From: a virus | Virus record (IMG/VR): IMGVR_UViG_3300037245_001529 | Coordinates: 1 to 43,416 of that record | Direction: 5' to 3' (one strand) | DNA length: 43,416 nucleotides | In this document: piece by piece, positions 1-43,416 of the stretch | Layout: each line of letters begins with the position of its first letter | Position numbering within the stretch: the stretch's first letter is position 1 | The notes under the pieces: generated by a model | What the model was told of the DNA's origin: nothing | The model's database searches: none | The model's input: only the letters and a program-made list of their open reading frames with translations | Made by a program: the position numbers and the translations under genes

Positions 1-127
1 CTCCTTTTCAGTGCGTTCAAATTCAACTACCCACTGCAATGGGTTACCGTATACGTACCACGGCTTGCCCCGATATTCTCTGGTTTCCCGTATGTCCTGC
101 CAAGGGTATGATACGTAATGCGTTATT
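1..127. repeat. Terminal direct repeat, left copy (circular overlap)
   Basis: These 127 bases are identical to 43290-43416. An exact overlap of this length at the two ends of a contig is what a de Bruijn assembler run with k=127 leaves on a circular molecule. A true short terminal repeat of the virion DNA is the alternative. The minus-strand gene at the left edge reads cleanly through the join, which supports circularity. Confidence 0.95.
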
Positions 128-1608
128 TCTTCTTTCCTGTAGCACGGTTTTGGCTCGGCATTTATAGAGTCCCAAAGGTATCGCCAGCACAACTTCAACA
201 CTCTATTTTGAAGTGCTTCATCTTGGTCGGGAGCCGCACCGAGAAGTGTCTCAAGCGAGTATCTGTCTTCGTTGCTCAATGGCATTATTTCGCTGCGCGA
301 CTCAAACCCGTCAACTTCTGTTTCAAAAAGGTGGGTGGTAGGCCAATAATTCAACAGGCAATCACATTTTTCGCAACGAGCTTGATAGTCTGAGTCGTGG
401 TTTTCCCACCCGCCATCGACTACATTATCCCTATCACCTTCCTTGGCATTAAGTTCGTCAACTACTTTCTTGGCGCAATCATAGCAATAATCTTCTGACG
501 AGTCACAATCTCGCCCAGTTATCCAATGCCCTTGTTTGGTCTTTGTTGGCTTCAAGAGGCTCCTTATTAAATCAAAAGTTACACCTTCAGCCTCAATGTC
601 GGCATGGCTTATATCCTGCACCCTCTCCCCTCGCACAGACTTGACTTTGAGCCAGAGCCGGGCAAGCGACTTGAACATATACAAGCTGGATTTGCCGACG
701 TAAGGCTTTTTCCAATTCATAAACCTGTCCCATTCCCGTTGTGTTACCTCGTTAAAAAGGCACGAGTCGTCGCGAGTATATCGCCCCCAAAGTAGCTTCT
801 TTACTGTGTCGTCGCCCTCAATCCTGAACGGCTCCCGCACCCAGAGCAACGACTCTATCTGATATTCACTATATGCCAAATGCCACCCTGAGACATTTGC
901 AATGCCCTTGCTGCCTGTCGCTGGCTGCACAACCCACTTTTGATTGCCCACCGTAAGTGTTGACACTCCTCGTCTGTCAGTTTTGCCATTGGGTGCTTCT
1001 CTCCCTCGCAACCTCTCCCGTGAGCCTTTCTGTCCTGCCAATTTTCTATTTGGGTTCCCCATTTCAAATTTTCCGGCTTGTTGTTTGACGGGTTCCCATC
1101 CAAATGCCTCACCTGCGTAGATTTTTTCTCCGGCATCCCGTGAAAGGCCATACATACAAGACGATGGATAGACCTTGTAACCCTCTTGCTGTCGTGGCAC
1201 AGGGAGATTATCATGTACCCCTTTCCCTTTTGCCTGTGCCCTTTTAATGGATACCAGTCCACGTATTCCTTTCTCCCAAAGCCTTTGTATTTCGTCCGAG
1301 AGTAAATTTGTCCATCGGAGCCAGCTAAGTAATCCTGATTCGGCGAAACAGGTATCGGTTTCAGTTCGACTTTCTGCATGACTAAATCCTTTCTTAATAA
1401 CATTAACATCTGTAAGGATACCATATATCCGGTCATCTGTCAAGCTATAAATAAAAGATTCTCTGCAAATTCTCCGCGTTTGCGTCTTGAGCCGTTTTTT
1501 TGACCCGCACTTCGGACACTCAATCTCAAGCGTTATCGTACCACATTGCGAACAGGTCATTATTGCAACGACCATATCGGCCTTGAATAATATCGGATGC
1601 TCTTTCAT
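1..1608 (-). CDS. Composite ASCH-type phage protein, crossing the contig join
   Basis: The reading frame starts at ATG 1608, one base after the TGA of the upstream gene, runs off the left edge and, on the circle, ends at TAG 43284-43286 after 537 codons. The family framework is recognisable in pieces: an N-terminus with PILF and KTQTRR motifs (residues 5-8 and 41-46), LLWVREPF near 254, RLWLKVKSVRGERVQDIS near 317-334, and LWDSIN plus a WVVEFER end. This is the ASCH-domain protein often labelled phage morphogenetic protein; its role is unproven. Three foreign blocks interrupt the framework: a CxxC/CxxC zinc ribbon (Cys19, 22, 31, 34), the region overlapping the HNH gene (about 77-251), and a second Cys-rich block (Cys375, 378, 412, 415). 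Whether the whole ORF is translated as one protein is unknown. Confidence 0.75.
   Translation of the reverse strand, partial: MKEHPILFKADMVVAIMTCSQCGTITLEIECPKCGSKKRLKTQTRRICRESFIYSLTDDRIYGILTDVNVIKKGFSHAESRTETDTCFAESGLLSWLRWTNLLSDEIQRLWEKGIRGLVSIKRAQAKGKGVHDNLPVPRQQEGYKVYPSSCMYGLSRDAGEKIYAGEAFGWEPVKQQAGKFEMGNPNRKLAGQKGSRERLRGREAPNGKTDRRGVSTLTVGNQKWVVQPATGSKGIANVSGWHLAYSEYQIESLLWVREPFRIEGDDTVKKLLWGRYTRDDSCLFNEVTQREWDRFMNWKKPYVGKSSLYMFKSLARLWLKVKSVRGERVQDISHADIEAEGVTFDLIRSLLKPTKTKQGHWITGRDCDSSEDYCYDCAKKVVDELNAKEGDRDNVVDGGWENHDSDYQARCEKCDCLLNYWPTTHLFETEVDGFESRSEIMPLSNEDRYSLETLLGAAPDQDEALQNRVLKLCWRYLWDSINAEPKPCYRKEEITHYVSYPWQDIRETREYRGKPWYVYGNPLQWVVEFERTEKE
855..1379 (-). CDS. HNH homing endonuclease (NUMOD4 + HNH + HTH)
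   Basis: A 174-residue protein. The N-terminal part (YLAGSDGQIYSRTK) resembles the NUMOD4 motif. The central HRLVCMAFHG ... VRHLDGNPSNNKPENLKWGT block is the HNH_3 nuclease signature. The C-terminal helix-turn-helix (SQRQAARALQMSQGGI) is typical of DNA-binding tails in phage homing endonucleases. I start it at ATG 1379 because GAAAGGA precedes it at good spacing; an upstream ATG at 1436 has no such site. It has its own promoter-like sequence (1415-1443). It lies inside the ASCH gene in a different frame, and that frame stays open along its whole length. The position suggests a freestanding mobile endonuclease that landed in the gene. Too little non-coding sequence remains for an ordinary group I intron. 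Confidence 0.88.
   Translation of the reverse strand: MQKVELKPIPVSPNQDYLAGSDGQIYSRTKYKGFGRKEYVDWYPLKGHRQKGKGYMIISLCHDSKRVTRSIHRLVCMAFHGMPEKKSTQVRHLDGNPSNNKPENLKWGTQIENWQDRKAHGRGCEGEKHPMAKLTDEECQHLRWAIKSGLCSQRQAARALQMSQGGIWHIVNIR
1415..1443 (-). promoter_or_regulatory. sigma70-like promoter of the HNH gene
   Basis: On the minus strand TTGACA (1438-1443) is followed after exactly 17 bases by TATCCT (1415-1420). It ends 36 bases upstream of the HNH start codon. The promoter lies within the coding frame of the ASCH gene, so it is likely to have arrived with the endonuclease. Confidence 0.6.
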
Positions 1609-1609
1609 T

Positions 1610-2350
1610 TCATATTTTCCTTACTCTGAATTCTTCCGGCCATTCTGCGATCTTCTTATTGCACTTACCGTTGAGCGGGATCTGTTTGACGTGGATTTTG
1701 ACTTTTGCGTCTCGGCAATCGCTCATAAGATACCTAATGGCATTAAGTGAACACAACCTTTGCTCCGGCCCCGACTCACACCCCGCAAACATATAATCTA
1801 CCTGTTCTAAGTCGGGGATATAGGGCATGTCTTCGAGCAACGGCTCAAATGAAACAAACCTCTTTGCCGCAGGGGTCTGAACCAAGTCAGCTATCCGCCC
1901 GACGTTGTCCTGGTTCTCTACGGTTACGCCGAGGTGGACGTTGGGGGGTAAGGGGCCGCCATCGCCGCCATAAGTTGAAACATAATCTCGCATTTCCGCT
2001 GACCGTTTCGTAAGCAAGTAAAATAAGTGTTGCGGGCATTGTTCAATAATATCCATTACTCGGTCTATCCACTCAAAAGGTACCGATTCATGGAACAAGT
2101 CCGACATCGAGCATACGAATATCTTGCGGGGCTTGCGCCAGTGCAGGGGTATTGCGAGTTTTTTATTTACAAGAACGGTTTTGCCATTCCACTTCTTGCC
2201 GTCCATAACAGAATAATACCCCGGCGTGCCCATCGCTACTTGCCGCCGGGCCATCTTCTCCGCATAGCAGTTGAGGCACCCCGCGCTTATTTTGCTGCAT
2301 CCGACTATCGGGTTCCAGCTTTCGTCCGCCCACGATATTTTCGTTGCCAT
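1610..2350 (-). CDS. DUF5131 (phage Gp37/Gp68) family protein
   Basis: A 246-residue protein with the family hallmark near its start: WNPIVGC, then C-x6-C-x2-CY (Cys18, Cys25, Cys28). This arrangement resembles a radical-SAM-like iron-sulfur site. Further conserved blocks are WRKPRKIFVCSMSDLFHE, HLFYLLTKR, HLGVTVENQ, RFVSFEPLLE and FAGCESGP, a barrel-like order. The function of the family is not established; modification of a nucleotide or nucleic acid is only an inference. I choose ATG 2350 (MATKISW), with GGGAGAG upstream, over a longer frame beginning at 2470 that would overlap the preceding gene. It is followed one base later by the ASCH gene, so the two probably form one translation unit. 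Confidence 0.85.
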   Translation of the reverse strand: MATKISWADESWNPIVGCSKISAGCLNCYAEKMARRQVAMGTPGYYSVMDGKKWNGKTVLVNKKLAIPLHWRKPRKIFVCSMSDLFHESVPFEWIDRVMDIIEQCPQHLFYLLTKRSAEMRDYVSTYGGDGGPLPPNVHLGVTVENQDNVGRIADLVQTPAAKRFVSFEPLLEDMPYIPDLEQVDYMFAGCESGPEQRLCSLNAIRYLMSDCRDAKVKIHVKQIPLNGKCNKKIAEWPEEFRVRKI

Positions 2351-2354
2351 CGCC

Positions 2355-2555
2355 TTACTCTCCCAATTTCTCAGCTTGCAAACACATCGGCTCTCCATTA
2401 CGGCACCAATAGTCGATACATTCTTGCGTGTGCCATCCCGCAGGGTTCCCGTCGTCATATTCAACCGCAATCATTATCTCAGCCCGCTTAAACTTCCGGG
2501 TGCATGTCTGCGGCTCACTTCCCAAGGCCTGCATTCTTTGTTTTACTGTCGCCAT
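2355..2555 (-). CDS. Small hypothetical protein
   Basis: A 66-residue protein with an acidic middle section and several cysteines in the second half (CIDYWC, PMC), which may bind metal. I do not recognise the family. It starts at ATG 2555 behind AAAGGA and ends four bases before the DUF5131 gene. Its leader (2556-2573) is an exact 18-base copy of the leader of the gene starting at 3519. Confidence 0.7.
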   Translation of the reverse strand: MATVKQRMQALGSEPQTCTRKFKRAEIMIAVEYDDGNPAGWHTQECIDYWCRNGEPMCLQAEKLGE

Positions 2556-2573
2556 CGCTATTCCTTTCTATCC
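2556..2573. repeat. 18-bp leader repeat, copy 1
   Basis: On the minus strand GGATAGAAAGGAATAGCG, containing the SD of the gene starting at 2555. It is identical to 3523-3540. The last part (2567-2579) also matches 3082-3094. Confidence 0.85.
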
Positions 2574-3080
2574 TTGCCGCACGAATACAGCAGTTGATAT
2601 TTCCAGCCTTCGTAATACTGACACAAGCATTCCAGTTTGTCCGCGTTCGTTTATGATTGGCAAGTGGTTGGCCTTTACTATCTCATGCCGACGCCGTCGC
2701 CCCGTTGCTGTTTTCTCGTATACCTCAATCAGCCCCCAATTCTTCGGCAAATCTTCCGGCATTAGCATCCCCACAGGTGCCATGAAATAACGCCTGTGCC
2801 CCATGCCTTGTTCTGGGTGCTTTCTGAAATGCTTTTTGCGGTCCGAAAAGAAATCGGCCCTCGACACCTTACATTCTATCAATGTAGAGAAACCCCCAGA
2901 GCCAAAGCCCATAGCGTCCGGCGTCTCAGAATTCGATGTCGAAAGTTCAGTTATTACAACCGTGTGGGTACTTGTGCAGTTTCGTAACCATAGCCCTGCC
3001 TGCTTAACGAGTTCTTTGTGTGATATCTCTGGCGTCTCGTCAAATTGTGGCCGCCTTCTTAATCCTGTTCGGTTCATCAT
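2568..3080 (-). CDS. PD-(D/E)XK nuclease-like phage protein
   Basis: A 170-residue protein with the pattern PD(x13)ExK: Pro54-Asp55, then Glu69-Cys-Lys71 in a STLIECKVS strand, preceded by a helix with WLRN. This is the catalytic core of the PD-(D/E)XK fold shared by restriction-like and MmcB/VRR-type nucleases. The family occurs as single orphan genes in many phages, where the substrate is unknown. The second half (GHRRYFMAPVGMLMPEDLP and WGLIEV) is typical of these phage members. It starts at ATG 3080, with AAGGATAG six bases upstream. It could process DNA or act in host takeover; neither can be decided here. Confidence 0.7.
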   Translation of the reverse strand: MMNRTGLRRRPQFDETPEISHKELVKQAGLWLRNCTSTHTVVITELSTSNSETPDAMGFGSGGFSTLIECKVSRADFFSDRKKHFRKHPEQGMGHRRYFMAPVGMLMPEDLPKNWGLIEVYEKTATGRRRRHEIVKANHLPIINERGQTGMLVSVLRRLEISTAVFVRQG

Positions 3081-3096
3081 ATTCTATCCTTGCCCT

Positions 3097-3519
3097 TCAT
3101 GTCAACAGCTTCGGCATCTGACCGCCAGTTACCATAACATCAATCTTCTCTTGAATTTCCTGCCCTACTGTAGAGCCGTTCGGCAAGCAAGTGTATGCCA
3201 AATATACATCTTCAAAAGTTTTTAAGCCTGAGTCTATCGCTTCAAGATCAGCTTTAATCGATAACAACAAAACTCGCCAGAGTCGCCGACGCTCTCTGTT
3301 CCAGTCGTCTTCGCCTGCTTTGTTGTCCCGATAATCATTACGGCTCGGCATTGGTACATTCAGCTTGATTGTCCGGCCCTTAAAAGTAAACCCGATCCCT
3401 GCACCGCTTGCCGAGCGGCCATAGAAAAACTCATCAACCCCATAGCGAATCAACGTTCTTTCAATCTCTGCTTTCGACCTGTCAGCCGAGACCGTTGTAT
3501 TGCTTGCGTATTTTGCCAT
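3097..3519 (-). CDS. Conserved phage hypothetical protein
   Basis: A 140-residue protein of a type common in environmental phages. The order is an N-terminal helix (DRSKAEIERTLIRYGVDEF), a short beta section (GIGFTFKGRTIKLNVPMP), a basic helical stretch (RERRRLWRVLLLSIKADLEAI) and a C-terminal TFEDVYLAY ... LPNGSTVGQEI block. No catalytic motif is visible and I know of no assigned function. ATG 3519 follows AAAGGA. It sits among nuclease-like and YopX genes of the early region. Confidence 0.75.
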   Translation of the reverse strand: MAKYASNTTVSADRSKAEIERTLIRYGVDEFFYGRSASGAGIGFTFKGRTIKLNVPMPSRNDYRDNKAGEDDWNRERRRLWRVLLLSIKADLEAIDSGLKTFEDVYLAYTCLPNGSTVGQEIQEKIDVMVTGGQMPKLLT

Positions 3520-3522
3520 TGT

Positions 3523-3540
3523 CGCTATTCCTTTCTATCC
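3523..3540. repeat. 18-bp leader repeat, copy 2
   Basis: This is the identical copy of 2556-2573, containing the SD of the gene starting at 3519. The two genes themselves are unrelated, so only the translation-initiation region is shared. Confidence 0.85.
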
Positions 3541-3579
3541 GTGAGGTTCGCTTTTTCGCGTTGTTTTTATTTGCATTAG

Positions 3580-3957
3580 TTATTCCAGCAATTTTGGATT
3601 TTGGTGGATGTTGCCGATGACTTCAATATCAAATGCCGCAGGCCAATTTCCAATAGTAACCCCCCTTGACACTTCGATCTTAACTTCGCCACCTGTCAAG
3701 TTGCCTTCTGACCAACCAGCACGTCTTTGCTTTGCTATATCCCCCTCATATATCTCCACCCCGTTCTTGTCCTTGCGGCCGGTGTATTGCATGAGAATGT
3801 ATCCGTCTCTGTCTAACGTATGCCATTCGTGTTCGTAATGAATTTGTGCTTCCTCATGGCTAAACGGCTCGTCGCCCTCGTCAGAAAAAGTTAGCCGATA
3901 TACTACGTGCATTACCTTACGGCTTATATCCCAAGCCCTGAACTTTATCTCTCTCAT
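3580..3957 (-). CDS. YopX family protein
   Basis: A 125-residue protein with the clear YopX pattern: MREIKFRAWD at the start, LMQYTGRKDKNGVEIYEGDI in the middle and IEVIGNIHQNPKLLE at the end. YopX proteins are widespread in phages and small; their role is not known. The phage has a second YopX-like segment in the gene at 42931-43281. ATG 3957 is the first in-frame methionine of the conserved start. Confidence 0.85.
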   Translation of the reverse strand: MREIKFRAWDISRKVMHVVYRLTFSDEGDEPFSHEEAQIHYEHEWHTLDRDGYILMQYTGRKDKNGVEIYEGDIAKQRRAGWSEGNLTGGEVKIEVSRGVTIGNWPAAFDIEVIGNIHQNPKLLE

Positions 3958-3981
3958 GTTTCACTCCATTAAAAACCGCCT

Positions 3982-4758
3982 TTATTTGTTTAGTAATCTC
4001 CCCCGGCCCCGGAAGCCGGTTTGCTCTTTTACTTTCGACACGAACAGCCCTTTGGGGCTTCGGGCGTTGCCATCCATCGCTTTTTTCGCCCACCCGATAG
4101 CCTCGTCAAATATCTCTATCGGAGCCCCCAGAATCACTTCTTCCGATAGGTGTTGAGCGATCCTCAGGAAAGTCGTTGCTTCGTCTCTTGATATATTGTG
4201 GAAAATCCCGTCGATTTCTTCGCCAAATAACATCGCTCGGATCTTGACTGCTTTGTTCAATCCCAACCCCCCCTTTTCGAGAGCTTTGTTTTCTTTATCA
4301 ATCTCGATTAAGGTAGTTGGAGTTGAAGAAGAAATTGAAGTTGAAGTAGAAGGGTTGCCCTTTTCCGGCGCTACATCGTCGTTATCGCTGTGCTTGTCCC
4401 GGTACTGTTGCTGTCGTAACCTGTTTTGTTCCAACAGTTTAGCGTCTCTTTTAGCCCTCCTGTTTACTACCGTTATTTTGCCGTTACGGTCCGTTACGCC
4501 AGTGACGTCCGCGATACCCTCATCGTCAAAATACCTCAGATACTCCAAAGCCCTGTCCTCCGTAACGTGCATGGTTAAAGCAAACTGCGTTACAGACCGC
4601 GTTACTTCACCGTTACTTTTTTCGTGCCAAATCTTAATCAGGACCAACATCCATGCCCCAACAACATCGACGGGGTGGTCGTGCAGGTCCGCTAAAAAGT
4701 CCTTATAATAGAACTGGACGCTTGGAGCTTTGCCGGTGTTTTTCTTTGGATTAGTCAT
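3982..4758 (-). CDS. Replication initiator-like protein (DUF1376-type N-terminus)
   Basis: A 258-residue protein. The first about 110 residues (VQFYYKDFLADLHDHPVDVVGAW ... ) follow the winged-helix pattern of the DUF1376 domain found at the front of phage replication initiators. A Ser/Thr-rich linker follows (STSTSISSSTPTT, about 137-150), then a C-terminal helical domain ending in basic residues. Phages with this protein and no polymerase usually recruit host replication machinery; that role is an inference here. It begins at ATG 4758 and overlaps the stop of the upstream gene by four bases (ATGA). Confidence 0.7.
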   Translation of the reverse strand: MTNPKKNTGKAPSVQFYYKDFLADLHDHPVDVVGAWMLVLIKIWHEKSNGEVTRSVTQFALTMHVTEDRALEYLRYFDDEGIADVTGVTDRNGKITVVNRRAKRDAKLLEQNRLRQQQYRDKHSDNDDVAPEKGNPSTSTSISSSTPTTLIEIDKENKALEKGGLGLNKAVKIRAMLFGEEIDGIFHNISRDEATTFLRIAQHLSEEVILGAPIEIFDEAIGWAKKAMDGNARSPKGLFVSKVKEQTGFRGRGRLLNK

Positions 4759-5300
4759 TTGCTCAACTCATATATTTTGAAAACCCCTTCATACTCACTT
4801 TCCGGGACAAGGATATTATAAGTTGTTTTGCCGGAGTCCGTCCTGACAGTTGTAAACCTCACGTCATTTTCTTTACTGACTCGTTGTAAGACCAGCCGCA
4901 CGTCGGCAAAGGTCGCTTTGTAGATAGCGGGGGGCGTCCGGTTCGGTGCGTAATAAATGAGCCATTTCGCAGGGCTTCTCCACGTCCAACCCAAGTATCC
5001 TGCTACATCGTGGTCGGAGTAATGGTTGATACGCAGGACTTCATTCAAAATGTTACCCGAAGTCCCCAAGTAAGTGTCGGTCTTGATTTCTGCAAGGCAA
5101 ACTTGCCCTGTGTATAAACGCACACCAATATCAACATCGGCCTCTTGTATTTGTCTTACATCCCTAAAGTCGGAAACCCCTAAAACATTCGGCCTCGATT
5201 CAAGCCACTGGATTACAACTCGCTCCCCCTCTTTACCGACTGCCATATAATCCCCACCGTAGGATCGGTTTTTGCCGGTTCCTGTTTGCACATGGTTCAT
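4755..5300 (-). CDS. PD-(D/E)XK nuclease-like protein
   Basis: A 181-residue protein that resembles the restriction-endonuclease-like fold: helix GERVVIQWLES, then Asp57 in EADVDIGV, then Glu71-Ile-Lys73 in VCLAEIKTD. The middle contains an aromatic segment (YLGWTWRSPAKWLIYYAPN) and the end is a small beta-rich domain. I start it at ATG 5300 because it overlaps the TGA of the methyltransferase gene as ATGA; a start at 5324 would lie deeper in that gene. Placement directly after a DNA methyltransferase invites comparison with a restriction-modification pair, but no such pairing is proven. Confidence 0.6.
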   Translation of the reverse strand: MNHVQTGTGKNRSYGGDYMAVGKEGERVVIQWLESRPNVLGVSDFRDVRQIQEADVDIGVRLYTGQVCLAEIKTDTYLGTSGNILNEVLRINHYSDHDVAGYLGWTWRSPAKWLIYYAPNRTPPAIYKATFADVRLVLQRVSKENDVRFTTVRTDSGKTTYNILVPESEYEGVFKIYELSK

Positions 5301-6256
5301 GCTTCGGCCCCCCAAAACGTCCATTTTTTGCGGGGTTTTGCTTTACGGGCGAATAGCTCGAGATACTTCCCTTGTGGGTACATGCGTTCAATTATCCCAT
5401 ATACCTCGTCCGGCTTTCGGCTGTGTTCTCTGGCCGAACAGGCGATCACGGACAGCGGGGTTTGCACTGGCAGCATTGAACCCCTTGTGCAGATAAGGAG
5501 CAGTTCATGGACCCCCCTAACATAAAAACCTACACCCGAAGTACGATTCATTTTCCGCCAACAAAAATTAGTCTTGTACTTAAACCCCCACGCGGAAATA
5601 ACAGGAAAGCACTCTTCGAGCAACGGATTTGTGACCCATAAAAACAAAACTGCATCTTTACCAATTTTTTCCCCTACTTGCATTTTCACAAGTTCCGAAA
5701 TCGGCATTGTAGCATATTGCTCACTTGCGGCCCCCGCTACTCCTGTGTTTTGGTATTCCCAAGGCGGGTCGGCATAAATTATGTCATATTTACCTTTCGG
5801 CAAAGGCGTCTTCTTCGGCTTTGGCGCATTAGCTTTAATCTTCCTGAGTACATGCTGCCGGACAGGTACTTCGCCTTTTTCACGGGCTTCAGCCACAACG
5901 GTAGCAATAACACCCTCATTTTTGCTTAGTTTTTGGGCGTAGTGGCTTTCCTTGTGGCCAATACCATCGGGCAAACTAACCATACTTCCTCTGCCGGAAG
6001 TTTGGTCTTTGCCGCTTTTCGGTATTGCTTCCAGCATTGCACCCATCTGGGCTTCGGCGTAAAGTAATTCCTCTGCCAAGTCCTGCGTGTCCTCAAGGGC
6101 CGCTTGAGTAGCCACAGAAGCCTCCTCGATGGACTTTATGGCCTTAATTGCGGCGATTTGTGCCCTCAGCTTCACTTTGCCAATGAGTATCCATTTACGT
6201 AATTCGGACGGTTTGGCGGGTAGATTGCTTTTTCGCCGAGCTATGTGGGATTTCAT
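5297..6256 (-). CDS. MT-A70 family adenine methyltransferase
   Basis: A 319-residue protein. The C-terminal half is an MT-A70-type N6-adenine methyltransferase: YDIIYADPPWEYQ with the DPPW motif at 163-166, VLFLWVTNPLLEE, and a late conserved KPDEVYGIIERMYP ... YLELFAR segment. The N-terminal about 145 residues are helical and Lys/Ala rich with a QHVLRKI helix, as in phage members that carry a ParB/DNA-binding-like lead domain. The substrate is probably DNA adenine. ATG 6256 has a strong GGAGG four bases upstream. A 143-base structured leader containing a terminator-like hairpin precedes it. Confidence 0.85.
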   Translation of the reverse strand: MKSHIARRKSNLPAKPSELRKWILIGKVKLRAQIAAIKAIKSIEEASVATQAALEDTQDLAEELLYAEAQMGAMLEAIPKSGKDQTSGRGSMVSLPDGIGHKESHYAQKLSKNEGVIATVVAEAREKGEVPVRQHVLRKIKANAPKPKKTPLPKGKYDIIYADPPWEYQNTGVAGAASEQYATMPISELVKMQVGEKIGKDAVLFLWVTNPLLEECFPVISAWGFKYKTNFCWRKMNRTSGVGFYVRGVHELLLICTRGSMLPVQTPLSVIACSAREHSRKPDEVYGIIERMYPQGKYLELFARKAKPRKKWTFWGAEA

Positions 6257-6265
6257 GGGGCCTCC

Positions 6266-6338
6266 AAAAAAGGAAAACCCGGCGAACCAACGTACCTGCT
6301 AAAGCCAAGACCACAAAGGACTTGTGTTGGTTGCCGGG
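6266..6338 (-). terminator. Terminator or attenuator in the leader of the MT-A70 gene
   Basis: On the minus strand CCCGGCAACCAAC (6326-6338) pairs with GTTGGTTCGCCGGG (6278-6291), leaving one bulged base, and is followed by TTTTCCTTTTTT. The 34-base loop contains a second small hairpin (CACAA/TTGTG). A long stem with a U-rich tail just upstream of the SD is what an intrinsic terminator or attenuator looks like. The leader (6257-6399) contains nothing else recognisable. Confidence 0.6.
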
Positions 6339-6390
6339 AAATATTCAACTGTAATCTTGACTTTAGCATACCATACTCTACCATTTCATT

Positions 6391-6404
6391 TGCCCGGTGT
6401 CAAG
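6391..6404. repeat. 14-bp direct repeat, downstream copy
   Basis: TGCCCGGTGTCAAG occurs here and at 6929-6942. Both copies begin at the stop codon of a methyltransferase gene on the minus strand, so the gene at 6400-6915 is flanked by them. Confidence 0.85.
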
Positions 6405-6915
6405 GGGTATTCTCAAGTTTCCTAAATAAGTAAAAGCCCCGGATGCGCTTCTGGGGGCCGTTGATAATACCGATCACGCCGACCAGCTTACAGCCGGATC
6501 CTTTTACCACGGGTAGGAATTCATGGAGTAGGCCGACCAGCCGCCCCGGCTTCGTAACCCGGGCCATTTCCCGCAAAACGGTGCGGGCAGGGGGGTATTT
6601 TAAGCCATAGCGCTTTGCGTCTCGTGGGCTGTACGGCGGGTCGGCGTAGGCACTGTCGAAATGGTTGTCTGGGAAGGGCAGGGCGGTTCCTACGCATACA
6701 GTGTCCGGGTTTACGTCTGGATTGCCGTCAACGCGATGCCCGCCCTCAGCAAGCCCACAGAACCAGTGAAGCATGTTGTCGGATCCGATTATCTCCTGCG
6801 CCCGTCGCCAAAACCCTTTCGGGTGGGATCCGTAATACTTCTCCGTCGGCCTCCCACAGAACCAAGTGCCGTGGATGTAGCCGTTTTCCAAAACTGTGTA
6901 TTCTGGCAATTCCAT
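6400..6915 (-). CDS. SAM-dependent methyltransferase-like protein (DPPY)
   Basis: A 171-residue protein with DPPY at 92-95 in HFDSAYADPPYSP, preceded by ALPFPDNHFD. This pattern is characteristic of small class I methyltransferases of phages. The C-terminal half (VLREMARVTKPGRLVGLLHEFLP, then VGVIGIINGPQKRIRGFYLFRK) matches the later strands of that fold. It is shorter than a full DNA methyltransferase and I see no target-recognition domain; the substrate is unknown. I use ATG 6915 because AAGGA lies six bases before it, whereas ATG 6921 would touch it. It is flanked by 14-bp direct repeats. Confidence 0.75.
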   Translation of the reverse strand: MELPEYTVLENGYIHGTWFCGRPTEKYYGSHPKGFWRRAQEIIGSDNMLHWFCGLAEGGHRVDGNPDVNPDTVCVGTALPFPDNHFDSAYADPPYSPRDAKRYGLKYPPARTVLREMARVTKPGRLVGLLHEFLPVVKGSGCKLVGVIGIINGPQKRIRGFYLFRKLENTP

Positions 6916-6928
6916 ATTCATTCCTTAA

Positions 6929-6942
6929 TGCCCGGTGTCAAG
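6929..6942. repeat. 14-bp direct repeat, upstream copy
   Basis: This is the second copy of the 14-mer found at 6391-6404. It covers the stop codon of the beta-class methyltransferase gene and the spacer before the next gene. Confidence 0.85.
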
Positions 6943-7693
6943 TCTTTTCTTCGGGGAAAAGTGCGTATTTTTTGCGTTCGTCTTTTATCCGCTTCTCGGC
7001 TATCTTGCAGTAGTCGGGGTTTATCTCTATGCCTATGAAGTGGCGGCCCATGCGGACAGCGGCAACGCCTGTAGTGCCAGAGCCGAAGAAGGGGTCAAGG
7101 ATGGTGTCGCCCTCATTGCTGTAGGTTTTAATCAAATACTCCATCAGGGCCACAGGTTTTTGTGTGGGATGCACGTTATCATTTCTGAATACCGTACCCG
7201 TGTATATTAGTGTTGTTGGGTAATAGGTATCGTTCATTGTGAGGGCTGGTTTATATTTACCGTACAATTCGGTATGTTTCTTGAATTTGCCGCCCTTTTT
7301 TTGCATAGCCCCTTGTGTTATTTGGGGATTATAAGTAAAATTCCCAATCTTCTCTTTGGCAAACACCAACACGTCCTCATGTTCCCTTAATGGCATTTTT
7401 CGTGCATTAAGAAAACCGGAAACATTCCCCTTGTCCCATACCATATCGTATTTAAAATAATCAATGTTGGCTGATACTAATAAACTTGTAAATGGCTGAG
7501 AACACGTCAACACAAGCGAACCCCTACTCTTTAGCTTGGACAAAAACGGCCACAGTTTAGTATCTGCCATAGAATCCCAACTGCACTGAGTTATCCCATA
7601 CGGCGGGTCAGTAAGCACCAAATCCACCGAGTTATCCGGCATGTCCCGCATAACCTCAAGGCAGTCGCCGCAAATTACGGTGTCAAGTTCCAT
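6938..7693 (-). CDS. Beta-class DNA N4/N6 methyltransferase
   Basis: A 251-residue protein of the N6_N4_Mtase family. The catalytic motif TDPPYGITQ lies at 28-35, ahead of the SAM-binding motif DPFFGSGTTGVAA near 195. This order is diagnostic of beta-class enzymes, which methylate the amino group of adenine or cytosine in DNA. The region between them (NVSGFLNARKMPLREHEDVLVF ... HPTQKPVALMEYLIKTY) is the usual family core. ATG 7693 (MELDTV) fits the family start; the longer frame from 7822 runs through the upstream gene. No cognate endonuclease with clear pairing is adjacent, so protection against host restriction is the likely use. Confidence 0.92.
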   Translation of the reverse strand: MELDTVICGDCLEVMRDMPDNSVDLVLTDPPYGITQCSWDSMADTKLWPFLSKLKSRGSLVLTCSQPFTSLLVSANIDYFKYDMVWDKGNVSGFLNARKMPLREHEDVLVFAKEKIGNFTYNPQITQGAMQKKGGKFKKHTELYGKYKPALTMNDTYYPTTLIYTGTVFRNDNVHPTQKPVALMEYLIKTYSNEGDTILDPFFGSGTTGVAAVRMGRHFIGIEINPDYCKIAEKRIKDERKKYALFPEEKT

Positions 7694-7742
7694 GCTTTTC
7701 CGCCTTTTCCCGCTGGATGGCCTCGTAAATCTCTTTAGACAT
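7683..7742 (-). CDS. Possible 19-residue leader peptide before the methyltransferase
   Basis: A short frame, MSKEIYEAIQREKAEKHGT, whose ATG overlaps the stop of the upstream gene and whose stop lies just past the methyltransferase start codon. This layout would couple translation of the methyltransferase to the gene before it. It is too short to support by composition, so treat it as a candidate. Confidence 0.3.
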   Translation of the reverse strand: MSKEIYEAIQREKAEKHGT

Positions 7743-8031
7743 GCGACGCCTTTGTCTTGAAATTCCCCATGAACCAGTCGAAGGAGGCTCGGCCCCGCTT
7801 TTTGGCTTTCGCGTGCTTCCACCCAGACCGGAATTCGGCCTGGCGGATTTTTTGCATAGCCGCTTGGTGCCTGTCCCGGAAATACCGGACCCGCAATTCG
7901 GCCTCGGTTTCGCTGGTATACTCATTGGAGAAAAGTATGTACGACTCCTCCGCTCCGTGATAGGGGAGGTCTGTTGCAATCCGCAACTCGACAACTTTCC
8001 CGTTCCTGCGAAAACTAATGTCATGTTCCAT
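7735..8031 (-). CDS. Hypothetical protein
   Basis: A 98-residue protein with a beta-rich first half and a basic, helical second half (AAMQKIRQAEFRSGWKHAKAKKRGRASFDWF), which might contact nucleic acid. I start it at ATG 8031 (MEHDIS), overlapping the RusA stop by 11 bases; the longer frame to 8172 lies inside rusA. I do not recognise the family. Confidence 0.65.
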   Translation of the reverse strand: MEHDISFRRNGKVVELRIATDLPYHGAEESYILFSNEYTSETEAELRVRYFRDRHQAAMQKIRQAEFRSGWKHAKAKKRGRASFDWFMGNFKTKASHV

Positions 8032-8509
8032 TTTGCGCGTCCTTTCCGAATAGACCAACTTCCTTGCTCTCAATAATCTCTGATATTTGAATTTGCACGC
8101 CCGGATCGCGGTCAACGTAGACCTTCCGGGTTTCCTGTATGCACACTTGGGAGTCATCACGCCATATAACACCCTTCAGGGCGTCCTCTGCCGCCCGTAC
8201 CAGCTTTGTAAGGTCAGGCTTAGTAATCGGCAGGGGGGCCTCTATGCCTGCCTTGATGAGCGTGTGGGCGTTCTTACCGCTGCCGTAGTGCCCCTTTGGA
8301 CGCAACCGCCTGAACTCCATAGTCAGTTTCACCGGCCCACAAAGCAGGAGGCCTTGATATTCAGCCATAGCGAAGAATTTAACGGTGTTCATCCACGGTT
8401 TGGTTTTCTTGCTGTCGTGGGTTATGATCGCCCGCTTGAGCTTCTTGACGTAGAACGCCTTCTTGCTGCCTGCCGTTGCGGCCTTGCCTGGAACAAAGAA
8501 CTCGATCAT
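8021..8509 (-). CDS. rusA: RusA-like Holliday junction resolvase
   Basis: A 162-residue protein matching RusA: MIEFFVPGKAATAGSKKAF at the start, AEYQGLLLCGPVKLTMEF in the middle and the metal-site segment KPDLTKLVRAAEDALKGVIW followed by DDSQV, where the conserved aspartates sit. RusA dimers cut four-way junctions and resolve recombination intermediates before packaging. It fits with the YqaJ and ERF genes upstream. ATG 8509 overlaps the previous stop as ATGA. Confidence 0.9.
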   Translation of the reverse strand: MIEFFVPGKAATAGSKKAFYVKKLKRAIITHDSKKTKPWMNTVKFFAMAEYQGLLLCGPVKLTMEFRRLRPKGHYGSGKNAHTLIKAGIEAPLPITKPDLTKLVRAAEDALKGVIWRDDSQVCIQETRKVYVDRDPGVQIQISEIIESKEVGLFGKDAQNGT

Positions 8510-8709
8510 AATGCCTCTCCGTCTGGAATTTCCCGCTTAAATTCTTGGGTCGCCAATTCTACCCAGACCTGCTGTACTTCTGGCTTGCTTGCGAACTGGT
8601 ACAGCCCGGCCCTGAGAATAACGGTCTGGGCAACGCCGTTTTCCTCCGCCAACTTCTCAAGCATCGCCTTTTCGGGGATGGTCATTAGTGCCGTGGCCTG
8701 TATTCTCAT
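8506..8709 (-). CDS. Small protein, possible ribbon-helix-helix type
   Basis: A 67-residue protein beginning MRIQATALMTIPEKAMLEKLAEENG, a strand-helix pattern with a following AQTVILRAGLYQF helix. That layout resembles ribbon-helix-helix DNA-binding proteins, but the match is by eye and weak. Its stop overlaps the rusA start by four bases. The 133 bases upstream (8710-8842) contain no good gene. Confidence 0.6.
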   Translation of the reverse strand: MRIQATALMTIPEKAMLEKLAEENGVAQTVILRAGLYQFASKPEVQQVWVELATQEFKREIPDGEAL

Positions 8710-8842
8710 TTCGTCTCTGCTGTATGCTGTTATTAAATGGCCGGGCGGCGTTTATCCTGTATTTCTTGCCCCGGGGCTTGGAAGCGATCCAATCACCGCC
8801 GGCACAGGTCCGAAGCAAGTGCCGCCCGACCGGAAAGGAAAA

Positions 8843-9172
8843 CTACTTCGTAGCCTTCGGCTCTTTCTTCTCCTTGACCCTCACAACGTCGTCGCGGGGC
8901 TCAATCTCAATCTCCATCCCGTCGACCTTGAACCGGATCACACCGTCAGACATCCGCTGCAAGTTCGCCTTTTTGGCGAGTTCACGGATAACCGTCTTTT
9001 GGGCAATCTCAAGTTTCAACGACTCCAACCGAGTCTTCTGGTACTTCTTGTAAAGTTTGCCCGCTTGCTTGATCTCCGCAGCGTGCTCGCCGAGAAGTTC
9101 AAACAACTCTTGCTGTTCGCCCTTTTCCTTTGGCGGGGCGACCTTCTTCTTTGCTACTTTCTTCTTTGCCAT
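8843..9172 (-). CDS. Lys-rich hypothetical protein
   Basis: A 109-residue protein with a repeated basic start (KKKVAKKKVAPP), a helical middle with coiled-coil character (KQAGKLYKKYQKTRLESLKLEIAQK) and a short beta segment (VIRFKVDGMEIEIEPRDDVV). The ends are strongly basic, which suggests nucleic-acid contact. It starts at ATG 9172 behind AGGAGG. The function is unknown; it lies in the recombination block. Confidence 0.7.
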   Translation of the reverse strand: MAKKKVAKKKVAPPKEKGEQQELFELLGEHAAEIKQAGKLYKKYQKTRLESLKLEIAQKTVIRELAKKANLQRMSDGVIRFKVDGMEIEIEPRDDVVRVKEKKEPKATK

Positions 9173-9243
9173 AAGTGGCCTCCTGAATTAAAGTTATCAA
9201 TTAAGGGCTTCCGTGCCCGTTACCCGGTCCATCGCCCATCCAT

Positions 9244-9260
9244 GCCCCGTCCGTCGGGGC
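9244..9260 (-). other. GC-rich hairpin after the gene at 9268-9570
   Basis: GCCCCG (9244-9249) and CGGGGC (9255-9260) form a six-pair stem with a five-base loop, seven bases beyond the TAA of the upstream gene. No T-run follows, so it is more likely an RNA-stability or pausing element than a terminator. Confidence 0.4.
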
Positions 9261-9267
9261 GTCCGTG

Positions 9268-9570
9268 TTATTCTAAGCTGTCTCGGATTTTATCTTGTTC
9301 AGGCAGGGGGACAGTTCGCGTGTCCTCGTCCAGTCGGCAAACCAACTCTCTCACTCTCCCGATACGGACAGCCCTACCTTCCAGCTTCTCATGTACTTTC
9401 CCGGCAGCGTCATACAGGCCAAAGTCAGATATCTTCCTGCCAGTGTCGCCCTTGTGATGGTCGAAACTGACCGTCAGGGATCTGTAATTGTCGCTCCTTG
9501 CGAGGAATCCCGCCAGAAATTCGGCGTTATCGAACAGGAATTGCGCCATGCGTTTAATGTCATCCTTCAT
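9268..9570 (-). CDS. Hypothetical protein
   Basis: A 100-residue protein. The first helix (MKDDIKRMAQFLFDNAEFLAGF) is followed by a beta section (YRSLTVSFDHHK ... ISDFGLYDAAG) and a charged C-terminus. I do not recognise the family. ATG 9570 has a GGAG site upstream. It is the only gene between the NinB-like gene and the Lys-rich gene. Confidence 0.65.
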   Translation of the reverse strand: MKDDIKRMAQFLFDNAEFLAGFLARSDNYRSLTVSFDHHKGDTGRKISDFGLYDAAGKVHEKLEGRAVRIGRVRELVCRLDEDTRTVPLPEQDKIRDSLE

Positions 9571-9595
9571 GATTCTTTCTCCTTGGATTTAGTTT

Positions 9596-10051
9596 CTATT
9601 CTTCACGCCACGATTTAAGTTTATCCCCGTTCATGTGCAAGCTGCCAACGGCAAACTTCACTACGTTGTCGAGTACAATGCTCATTCGGGTGACAGTCAT
9701 ATCGTCATCGGACATCCGCATCAGAGTCCCGTTTTCGCCTACGTGGTTGCATAGCGCAGTCAGTAGTTCGTGCGTGTCCAGGTCTGTGTATTTCCGCTCT
9801 GCGGTAACTTTGTCGAAAGCTGAAATGGTTATCGTGTGCCCGTCCGCCGTCAACTGCTCTGTTATCTCCGGCACGAACAGCCCCCAATAGATGCCCAACT
9901 GCTCTGCCGTTTTTGGGTCCGGGTCTTTGTGCGGGATCTTCAAAGACAGACTGAACCATTCGCCGTCGTGCTTGCCGATCCACTTGTTCAGCAGGTCGGG
10001 GCGGGTGACCTTCAATGCTCCGTCTTTGATTTTCCCGCTATAATTAGGCAT
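9596..10051 (-). CDS. NinB-like recombination-block protein
   Basis: A 151-residue protein. It has the segment KTAEQLGIYWGLFVPEITEQL, resembling the helix seen in NinB and related phage proteins that bind single-stranded DNA, then DLDTHELLTALC and a C-terminal LHMNGDKLKSWREE. The assignment is by pattern and by position next to the ERF annealing gene, so it is tentative. ATG 10051 is used; a TTG one codon upstream is also in frame. Confidence 0.5.
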   Translation of the reverse strand: MPNYSGKIKDGALKVTRPDLLNKWIGKHDGEWFSLSLKIPHKDPDPKTAEQLGIYWGLFVPEITEQLTADGHTITISAFDKVTAERKYTDLDTHELLTALCNHVGENGTLMRMSDDDMTVTRMSIVLDNVVKFAVGSLHMNGDKLKSWREE

Positions 10052-10066
10052 CAACGTCTTTCGTTC

Positions 10067-11011
10067 TTAATGTATACACTCGGCGGCTTCTTTGGGCGTG
10101 CCGAATTCCATGCCACACAGTGTGCATCGGTAAAGAACCTCTTGCTGCTCGTCCGGCACACTGTCCTCGTCGCCGGGTAAACCCTGATCTTTCTCGAAGT
10201 CGCTGCGGTTGTCGGGAATGAAGATTTCAGGGCGGTCGAATTTGGCGAACCATGCAACTACTCGGCCTACCATCGCTATATCCGGGTAGCTCTGTTCCTT
10301 TTCGTAGCAGATAGCGGCAACCTTTTTCGCGTCGACCCGCATTCCCGGCGGGGCTTCGATCTGCTCGGCGATTGCGTCAATGGCTTCCTGCTCTTCTTCT
10401 TTTGGCGGGTCGACCATAGGTGGTTTCTTGCCCGGCGGGTTGCCATCGGCATCCTGCGTTGGGATGTTCCATATCATACAGAGCAAGTATCGCCGTCCGT
10501 AAGTAAAAGAGGTAGCCTTGGCGTGTATTCTGGTCATATTGACAACGCCTTTTATCCCTACTCCGCCCAACGGAACGTCAAGGTGGTACGTCTCCTTGTG
10601 CCCTGCCTTGTGCAAAACATCCGCATAAACTCGTACATCTTCCGCCTTCTCGGCTTTCCCTTCATAGTAAATGATAGAAAAACCCTGTGCGGTATATACG
10701 GGCTGTGCCATTTCGATAACGCTGTCAAGCCCGGCATACTTGCTTTTTGTATTCGGGTTGACTTTTGTTTTTACAACGGCATCTATGTTCGACTGTGCAA
10801 CCGCAAAGTCAGAGGCGAAAACTTTTCTTGCCTGGTTGGCCTCATGTCGCTCTTGAAACTCGAGCATTTTCCCGAAACCTTCAACGTCGAACTTGTCTCC
10901 GCCACCGTTACTCATTAGCTGCATCATTATGCCCGCCGGCGACTCTGGGTCAACCCTTGCAAGGCCGGTTGTCTCGTCCGCCTTCTGTATTTCGTTCTTT
11001 GTCTTTGCCAT
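10067..11011 (-). CDS. erf: ERF family single-strand annealing protein
   Basis: A 314-residue protein. The ERF core runs from about 60 to 200: VFASDFAVAQSNIDAVVKTK, SKYAGLDSVIEMAQPVYTAQ, GFSIIYY, LDVPLGGVGIKG and TSFTYGRRYLLCMIWNI. ERF rings pair complementary single strands during phage recombination and genome circularisation. The C-terminus ends in YRCTLCGMEFGTPKEAAECIH, a CxxC plus CxH zinc-finger-like tail that could add DNA contact. It lies between the coiled-coil/YqaJ genes and the NinB-like gene, forming a complete resect-and-anneal cassette. ATG 11011 follows an AGGAG. Confidence 0.92.
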   Translation of the reverse strand: MAKTKNEIQKADETTGLARVDPESPAGIMMQLMSNGGGDKFDVEGFGKMLEFQERHEANQARKVFASDFAVAQSNIDAVVKTKVNPNTKSKYAGLDSVIEMAQPVYTAQGFSIIYYEGKAEKAEDVRVYADVLHKAGHKETYHLDVPLGGVGIKGVVNMTRIHAKATSFTYGRRYLLCMIWNIPTQDADGNPPGKKPPMVDPPKEEEQEAIDAIAEQIEAPPGMRVDAKKVAAICYEKEQSYPDIAMVGRVVAWFAKFDRPEIFIPDNRSDFEKDQGLPGDEDSVPDEQQEVLYRCTLCGMEFGTPKEAAECIH

Positions 11012-11022
11012 GATTCTCCTTT

Positions 11023-11229
11023 CTATTCGGCAACCTCAATGCCGAAATACTCTATAGCGGCCTCGTCGCCGATTTCCTCCAGCAATTCGCCCGTTCCAAG
11101 ATAGGACACAAGGTCGCTGAGCGGTATCTGGTCGACTACGTTTTCAGTGTCAACCGTTACTTCCACATCTTCCACTTCTACGCCTTGCACCTCTACGACA
11201 ACTTTGGTTTCTACGTCGCTTAATCTCAT
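11023..11229 (-). CDS. Small acidic protein
   Basis: A 68-residue, strongly acidic protein (VEVQGVEVEDVEVTVDTENV near 13-32). It may be a DNA mimic or a partner of the neighbouring ERF protein, but this is speculation from composition only. I use ATG 11229 (MRLSDVETK), with GAGGAGAAT just upstream, instead of the longer frame from 11265. It sits between the coiled-coil gene and erf. Confidence 0.65.
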   Translation of the reverse strand: MRLSDVETKVVVEVQGVEVEDVEVTVDTENVVDQIPLSDLVSYLGTGELLEEIGDEAAIEYFGIEVAE

Positions 11230-11237
11230 GATTCTCC

Positions 11238-11984
11238 TCAATAGTTTATGGATAAATATTTGCAATGGCCCTCGTCGATGAACGCGACAAGCTGCTCCGC
11301 AGTAAACAGTTCGCCAAGACCTTCTTCTATGGTGGCTATGGCGTTTCCCCTGATTTTTTGCCGATGTCTCTTGTTGGCGATACGCTTCATATCTATGTCC
11401 GCAAGACGTTTCTTCTCGGCTTCCTCGGCGGCGTTGGCTTGGCGTGTCTTTTCCTGCTCGGCTGCGATGGCGTCTTGCGTATTGCGTTCGCCCAAAGCTA
11501 CGGCCTCCTTGACAGCAGCGGCCTTGTCGGCTTCAACTTTTGCGGCAGTCTCTTTGGCTTTCTGCTCAGCTTCCTTGGCGGTGACTTCCTCCTCGCGGCG
11601 CTTCAGGTCGGCAAGGCGCTTTTCCTCGGCCTCCTGTGCCGCCTTCTCCTCTGCGGCGACAATCGCCTCTGCGGCTTTGCGTTTGGCGTCCTCGATCTCA
11701 TCCAGGGGCTTCATGCGCTCGTCGATGATCGCTTGGACGCCCGCGGTCAACTCGTTCTTGACAGCATCGACCTTGCGGCCAAACTCCAAAGCGCCCTTTT
11801 TGGTGGTCCTGTGCAGGTCCGCAATGGCGGTCTTGTGGCTGCGGAGCCGGTAAACATACGACCGGAGATTCCTTTCGCCATCCTCAGTCGTGTGGTCGAA
11901 TACAAGGCTTTCATCCTTTGCCGCCAACTCTGCAAGCTGTGCCTTGATCGGGTCGAATACTGCGAGGCTCATTTCGTCTGTCAT
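11238..11984 (-). CDS. Ala/Glu/Lys-rich coiled-coil protein of the recombination block
   Basis: A 248-residue protein. A globular N-terminus (to about 95) is followed by a long coiled coil (about 95-200) rich in Ala, Glu and Lys, then a C-terminal helical end (EEGLGELFTAEQLVAFIDEGH). Proteins of this shape commonly sit between YqaJ-type exonucleases and annealing proteins in phages; the exact role is unknown, possibly as a scaffold. Its low-complexity codons create long open frames on the other strand, which I do not count. ATG 11984. Confidence 0.75.
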   Translation of the reverse strand: MTDEMSLAVFDPIKAQLAELAAKDESLVFDHTTEDGERNLRSYVYRLRSHKTAIADLHRTTKKGALEFGRKVDAVKNELTAGVQAIIDERMKPLDEIEDAKRKAAEAIVAAEEKAAQEAEEKRLADLKRREEEVTAKEAEQKAKETAAKVEADKAAAVKEAVALGERNTQDAIAAEQEKTRQANAAEEAEKKRLADIDMKRIANKRHRQKIRGNAIATIEEGLGELFTAEQLVAFIDEGHCKYLSINY

Positions 11985-11996
11985 GTCATTTTCCTT

Positions 11997-12641
11997 TCAA
12001 AAAGGGCATTTGGTTAGTTTATCGTACATTTCTTTCATGTCGTTCACGAACATCACTATTCCGATGTGCAGTTTCTTTATATACTCTTCGTCACGGTCGA
12101 ACCGGGCATACATACACGGCCTGCTTGGGTAACGTGCATCATAAAGAACAAAATAGCAATACTTCCGGCCCGTTACGAACATGCCCCCTTGTGCCTGGTC
12201 CCTGTACGCTTTTGAAAGGCTACCGAAATCTATGCGGTCCGCCTCTATGTAATCCATATATGTTAAAAGCTCGGGGCACTTGATCTCAAGGGTAGTATCG
12301 TCGCCCATCAAACCATCGGGACTAAAACCTATATCGTCATTGTAGTCAATGAAACCGACCTGTTTAATATCCTCCCCCATCAGGCTCGCGAAATAACCGC
12401 GGGCTTCGTCCTCTGTCTCATTTCCGTGGGCCATTGCACTGTTGCCTTTGAATTTTCCGGGGAAAGGTATTCCGTGGATTCTTTCATAGACAAGTGCTTT
12501 CATATAATCTTTACGAGTCTTGCTGGGGTTACTGCCACGGCCACTTGAAACCGCCTTGCTGAAATTGCTGGCCGTTACCTTGCCCAAACGGATGGCGTAC
12601 CACTCAGGCGAACCCTGTACGATATCGGGGTGGATTTTCAC
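11997..12641 (-). CDS. YqaJ-like viral exonuclease
   Basis: A 214-residue protein of the YqaJ/lambda-exonuclease group: QGSPEWYAIRLGKVTASNF at the start, an AMAHGNETEDEAR helix, then the catalytic GFSPDGLMGD ... TLEIKCPELL motif, with the D-(E-x-K) metal site, and QAQGGMFVTGRKYCYFVLYD. It would resect double-stranded ends 5' to 3' to feed the ERF annealing protein. The start codon is GTG, overlapping the upstream stop as GTGA. Confidence 0.92.
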   Translation of the reverse strand: MKIHPDIVQGSPEWYAIRLGKVTASNFSKAVSSGRGSNPSKTRKDYMKALVYERIHGIPFPGKFKGNSAMAHGNETEDEARGYFASLMGEDIKQVGFIDYNDDIGFSPDGLMGDDTTLEIKCPELLTYMDYIEADRIDFGSLSKAYRDQAQGGMFVTGRKYCYFVLYDARYPSRPCMYARFDRDEEYIKKLHIGIVMFVNDMKEMYDKLTKCPF

Positions 12642-12868
12642 GGTGCATCCCTAAAATACTTGTCAATATCGTCGCCGGAGATCGACAGGGTGAAAACCTT
12701 ACTGTCGTCTCCTGATTGTATGAAAGTCCATTCATATCGCTCGAACAACCATTGCTCACACGAGATAGTATAGGATTCGTCAAACGATGCGCCCAAGGTT
12801 TCGGCTACCTCTATCGCTGCCGTGCGCAGGTCATTGAATGGTCGTTTGTCGGTTAGGGTCTCAGGCAT
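12638..12868 (-). CDS. Small hypothetical protein with MPETLTDKR start
   Basis: A 76-residue protein. Its first nine codons are nearly identical to the starts of two other small ORFs (13126 and 13394). After that the sequence is unique: a helix (AAIEVAETLGASF) and an aromatic strand section (EQWLFERYEWTFIQ). I start it at ATG 12868, which overlaps the preceding stop by eight bases, because the conserved start lies there. It has no clear SD and probably depends on coupling. No family is recognised. Confidence 0.65.
   Translation of the reverse strand: MPETLTDKRPFNDLRTAAIEVAETLGASFDESYTISCEQWLFERYEWTFIQSGDDSKVFTLSISGDDIDKYFRDAP
12843..12868. repeat. MPE start-region repeat, copy 1
   Basis: This 26-base stretch on the plus strand ends in CAT, the start codon of the gene on the minus strand. 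It matches 13101-13126 at all but one position. The similarity to copy 3 continues into the end of the upstream gene. Confidence 0.85.
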
Positions 12869-13025
12869 TGGGGGAGTCCTTAATAAGCACCCAATTAACA
12901 AATAAGTCATAGTCCGGGAAAGGGCAATGTGCGGGCTCAACAATCGAATCGTCAGGTATTTCCAATATGCACGGTTGAGGGTTTTTTACTTCATCTTGGC
13001 ATCCATCGCATCGGTATTTACTCAT
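12861..13025 (-). CDS. Small Cys-rich protein
   Basis: A 54-residue protein, MSKYRCDGCQDE ... , with CxxC near the start and two later cysteines (QPCILE, AHCPFP), a likely zinc-binding mini-domain. Its ATG overlaps the previous 34-residue ORF as ATGA. Its last residues (KDSPNA) and the overlap with the next start resemble the end of the gene at 13387-13647 (KDTPHA). Confidence 0.6.
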   Translation of the reverse strand: MSKYRCDGCQDEVKNPQPCILEIPDDSIVEPAHCPFPDYDLFVNWVLIKDSPNA

Positions 13026-13126
13026 TTCGCATCCTCCGGCCATAGTGATAGTGCGTATCCATTGAACACAACCTCGTTCCACGCCGCCATCTCTGCCAGT
13101 CGTTTGTCGGTTAGGTTCTCAGGCAT
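13022..13126 (-). CDS. 34-residue ORF with MPENLTDKR start
   Basis: A short frame reading MPENLTDKRLAEMAAWNEVV and then fourteen more residues. The LTDKRLAEM phrase matches the opening helix of Ea22-like phage proteins. The frame is tied into its neighbours by a TGATG overlap upstream and ATGA downstream, which supports real translation. It may be a truncated relic that now mainly couples its neighbours. Confidence 0.55.
   Translation of the reverse strand: MPENLTDKRLAEMAAWNEVVFNGYALSLWPEDAK
13096..13126. repeat. MPE start-region repeat, copy 2
   Basis: This copy shares its first and last parts (CCAGTCG and TTAGGTTCTCAGGCAT on the plus strand) with 13364-13394 and most of its length with copy 1. 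It covers the ATG and first codons of the 34-residue ORF. Confidence 0.85.
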
Positions 13127-13353
13127 CAAGACCTCGCTTTCCGCTGCCAATGGGCAGTAGCGTATCGCCATCGTACCATATGGCTTTCATGATTGCTTTC
13201 TGCATCCCACCCCCTGATTTTCCTGCCACATCGCGGGCAGTTTGGTTCATCATCACAAATTGCAGTCTCGCAACATTCCGTGAAAAAAGTGCTGTTCGTT
13301 CCTTGTGGCTGCAACGACATTACTCCAACAAGATGCTCAGGATTAAAGTACAT
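13126..13353 (-). CDS. Small zinc-ribbon protein
   Basis: A 75-residue protein with FFTECCETAICDDEPNCPRC, two CxxC-like pairs of a zinc ribbon, followed by GRKIRGWDAE and a basic tail. It starts at ATG 13353, sharing its A with the TAA of a 13-codon ORF (TAATG). A start at 13320 (MSLQPQG) is possible. The function is unknown. Confidence 0.6.
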   Translation of the reverse strand: MYFNPEHLVGVMSLQPQGTNSTFFTECCETAICDDEPNCPRCGRKIRGWDAESNHESHMVRWRYATAHWQRKARS

Positions 13354-13394
13354 TATTGACTCTCCAGTCGGGTTGGGGTTAGGTTCTCAGGCAT
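13353..13394 (-). CDS. 13-residue ORF with MPENLT start
   Basis: The frame MPENLTPTRLESQ begins inside the stop of the upstream gene and ends as TAATG on the next start. It is the third copy of the repeated MPE start region (31 bases, 13364-13394, against 13096-13126). As a peptide it is dubious; as a coupling element it is plausible. Confidence 0.35.
   Translation of the reverse strand: MPENLTPTRLESQ
13364..13394. repeat. MPE start-region repeat, copy 3
   Basis: This is the third copy, covering most of the 13-residue ORF. The middle eight bases have diverged from copy 2; both ends are exact. Confidence 0.8.
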
Positions 13395-13647
13395 GGGGGG
13401 TGTCCTTTGCATTAGACCTGCCGAATAAGTACCGAAATAATACTCTTTCGGCCTCGATTATATGGTCATATTGTATTATGACTTCATCAAGTTTCGCAGC
13501 CACCTCATCATCTCTGCCGATAGAGGTCAATGTCTTAACGAGGATGGATTGCCTTGCCTCTGTCAAGCGGATTATACGGCCCTTACATAAGCCCTTGAAT
13601 GTACGCATTGTGTCTTGCGAATATGGCTTTTTATCATCTCTGCTCAT
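13387..13647 (-). CDS. Hypothetical helical protein
   Basis: An 86-residue protein that appears almost entirely helical (LCKGRIIRLTEARQSILVKTLTS, then DEVAAKLDEVIIQYDHIIEAERVLF). I use ATG 13647, overlapping the endolysin stop as ATGA. I do not recognise the family. Its stop lies within the ATGCCTGAG of the next MPE repeat. Confidence 0.65.
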   Translation of the reverse strand: MSRDDKKPYSQDTMRTFKGLCKGRIIRLTEARQSILVKTLTSIGRDDEVAAKLDEVIIQYDHIIEAERVLFRYLFGRSNAKDTPHA

Positions 13648-14279
13648 TTCGCCTCCATTCTGGCCTTGACGCGGAGCCAATAGGCTTTTGTGGATTCTTT
13701 CTTGTGGCCGTTTGGGCCGCCGTTATGAATACGAGCTTGAAGTTCAAACATCTTCATCCATCCTATTGCTTCATCAGTTGTCTTAAATTGCCCGCTTGCC
13801 CATAATTCATCCCATGCTTTAGGACCGTAAACACCTATGTAAATACCAACCATTGCCAAACTTTTGTCTCTATCGAGTCTGTCCTCGTAACTAAAGACAT
13901 TGCCGATTGGAACTGGAGCCCTTAGCTTCAATATCCGATTGACATCGTCCACATAAATCTTATGTATCTGCAAGCACCCAACCGCCGCCCCATTGTCGCC
14001 AATGGCACTGTCGGCACCACGACTTTCGATATAAATCAAAGCGTCAAGCAAGTCGTCAGAAGTAAAAGTGGCGGACTTAATACTCGCCACTTCGGAGGAG
14101 GGTGATGAAAAGTCTGTAAGAGCCTGGCCGCCCTGTGTAGGACTGACACCAGGCTCCGGAGGGGAGAAAACTGTTGAGCGATGGTAATAGTTATGGAGAG
14201 TACGACTCATCTCGAACGAAACAGCTATAGCAAGAACGATACTCGCGGTCAGTAGTAAAATGTTTAGGCTTGATTTCAT
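13644..14279 (-). CDS. Endolysin: signal-anchored lytic transglycosylase-like
   Basis: A 211-residue protein. A hydrophobic segment (about 6-20, LNILLLTASIVLAIAV) is a signal anchor of the kind that delivers SAR endolysins to the periplasm. After a Pro/Ser-rich linker comes an SLT-like domain: ALIYIESRGADSA with Glu85 as the presumed catalytic acid, GAAVGCLQIHKIYV, and later RIHNGGPNGHKK ... YWLRVKARM. It should cleave peptidoglycan at lysis. It lies away from the holin candidates (16252 and 29269). Its start region (14277-14295) is an exact 19-base copy of that of the next gene upstream. Confidence 0.82.
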   Translation of the reverse strand: MKSSLNILLLTASIVLAIAVSFEMSRTLHNYYHRSTVFSPPEPGVSPTQGGQALTDFSSPSSEVASIKSATFTSDDLLDALIYIESRGADSAIGDNGAAVGCLQIHKIYVDDVNRILKLRAPVPIGNVFSYEDRLDRDKSLAMVGIYIGVYGPKAWDELWASGQFKTTDEAIGWMKMFELQARIHNGGPNGHKKESTKAYWLRVKARMEAK

Positions 14280-14295
14280 TTCTTCTTATCTCCTA
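14277..14295. repeat. 19-bp start-region repeat, endolysin copy
   Basis: On the minus strand this reads TAGGAGATAAGAAGAAATG: stop codon of the preceding gene, SD and start codon of the endolysin. It is identical to 14449-14467. Confidence 0.9.
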
Positions 14296-14451
14296 CGTTA
14301 AAAGTATTTCTGGGCCATCCGCACTAAACGTAATCTGCACATTGTCAACGCTTATTTCAATAGGGTCGCCGTCTCTACTGGAAGCGAATCGGTGAACTAT
14401 GGCGTCATCGGGGGCATGTTCCAAAATCTTTTTAAGTTCTTCCACTGTCAT
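14293..14451 (-). CDS. 52-residue hypothetical protein
   Basis: A small frame beginning MTVEELKKILEHAPDDAIVH and ending in an acidic beta-like stretch. The start ATG has AGGAG at good spacing, and the start region is repeated exactly in front of the endolysin gene. The composition is like a real folded protein: an N-terminal amphipathic helix, then strands. No family is recognised. Confidence 0.7.
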   Translation of the reverse strand: MTVEELKKILEHAPDDAIVHRFASSRDGDPIEISVDNVQITFSADGPEILLT

Positions 14452-14467
14452 TTCTTCTTATCTCCTA
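14449..14467. repeat. 19-bp start-region repeat, upstream copy
   Basis: This is the identical copy of 14277-14295, in front of the 52-residue ORF. The unit therefore looks like a cassette inserted or duplicated at a ribosome binding site. Confidence 0.9.
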
Positions 14468-14608
14468 AAATTAGGTGGGCAGGGGCCTCGTTCAATCATT
14501 TAGGTGGACGTTTGCCAACCTCCACCGCCCAGCGAAGAAGGCGAGACGCATTGACTGGTTTTCCAGCACGGATATCCGCCACCTGCCACACCTATCCACT
14601 TGTTATAC

Positions 14609-14750
14609 GAGACCGGGCAGGATTCTAACCTGCTACAACGGGTACCTCGTTGCCTTGATTTAGTACCGGATTTGAACCGGCGCTTCCATTTACGTTGGCG
14701 TGATACCGGGCTTCACTAACTAAATGCGTTTCACACACGCCGCCGGTCTC
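14609..14750 (-). ncRNA. Outer tRNA-like structure
   Basis: On the minus strand GAGACCGG (14743-14750) can pair with CCGGTCTC (14609-14616), an eight-pair acceptor-like stem. A T-arm-like GCAGG-TTAGAAT-CCTGC directly precedes the 3' strand. Before it is a five-pair hairpin, CAACG-AGGTACC-CGTTG, in the anticodon-arm position, and near the 5' end a GCGT/ACGC D-arm-like hairpin. The D-loop lacks GG, and position 33 of the loop is not U. Another complete tRNA-like fold lies inside it (14658-14725). It may be a degenerate tRNA with a second one inserted, or a different structured RNA. No CCA is encoded. Confidence 0.45.
14658..14725 (-). tRNA. Inner tRNA-like gene (short anticodon stem)
   Basis: On the minus strand ATTTAGT (14719-14725) pairs with ACTAAAT (14658-14664), seven pairs. 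GTGA-AGCCCGGTA-TCAC is a regular D-arm with A14, GG and A21. GCCGG-TTCAAAT-CCGGT is a textbook T-arm. The anticodon arm is abnormal: only CCA/TGG pair, and the loop is ACGTAAA, where GTA would be the anticodon (Tyr) and position 33 is C, not U. The fold is too good in three arms to be chance, but it may not be a decoding tRNA. The total is 68 bases before the discriminator, and no CCA follows. Confidence 0.5.
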
Positions 14751-14765
14751 GTAATTTTCAAAGAG

Positions 14766-14918
14766 CTACATTAACCGCTGTATTCGCTCGATCTTGCATC
14801 GCAAGTACAGTTCTTTCGTGTGCCAGTCAGCCCAGTCACCTGCGTTGCAGACGTCTTGTGCTGCCACACAGCACAGCAACCTGTCGCAGGCCCACATTAA
14901 ATCTTCGATGTAGTCCAT
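14766..14918 (-). CDS. 50-residue hypothetical protein
   Basis: A small frame beginning MDYIEDLMWACDRLLCCVAA and ending in a basic helix (LYLRCKIERIQRLM). The ATG at 14918 is one base beyond the stop of the lipoprotein gene, with GGGGCGG as a possible SD. The composition is that of an amphipathic helical protein with several cysteines. No family is recognised. Confidence 0.6.
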   Translation of the reverse strand: MDYIEDLMWACDRLLCCVAAQDVCNAGDWADWHTKELYLRCKIERIQRLM

Positions 14919-14919
14919 C

Positions 14920-15132
14920 TTACCGCCCCCCATTGTAGAAGGCGCCCGAATTGGCGCGGGTCACCGTGGTTTCATCCTTGATCGGCGTTACCTGCTTGCC
15001 GCTGACGCCCCGGCCAAACCATGAAGCGATGGGGTCGAAAGATATTTGGGCGTCCGTAGTCTGTCTTACCCTTGACGTGCAACCTGCAAACAGACACGAC
15101 AGCACGATTACTAATGAGAATAAATACTTCAT
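14920..15132 (-). CDS. Small lipoprotein
   Basis: A 70-residue protein with a type II signal peptide: MKYLFSLVIVLSCLFAGC, with lipobox LFAGC and lipidated Cys18. The mature part is polar. Given the endolysin a few genes downstream it might be an outer-membrane spanin subunit, but it has no proline-rich Rz1-like tract and no inner-membrane partner is obvious. It implies an outer or cytoplasmic membrane location in the host. Confidence 0.75.
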   Translation of the reverse strand: MKYLFSLVIVLSCLFAGCTSRVRQTTDAQISFDPIASWFGRGVSGKQVTPIKDETTVTRANSGAFYNGGR

Positions 15133-15142
15133 TGTGGTTTTC

Positions 15143-15415
15143 CTAAAGCTTATACTCTACTTGTCCAATTTCCTCGTACTCATCCGGAACGGCAGTACCT
15201 TGCGGGACAATAACTTCAAGGCCAAAAGTTCCTTTGTAACGCCTGCCGCCGTACTGTATCACTTCGGGGTCAGCGTCGATGTCGGGAAAATCTGTGTCTA
15301 AAACCGACTTCAACATTACAAAATGACTGAACATGCTCGTGTAACAATTAGTCCTGATTATAATGCGGACGGTTTTGTACTTCTTGTGAATATTCTTTTC
15401 TTTTATGATGTCCAC
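15143..15415 (-). CDS. Hypothetical protein (GTG start)
   Basis: A 90-residue protein. A basic, beta-prone N-terminus (YKTVRIIIRTNCYTSMFSHF) is followed by an acidic segment (SVLDTDFPDIDADPEV) and QYGGRRYKGTFGLEVIVP. The start is GTG 15415, supported by AGGAG six bases upstream. I do not recognise it. Confidence 0.65.
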   Translation of the reverse strand: MDIIKEKNIHKKYKTVRIIIRTNCYTSMFSHFVMLKSVLDTDFPDIDADPEVIQYGGRRYKGTFGLEVIVPQGTAVPDEYEEIGQVEYKL

Positions 15416-15432
15416 TTTATTCTCCTAAAAGG

Positions 15433-15768
15433 TTAGTCTTGCCCTGCCGCAACGAGGGCGGCTTTAATCTTGCCATCGAGAAGCCTCCAGTCCATAACAG
15501 TAACGTTATCGTCCTCCCCTGCGTCTATCCGCTTCATCAAGGCCCGATACGCCTTGTACGCATCCACCAACGCCAGGAACGCATTACACGCCCGGACAAT
15601 GTATTCGGCGAACTCCATATCAGCGAGGCTCACACCCTCAAAGGTATCTTCTTCTTCGTGAAACGAGCAGACGCAGGTTTCGCCACAATATATCTCGATG
15701 GCTTCGGGGCGTCCTGATTCACGAACGTTATCTACCTTTCTGATACTCCACTCTGTCTGTTCACTCAT
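15433..15768 (-). CDS. First gene of the early region, conserved phage hypothetical
   Basis: A 111-residue protein. The segment ADMEFAEYIVRACNAFLALV occurs in many small phage proteins of unknown function. The N-terminal half is beta-rich (IEIYCGETCVCSFHEEED), the C-terminal half helical. It is the first ORF behind the early promoter (15888-15914) and its leader; GAGAGGTGA lies just before ATG 15768. Confidence 0.7.
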   Translation of the reverse strand: MSEQTEWSIRKVDNVRESGRPEAIEIYCGETCVCSFHEEEDTFEGVSLADMEFAEYIVRACNAFLALVDAYKAYRALMKRIDAGEDDNVTVMDWRLLDGKIKAALVAAGQD

Positions 15769-15810
15769 ACTTCACCTCTCGATATATCAAAATATGAACC
15801 GCCCCCCGCC

Positions 15811-15883
15811 GGTATGCTGGACGCAAGTGACGAGAAGCGGCTCGGTGTGAGTTGGTCAGAATATCGTTTCTTGCGTCCATACC
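15811..15883 (-). promoter_or_regulatory. Hairpin leader at the 5' end of the early transcript
   Basis: CTTGCGTCCATACC (15870-15883) pairs with GGTAT and GGACGCAAG (15811-15815, 15819-15827) as a 14-pair stem with a three-base bulge and a 42-base loop. The predicted transcription start (about 15880-15882) falls at the foot of the stem, so the mRNA would begin in a helix that shields its 5' end. A regulatory role for the loop is possible. Confidence 0.6.
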
Positions 15884-15887
15884 GTAA

Positions 15888-15914
15888 ATTATACGGATAT
15901 TTCAGCAAAGTCAA
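15888..15914 (-). promoter_or_regulatory. Early promoter
   Basis: On the minus strand TTGACT (15909-15914) is followed by 15 bases and then the exact consensus TATAAT (15888-15893); shifting to TTTGAC gives 16 bases. It lies in an AT-rich stretch between the late-region terminator and the first early gene, exactly where an early promoter is expected. Confidence 0.75.
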
Positions 15915-15982
15915 ATGAAAAATTAAATAAATCTGCTTGTATTAGGCTAACTAATAGTATGGCGGGTTTTATAAGCAGGGAT

Positions 15983-16017
15983 AATAAAAGCCCCCGACGC
16001 CGTGGCGGGCCGGGGGC
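15983..16017 (-). terminator. Terminator of the late region
   Basis: On the minus strand GCCCCCG (16011-16017) pairs with CGGGGGC (15990-15996), with further G/C pairs possible inside, followed by TTTTATTAT. It ends the late genes and the miniature unit directly before it. Confidence 0.85.
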
Positions 16018-16067
16018 CTGAAAACTCTTATGTCTCGGATTTTTGTTGTGGGCTCTCAACCCTTGCA

Positions 16068-16082
16068 CATAATACACCTCCT
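16068..16082 (-). promoter_or_regulatory. Perfect Shine-Dalgarno before a four-codon ORF
   Basis: AGGAGG (16077-16082) lies six bases before ATG 16068-16070, ideal spacing, yet the frame reads only M-C-K-G before TGA. A GTG at 16077 opens a 62-residue frame but overlaps the SD and runs through the terminator, so I do not accept it as a gene. The site may couple ribosomes to the terminator, as in a leader-peptide attenuator, or be part of a small RNA. Confidence 0.5.
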
Positions 16083-16110
16083 ATTCTTCCGGAAGAACGT
16101 ATACTTTCAG

Positions 16111-16156
16111 TGTATTCGCTCAATACAACTATACACTATGAATTGCCGATAGTCAA
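16111..16156 (-). promoter_or_regulatory. Promoter with overlapping operator-like palindrome
   Basis: TTGACT (16151-16156), 17 bases, TATAGT (16128-16133) form a near-consensus promoter. Directly after it TGTATT-N5-AATACA (16111-16127) is a perfect inverted repeat across the predicted start of transcription, the usual place for an operator. A second palindrome, TTCTTCCGGAAGAA (16084-16097), follows in the leader. Confidence 0.65.
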
Positions 16157-16252
16157 GAAACTTCTCGCCCAACGCCACAAAATCCGCATCCACCGACGCA
16201 GCCGCCGGGGTTCGAGCCGGTCGATCTTGCGCTGCCAGTCGTGCCAAATCAT
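16136..16252 (-). CDS. Possible 38-residue Trp/Arg-rich ORF
   Basis: The frame begins MIWHDWQRKIDRLEPRRLRR, is rich in Trp and Arg, and starts at TAATG on the stop of the holin candidate, which suggests coupling. Another frame from ATG 16259 gives a 50-residue protein ending CIERIH (stop at 16107-16109). Only one can be the main product, and I cannot decide between them. Position after the holin candidate suggests a lysis or membrane role. Confidence 0.35.
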   Translation of the reverse strand: MIWHDWQRKIDRLEPRRLRRWMRILWRWARSFLTIGNS

Positions 16253-16545
16253 TATCCATGCCAGAAATTGATAATACTCAGAATAACCGCTATGACCCCT
16301 ATAATCATCATAATGTATGCAACCCCCAGCCGCTTATTTTCAACACTGCCCGCTTTTCGTCCGGGGCATTGCTTTTGTCGCTCTTTCAGAACTACAACAT
16401 CCTTGACAAGCCCCGGCTGGCCGTTCCCGTAAAGTGTGTCATCATGGTTGCCGACCTTTTCCGCCATCACCATGACTGCCGTATGGGTCTGGGTTGTCTT
16501 TTCAAGAGTCTCGGCTAACATCTTGTCGCGTTCTTCGTTGTTCAT
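16252..16545 (-). CDS. Small membrane protein, holin candidate
   Basis: A 97-residue protein. The first about 70 residues are polar and helical (ERDKMLAETLEKTTQTHTAV), and the C-terminus has one membrane span (LGVAYIMMIIGVIAVILSII) ending NFWHG. This layout occurs in phage holin-like and XhlA-like proteins at the end of late operons. AGGAG precedes ATG 16545. It is the last well-supported gene of the late region. Confidence 0.6.
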   Translation of the reverse strand: MNNEERDKMLAETLEKTTQTHTAVMVMAEKVGNHDDTLYGNGQPGLVKDVVVLKERQKQCPGRKAGSVENKRLGVAYIMMIIGVIAVILSIINFWHG

Positions 16546-16553
16546 CGATGCTC

Positions 16554-19500
16554 CTATTTGCTGAAAAAGGTGCGCCTCTTCTCTTCCTGGGTTGCCGGCT
16601 CAGTCGCTCTTAGGGCCGCCTTTGTTTGGAAAAATATCTCTTGTTTTGGTGCAGCCAGTGGCAAACCATATCTTATAGCAATAAGTTCTGCAATGCCAGC
16701 TGCCATATCCTTTGCATCGTCCTTCCATTTTGGACGACCTTCTCTTGGACCTTTGCTTATTTTTTCCTGAGTCAATAAATGTTTGCCCAGCGAACCTGCA
16801 CTTATCCCAATACCTGTTGCATCAAGAATCAAGTCTGTAAAGAAATTGCCAGTTCGTACATCGGTGATTTTCCTGAAACTTGACGCTGGTCTTTTGAAAC
16901 TGCGTATGACTTCCCTTGCTATATTAGCAGGGATATTTCCAAACGCAGGAAGCCCGATTAGATTTATTACCGTGTCCTGTGGGAGCCTCTTGACTTCCTT
17001 TAGTCCTTCTCTGGCTATTACGCCGACTGCATCCTCTTCCTCGTCCCTCACGACCAAAACCAACCCTATTATCGCCGCCTTGATTCCAAGTTTCAGCAAT
17101 CTCTTAACTATAGCAACTAAAGTGTTTGCGTACAGCACGCCGCCCATACGCTTGCCCGCTTCCGTTGCTCCCGTCCGGCCTTTGTTGAAATCGTCGATCG
17201 CCCGCATAAGCACGTTCATTTGTGCATTTCGAGCAGACTGGAACATTAATGATCCTCTAAGGAATACGTTTGGGCTTGACGTAAGCGGGCTACGATAAAT
17301 AATGTCCCAATTTGGCTGTGTCTCTACTGCTCTTTCGGTTTCGGCCATTCCCGCTTTTTTATTTTCAGCAGTGCCTTTTTTCAAACCCTGTTCGGCGGCA
17401 ACTTTATTTTGTGCAGCATCAAAGATGATTTTAATGGCTTTCTGGTCACCCCATGTATATTGGTTTAAGAATTTGTCGAGCAACGGAGTTTTGCTCAAGA
17501 TCATATTATTAAAAGAATGTTGGGCAGCGACACCGCCCGTAACATAATTGAATTGCTTTGCCTTCCATCTTATCCATAAAGTAGGAGACAAATCTATCAT
17601 TTCCTGGATATCTTTAGCAGGGATTCTTGCGGCTTTGCGAATAATTTCAGTAGTCTTGAAGTATTTTGGATCGATAAATTCATAGGCTGCCGGGATACTT
17701 GCTGTTTGTACCCCATAACCAGACAGTCTCAAGCTCAGTACAGATTTGCCAAAATTATTCAACAACTTTGCGCCTGCAAGGTCAACGAACGCCTTGTCTG
17801 TCGAAAGACCCTGCATCCTGCGAAACATCATTATTAAACCTTTTAATTCCGCACCCCTGCCCGCTTTCCTCATATTGTCCTGCCATTGTTTGTTTCCAAG
17901 TAAGGATTTGGCGTCTCTCATTGGTAACGTGGACGCGGAAAATTGAGCACTTGTTTGCAAAATGTTTACAAATTGACTTCTATACGGCCTTATCAGCAAT
18001 CTTGCCGTTCCACCTTTTTTCGGCAGGAACATTCCTTGTTGCTCAATCGCCACTGAAACATCCGTAGCCTTGCCCTCAATGTTCTTCGTCAAAGAGCGTG
18101 GTTGAGGCCAATACCTATCCTTGCGGGCTATCGGAAAATTCTGGAAAGCAATCGAGGTTTTGTTCACTGCCGACGACACAACATCTTTGTTTAACTTAAA
18201 AGTTGTCTCTGAAAGTTCTTTGAATTTCGGGATTGCCTCGATAATCTTGACAACCTCGCGTACTTCTGAAAGCTGGACACGACCTGTTAATATTTGTTTT
18301 TTAGTTTTGATAACGTTGAGTAGTTTCGGGTCGCGTTCGACAACGGTTATATTAAGCCCTTCCGAGTTCAAGAGTTGCCTTAAATTGCCGTCGGCCCTTA
18401 TGTGCATATAAATCGAAAAGAGATTGTCAACGTCGATCTTGAACCTCTTGCCGCCTAATGTTATGGAAATGAGTTTATCAAATTTCGCAGAATCCTTATT
18501 AGTGAAACCCAAATCTTTAGATATCGCTTTGCCCGCCGCTTCGGAAAATTCTTTTATAATTACATGCTCGGCTCTTTTGGCGTCCTGTATGCTTTCAACT
18601 AACAAGTCCATTGTCGCTTTATTGTCTTTTATAGTAGCCCTGCCAGCCATAGTTCTTATCGAAGATTGTCCTTGGACAAATACTGTACGGAACATGCCGC
18701 CGACACCGGTCGGTTGTTTTATAATTCCTTCATCTTTTGCCCTTTTCGATACTTCCTGCCTTGCAGCGTTTACTTGCTTGGCGACTCTTTCGGAACGCGC
18801 TCTTTCTTTTGATTCACCCCTTTTCCGGGCGGTTTGTATTAAGTGGTCGAGGGATGCGTTAATGTAATTGACCTGTTCAGTCGAAAGCGTGCCTATGTGA
18901 ACCTTGGAAAGTCTTTGCAGTTCATCGATCCGAGCGTTCGGAATTTGTAATATATCCACCCCTGCATCTTCTAATGACTCGAAAGCGTCCGCCACTGTTC
19001 CTGACACTCTTTTGATAAACTCATCTCTTTTTTCAAGTTGCTTTCTTTTCCTCTCTGTTATTTTGGCGGGGTCGAATTTATCAACGATTGCTATTACCTT
19101 TTCCCTTATGTCCGTAGGGAGCTTACCGAGTTTCACTTCTCCCCTGCGAAACTCCTTATTTGTTTTATTAAGAAACGCTTTGAAGTCTCTTACCGCTGCC
19201 CGCTTCTCAGCTTTGTCGATAAACAGTTGGACCGCCTGCGTTATCCGATCCACCCGTTTCGGGGTCTTGGCGTTCAATATTCTTCTGGTAAATATCGCCT
19301 GCTTTTCTTTCGGGACGAATTGCTTGACAACCTCAAGGGCTTCCGTTCGGTTTTCCGTTGATAGTTTTTCTGCAAGTTGGAAGTTTTTTATCTTTTTCCT
19401 ATTCTCGGCGACCGCTTCCTGCATCCCTGCCTTAAAGCCCGCCTTTTCACCCTGTGTTTGCGTGAATCTAAATTGCTCTTGCTGTGCTGGCGTCAATACA

Positions 19501-21446
19501 GCCTGCTCAGCCTGCGTTAAACCCGGACCTTTTTTGCTCACTGGCTTAAACGGTTTGCCTTTTTGGATTTGTTCCGGGACGATTATACGTGGTGCCTCGG
19601 TCGCTTTTGCGGCCACGGTCTTTGGCTTGGCGGGGGGCTGGGCGGCTGTTTCTTCGACAGGAAGAAGTTTATCCAACTCCTTTATTATTGATTGCAATTC
19701 ATCGTCTGCTTCGGCCCTTTCTCCTGCTTCCAATTCCGCCGTTGATTCGTCGGTAAGTTCGTCTATCCTGAAAACCGCGTCCTCTACGGTCATGGATTCT
19801 CTGCCAGTTTCAAGCGACACTGTTATTTCCTGCTTCGGGTCGAGGTTGTCAAATTTGCCTTCAGCGACCCCCTCAGCCCCCTCCTGTGCCTCTGTAGGCT
19901 TGACCCCCTCTACGGCACCCTCGGCAAGCCGTTCGGCTACTGGCGCAACAGGAGCCACTGCTGGCGGGCCTGCTGGCGGCTTCTGTACTGGCGGGGGCTT
20001 AGCCTGCTCGGCGATAGATTCCGGCGTAGCCTCCTGAATGGTGCGAAGGTCACGCGCCCTGATCTTGGCGATTTGGTCTTCTTGGCGGGCAAGTTCCGGG
20101 AATTGTTCGCGTTCGGCAGGGTCAAGGGGTACGTTCTCGGCTATTTTGGCCCGTGCCTCTGATTCGGACTGTAAGGCGGCAAGAGTTGTGTCGACCTCGG
20201 CAGGCGGCGGAAAACCACCTGTTTTCTGTGGACTAAATGCCGTGGCCGCTGCTCGGGCTCCGGCAGGAACAAGAAGGGTAACGATTTCAGAGCCAAGATT
20301 AGATGGTTCAAAATCCTCCTGCATAGCTTCCCATATACGCTCTCCAAACGTACCTTCGCGGTCAGAGACACCTGTAGCCTCCCTCAATAGTGTCCCTACT
20401 CGTTCTTCTCCAACCTCACCGATAATACTGGAATAGCCACCACGTTGAAGCATTTTGGTTGCAAAATTGTCAGCAGTACCCCCCGTGAGTTTGACCCAAT
20501 CATCTTGCAGGGATGTTATAAATTTGCCGCCAAACGGCAATTTAGACAGGCCCTTAGACAACCCTTTGGTTATTAACCCGCCAGTTTCCTCTGAGAACGA
20601 CTCAATCGCCACATCGCCCCATGCCTTTGCTAAACTTGTCGCCCACCCTTCTTCGCCCGCGACACCTATCGAAATCAATGCTTGCCTGGCAGTTGCCTTC
20701 TCGCCTACCCTTGGAAGCAGGCCTATTGAGGTCCTAACTACGGCACCGGCAGTCAGTCCGGCTGTTTTCAATGCTACTTTTCCAGCCGCAGTATTTACAT
20801 ACTTTCCCAAAAGCTTCTGTCCTGCTTTTTGAGCAACATCGTCGCCAAGAGAAGCCAATCCACCAGTCGCCGCAAATTCTATCATCCATGTAGGAAGTTG
20901 GGATACACCGGAAGCAACTTTTCCAGCAAATGTTTTGCCTCTCTGCTCAAACTCAAAATTCTTGATTGCATTCGCAACTTTCTTTTTATCAGACTCACCC
21001 GTAGTGGGGAAGAATGGGGCGAACGTCATCCCTATTGCATGCGTCTCTTTTGAAATGCGATTGAACTTGTCATAATCAAAATTTGGAGTCAATAATCTTT
21101 TTGAAGCCTCTATCGTTGCTGCATTTTGACCCAACCCGACAATACCACCTACTATCGGAATTTTAGTGAAAACCTTTTCTGTTCCGAATTCCTGTTTCAA
21201 GGCTTCCTTGAGCCCAACTCTATCATCGGGAACAACAGGTAGCGGCCCCACGCTTGACGGGTCCGCGCCGGCTGTCGGCAGTGGCAGTTCAAATTGCTGA
21301 ACAGGTTCATTGCTCAAATCAAGCACAGGTTCATCTATAGAAATGGGTTCCGAAAAAATGTCGTCGAACTCATCGGACTCGAAAATATCGTCGAATTCAT
21401 CCTTTTTGGGCGGTGCGGCGAAGATTGTATCAAAGACATCTGCCAT
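16554..21446 (-). CDS. Giant internal virion / ejection protein (large polyvalent type)
   Basis: A 1630-residue protein, the largest here. The N-terminus carries three copies of a short acidic motif (DVFDTIF, DEFDDIF, DEFDDIF). Glycine- and alanine-rich segments with amphipathic helices follow (about 90-330), then a Pro/Ala-rich linker (about 480-510), a long Lys/Glu-rich helical region (about 640-930) and a globular C-terminal half with a hydrophobic span near 1450-1470 (LGIKAAIIGLVLVV). Size and layout resemble internal virion proteins of podoviruses and the large polyvalent proteins of other phages, which enter the cell with the DNA. I see no complete peptidase, polymerase or transglycosylase motif. 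ATG 21446 directly follows the previous stop. Confidence 0.75.
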   Translation of the reverse strand: MADVFDTIFAAPPKKDEFDDIFESDEFDDIFSEPISIDEPVLDLSNEPVQQFELPLPTAGADPSSVGPLPVVPDDRVGLKEALKQEFGTEKVFTKIPIVGGIVGLGQNAATIEASKRLLTPNFDYDKFNRISKETHAIGMTFAPFFPTTGESDKKKVANAIKNFEFEQRGKTFAGKVASGVSQLPTWMIEFAATGGLASLGDDVAQKAGQKLLGKYVNTAAGKVALKTAGLTAGAVVRTSIGLLPRVGEKATARQALISIGVAGEEGWATSLAKAWGDVAIESFSEETGGLITKGLSKGLSKLPFGGKFITSLQDDWVKLTGGTADNFATKMLQRGGYSSIIGEVGEERVGTLLREATGVSDREGTFGERIWEAMQEDFEPSNLGSEIVTLLVPAGARAAATAFSPQKTGGFPPPAEVDTTLAALQSESEARAKIAENVPLDPAEREQFPELARQEDQIAKIRARDLRTIQEATPESIAEQAKPPPVQKPPAGPPAVAPVAPVAERLAEGAVEGVKPTEAQEGAEGVAEGKFDNLDPKQEITVSLETGRESMTVEDAVFRIDELTDESTAELEAGERAEADDELQSIIKELDKLLPVEETAAQPPAKPKTVAAKATEAPRIIVPEQIQKGKPFKPVSKKGPGLTQAEQAVLTPAQQEQFRFTQTQGEKAGFKAGMQEAVAENRKKIKNFQLAEKLSTENRTEALEVVKQFVPKEKQAIFTRRILNAKTPKRVDRITQAVQLFIDKAEKRAAVRDFKAFLNKTNKEFRRGEVKLGKLPTDIREKVIAIVDKFDPAKITERKRKQLEKRDEFIKRVSGTVADAFESLEDAGVDILQIPNARIDELQRLSKVHIGTLSTEQVNYINASLDHLIQTARKRGESKERARSERVAKQVNAARQEVSKRAKDEGIIKQPTGVGGMFRTVFVQGQSSIRTMAGRATIKDNKATMDLLVESIQDAKRAEHVIIKEFSEAAGKAISKDLGFTNKDSAKFDKLISITLGGKRFKIDVDNLFSIYMHIRADGNLRQLLNSEGLNITVVERDPKLLNVIKTKKQILTGRVQLSEVREVVKIIEAIPKFKELSETTFKLNKDVVSSAVNKTSIAFQNFPIARKDRYWPQPRSLTKNIEGKATDVSVAIEQQGMFLPKKGGTARLLIRPYRSQFVNILQTSAQFSASTLPMRDAKSLLGNKQWQDNMRKAGRGAELKGLIMMFRRMQGLSTDKAFVDLAGAKLLNNFGKSVLSLRLSGYGVQTASIPAAYEFIDPKYFKTTEIIRKAARIPAKDIQEMIDLSPTLWIRWKAKQFNYVTGGVAAQHSFNNMILSKTPLLDKFLNQYTWGDQKAIKIIFDAAQNKVAAEQGLKKGTAENKKAGMAETERAVETQPNWDIIYRSPLTSSPNVFLRGSLMFQSARNAQMNVLMRAIDDFNKGRTGATEAGKRMGGVLYANTLVAIVKRLLKLGIKAAIIGLVLVVRDEEEDAVGVIAREGLKEVKRLPQDTVINLIGLPAFGNIPANIAREVIRSFKRPASSFRKITDVRTGNFFTDLILDATGIGISAGSLGKHLLTQEKISKGPREGRPKWKDDAKDMAAGIAELIAIRYGLPLAAPKQEIFFQTKAALRATEPATQEEKRRTFFSK

Positions 21447-22424
21447 TTACCGGGCTCCTCGGTTCTGGAGTGCCTGCAATATTTGTTCGGCCTTTGTCGG
21501 GTCTTTTGCTAAACCTGATTCGATTTTCTTCTTTTGCTCCTGAGTAATCGTTCCCGCCTTGAATGCTTCTTCTATTTTGGCGGCAATGCCAGTGTCTTTT
21601 GCGACCTCTTGAAACTCTGCGCGGTCCTGGAACTTCTGGAACGTCTGGTCTTTTTCAGCCTCGAATTGCTCGTCCCACCATTCCTCGAAGTCGCGTTTTA
21701 CGCTTTCGGGATTTATACCGTCCTCCCATCCCACCTCCTCTGCTTTTTCGAGTCCGGCGTCGAAAGCTTCCTTGCCGAACCGCCTGTCTAAAACATCGCC
21801 CTTTTGAACTTTACTGAGCTTTTTGAGCCCGTCCATTATTTCGCTGAATCCTTTGTCGATCTGTTCTTTTGGTGCGGTCGGCTCAACCAGTTGGCCGGAT
21901 GCCACTACACGAGCCTTTGCCTCGTTTACCTGGGTCGGATTTGATGTCTTCCTGTTAATGATAGCAAGGTCGGAGTCTCTTTGCTTCTGTTCGGCGGTCG
22001 GCTTTACAGGTCCCGCTGTGCCTCTCCTCGCTGCCTGGCTCGCCAGAATCGCCTCCTTGATCTTCGCGCGGTCGATCCCGGTCGGCTGATTCAATATCCC
22101 CTCGGCTATCGGGCCGGTCAATACAGTCGACGGGCCGCGGTCAAGGCCGCTTGCGAACTTCTGAAAGCCGCCAACGATGCCGGGGTCAAACTCCGGGTCT
22201 TTCTCTGTGATGTTCAAAGCCGCTTGGCGGGCTACAAGATCAGGCGACATAGTAGGATTCTCACCTTGCAACTTGATCGTCTCGCTCACGAAGTCATTTA
22301 TCCGCTGGCGGTTCTGCCGCACCCGTTCACGCTGGCCCATCAAGTCAAGCACACGGTTAATGTTCCCGGTAGACTCTTGCACACTTGGCCCCCGGTCTCT
22401 TGTTAGGTCGATTACGCCTGCCAT
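21447..22424 (-). CDS. Putative internal virion protein
   Basis: A 325-residue polar protein, mostly helical, with long charged segments (FDAGLEKAEEVGWEDGINPE, then FEEWWDEQFEAEKDQTFQKF) and a C-terminal GTITQEQKKKIESGLAKDP helix. There are no recognised domains. Its position between two other internal-virion-type genes, abutting the giant protein, suggests a role in the ejected core. Confidence 0.65.
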   Translation of the reverse strand: MAGVIDLTRDRGPSVQESTGNINRVLDLMGQRERVRQNRQRINDFVSETIKLQGENPTMSPDLVARQAALNITEKDPEFDPGIVGGFQKFASGLDRGPSTVLTGPIAEGILNQPTGIDRAKIKEAILASQAARRGTAGPVKPTAEQKQRDSDLAIINRKTSNPTQVNEAKARVVASGQLVEPTAPKEQIDKGFSEIMDGLKKLSKVQKGDVLDRRFGKEAFDAGLEKAEEVGWEDGINPESVKRDFEEWWDEQFEAEKDQTFQKFQDRAEFQEVAKDTGIAAKIEEAFKAGTITQEQKKKIESGLAKDPTKAEQILQALQNRGAR

Positions 22425-22447
22425 GATATACCTCTCGTTTTAGAAAT

Positions 22448-23323
22448 TTATGCTACAGCAGTTCCGGGAAACCGTGCCCCGCCAAGATTAGGAAGCCCGC
22501 CGCCCGAACCTACCTTACCCGCCCCTGTCCCGCCCCCTAAGCCTCCGAGTCCACTCAGCAACCCGGCAACACTGCCGCCTATTGACGCGATGTCGCTGGT
22601 TACTCCGGCTATTTTCTGTAGTTCGCTCGGCCCGCCGCCAGTAATTACAGGGGTCGGGGTCTGCAACAACAGGCTTGCGATACTGGACTGCCCAATAGTT
22701 GAGAAATCAAACTTCTTCTGCTCACGTTGGAACATGGCATCGAATATTCGCTGCTGCAAGCTCCGCTGAGCTTCACCCGCTGCGGCCCCGACTCCTATCC
22801 TTCCGGTCGTTACCCCGGCTTTACGGGCTACAAGGTCCGATAGCAAGTTCGTGGCTTGTAATCTCTGAGCCTTAAAGTTGGTCGCCAACGTCGACAGTGC
22901 CCCAGCCGTTGCTAATTCTGTTTCCGCAATCGATCTGCCGGCAATATCGCGCCCGGCTGTCGTGCTTGCGGCCCCGCGCAACTGTAGTTGACGGCCTATC
23001 CGGTTAAGGGCAAGGTCGCCGGTTTTCCTGATTTCCTGGATAATGCCCTGTACTTGCGGCGAACTTACATCAAAACCCTGTTGCGATATCTCCGTCGCCA
23101 CCTCGATTGCCTTGTCAATACTGATCTCGCCGGTAGCATCGCGCAGGAACTCGCCAGCCAACTCAAACGCCTGCTGCTCAAGTTCGGAGAAACCCGCTAT
23201 TTCCTGCAAAGGTATTTCCTCCGGCGAAACCTGAGACGCCGCCTCTATTCGTAACCGGGCTGCCTTACTCGTTGGGTCCTCGCGGAACTCAACTTCCGGG
23301 TCGTCGCTACTGAAAAATCCCAT
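22448..23323 (-). CDS. Putative internal virion protein (Gly-rich C-terminus)
   Basis: A 291-residue protein. The middle is helical (SELEQQAFELAGEFLRDATG, LQQRIFDAMFQREQKKFDF) and the last about 60 residues are Gly-rich (LLSGLGGLGGGTGAGKVGSG). The layout is common for the first of the podovirus internal virion proteins, comparable in position to T7 gp14. The function is inferred from context. ATG 23323 follows AAGGAG. Confidence 0.65.
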   Translation of the reverse strand: MGFFSSDDPEVEFREDPTSKAARLRIEAASQVSPEEIPLQEIAGFSELEQQAFELAGEFLRDATGEISIDKAIEVATEISQQGFDVSSPQVQGIIQEIRKTGDLALNRIGRQLQLRGAASTTAGRDIAGRSIAETELATAGALSTLATNFKAQRLQATNLLSDLVARKAGVTTGRIGVGAAAGEAQRSLQQRIFDAMFQREQKKFDFSTIGQSSIASLLLQTPTPVITGGGPSELQKIAGVTSDIASIGGSVAGLLSGLGGLGGGTGAGKVGSGGGLPNLGGARFPGTAVA

Positions 23324-23359
23324 TAGATTACTCCTTATTGTATTGCATCCGGGTATTCT

Positions 23360-26353
23360 CTATTTACTTATTATACCCCTGGACCCTATCGTATCTTTTT
23401 CATAATGTACGTCAAAATCCAATATCGCCACGCCACCGGCATAATTATCACCAACCGATGCCTCCCGCCCAATCCTTATCATCAACACGGACGAAATAGT
23501 GTGCCCCGTACCGTCTATCCCAGCGACAGTAAGGTTTCCGAGTTGGTGCAGATACTGCGAATTTACCCCTGTCGCGTGCGTGGTTGTAACAAGAGTCGTA
23601 TTTGCCGGAAAATCCTCACCCTGGTCCGCCCACCAATACTCGAAGTCCATATCGAAGTTGTCGGACGGGTCAACGTCTGTCATTGTAAAGAAATGGATAT
23701 GCGGATATATCGTACTGCCCTCTTTCCAACTATGAGGCAGTTGGACAGTTGCCAGAACTTCATCGCCATCGCCGAACACAAACGCCCACACACCGGCAGA
23801 ACCGGCTCCGTCATCGGCTACCTTTGTAAGAGTCGGGTCATTTGCCGCTCCGCCGAACAGGGCGCGGCTCAGGGGCGTTACGTAGTCGGCCCATACCGTA
23901 GCCGCACCATTGAATTCAAGCGTTCCGTCGGCTTCAAACTCAGAATAGTCTGTTGTCCCACCATCGCCTATGCGAGTAATTTCCGGGATACTTACCCCTG
24001 CCCCATCTGTGCCTATTTGGAACCACTCGGCAGAGCCTATGTCTACGATTTGGAAAGAGCCGAACTTATTGCTCAGGCCGGTCGGGAAACCATGTATATG
24101 TACTTCCGGCGTTTCAGCATCAGTGGCGGCTTCAAACATCCCAATGTTAATACCGGCAAATGGAACCAAAGATAGCGTGGTTGGTGAGTCAAGAACCCTA
24201 AATATCGTTTGGCCCTCCATTTGGATTCGAGCCGCACCAGTTCCCTTTCCGTTCAAAATTAAAATAGTTTCTGTATTCGTCCCCTCATCTGTCTGAAATA
24301 TAAACTGCCCCTTAGTCCATTTAATAAACACATTTGAAGTATCGTGAAATATCTGTATCTTATCCGAACCATCCGCAGAACCTATTTCGACTCTATGGGT
24401 CACCGCATCCACTACCAAGTCTGTTGTGTTTACCGTGAGGCTGTTAATGATAGCAACGTCTGCACCAGAGTCGATAGTGAGGGCAGTGGCAGGCGTATCG
24501 CCCAACGCACCTGTGTTGACACTGAATACCATCTTCCCCTTTTCGTCATCAGCCGCCCCGTCGTGGCTTACTTCTATGCGGGCAAGGGTGGACTCAGCCG
24601 AAGCCGTTGTCTGGTGACCTTTGAAGTTCAAACGAGACTCACGCCCACCATCGCCATCTTCGACTGTGCTGTTGTGCAGGGTGATGTATGGTTCAGTGGA
24701 GGTCATTTCAAGAAGGTTTTCGGGGGCGATTTCGCCTATGCCTAAGTTGCCATCATGTAAAATAGTTACTCTAATTGGTATATCTGCACCGCCCCCAGAA
24801 GGTTTGGTGGCAAAATGTAAGTTGCCATAAGAAGCGGCCCCCACCCTCTCGTGAACTATTGCTGCACCAACAGCTGCTGGCCCGTCTGTAATACCAAAAC
24901 CTATACCAATACCCTCTCCATTATCGTTGCCCAAGTTGTGCAAATCTACTGTTAAATTAGATACATCAATATTTGCACCACTCATTGCGTTGGCTATAGT
25001 ATGTATCGTCAGTTCGTGTTCCGGACTCGCCGTCCCTATCCCCACCCGATGAGTAATTGGTTCAACTACCAGCGTAGTAGTGTCTACGGTGAGCCCAGCG
25101 TCAAGTTGCATGTCATGGTCGAATATAGACAGGTCGTTATCACTTTCATACGTGTATTTCCCTCTATTTACCCCGCTGCCGTCGAAGTTCAGGACAACAT
25201 CCGTGGAGTTTCCCATAAGAAAGTCAAAGCTGGTGCCTATATTGAAATCTAAAGTATGATTAACAGCGGGGATGCCGATGGTACCATCGAGAAAAATACC
25301 AACCCAATTAAAAGTACCACTGCCAAGTTGTTTGGAAGAGGCGGACGGGATGACATTGCCCGTATTCGTTAAATTCACGCCGTTAAAATCCGTGCTGGTG
25401 TTTACTACCAGTGCGTCAACGTCCAGCGAATCGGCGTCAATATCTCCGGCGGCCGTAATGTCATTGCCGCCCATAGCGAGGTTGCCGCCTAAAATCGTTG
25501 TGGTCGTAACGATCAGAGCGTCGATGGTGACAAGCGGTGTCTGTGTGTCGACGTTAAGAATTACCGCGGGGTTGGCAACGGCAGTGAAAGACCATTGATC
25601 CCCAAGAACAAAAACATCTGATCCGGAATCAAGGAACGCTATTCTGATTCCAGCGTCCAGCGTTGTAAAGGTGAATGGCGCAGCCACGCCCGTCGCCTGC
25701 TCTATCGTGTCCTTGCTCCACTTGTACGTATCAGGATTAGTGCCATCTATCTCTATTACATAATCAGCATCCGAGCCATCGGTGAAATTGCCAGTAATCC
25801 GCAATTGAAACGGCGACCCATCAGACTCCTGAACAACGTCAGTAAACGCAGCAACTACAAGAAGTTCATTAGCACTACTTCCAGATAGCTTCAAAGAAGA
25901 ACCTGTACCTAAAGCATCATTGAAAATAGTGCCAGTAACATCGAGGTCGCCAATTACTTCGATGGTAGCCCCTTGTGTTTCAAGAATTATGTTGTTAGTA
26001 AGGGAATTCAGCGTGATCCCTGTGCGTTCTATATCTATCCGTGGAAGCCTGTTACCGATAGAAAAAGCCAGGAAACCATTAAAAGATTTAATGTCAGCGC
26101 CGTTTGAAAGCGCATCTATTTGGAAATTACCATCCAGTAGCGAGATAAACGACGGCCTGAGCACCATATTATTTAGCGGGGTGTCCACAAGCGTCATCTT
26201 AGGGCTGCCGTCACCGAAATCATCAAGCACCATTTCTCCGGCAGGCCAGATTAATTTATTACCATTGCTCGGGAATTCACGGTCGCCGCGGGTCCCGAAA
26301 CAAGTGCCCGCCAGAAGGATCAAGAGCCATGTATAATACCTGCTTCTTGCCAT
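23360..26353 (-). CDS. Tail fibre-like protein with Sec signal peptide
   Basis: A 997-residue protein, beta-rich with many repeats of the fibre type (LTVDTTTLVVEPITHRVGIG and LTVNTTDLVVDAVTHRVEIG are paralogous units that end in HRV-x-IG). The C-terminal domain (FGDGDEVLATVQLPHSWKEG, then YPHIHFFT and FEYWWADQG) is found at the ends of many phage fibres and probably binds the receptor. The start is odd: MARSRYYTWLLILLAGTCFG has a basic n-region and hydrophobic core like a signal peptide. I use ATG 26353; one at 26368 is also possible. It overlaps the gene upstream by 34 bases. A tail fibre should not need export, so the signal is a puzzle. Confidence 0.8.
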   Translation of the reverse strand: MARSRYYTWLLILLAGTCFGTRGDREFPSNGNKLIWPAGEMVLDDFGDGSPKMTLVDTPLNNMVLRPSFISLLDGNFQIDALSNGADIKSFNGFLAFSIGNRLPRIDIERTGITLNSLTNNIILETQGATIEVIGDLDVTGTIFNDALGTGSSLKLSGSSANELLVVAAFTDVVQESDGSPFQLRITGNFTDGSDADYVIEIDGTNPDTYKWSKDTIEQATGVAAPFTFTTLDAGIRIAFLDSGSDVFVLGDQWSFTAVANPAVILNVDTQTPLVTIDALIVTTTTILGGNLAMGGNDITAAGDIDADSLDVDALVVNTSTDFNGVNLTNTGNVIPSASSKQLGSGTFNWVGIFLDGTIGIPAVNHTLDFNIGTSFDFLMGNSTDVVLNFDGSGVNRGKYTYESDNDLSIFDHDMQLDAGLTVDTTTLVVEPITHRVGIGTASPEHELTIHTIANAMSGANIDVSNLTVDLHNLGNDNGEGIGIGFGITDGPAAVGAAIVHERVGAASYGNLHFATKPSGGGADIPIRVTILHDGNLGIGEIAPENLLEMTSTEPYITLHNSTVEDGDGGRESRLNFKGHQTTASAESTLARIEVSHDGAADDEKGKMVFSVNTGALGDTPATALTIDSGADVAIINSLTVNTTDLVVDAVTHRVEIGSADGSDKIQIFHDTSNVFIKWTKGQFIFQTDEGTNTETILILNGKGTGAARIQMEGQTIFRVLDSPTTLSLVPFAGINIGMFEAATDAETPEVHIHGFPTGLSNKFGSFQIVDIGSAEWFQIGTDGAGVSIPEITRIGDGGTTDYSEFEADGTLEFNGAATVWADYVTPLSRALFGGAANDPTLTKVADDGAGSAGVWAFVFGDGDEVLATVQLPHSWKEGSTIYPHIHFFTMTDVDPSDNFDMDFEYWWADQGEDFPANTTLVTTTHATGVNSQYLHQLGNLTVAGIDGTGHTISSVLMIRIGREASVGDNYAGGVAILDFDVHYEKDTIGSRGIISK

Positions 26354-26577
26354 TCTGCACCATCCCATTTCTGAAATTCTAAGTCACCATTTTCGTTATT
26401 GATTACACGCCACGTGTTCGCCAAAAAACCGCCTTCAATTATATTGCTGTAAAAGTTTTCGTACCATGCGTCGAATTCCCGCATGAAATTATGAAGCCAT
26501 CTTTTCATATCTTCCACGCTTTCTATATTTTCTATTGCGACTCGCTCGAACGGGATTTGAGAAGGCAATAAGCTCAT
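26320..26577 (-). CDS. Small tail-region protein
   Basis: An 85-residue protein. A helical N-terminus (ESVEDMKRWLHNFMREFDAW) is followed by NTWRVINNENGDLEFQKWDG, a beta hairpin motif typical of small phage proteins encoded next to fibres. It overlaps the hub gene by four bases (ATGA) and the fibre gene by 34, so it is tied into tail assembly. The role is unknown; a chaperone or fibre adaptor are options. Confidence 0.65.
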   Translation of the reverse strand: MSLLPSQIPFERVAIENIESVEDMKRWLHNFMREFDAWYENFYSNIIEGGFLANTWRVINNENGDLEFQKWDGAEWQEAGIIHGS

Positions 26578-28415
26578 CGATCATCGTCTTCCTCAAAGTC
26601 CCGGAAATCTATTCCGATAACATCCATCAATGCCGTACTCTCAAGTTTTATATTCGCATTTTGAAACCTCACATCAAACGGTAGATGTGGAATCACGAAC
26701 TCTCGGCTATTGGAAGCGGTAAGCGACATCGTGCCAAGGAAAGTCCATCCGCTTGATTCGTTGTCTCGGATATACACCGAAACGAAACTTCCCGCCGTTC
26801 GCCTGCGAAAGGTAACGTACATCCCATTATTAACTCGATTAAACGGAAAGAGCGACCCGAGATTCGTATTGAAAACAAAGGCCCGCGTCATGTCGTTGCC
26901 GTCGTCTGACTCTGACATATACATATCGAACGTATCGCCGTTGTAATCCGATACCAGGATAAGCGGGAACCCGACAACTGTTAGATTCGAGTCGTATTTG
27001 TTATCCCACGCCGCACCCCAATCGTCATAGTTGGCGTAGGGCAGGTTGTCGTATGTAAACGCCGTTTGCCTGGTGTATTTGCCGAACGCCCTGACAGGCA
27101 AGTCTATAATGAAACTATCCGCCGTGGCCGGATTGAAACTTATAATCTTATCGTTTGTCTCGGAACTCCCGAAAGCAAACGCCAGATTGATTGTCCCGAA
27201 AGCATCGATGAACGTCATTTGCGCAAACTCGGCAACCGACGTATTGAGGTTTTTGATTGTCTTATCAACCAGGGCCGACACGTCTATCGGCGTGCGTATC
27301 TCTCGTATGGTCAGATCGGAAGCAAGCCAATATAATCGGCCTGACCGGTCATTGCTGATCGCATGTTGCGAAATCGCACCTACCTTTAATTCTTCTTCCA
27401 GCCATGTAAACACAATCGGGTCTGTTACGAGTGTGCCCCTTATATGCCGTTCCTGCTTGAACATGATGAGGTTGCCTTGCCACTTGCCCGCACCGACAAG
27501 GAAATCCGGTGTGTTGTCGAAATTCTTCAACCCCGCATCACCGTTACTGTTGATATCGAAGTCCGTCGGGTCACTCCGGGTGGAAAAGTTGACTCTCAGT
27601 GGGAAAACGTCGTTGTTGTTGTGAGTAACATAGCACAGGAATAAATACGACTCATAGCTCGCAAGGAACCGGGCTTTTACGACGAACGTAGTTCCATCCT
27701 CAACATCAACCCCCGACGCACTGCCCATGTCAGCGAAGCTATTACTGACACTTCCACCGGTTTGATTGACAAACCATTTTTGGACGAGGTCAATATTGTT
27801 CGTTGCGTAAACGTCGTCAAGGTGGGTAACGATACTCCAATGCTCGACCGTATCAGGTGTCCCGGACGTGAACTTTACAGTCAGCGACTTATCCGTAGCG
27901 TTCCACAGAAAAACATGGTTGACCGTCGCCAGAAGCAATAACTCCGCCTGGTTGACCTGCCTGACGTGTCGATGGTATTCAATGACCGGCGTTGTGCCTA
28001 CGAATACGCTGCCGGACCCCGCATCTGTCGTGATAGCCTCCACGGTAACTATACTCGACGTCGTTGGGAGAGTGTCAACTGTAAACGTGATATTATTGCC
28101 ATCTTCGTCGTTGCCATTGACCCTGATCGTATCGCCGACCCCTAAAGCTGTCGATCCTGCCGAATGGTCGCCGGTGATGTTGATTGTTTTCGTTCCTGAG
28201 ACAATGGATGTTATCGCAAATACATCGGTCGGCGTTGCAATCTTTACGCTCTCGGAATCAAACAACTCGGCAAGCCTGCCCTTGATCGACTTGGCCTCCC
28301 CATGCCGCACGCGCATATTAAGCGACTCGTCCGCCATGAACGCTTCGTCCAGCCGAATCGTCGGTATCTGTTCGTTTTTACCGACTTCGCCGCTTATTAT
28401 TGCAAAATCCGCCAT
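26574..28415 (-). CDS. Tail hub / packaged DNA stabilisation protein (P22 gp10-like)
   Basis: A 613-residue protein, beta-rich throughout, with repeated propeller-like strands (LLLLATVNHVFLWNA, YESYLFLCYVTHNN, KWQGNLIMFKQERHIRG, RSGRLYWLASDLTIREI). These match the layout of podovirus tail-hub proteins such as P22 gp10 and the tail tubular B group, which plug the portal tail. The assignment is by fold pattern and by position between connector and fibre genes. The C-terminus is acidic. Confidence 0.65.
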   Translation of the reverse strand: MADFAIISGEVGKNEQIPTIRLDEAFMADESLNMRVRHGEAKSIKGRLAELFDSESVKIATPTDVFAITSIVSGTKTINITGDHSAGSTALGVGDTIRVNGNDEDGNNITFTVDTLPTTSSIVTVEAITTDAGSGSVFVGTTPVIEYHRHVRQVNQAELLLLATVNHVFLWNATDKSLTVKFTSGTPDTVEHWSIVTHLDDVYATNNIDLVQKWFVNQTGGSVSNSFADMGSASGVDVEDGTTFVVKARFLASYESYLFLCYVTHNNNDVFPLRVNFSTRSDPTDFDINSNGDAGLKNFDNTPDFLVGAGKWQGNLIMFKQERHIRGTLVTDPIVFTWLEEELKVGAISQHAISNDRSGRLYWLASDLTIREIRTPIDVSALVDKTIKNLNTSVAEFAQMTFIDAFGTINLAFAFGSSETNDKIISFNPATADSFIIDLPVRAFGKYTRQTAFTYDNLPYANYDDWGAAWDNKYDSNLTVVGFPLILVSDYNGDTFDMYMSESDDGNDMTRAFVFNTNLGSLFPFNRVNNGMYVTFRRRTAGSFVSVYIRDNESSGWTFLGTMSLTASNSREFVIPHLPFDVRFQNANIKLESTALMDVIGIDFRDFEEDDDR

Positions 28416-29285
28416 TTACCGCCCCACCGCAAACCATCTTACTTCGTCAACAACAGCGAAGTTAGTATTTCGTATCTTAAATGATGCAGCAGTTATTGTA
28501 TGTGTCGTCGTGTCTGAGTTATTCGTTCCCGTGTCGTTACCAGCACAAGCTATAGCTTGAAAGCAAGCAGTCGGAAAAGCAGTCGCAAAAGTCACAGTGG
28601 TATCAGTAGAGGACTTGGCTATACTGCCCCATTTCGTTATCACGCCGTTAGCAGAGGTCGTTGAACCTATCGAGTCATTTCCACCGGACGGAGTTGCGGC
28701 AGCTACATTATTAAACTTCCATTGTCCGAAATGTACTGCATCACCAGACGCATCGCCTGCATCAAGCCCTGTTATTTCATTAGAGCCCATTGCTAAGGCG
28801 CCACTCATAGTTGTCGCTGCAAGGCCGCCCGTAAGCGTCGTTTCGTCCGTAACATCAAGAGTCCCGGCGACAAGCGTGTTGCCACTCGCCGCCGTAACAG
28901 TGAACTTGTCCGTATTGACCGCAAAGTCGCCTGTAACGCCCAACGTGCTGCCTGTGGTCATTGTACCGGCGTTGACGATAGAATCCGTGGTAATGTTCGT
29001 GTGCGTAGCGTCGCCTGTTATCACCGTGCCTGTAAGGTCGACGTTATGTTCTACTGCAAGGATCTCCTGAAAGCCCGCCTGTATTCGCCGCATGTTGTCG
29101 TCGGCCTCTGCGGGCGAATCTCCGCCGCCCGGCAAGGAAGTGTCAATCAGGTCGTTATAGACCGTGCCCATCGAACTCTGAATCAGCGTCTTGACAATGT
29201 TGATCGGCGCATACAAAGCCGCGCAAATGGTCGGTGAAAGCCAGAGAAGACCAATGATTAAGATTATTTTATTTCTTGTTTTCAT
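28416..29285 (-). CDS. Fibre-like structural protein with signal peptide
   Basis: A 289-residue protein. The start, MKTRNKIILIIGLLWLSPTI, then CAALYA, has the form of a Sec signal peptide. The next section resembles a podovirus tail fibre or head fibre (LPGGGDSPAEADDNMRRIQA), then a beta-helix-like stretch of Thr/Gly repeats (VTGDFAVNTDKFTVTAASGN) and a C-terminal receptor-type domain (FATAFPTACFQAIACAGNDT). ATG 29285 has GGGAAAGG upstream; a longer frame from 29324 would overlap more of the previous gene. Confidence 0.75.
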   Translation of the reverse strand: MKTRNKIILIIGLLWLSPTICAALYAPINIVKTLIQSSMGTVYNDLIDTSLPGGGDSPAEADDNMRRIQAGFQEILAVEHNVDLTGTVITGDATHTNITTDSIVNAGTMTTGSTLGVTGDFAVNTDKFTVTAASGNTLVAGTLDVTDETTLTGGLAATTMSGALAMGSNEITGLDAGDASGDAVHFGQWKFNNVAAATPSGGNDSIGSTTSANGVITKWGSIAKSSTDTTVTFATAFPTACFQAIACAGNDTGTNNSDTTTHTITAASFKIRNTNFAVVDEVRWFAVGR

Positions 29286-29505
29286 CTTTGCCTTTCCCGA
29301 CCCTGTATCTGCCGTAGATGACACCTATCGCCCCCGCAACAACGCCGATGTCCTTGACTTGTTCGGTTGTGCCCTTGCCGTCGGTCATCGTGTCGTAAGT
29401 TTGCGCAATCTGTTTATCGCCGATACCGATAATGTTCATCAGGGCGATAATGATAATAATAATTGCGCTGTTGATCGTTTTCGATTTAATCGGGTGCTTA
29501 TTCAT
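29269..29505 (-). CDS. Small membrane protein, holin-like
   Basis: A 78-residue protein. MNKHPIKSKTINSA leads into a first span (IIIIIIALMNIIGIG), a polar loop, a second weaker hydrophobic segment (VKDIGVVAGAIGVIYG) and a basic tail. The HPIKSKT-span-loop-span-YGRYR layout is common among small phage membrane proteins annotated as holins. I start it at ATG 29505 behind GGGAGAT; the frame from 29586 covers the end of the connector gene. Its place in the tail cluster is unusual for a holin. Confidence 0.65.
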   Translation of the reverse strand: MNKHPIKSKTINSAIIIIIIALMNIIGIGDKQIAQTYDTMTDGKGTTEQVKDIGVVAGAIGVIYGRYRVGKGKDENKK

Positions 29506-29507
29506 AA

Positions 29508-30110
29508 CTATCTCCCTACAATACTTGGTTGAGGTGGGTTCATGGCTATCATCGTGGCTCGCTCTGCCAGGTAAATTGGCAGCCACACATCAATATAGCT
29601 TATTTTTTTATGGAACAACGCCGCGTGGTAGGTAGCCCCGTAATCAAGGGCGTTGGCAAACTCATCGCCGTAAGCGATACTGTCTACGTTTCTTGCCGAA
29701 TGCTGGTAGTAGTCGACTGTAAAAGTAATGTCCTGGCTCAGTGTCGGGTAGATAAAAAACTTCTTGTTGTACTCCGCAAACCACATCTGGCCGGGAGTTG
29801 AACTGACCTGTAACCCTTCTGTTTTTCGCAGATACTCTTTGTACCCACCGGGCAGGGCAATCAACGGATTCCTGTCGTTGCTCCCGTCGTTGGGCTGAAT
29901 CGTTATGAGTCTCTTGAAAAGTGTCGGATAATCAATCGTTTTTGCGCCCGACACTGCCGCAATCTCAACTGGCTCGGCTGTCAGAAGGTTGTATTTCGCT
30001 AAATCCGTCAAAGTTGCCTTGATCGCCGGATCCACGTCGGCCTGAGCGAATGTCGTTTCAAGTAGTGCGACTTTTACGAATGATAGAATGTCAGCTTTGT
30101 CAATCGCCAT
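29508..30110 (-). CDS. Head-tail connector / tail adaptor protein
   Basis: A 200-residue protein with a helical start (IDKADILSFVKVALLETTF) and a beta core (LFKRLITIQPNDGS, GQMWFAEYNKKFFIYPTL, ITFTVDYYQHSA) ending in helices. The pattern resembles the adaptor or tail tubular A-like proteins that bind the portal, and the position just after capsid genes fits. The assignment is tentative. It lies immediately after an intrinsic terminator. Confidence 0.6.
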   Translation of the reverse strand: MAIDKADILSFVKVALLETTFAQADVDPAIKATLTDLAKYNLLTAEPVEIAAVSGAKTIDYPTLFKRLITIQPNDGSNDRNPLIALPGGYKEYLRKTEGLQVSSTPGQMWFAEYNKKFFIYPTLSQDITFTVDYYQHSARNVDSIAYGDEFANALDYGATYHAALFHKKISYIDVWLPIYLAERATMIAMNPPQPSIVGR

Positions 30111-30117
30111 GATAACT

Positions 30118-30152
30118 CCAAAAACAGGCCCGACCCGAAAGCCGGGCCTGTT
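30118..30152 (-). terminator. Terminator after the capsid block
   Basis: AACAGGCCCG (minus strand, 30143-30152) pairs perfectly with CGGGCCTGTT (30123-30132) over ten bases, and a run of T follows directly. Many podoviruses have a terminator near their capsid gene; here it separates the capsid and 636-residue genes from the connector and tail genes. Confidence 0.88.
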
Positions 30153-30172
30153 AGTTCTACTTAAACTAATGC

Positions 30173-32083
30173 TTATTGTGTATCAAACGTAACGCCACCG
30201 TCAGCAGCAGTCATACCTCTCACGTACCAATTTGTACCATCACAAATAAGTATGACGTAATCGCCAATAACAGCAACGCCGTCTTTGAAGTTACAACGGT
30301 CTTGTGCCTGCGCAGTTGGGCCATCATCGCCGGTATCTACGTCAGCCTCAAGAACCATACCATACATGATGTTTTCATGGGTATTCCCGGTAGAAATAGT
30401 ATAGTCAGCACTTTCGGGGGCGTCTGCAATGATAAAAGTTACAACCATACCAGCAGCCGTCGATGCAGTAGGGAGCGTTGACGCAAACTCTGTCGCATCA
30501 CTAAGAACGAATATCTTTCCAGCTTCGTCTGTTGTTATTACATTCGTTGCCGCAACAACCTCTAACGGAAAATTTATCCCCGAGGCAGAATCCAAAGTCA
30601 GATTAGCGCCGGTAAACTCAAGAGCCTCATCGGAAGCATCCCACAGCACACCTTCGGCAGAAGTAGCGGCCCACAACTTGAAATCCAGGCCTAAATCAGT
30701 CAAGCCGATAGAAACAGTCCCCGTCTCAGCAATAATACCGTCAATGATAAGGTCTGTGCCAGTTGCATAAATCTTGATATCGCCGGTTCCGACAGCATCG
30801 CCAAACACAAGTAGGTCGCTGTCGCCCAGGAAAATATCAGCAGCATCAACCAAGAGTGCATCGGCGTCCGAATCCCACAAAATCATAGCGGCTGCTGTAT
30901 CGGCACCCCATAATTGGAAATCCGCACCGGCGGTTGTGGCACCAATATCGAAACTATCAGAACCATCGCCTGTAGCCGGTGTCCAAAGCAGTTTTTTGGC
31001 TGTAGCCGAAGTCCCTGTCCAATCATCATTTGTGCCGAAAATAATCGTACCATCATCGTTAAGTTGTAGGTGAGCATCCTGGAATCTTAACTCTGCCGCC
31101 CCTTCGTCCCAGATCATATAATCTGCCGCATCGCTGCCATACCACCACATATCGAAGTCGTTTGTGCCGTTGCCCCATTTCCAGATAGTTCCATCGGCTA
31201 CGGCTGTAACGTCCAGGTCGGTCTGATCCCACTTTATTTCAATATCTGGCGCGGCGGCGGTATTGCCAAACCCGACAACCGCGTCGTCAAGTACGCCCAT
31301 AGTATCCTCGGAGGCATCCCAACGAATATCGGCAGCAGTTCCGTCGAACAATACATCCCCTTGTTGCGTCACTACTCCGGTTACGGTGTGCGTCCCGGCT
31401 ATGGTAGTGGTATTGGGAACGTGCGTAATAGTAAAATCGTTACCTGTTCCGACAGATAATATCACATTGTCGTTAAACTCAAACCTGTTGTCGCTCGCGT
31501 CCCATGTGAGATTGTAGGTGGAGGTAGCCCCCCATAAATTCAGATCGGCCGGAAAACTCGTATTGCCAATCCAGTACGCCGAAGTATCGGGGGTTGCCGG
31601 CGTCCACGTCATCCGATCTGATGCAGTGCCCGATTCAGCAACCCAGTCGGCGCTTGAACCGAATGTCGCGGTTGCACCATCGGCATACGTAGTCGAACTA
31701 ATCGCCACGATGTAAGAGGGGAAAACAAGGGTGCCCTCCGTTGCCGTTCGGGTCCGATGATTCGCGTTTGTCAGGATGTTTGTACCATCGGTGATACTGA
31801 AATCGTATCCGTCCGGACCATACCATGACAGCACACCATCGATTAGCGTGGTATTAGTCGAGACTTCGGTGATGGGGATTTCCATAGTCTTGTTGAGTCC
31901 CCGGTCCGAGAAAATAATCGCATCCGTCGTCGTATTTGGCGCGTAGATTTCCACCGAAGTAATATCGGTGACCGTGACGCCCCTTTCGTCAACGATTGTA
32001 ATGCTATGCCACGGTGCGTTTGTTTGAGCAAATGCCGCCCCCATAAAGAGGAGCAACATCGCTACAAGAAATATCTTTTTCAT
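30173..32083 (-). CDS. Repetitive beta protein with strong signal peptide, next to the capsid gene
   Basis: A 636-residue protein. The first 19 residues, MKKIFLVAMLLLFMGAAFA, form a classical signal peptide with an AFA cleavage site. The mature part has at least four repeats of a LWGA ... WD-S-D-x-L pattern (for example LNLWGATSTYNLTWDASDNR, FQLWGADTAAAMILWDSDAD, FKLWAATSAEGVLWDASDEA), a rod-like beta fold common in environmental phage fibres. The C-terminal domain (VVTFIIADAPESADYTI, GDYVILICDGTNWYVRG) resembles capsid decoration or fibre tips. It lies right after the capsid gene and before a strong terminator, so it should be made in quantity. It may be a head fibre or a secreted surface protein. 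Confidence 0.75.
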   Translation of the reverse strand: MKKIFLVAMLLLFMGAAFAQTNAPWHSITIVDERGVTVTDITSVEIYAPNTTTDAIIFSDRGLNKTMEIPITEVSTNTTLIDGVLSWYGPDGYDFSITDGTNILTNANHRTRTATEGTLVFPSYIVAISSTTYADGATATFGSSADWVAESGTASDRMTWTPATPDTSAYWIGNTSFPADLNLWGATSTYNLTWDASDNRFEFNDNVILSVGTGNDFTITHVPNTTTIAGTHTVTGVVTQQGDVLFDGTAADIRWDASEDTMGVLDDAVVGFGNTAAAPDIEIKWDQTDLDVTAVADGTIWKWGNGTNDFDMWWYGSDAADYMIWDEGAAELRFQDAHLQLNDDGTIIFGTNDDWTGTSATAKKLLWTPATGDGSDSFDIGATTAGADFQLWGADTAAAMILWDSDADALLVDAADIFLGDSDLLVFGDAVGTGDIKIYATGTDLIIDGIIAETGTVSIGLTDLGLDFKLWAATSAEGVLWDASDEALEFTGANLTLDSASGINFPLEVVAATNVITTDEAGKIFVLSDATEFASTLPTASTAAGMVVTFIIADAPESADYTISTGNTHENIMYGMVLEADVDTGDDGPTAQAQDRCNFKDGVAVIGDYVILICDGTNWYVRGMTAADGGVTFDTQ

Positions 32084-32133
32084 TTGACTGTGTCCTTAAA
32101 AGAATTCGTTTGGACTAAATCGCCCGTTTGACC

Positions 32134-33513
32134 TTACGCATCCACCTGAACCTCGGTGTCAAGAACGAAAATCGACTCGTCCGAAGTCGGACTCGATGTC
32201 CCGTGAGCGTTATAGATAATACGCTTGACGCCGTAGATCGTCGCGACCTTGATTTTGGGCTTGTCGTTATCGACAAAGTCCTCGGACCATGCTGGTTTCT
32301 TGGCCCAACCAAAGTGAATCGCCTGAGCGCCCATGAACAGCGACCTTGCAACGGTCCTGGCGCTTTCAACAGCATCGGTTGTAGCCGTCCGCCCTGGATT
32401 GAGCAGGAAGCCCTCAGCGAGCGTTGTGCCACCCGCTCCGGTTCGCCTGTGGATGCGGTCATAAGAGAACACGAGCATCCCGTCGTGGTAGAACTCGGCT
32501 CCGGTGAAGATAGGATTCAGGTTGCCGCGGATATTGGCCTGCTGTTGCATGACCTTCCAGCTATTGTCCCCGGTTTCCGCTCTGATGTCCTTGATTTGGA
32601 GCGGGTCGACCAGGACGATAAAAATCTTCGCAAGGACCGGGCCTGAAAACTTGCCGGACCGAACATCGTCCGGGTTCATCTTCGACACGTCGCGGACTAT
32701 GACAGGCCGGAACCGCGGTGTAGCTGCAATCATTTTCCGTTTGATGAGTTCCATGATCGTGGTGCCGAATCTGTTGTTTGCCGATGTGTCCGCTGACAGT
32801 AAGGCGTCGGTTCCGAATGACGCACCCACAACCCCACCTGCCGTCGCCAATGTACCCGCCGCGTTTTGCCCGCCGTAATGAATGCGGTCAGACGTAGGAT
32901 ACGACTCGTTAATCGTCTGGATGTCATTGCTGGACGAATTGACGTTATACAAGCCCGCTGCGGACGTGCTAATGTCATCTTCCATCGCTTCGGACAACCA
33001 TTCACCGAGGTCCACCCTTGAATCCTCGCGGAACTCTGAGGCCGTAAGCTGCTCGCTGACATCGCCCGCCGAGACTGTGCTGTTGGCGCGACCGTGGACC
33101 TCAGTCGACATATTCCGTCGCCTGATCTGGCCTTCGTTGCCGGTCGTGTTGCCATCGTCGCCGACGCCCACATTATCAAGCGGCTGCCGGGATTGCGTGA
33201 TGATGGTACCGCCCTTCTTCGTGAGAAGGTCAGTATTGACGTGGATTAGCGAATTCCTGTCCTTGCCCATCATGCCCGTAAAGAACATATTCTGCAGGCC
33301 ATAAGCAAAAACAGCTAATGACCACACAGTTTGGGCGCGTGGGTCGGTGAATGCGTAACTGGTCGATGTGAAAAACCGCCTGAACTTCGACGGCATGCCG
33401 ACAAAGTCGGTTTCTGCCTCTTGTTTCCCCATGGCCCAGTCACGCAAGCCTTGCTTGGAGAAGTTGACAAAGTTATCCTGGCCGAATCTATCGGCCAAAC
33501 CAAACTCATACAT
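32134..33513 (-). CDS. Major capsid protein (N4 gp56-like, DUF4043 group)
   Basis: A 459-residue protein. The pattern follows the N4 gp56 capsid family: a flexible start, GEWLSEAMEDDISTSAAGLY, IMELIKRKMIAATPRFRPVI, then KIFIVLVDPLQIKDIRAETG, WKVMQQQANIRGNLNPIFTG and AEFYHDGMLVFSYDRI, a C-terminal region with GAQAIHFGWAKKPAW and a final beta section. It forms the icosahedral shell by HK97-type folding. The scaffold-like gene lies directly upstream, as expected. ATG 33513. Confidence 0.9.
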   Translation of the reverse strand: MYEFGLADRFGQDNFVNFSKQGLRDWAMGKQEAETDFVGMPSKFRRFFTSTSYAFTDPRAQTVWSLAVFAYGLQNMFFTGMMGKDRNSLIHVNTDLLTKKGGTIITQSRQPLDNVGVGDDGNTTGNEGQIRRRNMSTEVHGRANSTVSAGDVSEQLTASEFREDSRVDLGEWLSEAMEDDISTSAAGLYNVNSSSNDIQTINESYPTSDRIHYGGQNAAGTLATAGGVVGASFGTDALLSADTSANNRFGTTIMELIKRKMIAATPRFRPVIVRDVSKMNPDDVRSGKFSGPVLAKIFIVLVDPLQIKDIRAETGDNSWKVMQQQANIRGNLNPIFTGAEFYHDGMLVFSYDRIHRRTGAGGTTLAEGFLLNPGRTATTDAVESARTVARSLFMGAQAIHFGWAKKPAWSEDFVDNDKPKIKVATIYGVKRIIYNAHGTSSPTSDESIFVLDTEVQVDA

Positions 33514-33540
33514 TATGTTGCCCCTTTAGTTGGGGGCAAG

Positions 33541-34212
33541 CTATAGTTCCATTACGGCCCTTGTGTTCGGATCGGCATCGCCTACAGCATCAAGTATCTC
33601 CTGCTGCGTTAGCGGTTCCGGTTTCTTTTGGGTCGTTTTGTCCTCTGGCTCGCCCGGTTTTTTTTCGGGGGCCGGAGTCTCAGTCTTTGGTTTTGCTCGC
33701 TCAGCAGCCTTTTTGCACAGATCGTAGGCTTTTTTACCATAATCCATACCAGCGTTCTCGATAGCGTTCAGTTCGAGCAGAGTAAGATGCTCTTGACCAA
33801 CAGTAACAACAGATTCCCAGTCGGCGTTTTTGAGCTTTGCCGCAGCCATCGACTTACTAATCGTTGCGTCTGCGTCAGTTTTTGCCTTTTTTGCCGCCGC
33901 TTGGTTGGCCACTTGGTCATCGTGTCTCTTTTGAGCCTGGTATAACGCACCATCCATCTGAACTTCTTCGATGCCTACGCCATCCTGCTCTGCCCTTAAT
34001 TGCAGAGGCGATTTTACAGGTGGAGCCTCTTTGGTTGCTGCTTTTTGCAGCCCTTCCGAGATTCCCTCTGCTCTTTCCGCTCTCATTTCCGCTGCCTGCG
34101 CTCGCGTCCTCAAACCTGATATTGTCTCAATGGCCTTCTCGGAGAAAGCCGACTCACTTGCCGGAGGAGCTGTTTCCAAATTCTGATTGTCCGTACCCTG
34201 TTCAGTTTCCAC
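33541..34212 (-). CDS. Scaffold-like protein (GTG start)
   Basis: A 223-residue hydrophilic protein rich in Ala, Lys, Glu and Gln with long helices (GLRTRAQAAEMRAERAEGIS, KRHDDQVANQAAAKKAKTDA), a Pro/Lys-rich stretch and a short acidic C-terminal helix (TQQEILDAVGDADPNTRAVM). This is the usual make-up of internal scaffolds encoded just before the capsid gene. GTG 34212 is chosen because AAGGAG lies seven bases upstream; the longer frame to 34335 runs through leader hairpins. The last residues probably bind the capsid protein. Confidence 0.78.
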   Translation of the reverse strand: METEQGTDNQNLETAPPASESAFSEKAIETISGLRTRAQAAEMRAERAEGISEGLQKAATKEAPPVKSPLQLRAEQDGVGIEEVQMDGALYQAQKRHDDQVANQAAAKKAKTDADATISKSMAAAKLKNADWESVVTVGQEHLTLLELNAIENAGMDYGKKAYDLCKKAAERAKPKTETPAPEKKPGEPEDKTTQKKPEPLTQQEILDAVGDADPNTRAVMEL

Positions 34213-34262
34213 AATAAAACTCCTTTTTTCCCGGCTGAGTGAGCCGTAAATGAATCCTGTAA

Positions 34263-34339
34263 CCTCTACAGTAGAGGGTGGGTTTTTTCTGAACCCACCA
34301 AAACATCCGCCTTCCGGCGGTCCCGCGATACCCACGCGG
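34263..34339 (-). promoter_or_regulatory. Four consecutive hairpins in the leader of the scaffold-capsid genes
   Basis: On the minus strand, in order: CCGCG/CGCGG (34323-34339), CCGCC-GGAA-GGCGG (34307-34320), GGTGGGTT/AACCCACC (34277-34299) and CCTCTA/TAGAGG (34263-34277). None has a clear T-run and I find no promoter. They may be processing or stability structures that raise scaffold and capsid expression. Confidence 0.55.
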
Positions 34340-34374
34340 TCAGGTAATACCGGGTTTTCCTCCTGCCCGTCAGG

Positions 34375-34617
34375 TTAGGTTGTCTTGGCCTTCTTTAGAT
34401 CAGCGATTTGCTGGTCTACGAGAGCCTGCGCCGCCGCGAATAGTTTCGGGTCGAGTTCCTTCATTTCAGCGATTTCTCGCTCAATTTCAACCGACCGCTG
34501 TAAGGTTCTGGCGGCATCTTCAATCATCCAGCGCTTCTCGTCCTTATCCTTGACCTCGGACAGCTTCTTTGGCTTAAAAGCCTCCGGGAACGCTGTTTTT
34601 GTCCGTGTATGTGGCAT
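34375..34617 (-). CDS. Small helical protein
   Basis: An 80-residue protein, charged and helical throughout (KWMIEDAARTLQ-like and IEREIAEMKELDPKLFAAAQ segments), with a basic C-terminus. I do not recognise it. Its stop lies just before the hairpin leader of the scaffold gene, and it follows the gene at 34619 by one base, so it is part of the same transcript. Confidence 0.65.
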   Translation of the reverse strand: MPHTRTKTAFPEAFKPKKLSEVKDKDEKRWMIEDAARTLQRSVEIEREIAEMKELDPKLFAAAQALVDQQIADLKKAKTT

Positions 34618-34618
34618 C

Positions 34619-35158
34619 TCAGCCTCCTCTCTGCCTTCTCAGTCGTGCATACCGAGTTATCTCGGCGGATGACGGGAAACTCGTTTGCCTTGCAGACACT
34701 ACCTCATTATCACCTCGACGGAACTTTCTGCCGTTCATCTTGGGCCCTACTCTCGCCATGAACACCTTTTCTTCCGCCGTCAGCGGCTTGCCTGCTTTCT
34801 CCGCATCAATGGTAGCCCGCTTGTCCGCTGCCTCCTTGTTTGCGGAGTCAACGCGGTTCCTGCGAAGTACATCGGCCTTCTTCTCAAGCTGTTGGGCGTT
34901 CGGGCTTGCGGCCTTTGATTTGGTTGCCGGTTTCGTAACATCATCGCCCGTAGCTTCTTGCCCGGCCTTAGATATGAGTTTGACAGCCGCCAGGTCAACT
35001 GTGTCCTCTGTGCCATCGTCAAATCCAATAATGCACTTTCCGTCGCTAACGCTGCTGACGATCCCCATACAAGGGCCTTCTTCATACTCAACGCACACCT
35101 TGTCGCCTTCGCCAATGATCACTTCCGGCGGCTTCGTTTTGTCCTTGGTTTTCGTCAT
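34619..35158 (-). CDS. Hypothetical protein with SH3/Tudor-like start
   Basis: A 179-residue protein. Residues about 15-60 (GEGDKVCVEYEEGPCMGIVS, GKCIIGFDDGTEDTVDLAAV) have the spacing of a small SH3-like or Tudor-like barrel. The remainder is helical and basic, ending RYARLRRQRGG. It may be a virion-associated protein, given its place between portal and scaffold, but no function is known. Confidence 0.65.
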   Translation of the reverse strand: MTKTKDKTKPPEVIIGEGDKVCVEYEEGPCMGIVSSVSDGKCIIGFDDGTEDTVDLAAVKLISKAGQEATGDDVTKPATKSKAASPNAQQLEKKADVLRRNRVDSANKEAADKRATIDAEKAGKPLTAEEKVFMARVGPKMNGRKFRRGDNEVVSARQTSFPSSAEITRYARLRRQRGG

Positions 35159-35168
35159 AACAACTTCC

Positions 35169-35510
35169 TTAAATAATCAACTTCGGTTTCTCTGCCACTT
35201 CAATCACCGGCAATACATACTCCGGCGCTTTTATCGTAAACGTCTGGGTCTCGCCATCCCATGAAAAATGAGGCTGCTTATCTGTCGATACCTCGTCGAA
35301 CGCCTTCAACTGTTTAAGCGTCAGCGATTGAGAGCCGCCCGCCTTGTGCAGCAGCATGATTATGAACGCATTTATCCATTCCGGCTTAAACTCCGGCATG
35401 TTCTTGGCGGCACCGCGGTATTTCTTGCGGGTTTTGCGTTTTCTTCGCTTCCGAGGCTGTATTACCAACCCGTCGCCACCTTTGCTGTCATGTCCTTTTA
35501 CTTCGTACAC
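35169..35510 (-). CDS. Hypothetical protein with basic N-terminus (GTG start)
   Basis: A 113-residue protein. The first third is very basic (RKRRKRKTRKKYR), followed by MPEFKPEWINAFIIMLLHKA and a beta-rich acidic end. The GTG at 35510 lies inside the end of the upstream gene and would couple the two; an ATG at 35399 is the alternative and would remove the basic part. The function is unknown. Confidence 0.55.
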   Translation of the reverse strand: MYEVKGHDSKGGDGLVIQPRKRRKRKTRKKYRGAAKNMPEFKPEWINAFIIMLLHKAGGSQSLTLKQLKAFDEVSTDKQPHFSWDGETQTFTIKAPEYVLPVIEVAEKPKLII

Positions 35511-35752
35511 GCTACGCCCTTTCCCAACTTACAATGACTCCCGTCGGCCTTATCGACTGTCTTGTCAAAATGATCGCATTTCTTACAAACACCTTTCATG
35601 CGGCTAAAGTTCTTGCCATATCGCTCATTGTCCCGATGCTCCTGTCCCTCAAACGTCTTAACGTAGTCAGGATGCCAGCCGACCCCGCCGCCCTGGTAGA
35701 AGTCGAGTTCGCCCTTGTTGACGAAATTCTTGTTTTTGGCTGCTACGCCCAT
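35498..35752 (-). CDS. Small Cys-rich protein
   Basis: An 84-residue protein, aromatic and polar at the start (GELDFYQGGGVGWHPDYVKT), with CKKCDHF and two later cysteines (HCKLGKGVAC), a probable zinc site. The ATG at 35752 adjoins the stop of the upstream gene. The family is not recognised. Confidence 0.65.
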   Translation of the reverse strand: MGVAAKNKNFVNKGELDFYQGGGVGWHPDYVKTFEGQEHRDNERYGKNFSRMKGVCKKCDHFDKTVDKADGSHCKLGKGVACTK

Positions 35753-36322
35753 TTATGCTACCTGTGCCTGTCTGTCTGCTTCGACCAACTGTATAGCTTT
35801 TTCTGCCGTAAGCAGGGGTATGAAACATCTGTGTTCTTCTTTTGTCGTTATGATCCCCGACCCGCGACAGAATTCACACTTAATACCTGCGTACCATCCT
35901 GCCATCGCCCCGTGCAATTTCTGGTGCCATTTCAAAAATCGAGCCCTCGATTCTCGTTTCAGGCACTTGCACGGATAAATTCTTTCCGGCCTCATATCCG
36001 TCGGCCTCTTTGCACATCCATAAAATTTATACGCCGGAGTTCCAAGGAAGAGTCGCATTTCCAAGGGTGTCAAGTTTTCCGCCAACACCCATCTCTCCTC
36101 CCTTTCTTGCCGCAAGAGATTTTCTTTAATGGCGACCGCTTCAAGTTTGGCATAATCGGCTTCCGTTATTCGTCTGTCTATGCAAAACATTTCAGGGGTA
36201 TCCCGTGCCGACCACACCCCTTCTCTTAGCCTTTGTTTGATTAGATTCTTTAATTGCATCTGCTCCGACTTAGTTCGAGCAGGAGGATGTTTCTTTATCC
36301 ACTGTTTTAGTTTTTCAAGCAC
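35753..36322 (-). CDS. Hypothetical protein with Cys motif
   Basis: A 189-residue protein. A basic N-terminus (KLKQWIKKHPPARTKSEQMQ) is followed by a helical section (ITEADYAKLEAVAIKENLLR), a YPCKCLKRESRARFLKWHQK segment and CEFCRGSGIIT with a further Cys (HRCFIPLL), which may form a zinc knuckle. I take GTG 36322 with GAGGAG eight bases upstream; a TTG at 36340 would overlap that SD. It lies downstream of the portal gene. Confidence 0.6.
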   Translation of the reverse strand: MLEKLKQWIKKHPPARTKSEQMQLKNLIKQRLREGVWSARDTPEMFCIDRRITEADYAKLEAVAIKENLLRQEREERWVLAENLTPLEMRLFLGTPAYKFYGCAKRPTDMRPERIYPCKCLKRESRARFLKWHQKLHGAMAGWYAGIKCEFCRGSGIITTKEEHRCFIPLLTAEKAIQLVEADRQAQVA

Positions 36323-36369
36323 TCTACGCACTCCTCGCAACTTTTTACAGTGACTATTTTCGTTGCCAT

Positions 36370-36573
36370 TTATGTCAACTCCGTTTTGAGATATTCTTTT
36401 ACGGCTGCGGCTGCGGTAGTTGCGTCCTCACTCTGCGGCTGGAATTCTAACCCGCCCGCGGTCGATACGATGCTATTCACGAAAGCCACAATCTCATTTA
36501 TTTTCTCGCGATGGTCAACAACTTCCTCGAAAGTCGTCAGTTCAACATCAATGTTGGGTAATTTCTCCATCAT
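36370..36573 (-). CDS. Small helical protein after portal
   Basis: A 67-residue protein, acidic, with helices TFEEVVDHREKINEIVAFVN and DATTAAAAVKEYLKTEL. Two adjacent ATGs (36573 and 36570) fit the GAGGAG; the second has better spacing. It overlaps the end of the portal gene, so it is probably co-translated. No family is recognised. Confidence 0.65.
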   Translation of the reverse strand: MMEKLPNIDVELTTFEEVVDHREKINEIVAFVNSIVSTAGGLEFQPQSEDATTAAAAVKEYLKTELT

Positions 36574-38600
36574 GCACTCCTCGACACACTAACATTGGCG
36601 TCTGATTGCTGGACTTGCTGGATCTTCCGATTCCTGCCTGCCTTGATCTCTTCCTTGTTGTCGACGTCAGTGCCATCAATCAACGTATCACCATCAAGCC
36701 CGATATCTCCACCCTCAATTAATATCTTGTGGAGCTCAAACAACTCCGCTGATTTGATCATACGCATTGTCTCGGACAGCGGGCTCAAGCCGACCTTTGT
36801 ACTGTACTTGCCCTTCCTCATGCTGCGGATTGAATCAAGCAACATGGCCTCGGCCATCGGTAACGCCTCGGCATTGATAATCTGCTGAAACTCATTGAAA
36901 ATACGAAAATCTTTTTGTAGCAGTTCGATCATTGTTTGTTGGGTTTCGGGGGCGGCATTTTGAAGAGCGGTAATGTCAATGTTTTCAGGCTCATCGATTA
37001 CGATACCCTGCTGCTCAAACTGCTCGGTCACGACCTGCCGGGCGAACTCCATGAACTCCTTGTCCAGCAAGTCCTCGCGGTCAACGATCTCGCGTATCTC
37101 GTCCTCACTGAAAATGTCGTTGTTGCGGATGACCTGGATAATGAAGTCGCCTTGGATTGTCGTTGTCCAGTCCCAGTTACGGAATACCGAAGCCGTACCC
37201 GTCAAGGCGTTCTGTTGCTTCAAAGCAATCGCCGAAGCGACCCTGTCCTTATCGGTTGTTGGGTCTTCAAGCCGGACGCCGGACTCTTTTCGCAGGTTCT
37301 CCTGGGCCCGCTCCTCAAGTATGGTCATCGCTGTCGGGAACTCGTTTTGCTTCACCTTCTCGACAGAATCACCGAATTTCGACTTATCTATCACGACTCC
37401 ATCCTCACTGCCGTGCCTCTCCAGCCATGTCGTATTCTCACCGAGAGGGTCGCTTCCGATAATATATCCTGTGTTTGCAAGCTGCTTGACCATGTTGAGG
37501 CTCTGGGAATGCAGCCAGTTAATCTCCTCCTGCGTGCCGATCATATCTTCGGTCATACTGCCCTTATTGCCGTTTTCGAGATAAGGCCAAAACGGGAAAA
37601 CCGGGTACATCAGCGTATTCCATTCGTTCACACGATCTTCAAGGAAAATATCGCCTACCCTGATGGTGTGGTGGATGACGTTGCAAATCACTTCTTCGAC
37701 CGAGAAAACTTCGGGGTTTGCTTCTGTCTCTTTCTTCGCCCTCGTTATCTGCTTATCGTCCATAAGTAAACGGGCCTCCATTTCGGATTCCCGGTTATCG
37801 AACCACCAAACGCATGTCTTCGGCTCCCTCCACCATGTATGCGATACTTTGAACCTTGCCCTGGACAGGACGTCTGTGTCCGTCCGGGTATTTATAGCGA
37901 AAGACTTTTCGTTCCTGCGCCGCCGGCCTGTCAAGAAGTCGATGACTGTATTGACCACGCCGAACACGACACCCTCGCCTGTGGTTGAATGGCCCAGAGC
38001 GGCCAACTCCTCTTTCTTCGCTGGATATTCAGCATTTATCAAATCCTTGTCAACCCACGGCTCCCAGATAACGTACTTGCAACCCTGCTCCCGGTGGTTT
38101 ATGTCGTAGATGATGCAGGTTGGGTCGAAAAGCACCTCATGCTCAACCACCCGCTCCATTTTGATATTTGCGTGCTTGGGATCCTCGTTTAGGTCTTTCG
38201 TGGCGACCATGACGCCTGTCCCTACGGCGATACCTGACTCAAAACATTGCGACTTCTCGAATCGCATCCGCTCGGCGTCAAAGACCTGTTTGGCGCACGC
38301 GGTCAACAGCTTGGCAATGGTGTCGGTCCCGGTCCTGGTCGGCGTTACCGTGATCTGCCGCGGGTTCTTGATCTCTGTGCCTGCCACTTGCTTGATCTGC
38401 GGCTTAATCAGCGGGATAGTCAATGCGAACTTGCCCTTATCCTCCATGCTCTGGCGTAATACCGGCTCCCACTGCCGCCCGGACCGGAAATCGTCCGACT
38501 TGATCATCCGCTCGAAAAGGTCATCCGAGCCGTTCATGCCGTCGACCCGCATCTTCTTGACCTTTTCGATTTTTTTGTTTTCGGCTTCTGTGTTTGCCAT
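36570..38600 (-). CDS. Portal protein
   Basis: A 676-residue protein. Typical segments for a P22-like podovirus portal are present: a helical start, FRSGRQWEPVLRQ, PLIKPQIKQVAGTEIKNPRQ, HEVLFDPTC and MYPVFPFWPYLENGNKGSMT, then NWLHSQSLNMVKQLANTGY and a long helical C-terminus that would line the channel. It forms the dodecameric ring at the packaging vertex. I start at ATG 38600 (MANTEAENKK); the longer frame to 38804 passes through the lipoprotein gene. The stop overlaps the next start. Confidence 0.85.
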   Translation of the reverse strand: MANTEAENKKIEKVKKMRVDGMNGSDDLFERMIKSDDFRSGRQWEPVLRQSMEDKGKFALTIPLIKPQIKQVAGTEIKNPRQITVTPTRTGTDTIAKLLTACAKQVFDAERMRFEKSQCFESGIAVGTGVMVATKDLNEDPKHANIKMERVVEHEVLFDPTCIIYDINHREQGCKYVIWEPWVDKDLINAEYPAKKEELAALGHSTTGEGVVFGVVNTVIDFLTGRRRRNEKSFAINTRTDTDVLSRARFKVSHTWWREPKTCVWWFDNRESEMEARLLMDDKQITRAKKETEANPEVFSVEEVICNVIHHTIRVGDIFLEDRVNEWNTLMYPVFPFWPYLENGNKGSMTEDMIGTQEEINWLHSQSLNMVKQLANTGYIIGSDPLGENTTWLERHGSEDGVVIDKSKFGDSVEKVKQNEFPTAMTILEERAQENLRKESGVRLEDPTTDKDRVASAIALKQQNALTGTASVFRNWDWTTTIQGDFIIQVIRNNDIFSEDEIREIVDREDLLDKEFMEFARQVVTEQFEQQGIVIDEPENIDITALQNAAPETQQTMIELLQKDFRIFNEFQQIINAEALPMAEAMLLDSIRSMRKGKYSTKVGLSPLSETMRMIKSAELFELHKILIEGGDIGLDGDTLIDGTDVDNKEEIKAGRNRKIQQVQQSDANVSVSRSA

Positions 38601-38610
38601 TATGCCGCCC

Positions 38611-38868
38611 TCATTCGTTCGGATCAGGAATATACTGGTTGATCTCAAGCGTCCGAACTCGTCGGGTAAGTTCGTCGATAATAAGGCTCTGCTTAAAGTC
38701 CAGCCGAGACTTATTGTCATCGTCGAAATACTCAACCCACTGAGGCGGCAGGTCGCCCTGGCCCCAGATAGGCGTCTGGGCCTGCGGGGTCTGCTCTTCC
38801 TCAATACACCCGCTCAGTGATACTGCTGCGGCCAATGCGATTATGATACATACTATTTTCCACTTCAT
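38611..38868 (-). CDS. Lipoprotein between terminase and portal
   Basis: An 85-residue protein with MKWKIVCIIIALAAAVSLSGC, a type II signal peptide with lipobox LSGC. The mature chain is acidic, with PIWGQGDLPPQWVEYFDDDN and a C-terminal helix. The ATG overlaps the stop of the preceding lipoprotein as ATGA, so the two are expressed as a pair. It sits within the structural block, where a membrane lipoprotein is unexpected. A role in the host envelope, such as superinfection exclusion, is only a guess. Confidence 0.75.
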   Translation of the reverse strand: MKWKIVCIIIALAAAVSLSGCIEEEQTPQAQTPIWGQGDLPPQWVEYFDDDNKSRLDFKQSLIIDELTRRVRTLEINQYIPDPNE

Positions 38869-39431
38869 TGACTGGCCCTTTCATTTAGCCGTTCTGCAGC
38901 GTCTTTAATATGAGCATTAAGATAAGGTCTCATGCTATCGAAGAACGTCTTTGCCGCTCCCGCAAGGTCGTTGGCGTCGTAAATCACGTCGAACTTTTCA
39001 TCGGTCCATGTAAATACAACTTCTGTGTTACCCATGCAGAATGTTATGTCCATTGCCTCATCCATCCAATCATCGATGATTATGAGGCCGTTCGGGTCGG
39101 CACCAATGGTATCTGCGGTAAACAGGACCGCGGGTGCGTCTGTATCAAACTCAATAACATCCCAAACCACATCGCCCTCATCAAAGACAAGCGGCTCCGG
39201 CTCGTGGACCTTGCACGTAATGACAGTAAAGTCGCCATTCTCGTCATATTCAATGCGGCAAAAGTCGTCCGGGTCGCATGGCGTACTCTCATCGCCACCA
39301 ATAACAATAGGAAAATCAATCTCGATGCCCCCAGCTTCGGCCTCCTTATCCTTACACCCGCTCGTCAAAGCCATTATCAGGCACACAATCAAAATGCCCA
39401 CAGTCGCCCACGTTATGTCTTTTTGCTTCAT
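38865..39431 (-). CDS. Larger lipoprotein next to terminase
   Basis: A 188-residue protein. The N-terminus (MKQKDITWATVGILIVCLIM, then ALTSGC) is a lipoprotein signal peptide with lipobox TSGC. The mature part is very acidic (GGDESTPCDPDDFCRIEYDE), beta-rich, with several cysteines that could pair outside the cytoplasm, and ends in a helix. I use ATG 39431 behind GAGAGG; ATG 39449 precedes that SD. It pairs with the smaller lipoprotein downstream. The function is unknown. Confidence 0.72.
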   Translation of the reverse strand: MKQKDITWATVGILIVCLIMALTSGCKDKEAEAGGIEIDFPIVIGGDESTPCDPDDFCRIEYDENGDFTVITCKVHEPEPLVFDEGDVVWDVIEFDTDAPAVLFTADTIGADPNGLIIIDDWMDEAMDITFCMGNTEVVFTWTDEKFDVIYDANDLAGAAKTFFDSMRPYLNAHIKDAAERLNERASQ

Positions 39432-39548
39432 TGCTCGCCTCTCAACCATAACAGAAACCTCATCATATCTTGTCTGTTTAATACAACAACACCATGTCTT
39501 TTATTGTAAATCCACTGTTTTATTCTGTGAAACATCTATAGTCCTTTC

Positions 39549-40991
39549 TCACATACTCATCGCATGCCGACGTTGTGGCCGCTCACGCTCTAACATTCGA
39601 GGACTCTCAGGCTTTACGCGCCTGATGCCGTACCGACCGTAAACATAAGCCAACCCGCGGTCAGGAGAACAGCCAAGGTCCTTCTTGACCTCGTCATTCT
39701 TCAGCATGATCATCTTGCCGCTGTTGGTTATCTTGTACCTGGACAGCGCCACAAGCTGCCTGCGAGTCTCAGGGTCGGCTATCGGCTCGACTTTAAGCTG
39801 CCGTATCTCCTGGGCTGCCCACTCAACCGCTTCGGCTTTCTTATTGGCGAATCGATCGGAATCCTCGACCTTCTCGGCGCTGTTGAAGTATTGGACGTTG
39901 TAGCCAGCCTCGTCGATCTTGAGCCCGTCTGCAACCCCCTTGCCGTTACCGATACAGTCAACGATAAAGTTCTTGGTCCCAAGCCGTCGGGCCATCTCCT
40001 TGCCCTCGAATACGACCTCATGAGTCATGGTCCAGTTGACCTGCTTTTCCTCGCCCTCTTTGATCCGCCCATTCTCCATGCCCTTCAATGCACACTGATC
40101 GCCGCCAAACGCCGGGTCGATAGCTACGATCCGCCGGGTCTCAGGTATCGTGATCCGCAGCGAATCCCAGTTGACGGTCTTGAGCCGTTCGAGCATTGCC
40201 GACGTGATTAAGGTTCGTTCCTCACTTGTCAGTCGCCGACACTGCATCTCCTGGTCGTATTCCTCTTGGGTAATAATGCCCTGGGCGACCTCTTGAAGCA
40301 TCACGTCCAGCTCTTCGCGTGGAATAATGCCCGAGACGTCGGCTATCAGGCGGCTCGCGAAGTTGGCCCGCTTGCAGTTGGTCGCCGCTCCACGGGTCGG
40401 CAGTTCGCCTTCAACTTCAATGTTTGCGGCATTGTTGAACATCCGTGTTGCATGGTTGTCGCCTTTGGGCGTATACATAAACATAGCCCACCTTGGCCGG
40501 TGTCCCGGCTTTGGCATCCCGGCTATAATCGGACGGAATATCTCACCCCATATTTTATGTTTATGCAGAGCCCATTCGTCAAAACCCACACCGTCGCAAT
40601 CTGGCCCCCGCAAGGCATCCGGCTCATCTGACCCTCCGAATTTGAGCATAGACCTGTTTGCAAACGTTATTAGCATTTTCTGCTGATTGACACTGTACCC
40701 CATCTCTGCCTTGTCTGGCAGTGCATCCCACAGCATCGTAGGGTCATCCCAAACAACATTTCGAGCCCATACTTGCGTAGGAGCGATATAGATGTACTTT
40801 GACTTGCTGTATTTGCAGGCTTCGCGTACTGCTAAACGTATAAACAACGTTGTTTTGTGGGCGCGCCTATGCCACTCAAGGTACAGAAAGCGAATGATCG
40901 CATCGAGGTCGGCGGGCATCGTGTCGAAAGCGTCAAGGACTTGGAGTTCATGTCGCTGAAGTGTCAAGTTGTACTCCGCACTTGGTATCAC
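39549..40991 (-). CDS. terL: Terminase large subunit (GTG start)
   Basis: A 480-residue packaging motor. The ATPase has a variant Walker A, EWHRRAHKTTLF (40-50), with His in place of the usual Gly before Lys, and a Walker B with the catalytic acidic pair at 138-139 in DGVGFDEWAL. The nuclease domain has Asp292 in VAIDPAFGGD, Asp345 in FIVDCIGNGKG and an Asp near 443 in CSPDRGLAYVYG. It cuts and pumps genomic DNA through the portal. The start is GTG 40991, overlapping terS as GTGA. The His substitution probably reflects a lineage variant, as flanking residues are all conserved. Confidence 0.92.
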   Translation of the reverse strand: MIPSAEYNLTLQRHELQVLDAFDTMPADLDAIIRFLYLEWHRRAHKTTLFIRLAVREACKYSKSKYIYIAPTQVWARNVVWDDPTMLWDALPDKAEMGYSVNQQKMLITFANRSMLKFGGSDEPDALRGPDCDGVGFDEWALHKHKIWGEIFRPIIAGMPKPGHRPRWAMFMYTPKGDNHATRMFNNAANIEVEGELPTRGAATNCKRANFASRLIADVSGIIPREELDVMLQEVAQGIITQEEYDQEMQCRRLTSEERTLITSAMLERLKTVNWDSLRITIPETRRIVAIDPAFGGDQCALKGMENGRIKEGEEKQVNWTMTHEVVFEGKEMARRLGTKNFIVDCIGNGKGVADGLKIDEAGYNVQYFNSAEKVEDSDRFANKKAEAVEWAAQEIRQLKVEPIADPETRRQLVALSRYKITNSGKMIMLKNDEVKKDLGCSPDRGLAYVYGRYGIRRVKPESPRMLERERPQRRHAMSM

Positions 40992-41533
40992 TGTGAGGCC
41001 CCCGAGTAATTGACGATCTGGATGGCAACCTGAGTCCTCGATTGGTCATTGTCTTTCTCAAACAACCCTAAGTGCCTCGCTAAGTCATTCAGGGCTCCGA
41101 GCTTACTGCATAGCTTAAACTTGACCTTCTCTGTGTGTCCTGGGCCCACTGTGTCATGCCGTATGTCTATTTGGATTGACTCTACAGCCGCGGCAACGTC
41201 TGCTGGTAGTTCGGATATGTCTCGGACTTGGTTCTTGCTGTCCAGGAATTGCTGGATATTGGCAAAGGCGATCTTTGAATACTCATTGATCACCCTCTGG
41301 GCGTCTATATCGCTCTTTTTGGCAAGTTGGCCCTTTAGGTATGCAATCCTCCCCGCGATGCTAACATTTGCTAACAGCCGGGACCCTGTTCCATTGACCC
41401 CTTTTAGGCTGTATTTAGCCACCCTTGCGGCTTCGGCCCCGTTGTTCGTGATTAGATATGTTTGGCAGAACTGTTCCCATTGCCAGTTCTTGAGTCGCCT
41501 TGAGTAGTCTATCTCAGCTACTGTCTTTGCCAT
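40988..41533 (-). CDS. terS: Terminase small subunit
   Basis: A 181-residue protein of the Terminase_2/XtmA type: WEQFCQTYLITNNGAEAARV with the N-terminal helix-turn-helix, GSRLLANVSIAGRIAYLKGQ, a central helix and the late LGALNDLARHLGLFEKDN. It recognises the packaging site and delivers DNA to the large subunit. ATG 41533 lies only seven bases after the -10 element of its promoter and has no SD, so the mRNA is probably leaderless. Confidence 0.9.
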   Translation of the reverse strand: MAKTVAEIDYSRRLKNWQWEQFCQTYLITNNGAEAARVAKYSLKGVNGTGSRLLANVSIAGRIAYLKGQLAKKSDIDAQRVINEYSKIAFANIQQFLDSKNQVRDISELPADVAAAVESIQIDIRHDTVGPGHTEKVKFKLCSKLGALNDLARHLGLFEKDNDQSRTQVAIQIVNYSGASQ

Positions 41534-41540
41534 ATATGAG

Positions 41541-41569
41541 AATATACGGCATCTGGGGGGTTATGTCAA
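41541..41569 (-). promoter_or_regulatory. Late promoter in front of the terminase genes
   Basis: On the minus strand TTGACA (41564-41569), a 17-base spacer and TATATT (41541-41546): a near-perfect sigma70 promoter. The predicted start point falls on or next to the A of the terS start codon. Confidence 0.85.
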
Positions 41570-41572
41570 CAT

Positions 41573-41611
41573 AAAAACGCCGGACGTTGTAAAAAATAAA
41601 CATCCAGCGTT
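41573..41611 (-). terminator. Terminator between early and late regions
   Basis: On the minus strand AACGCTGGATGTT (41599-41611) pairs with AACGTCCGGCGTT (41576-41588), using two G-U pairs, followed by TTTTTA. A T-run on the other side means it could also stop plus-strand transcription. It lies directly upstream of the terminase promoter. Confidence 0.85.
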
Positions 41612-41622
41612 GTTTTTGTGCA

Positions 41623-41979
41623 TCACTCGGGGATTATGGGGAGTCTGGCGTCGCGTTCGTCGGCGTTTTTAATTATCTCGAAAAGCCTGTGATTTGCTCG
41701 CATCTGGATATTTATCGCTTTTATAAGATCATAACACCGTGCTTCGCCTACCGAAACACCAAGTTTGAATATATCTTTCTCGTGTTCTGTGAATGTTTTA
41801 TCTTTCTTGACTGTTCCGTTTTTCTTTGTTTTTGGGTGCCATAACGCATAATTTCTGTTGCGCCGCTTACCTGAGCACACTTTGCATTCATTTTGGCGTC
41901 CATCTTTTGTGCGTCCATCGAGGTAAAACCCTGTCGCCAACGGCTTCTCACCCCCACAGGTTTTGCATTTCTTATTCAT
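41623..41979 (-). CDS. Zinc-ribbon protein, HNH-associated type
   Basis: A 118-residue protein beginning MNKKCKTCGGEKPLATGFYL, then KDGRQNECKVCSGKRRNR: two CxxC pairs around a loop, the zinc ribbon often found in phage HNH-associated proteins. No nuclease motif follows; the C-terminal half (EHEKDIFKLGVSVGEARCYD) is helical. I choose ATG 41979, with AAGGA eight bases upstream, though ATG 42006 is possible. It is the last gene before the terminator. Confidence 0.7.
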   Translation of the reverse strand: MNKKCKTCGGEKPLATGFYLDGRTKDGRQNECKVCSGKRRNRNYALWHPKTKKNGTVKKDKTFTEHEKDIFKLGVSVGEARCYDLIKAINIQMRANHRLFEIIKNADERDARLPIIPE

Positions 41980-42058
41980 ATCACATTCCTTTGCTTCTAT
42001 TGTCATTCTACCACCTACACCCCGGGGCCGTCTGGTTTTCCTCTATACTGTCTCATGG

Positions 42059-42367
42059 TTATTTTCCTGATAGGGCTTGTTTGATATCTTTGAGTAATAC
42101 TGCCATTGACTTCGCTCGTCTTTCCCAGAATAGTCGATTTTGCGTTTTTCCCTTATGATGCGATTCTTTTGCCCACTCCATACAAGCATCTTTGTATTTC
42201 TCGACTATGCGACTGGATTCTTGTAACCGATTCCGCAACGCCTTCTCCCGCTCCTGGGCGGCGGTGAGTTGGGTCTCGAGGCTTACTCCTGTTTCCACAA
42301 GCCTATCAACGCACGAACACACGCTACAATCCTTAAAACTCGGCCTCAATTCTGTCCAATTTATCAT
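42059..42367 (-). CDS. Hypothetical coiled-coil protein
   Basis: A 102-residue protein. The first part contains CSVCSC and the centre is a likely coiled coil (LETQLTAAQEREKALRNRLQ, then RIVEKYKDACMEWAKES). The ATG overlaps the lipoprotein stop by four bases (ATGA). No family is recognised. Confidence 0.65.
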   Translation of the reverse strand: MINWTELRPSFKDCSVCSCVDRLVETGVSLETQLTAAQEREKALRNRLQESSRIVEKYKDACMEWAKESHHKGKTQNRLFWERRAKSMAVLLKDIKQALSGK

Positions 42368-42681
42368 GGCATCACTCCCAATAGTTCAAACAATTTTGCT
42401 TGTACCGGTAACGGCAACGCTTTAATAATCTCAGCCAGGCTCTCGGCGTCCAACTGAGACGTGCCTATACTTGCCGTGCCTAAACCTCGAATCACAAAGT
42501 TTATGGCCGTGCGTTCGGAGTCGGTGAAGTATTGGGCCTGCTTGGCCTTGACCGTCTCGCTCTTGGTTACCCGCATCTTGCCGTCGATATACTCAAACTC
42601 CTGCTTTGACCTGTTTGCTTCCCATGAGCTACACCCGCCCATTATTACGAGCAGGATGAGGGTTAGTAGTTTAGTCTTCAT
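42364..42681 (-). CDS. Lipoprotein
   Basis: A 105-residue protein with MKTKLLTLILLVIMGGC, a type II signal peptide with lipobox MGGC. The mature part is polar with a C-terminal amphipathic section (SLAEIIKALPLPVQAKLFEL) that might oligomerise or touch membrane. AAGGAG precedes ATG 42681. It is one of four lipoproteins encoded by this phage. The function is unknown. Confidence 0.75.
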   Translation of the reverse strand: MKTKLLTLILLVIMGGCSSWEANRSKQEFEYIDGKMRVTKSETVKAKQAQYFTDSERTAINFVIRGLGTASIGTSQLDAESLAEIIKALPLPVQAKLFELLGVMP

Positions 42682-42693
42682 TTTGAGTTCTCC

Positions 42694-42888
42694 TTAAACA
42701 TTATAAAACATACAGGCAGCCGCCGCACACAATGCCGCTACAGTTAAACAAAAGGCGACAAACGATCCGAAGATGTACGAGGGCATATCTCCATCCTTGG
42801 CAAGTACATAGGTTCCCCATCCACATAAAGCAGCAACCACTAAAAAGGTAATTGCCCAAATAGTCCTTAGTGCTATTTCAAAAGCCAT
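42694..42888 (-). CDS. Small two-span membrane protein
   Basis: A 64-residue protein with two membrane spans (TIWAITFLVVAALCGWGTYV and YIFGSFVAFCLTVAALCAAA) separated by a short polar loop (LAKDGDMPS). I use ATG 42888 behind AAAGGAG; the longer frame to 42927 would remove the SD role. It may be a holin or another small inner-membrane protein. Confidence 0.65.
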   Translation of the reverse strand: MAFEIALRTIWAITFLVVAALCGWGTYVLAKDGDMPSYIFGSFVAFCLTVAALCAAAACMFYNV

Positions 42889-42938
42889 TCTTTTGCTCCT
42901 TTCGCAAGTAGTTCGGCGGCTGTCCATGTTTTAGTCAT
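42873..42938 (-). CDS. Possible 21-residue ORF
   Basis: The frame MTKTWTAAELLAKGAKEWLL plus Lys starts inside the stop of the Lar-like gene and ends just past the start of the membrane protein, a linking position like the other micro-ORFs in this genome. The sequence is a plausible amphipathic helix. Translation is unproven. Confidence 0.35.
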   Translation of the reverse strand: MTKTWTAAELLAKGAKEWLLK

Positions 42939-43281
42939 TGTTGCCCTCGCTTTCGATTAGTTCGATTTGGTCTTGCCAGAACGATACTATTTTCCCGCCA
43001 CAAACTACCGTCCATCTTAAATGTTTTTTGTTCCACACAACATGGCCTTTTAAGTCTCGGCTTTCACCGTATAAAACTCTCACCCCATCCCCCGCAAACA
43101 CTGCCTCCCCGTTCTTGTCGGGGCATACGTAGCGGCGGTTCCATGCGGCGACAGAACACCACCCCAAGCTCAATGGGCACCCTTCTGTTTTGCACCGAAA
43201 CTCGGTTTGGTTTTGTTGAGTTAATCGCGTCCGAGGCCATTGACCACAGCACGGGCACGGTTTCAAATCTTCATTGCTCAT
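42931..43281 (-). CDS. Lar-like zinc protein fused to YopX-like segment
   Basis: A 116-residue protein. Residues 1-50 follow the Lar restriction-alleviation pattern: LKPCPCCGQWP, FRCKTEGCPLSLG and AAWNRRYV, with four zinc-binding cysteines. The second half (CPDKNGEAVFAGDGVRVLYG, then GHVVWNKKHLRWTVV) resembles the DKNG-x-EI-YEGD core of YopX proteins. Lar modulates host type I restriction in the Rac prophage; the same role here is an inference. ATG 43281 is two bases after the ASCH stop. Confidence 0.65.
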   Translation of the reverse strand: MSNEDLKPCPCCGQWPRTRLTQQNQTEFRCKTEGCPLSLGWCSVAAWNRRYVCPDKNGEAVFAGDGVRVLYGESRDLKGHVVWNKKHLRWTVVCGGKIVSFWQDQIELIESEGNND

Positions 43282-43283
43282 TG

Positions 43284-43416
43284 CTATTGCTCCTTTTCAG
43301 TGCGTTCAAATTCAACTACCCACTGCAATGGGTTACCGTATACGTACCACGGCTTGCCCCGATATTCTCTGGTTTCCCGTATGTCCTGCCAAGGGTATGA
43401 TACGTAATGCGTTATT
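43284..43416 (-). CDS. 3' end of the ASCH-type gene (duplicate across the join)
   Basis: This segment encodes the C-terminal residues of the composite ASCH gene, ending WVVEFERTEKEQ and TAG at 43284-43286. Most of it is the redundant overlap copy of 1-127. The stop lies two bases from the ATG of the next gene (43281), so the two are tightly packed and probably translationally coupled. Confidence 0.85.
   Translation of the reverse strand, partial: ITHYVSYPWQDIRETREYRGKPWYVYGNPLQWVVEFERTEKEQ
43290..43416. repeat. Terminal direct repeat, right copy (circular overlap)
   Basis: This is the identical second copy of bases 1-127. It carries the last codons of the ASCH-type gene that enters from the left edge; the glutamine codon at 43287-43289 and TAG stop at 43284-43286 lie just outside it. 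Removing one copy gives a 43,289-bp circle. Confidence 0.95.

Follow-up and report, generated by a model that had tools for sequence, protein, structure and literature searches.

At the start of the window, which is the whole 43,416-base virus record IMGVR_UViG_3300037245_001529 and to which all positions refer, a complete HNH endonuclease gene lies nested in an ASCH-like gene on the minus strand, in another reading frame (Table 1). The two frames are shifted by one base, with codon position 3 of the HNH gene falling on codon position 1 of the ASCH-like gene. The original prediction that the frame of the host gene has no stop codon across the whole HNH gene was borne out: this frame is open from 1620 to 1, giving 540 codons, or 536 counted from the ATG at 1608, and it runs off the start of the contig, so that the window holds no stop codon for it. 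Family motifs of the host protein had also been described on both sides of the HNH gene. Indeed, PHROG 874 matches the 5' and the 3' parts; the first match covers the first 58 residues of 1380-1608, and the host protein matches the family from about residue 250 onward, with a C-terminal motif that can be aligned with relatives. The leader between the 5' part and the HNH gene has a 5' edge that is uncertain by about 15 bases. Its YRLTDD motif is shared by relatives, including L020 and L021, in which the position of the element in the host gene differs. Upstream, the stop codon of a DUF5131 gene adjoins the start of the host gene. This neighbour also matches "radical SAM mobile pair protein A", below the threshold (1.5e-16), and in L005 a gene of similar sequence also adjoins the nested gene.

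Table 1. Features of the nested locus and its upstream neighbour (positions in the window)
Feature	Position	Strand	Basis
3' part of the host gene, LWVREPF.. to ..WVVEFERTEKE; stop codon beyond the contig end	1..854	-	PHROG 874 1.4e-14
HNH endonuclease gene, 174 aa plus stop; same DNA open in the host frame	855..1379	-	HNH profile matches; stop counts
Insert leader, host frame reads ..FIYSLTDDRIYGIL..	1380..1467	-	YRLTDD motif recurring in relatives
Shine-Dalgarno-like AAAGGA, 7 nt before ATG 1379	1387..1392	-	read from sequence
Promoter-like site for HNH: TTGACA (1443-1438), 17 nt, TATCCT (1420-1415)	1415..1443	-	sequence scan
5' part of the ASCH-like host gene, ATG 1608 to KTQTRRI	1468..1608	-	PHROG 874; alignment with uninserted L001 and nested relatives
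DUF5131 protein, upstream neighbour of the host gene	1610..2470	-	Pfam DUF5131 1.6e-69

The HNH protein matches Pfam HNH_3 (3.6e-11), PHROG 59 (8.8e-37) and I-HmuI (PDB 1u3e; 2.4e-6 alone, 2.1e-10 with the family profile), and its assignment by motif and homology to the HNH homing endonucleases of the HNH_3/I-HmuI type is solid. I-HmuI is its nearest solved relative, and the family residues aligned to H75 and N96 of I-HmuI are invariant; in contrast, all eight members of the set A1 have Arg at the residue aligned to D74, and a group I intron carries I-HmuI, whereas no such intron was found at the window HNH gene. The label of the host is softer. The host protein matches PHROG 874 (5e-20), a phage family of unassigned function with weak similarity to ASCH; the Pfam ASCH model matches relatives of the host only, below the model cut-off; and ASCH-type structures (3s9x, 2z0t and 9kyf) are among the weak Foldseek matches. 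These weak profile and fold matches suggest an ASCH-like protein. As for expression, the promoter and the Shine-Dalgarno site ascribed to the HNH gene are both present as promoter-like and Shine-Dalgarno-like sequences. The former is sigma-70-like with 10/12 matches, in a 900-base region that has 3 such sites vs 1.5 expected, and TTGACA/TATxxT-like sites are also seen in L012, L020, L021, L028 and L027.

A search with the HNH protein and its alignment returned 8, then 18 viral loci, plus one genome contig; the extra nested copy from the genome scan is L029, on a Syntrophaceae MAG contig. After removal of repeats and of L027, which serves as a control, 14 distinct loci remained besides the window, and these 15 members have HNH genes that are 50-82% identical. 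All of them lie in ASCH-like genes, except one (L018) that lies beside a remnant of such a gene. The original prediction had named a sequencing error, a group I intron core or broken frames in relatives as evidence against it, and none of these held: the arrangement is found in many independent contigs, no intron was matched, and in 13 of the 15 members the host frame runs unbroken from the KTQTRR part into the host sequence downstream. Three HNH genes each recur identically in more than one contig (L016/L017, L022/L023 and L024/L025), which argues against assembly error. The integrity of the host gene is not always kept: L020 has a one-base frame break at the 5' junction, with an open frame from there onward, and most of the L018 host gene has been lost, leaving a C-terminal remnant together with the open frame. 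The insertion point varies: it follows KTQTRR/KPQP in most members and GDRL in L016 and L024, and it is shifted farther downstream in L020 and L021. Across members, the HNH frame stands in a constant relation to the host frame. In most of the uninserted relatives, a variable loop of ~31-81 residues occupies the insertion site. Among characterised phages, tblastn with the C-terminal part of the host gave no match, and the HNH matches listed there reach ~30-36% identity over most of the length, or up to 47% over part of it.

The central question is whether the open host frame is a matter of chance. It had been estimated at 61/64 to the power 175, on the assumption of random codons, but this is the wrong null; synonymous shuffling within the window HNH gene gives 8.9 expected host-frame stops vs 0 observed. 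None of 20,000 shuffles reached zero, so that P is about 5e-5 or less for this gene alone, and the third frame has 11 stops vs 10.3 expected. The same holds throughout the family, where each of the 15 members has 0 host-frame stops inside its HNH gene and the synonymous shuffles expect 2.9-9.1 each. The summed log10 P is about -47 with the members treated as independent and residual relatedness ignored. A chance open frame was thus rejected by the shuffles.

In this register a host-frame stop arises wherever an HNH codon ending in T is followed by a codon beginning with AA, AG or GA. The original prediction had proposed to look for synonymous constraint among relatives. HNH codons ending in T or C use 0 T and 227 C in this context in the 15 genes, vs 393 T and 456 C elsewhere in the same genes (T = 46%; Fisher 8e-53, or 9e-40 comparing only next codons that start with A or G). 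In the same risky context, the other long ORFs on these contigs use T at 31% and the other genes of the window at 37%. The control L027, a 55% identical HNH, breaks its ASCH-like host at a different site and in a different frame; it has 23-25 such stops, as expected of an unconstrained gene. The count is 4-27 in seven further phage HNH genes. L027, these seven genes and the flanking genes speak against a codon preference common to HNH genes or to these phages in general, which was therefore rejected. Codon identity at residues shared between members is 0.44 vs 0.39 in shuffles, and synonymous sites between members are nearly saturated; thus, the absence of stops reflects continuing selection in each lineage, not shared ancestry. 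The HNH DNA is kept free of stops in the host frame by selection, as shown statistically. The proposal that the insertion was selected not to disrupt its host, giving a dual-frame region, is strongly supported by these 15 distinct members with no host-frame stop.

We propose the following mechanism. A short leader and an I-HmuI-type HNH gene would have entered an ASCH-like phage gene at its variable loop, between KTQTRR(xxKPQP) and LWVRE. The HNH protein would be made from its own promoter and ribosome site, and it would spread the element by cutting empty ASCH-like genes, as homology and distribution suggest. HNH identity averages 0.64 vs 0.47 for the hosts, and the two have no positive correlation (rho -0.26; 12 members, distances only). 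An element moving among divergent host genes would be expected to show this pattern, and we infer active homing from it. At the same time, ribosomes starting at the ASCH ATG could pass through the insert, since the host frame is free of stops, and would make one chain with an internal segment of ~190-200 residues. This segment, in a naturally variable loop and predicted to be disordered, would be a tolerated spacer, in place of the splicing that protects the host of an intron or intein. Read from the sequences, the element is very probably a splice-free mobile homing element whose HNH gene has evolved to be translated through.

The nature of the internal segment bears on a first alternative, namely that the host-frame product is a domain or adds an activity to the ASCH-like protein, so that two real proteins are selected in the overlap. 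BLOSUM similarity in the host frame exceeds stop-constrained shuffles by more than in the control frame (z 9.8 vs 4.8, with members treated as independent), but the excess in plain identity is not above that of the control frame (z 8.8 vs 10.1, on the same footing), and the hydropathy of the segment is that of the shuffles. Variation in the YRLTDD leader, a stretch picked by eye, falls mostly on the third position of the host frame (0.50 vs 0.26 and 0.13). AlphaFold predicts the host core well, with blocks mostly at 80-95 in L013 and lower in the window protein, and the insert mostly below 50 in both; the prediction is thus one of folded host halves and a disordered insert. Given its slight similarity excess over stop-constrained shuffles, the segment may be more than a spacer; a conserved domain was rejected, with a slight conservation excess only and no hydropathy signal, and two selected proteins in the overlap seem unlikely. 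A spacer suits the through-frame better than a working domain, because conservation beyond the absence of stops is only slight, and extra residues at this site may be tolerated, because a variable loop is present there in most uninserted relatives.

A second alternative is that the HNH gene simply splits the ASCH-like gene, with the frame open by chance or from a stop-free ancestor and the host left as two fragments or lost. Homing endonucleases are known to split phage genes in T4-type phages. In Aeromonas phage Aeh1, the endonuclease gene mobE interrupts the phage gene nrdA without an intron, and the halves are separate proteins. The likeness to our locus is a phage gene interrupted by an endonuclease gene with no intron; the difference is that the Aeh1 gene is split into halves, whereas the host frame is kept open here. 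L027, which breaks its ASCH-like host, is nearer to the Aeh1 case, and the junction break of L020 and the host loss of L018 also speak for a split. However, 0 of 227 risky codons end in T at near-saturated synonymous sites, and the frame is continuous in 13 of the 15 members, which makes a simple split very unlikely for the family. The idea that the ASCH-like gene is kept only as two fragments, which the original prediction had offered as its other option, is likewise disfavoured where members are intact, since avoiding stops would serve no purpose in fragments, but it fits the broken frame of L027 and the one-base break of L020.

Removal of the insert by an unrecognised RNA or protein splicing, with the open frame incidental or serving unspliced transcripts, is hardly credible: the distribution is intron- or intein-like, with similar elements in divergent hosts, but Rfam gave no group I or group II intron match even at E 10, a group I core is implausible because only ~90 bases of the insert fall outside the HNH gene, no Hint or splicing model of inteins was matched, the insert junctions have no conserved residues in the alignment of members, and RNA splicing would make an open frame unnecessary. 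A group I intron was thus rejected by the absent ribozyme core match, and an intein by the lack of a model match together with the unconserved junctions. Neither an RNA intron nor separate fragments would require an open frame, and protein splicing shows no visible machinery, so read-through to one host chain is the reading that remains.

Homing endonucleases are thought to spare their hosts through introns, inteins or an intergenic position. Homing combined with read-through is probably a distinct and repeatedly evolved way to do so, in which the coding sequence of the nuclease is cleared of host-frame stops, and which would have arisen at least twice with opposite frame shifts, in the ASCH-like family and in the ShiLan domain. 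If this is true, the same DNA specifies a nuclease when read in one frame and, in the other, a tolerated protein spacer, without a splicing intron or intein. It would offer a clear natural example of overlapping reading frames whose constraint can be measured. Such elements are easily missed where annotation covers just one of the two frames.

Dual coding by a homing endonuclease without an intron or intein had been called novel, and this holds in part: the host gene is new, but an out-of-frame HNH gene in an open phage methylase gene with neither intron nor intein was published in 2025 as the ShiLan domain of actinobacteriophage DNA methylases (PMC11855218). The insertion in Pacc40 gp60 is also an out-of-frame HNH in an actinobacteriophage DNA methylase (PMC11855218, 2025; PMC9957025, 2023), and a further phage with such an insertion, Applejack, has been noted (PMC12613952). 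Like our family, ShiLan has an HNH gene in another frame of a phage gene, a stop-free host frame and no intron or intein signature, together with a patchy spread uncoupled from the host-gene phylogeny and an insert predicted to loop out. There are also differences. Its host gene is a methylase, whereas ours is ASCH-like; its HNH belongs to another subfamily, with zinc fingers; its host frame is the HNH frame +1, whereas here it is HNH -1, the opposite shift; and no ribosome-binding site was detected there, a leaderless start being proposed, whereas promoter-like and Shine-Dalgarno-like sites are present here. The other HNH subfamily and the opposite frame shift make the ASCH-like family an independent case in a new host gene; the element appears to work like ShiLan and not to be of the same lineage. 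Recomputed from JN020143, the ShiLan gene has 64% GC and its open frame a shuffle P of 0.016, so that selection is not demonstrable from that one gene. Dual coding seems to be how the whole ASCH-like family spares its host, and the family bears a statistical mark of selection that the earlier published case does not show; as far as we found in the open-access literature, it is the first in which statistics support selection on the through-frame.

Aeromonas phage ST4 (OR261032.1) offers a different solution. Its ASCH-like protein ST4_051 has an HNH domain after the GDLL/GDRL point, as in some of our members, but there HNH and host are fused in a single frame, and stops abound in the other frames. 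ST4_051 corresponds to L110:1117-2223 and is annotated as hypothetical.

Several further observations concern the window and its relatives. In both L012 and L019, a -10-like hexamer precedes the HNH start codon by only a few bases, which would suggest a leaderless HNH mRNA, as proposed for ShiLan. The ASCH-like protein of the window carries a 24-residue zinc-ribbon-like stretch, MTCSQCGTITLEIECPKCGSKKRL, in frame at 1489-1560 (-), where aligned relatives have a short turn only (e.g. LDGR) before KTQTRR. A second in-frame extra domain with CxxC pairs lies near the C-terminus of the host protein (304-573, -); it is 36% like a distinct ORF of L002 (2905-3474), and the uninserted relative L001 lacks it. 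Elsewhere in the window, the long ORFs at 23360-26368, 26574-28415 and 30173-32083 have no PHROG match at 1e-5, and matches to a major head protein (32134-33513), a portal (36570-38804) and a terminase large subunit (39549-40991) point to a tailed phage.
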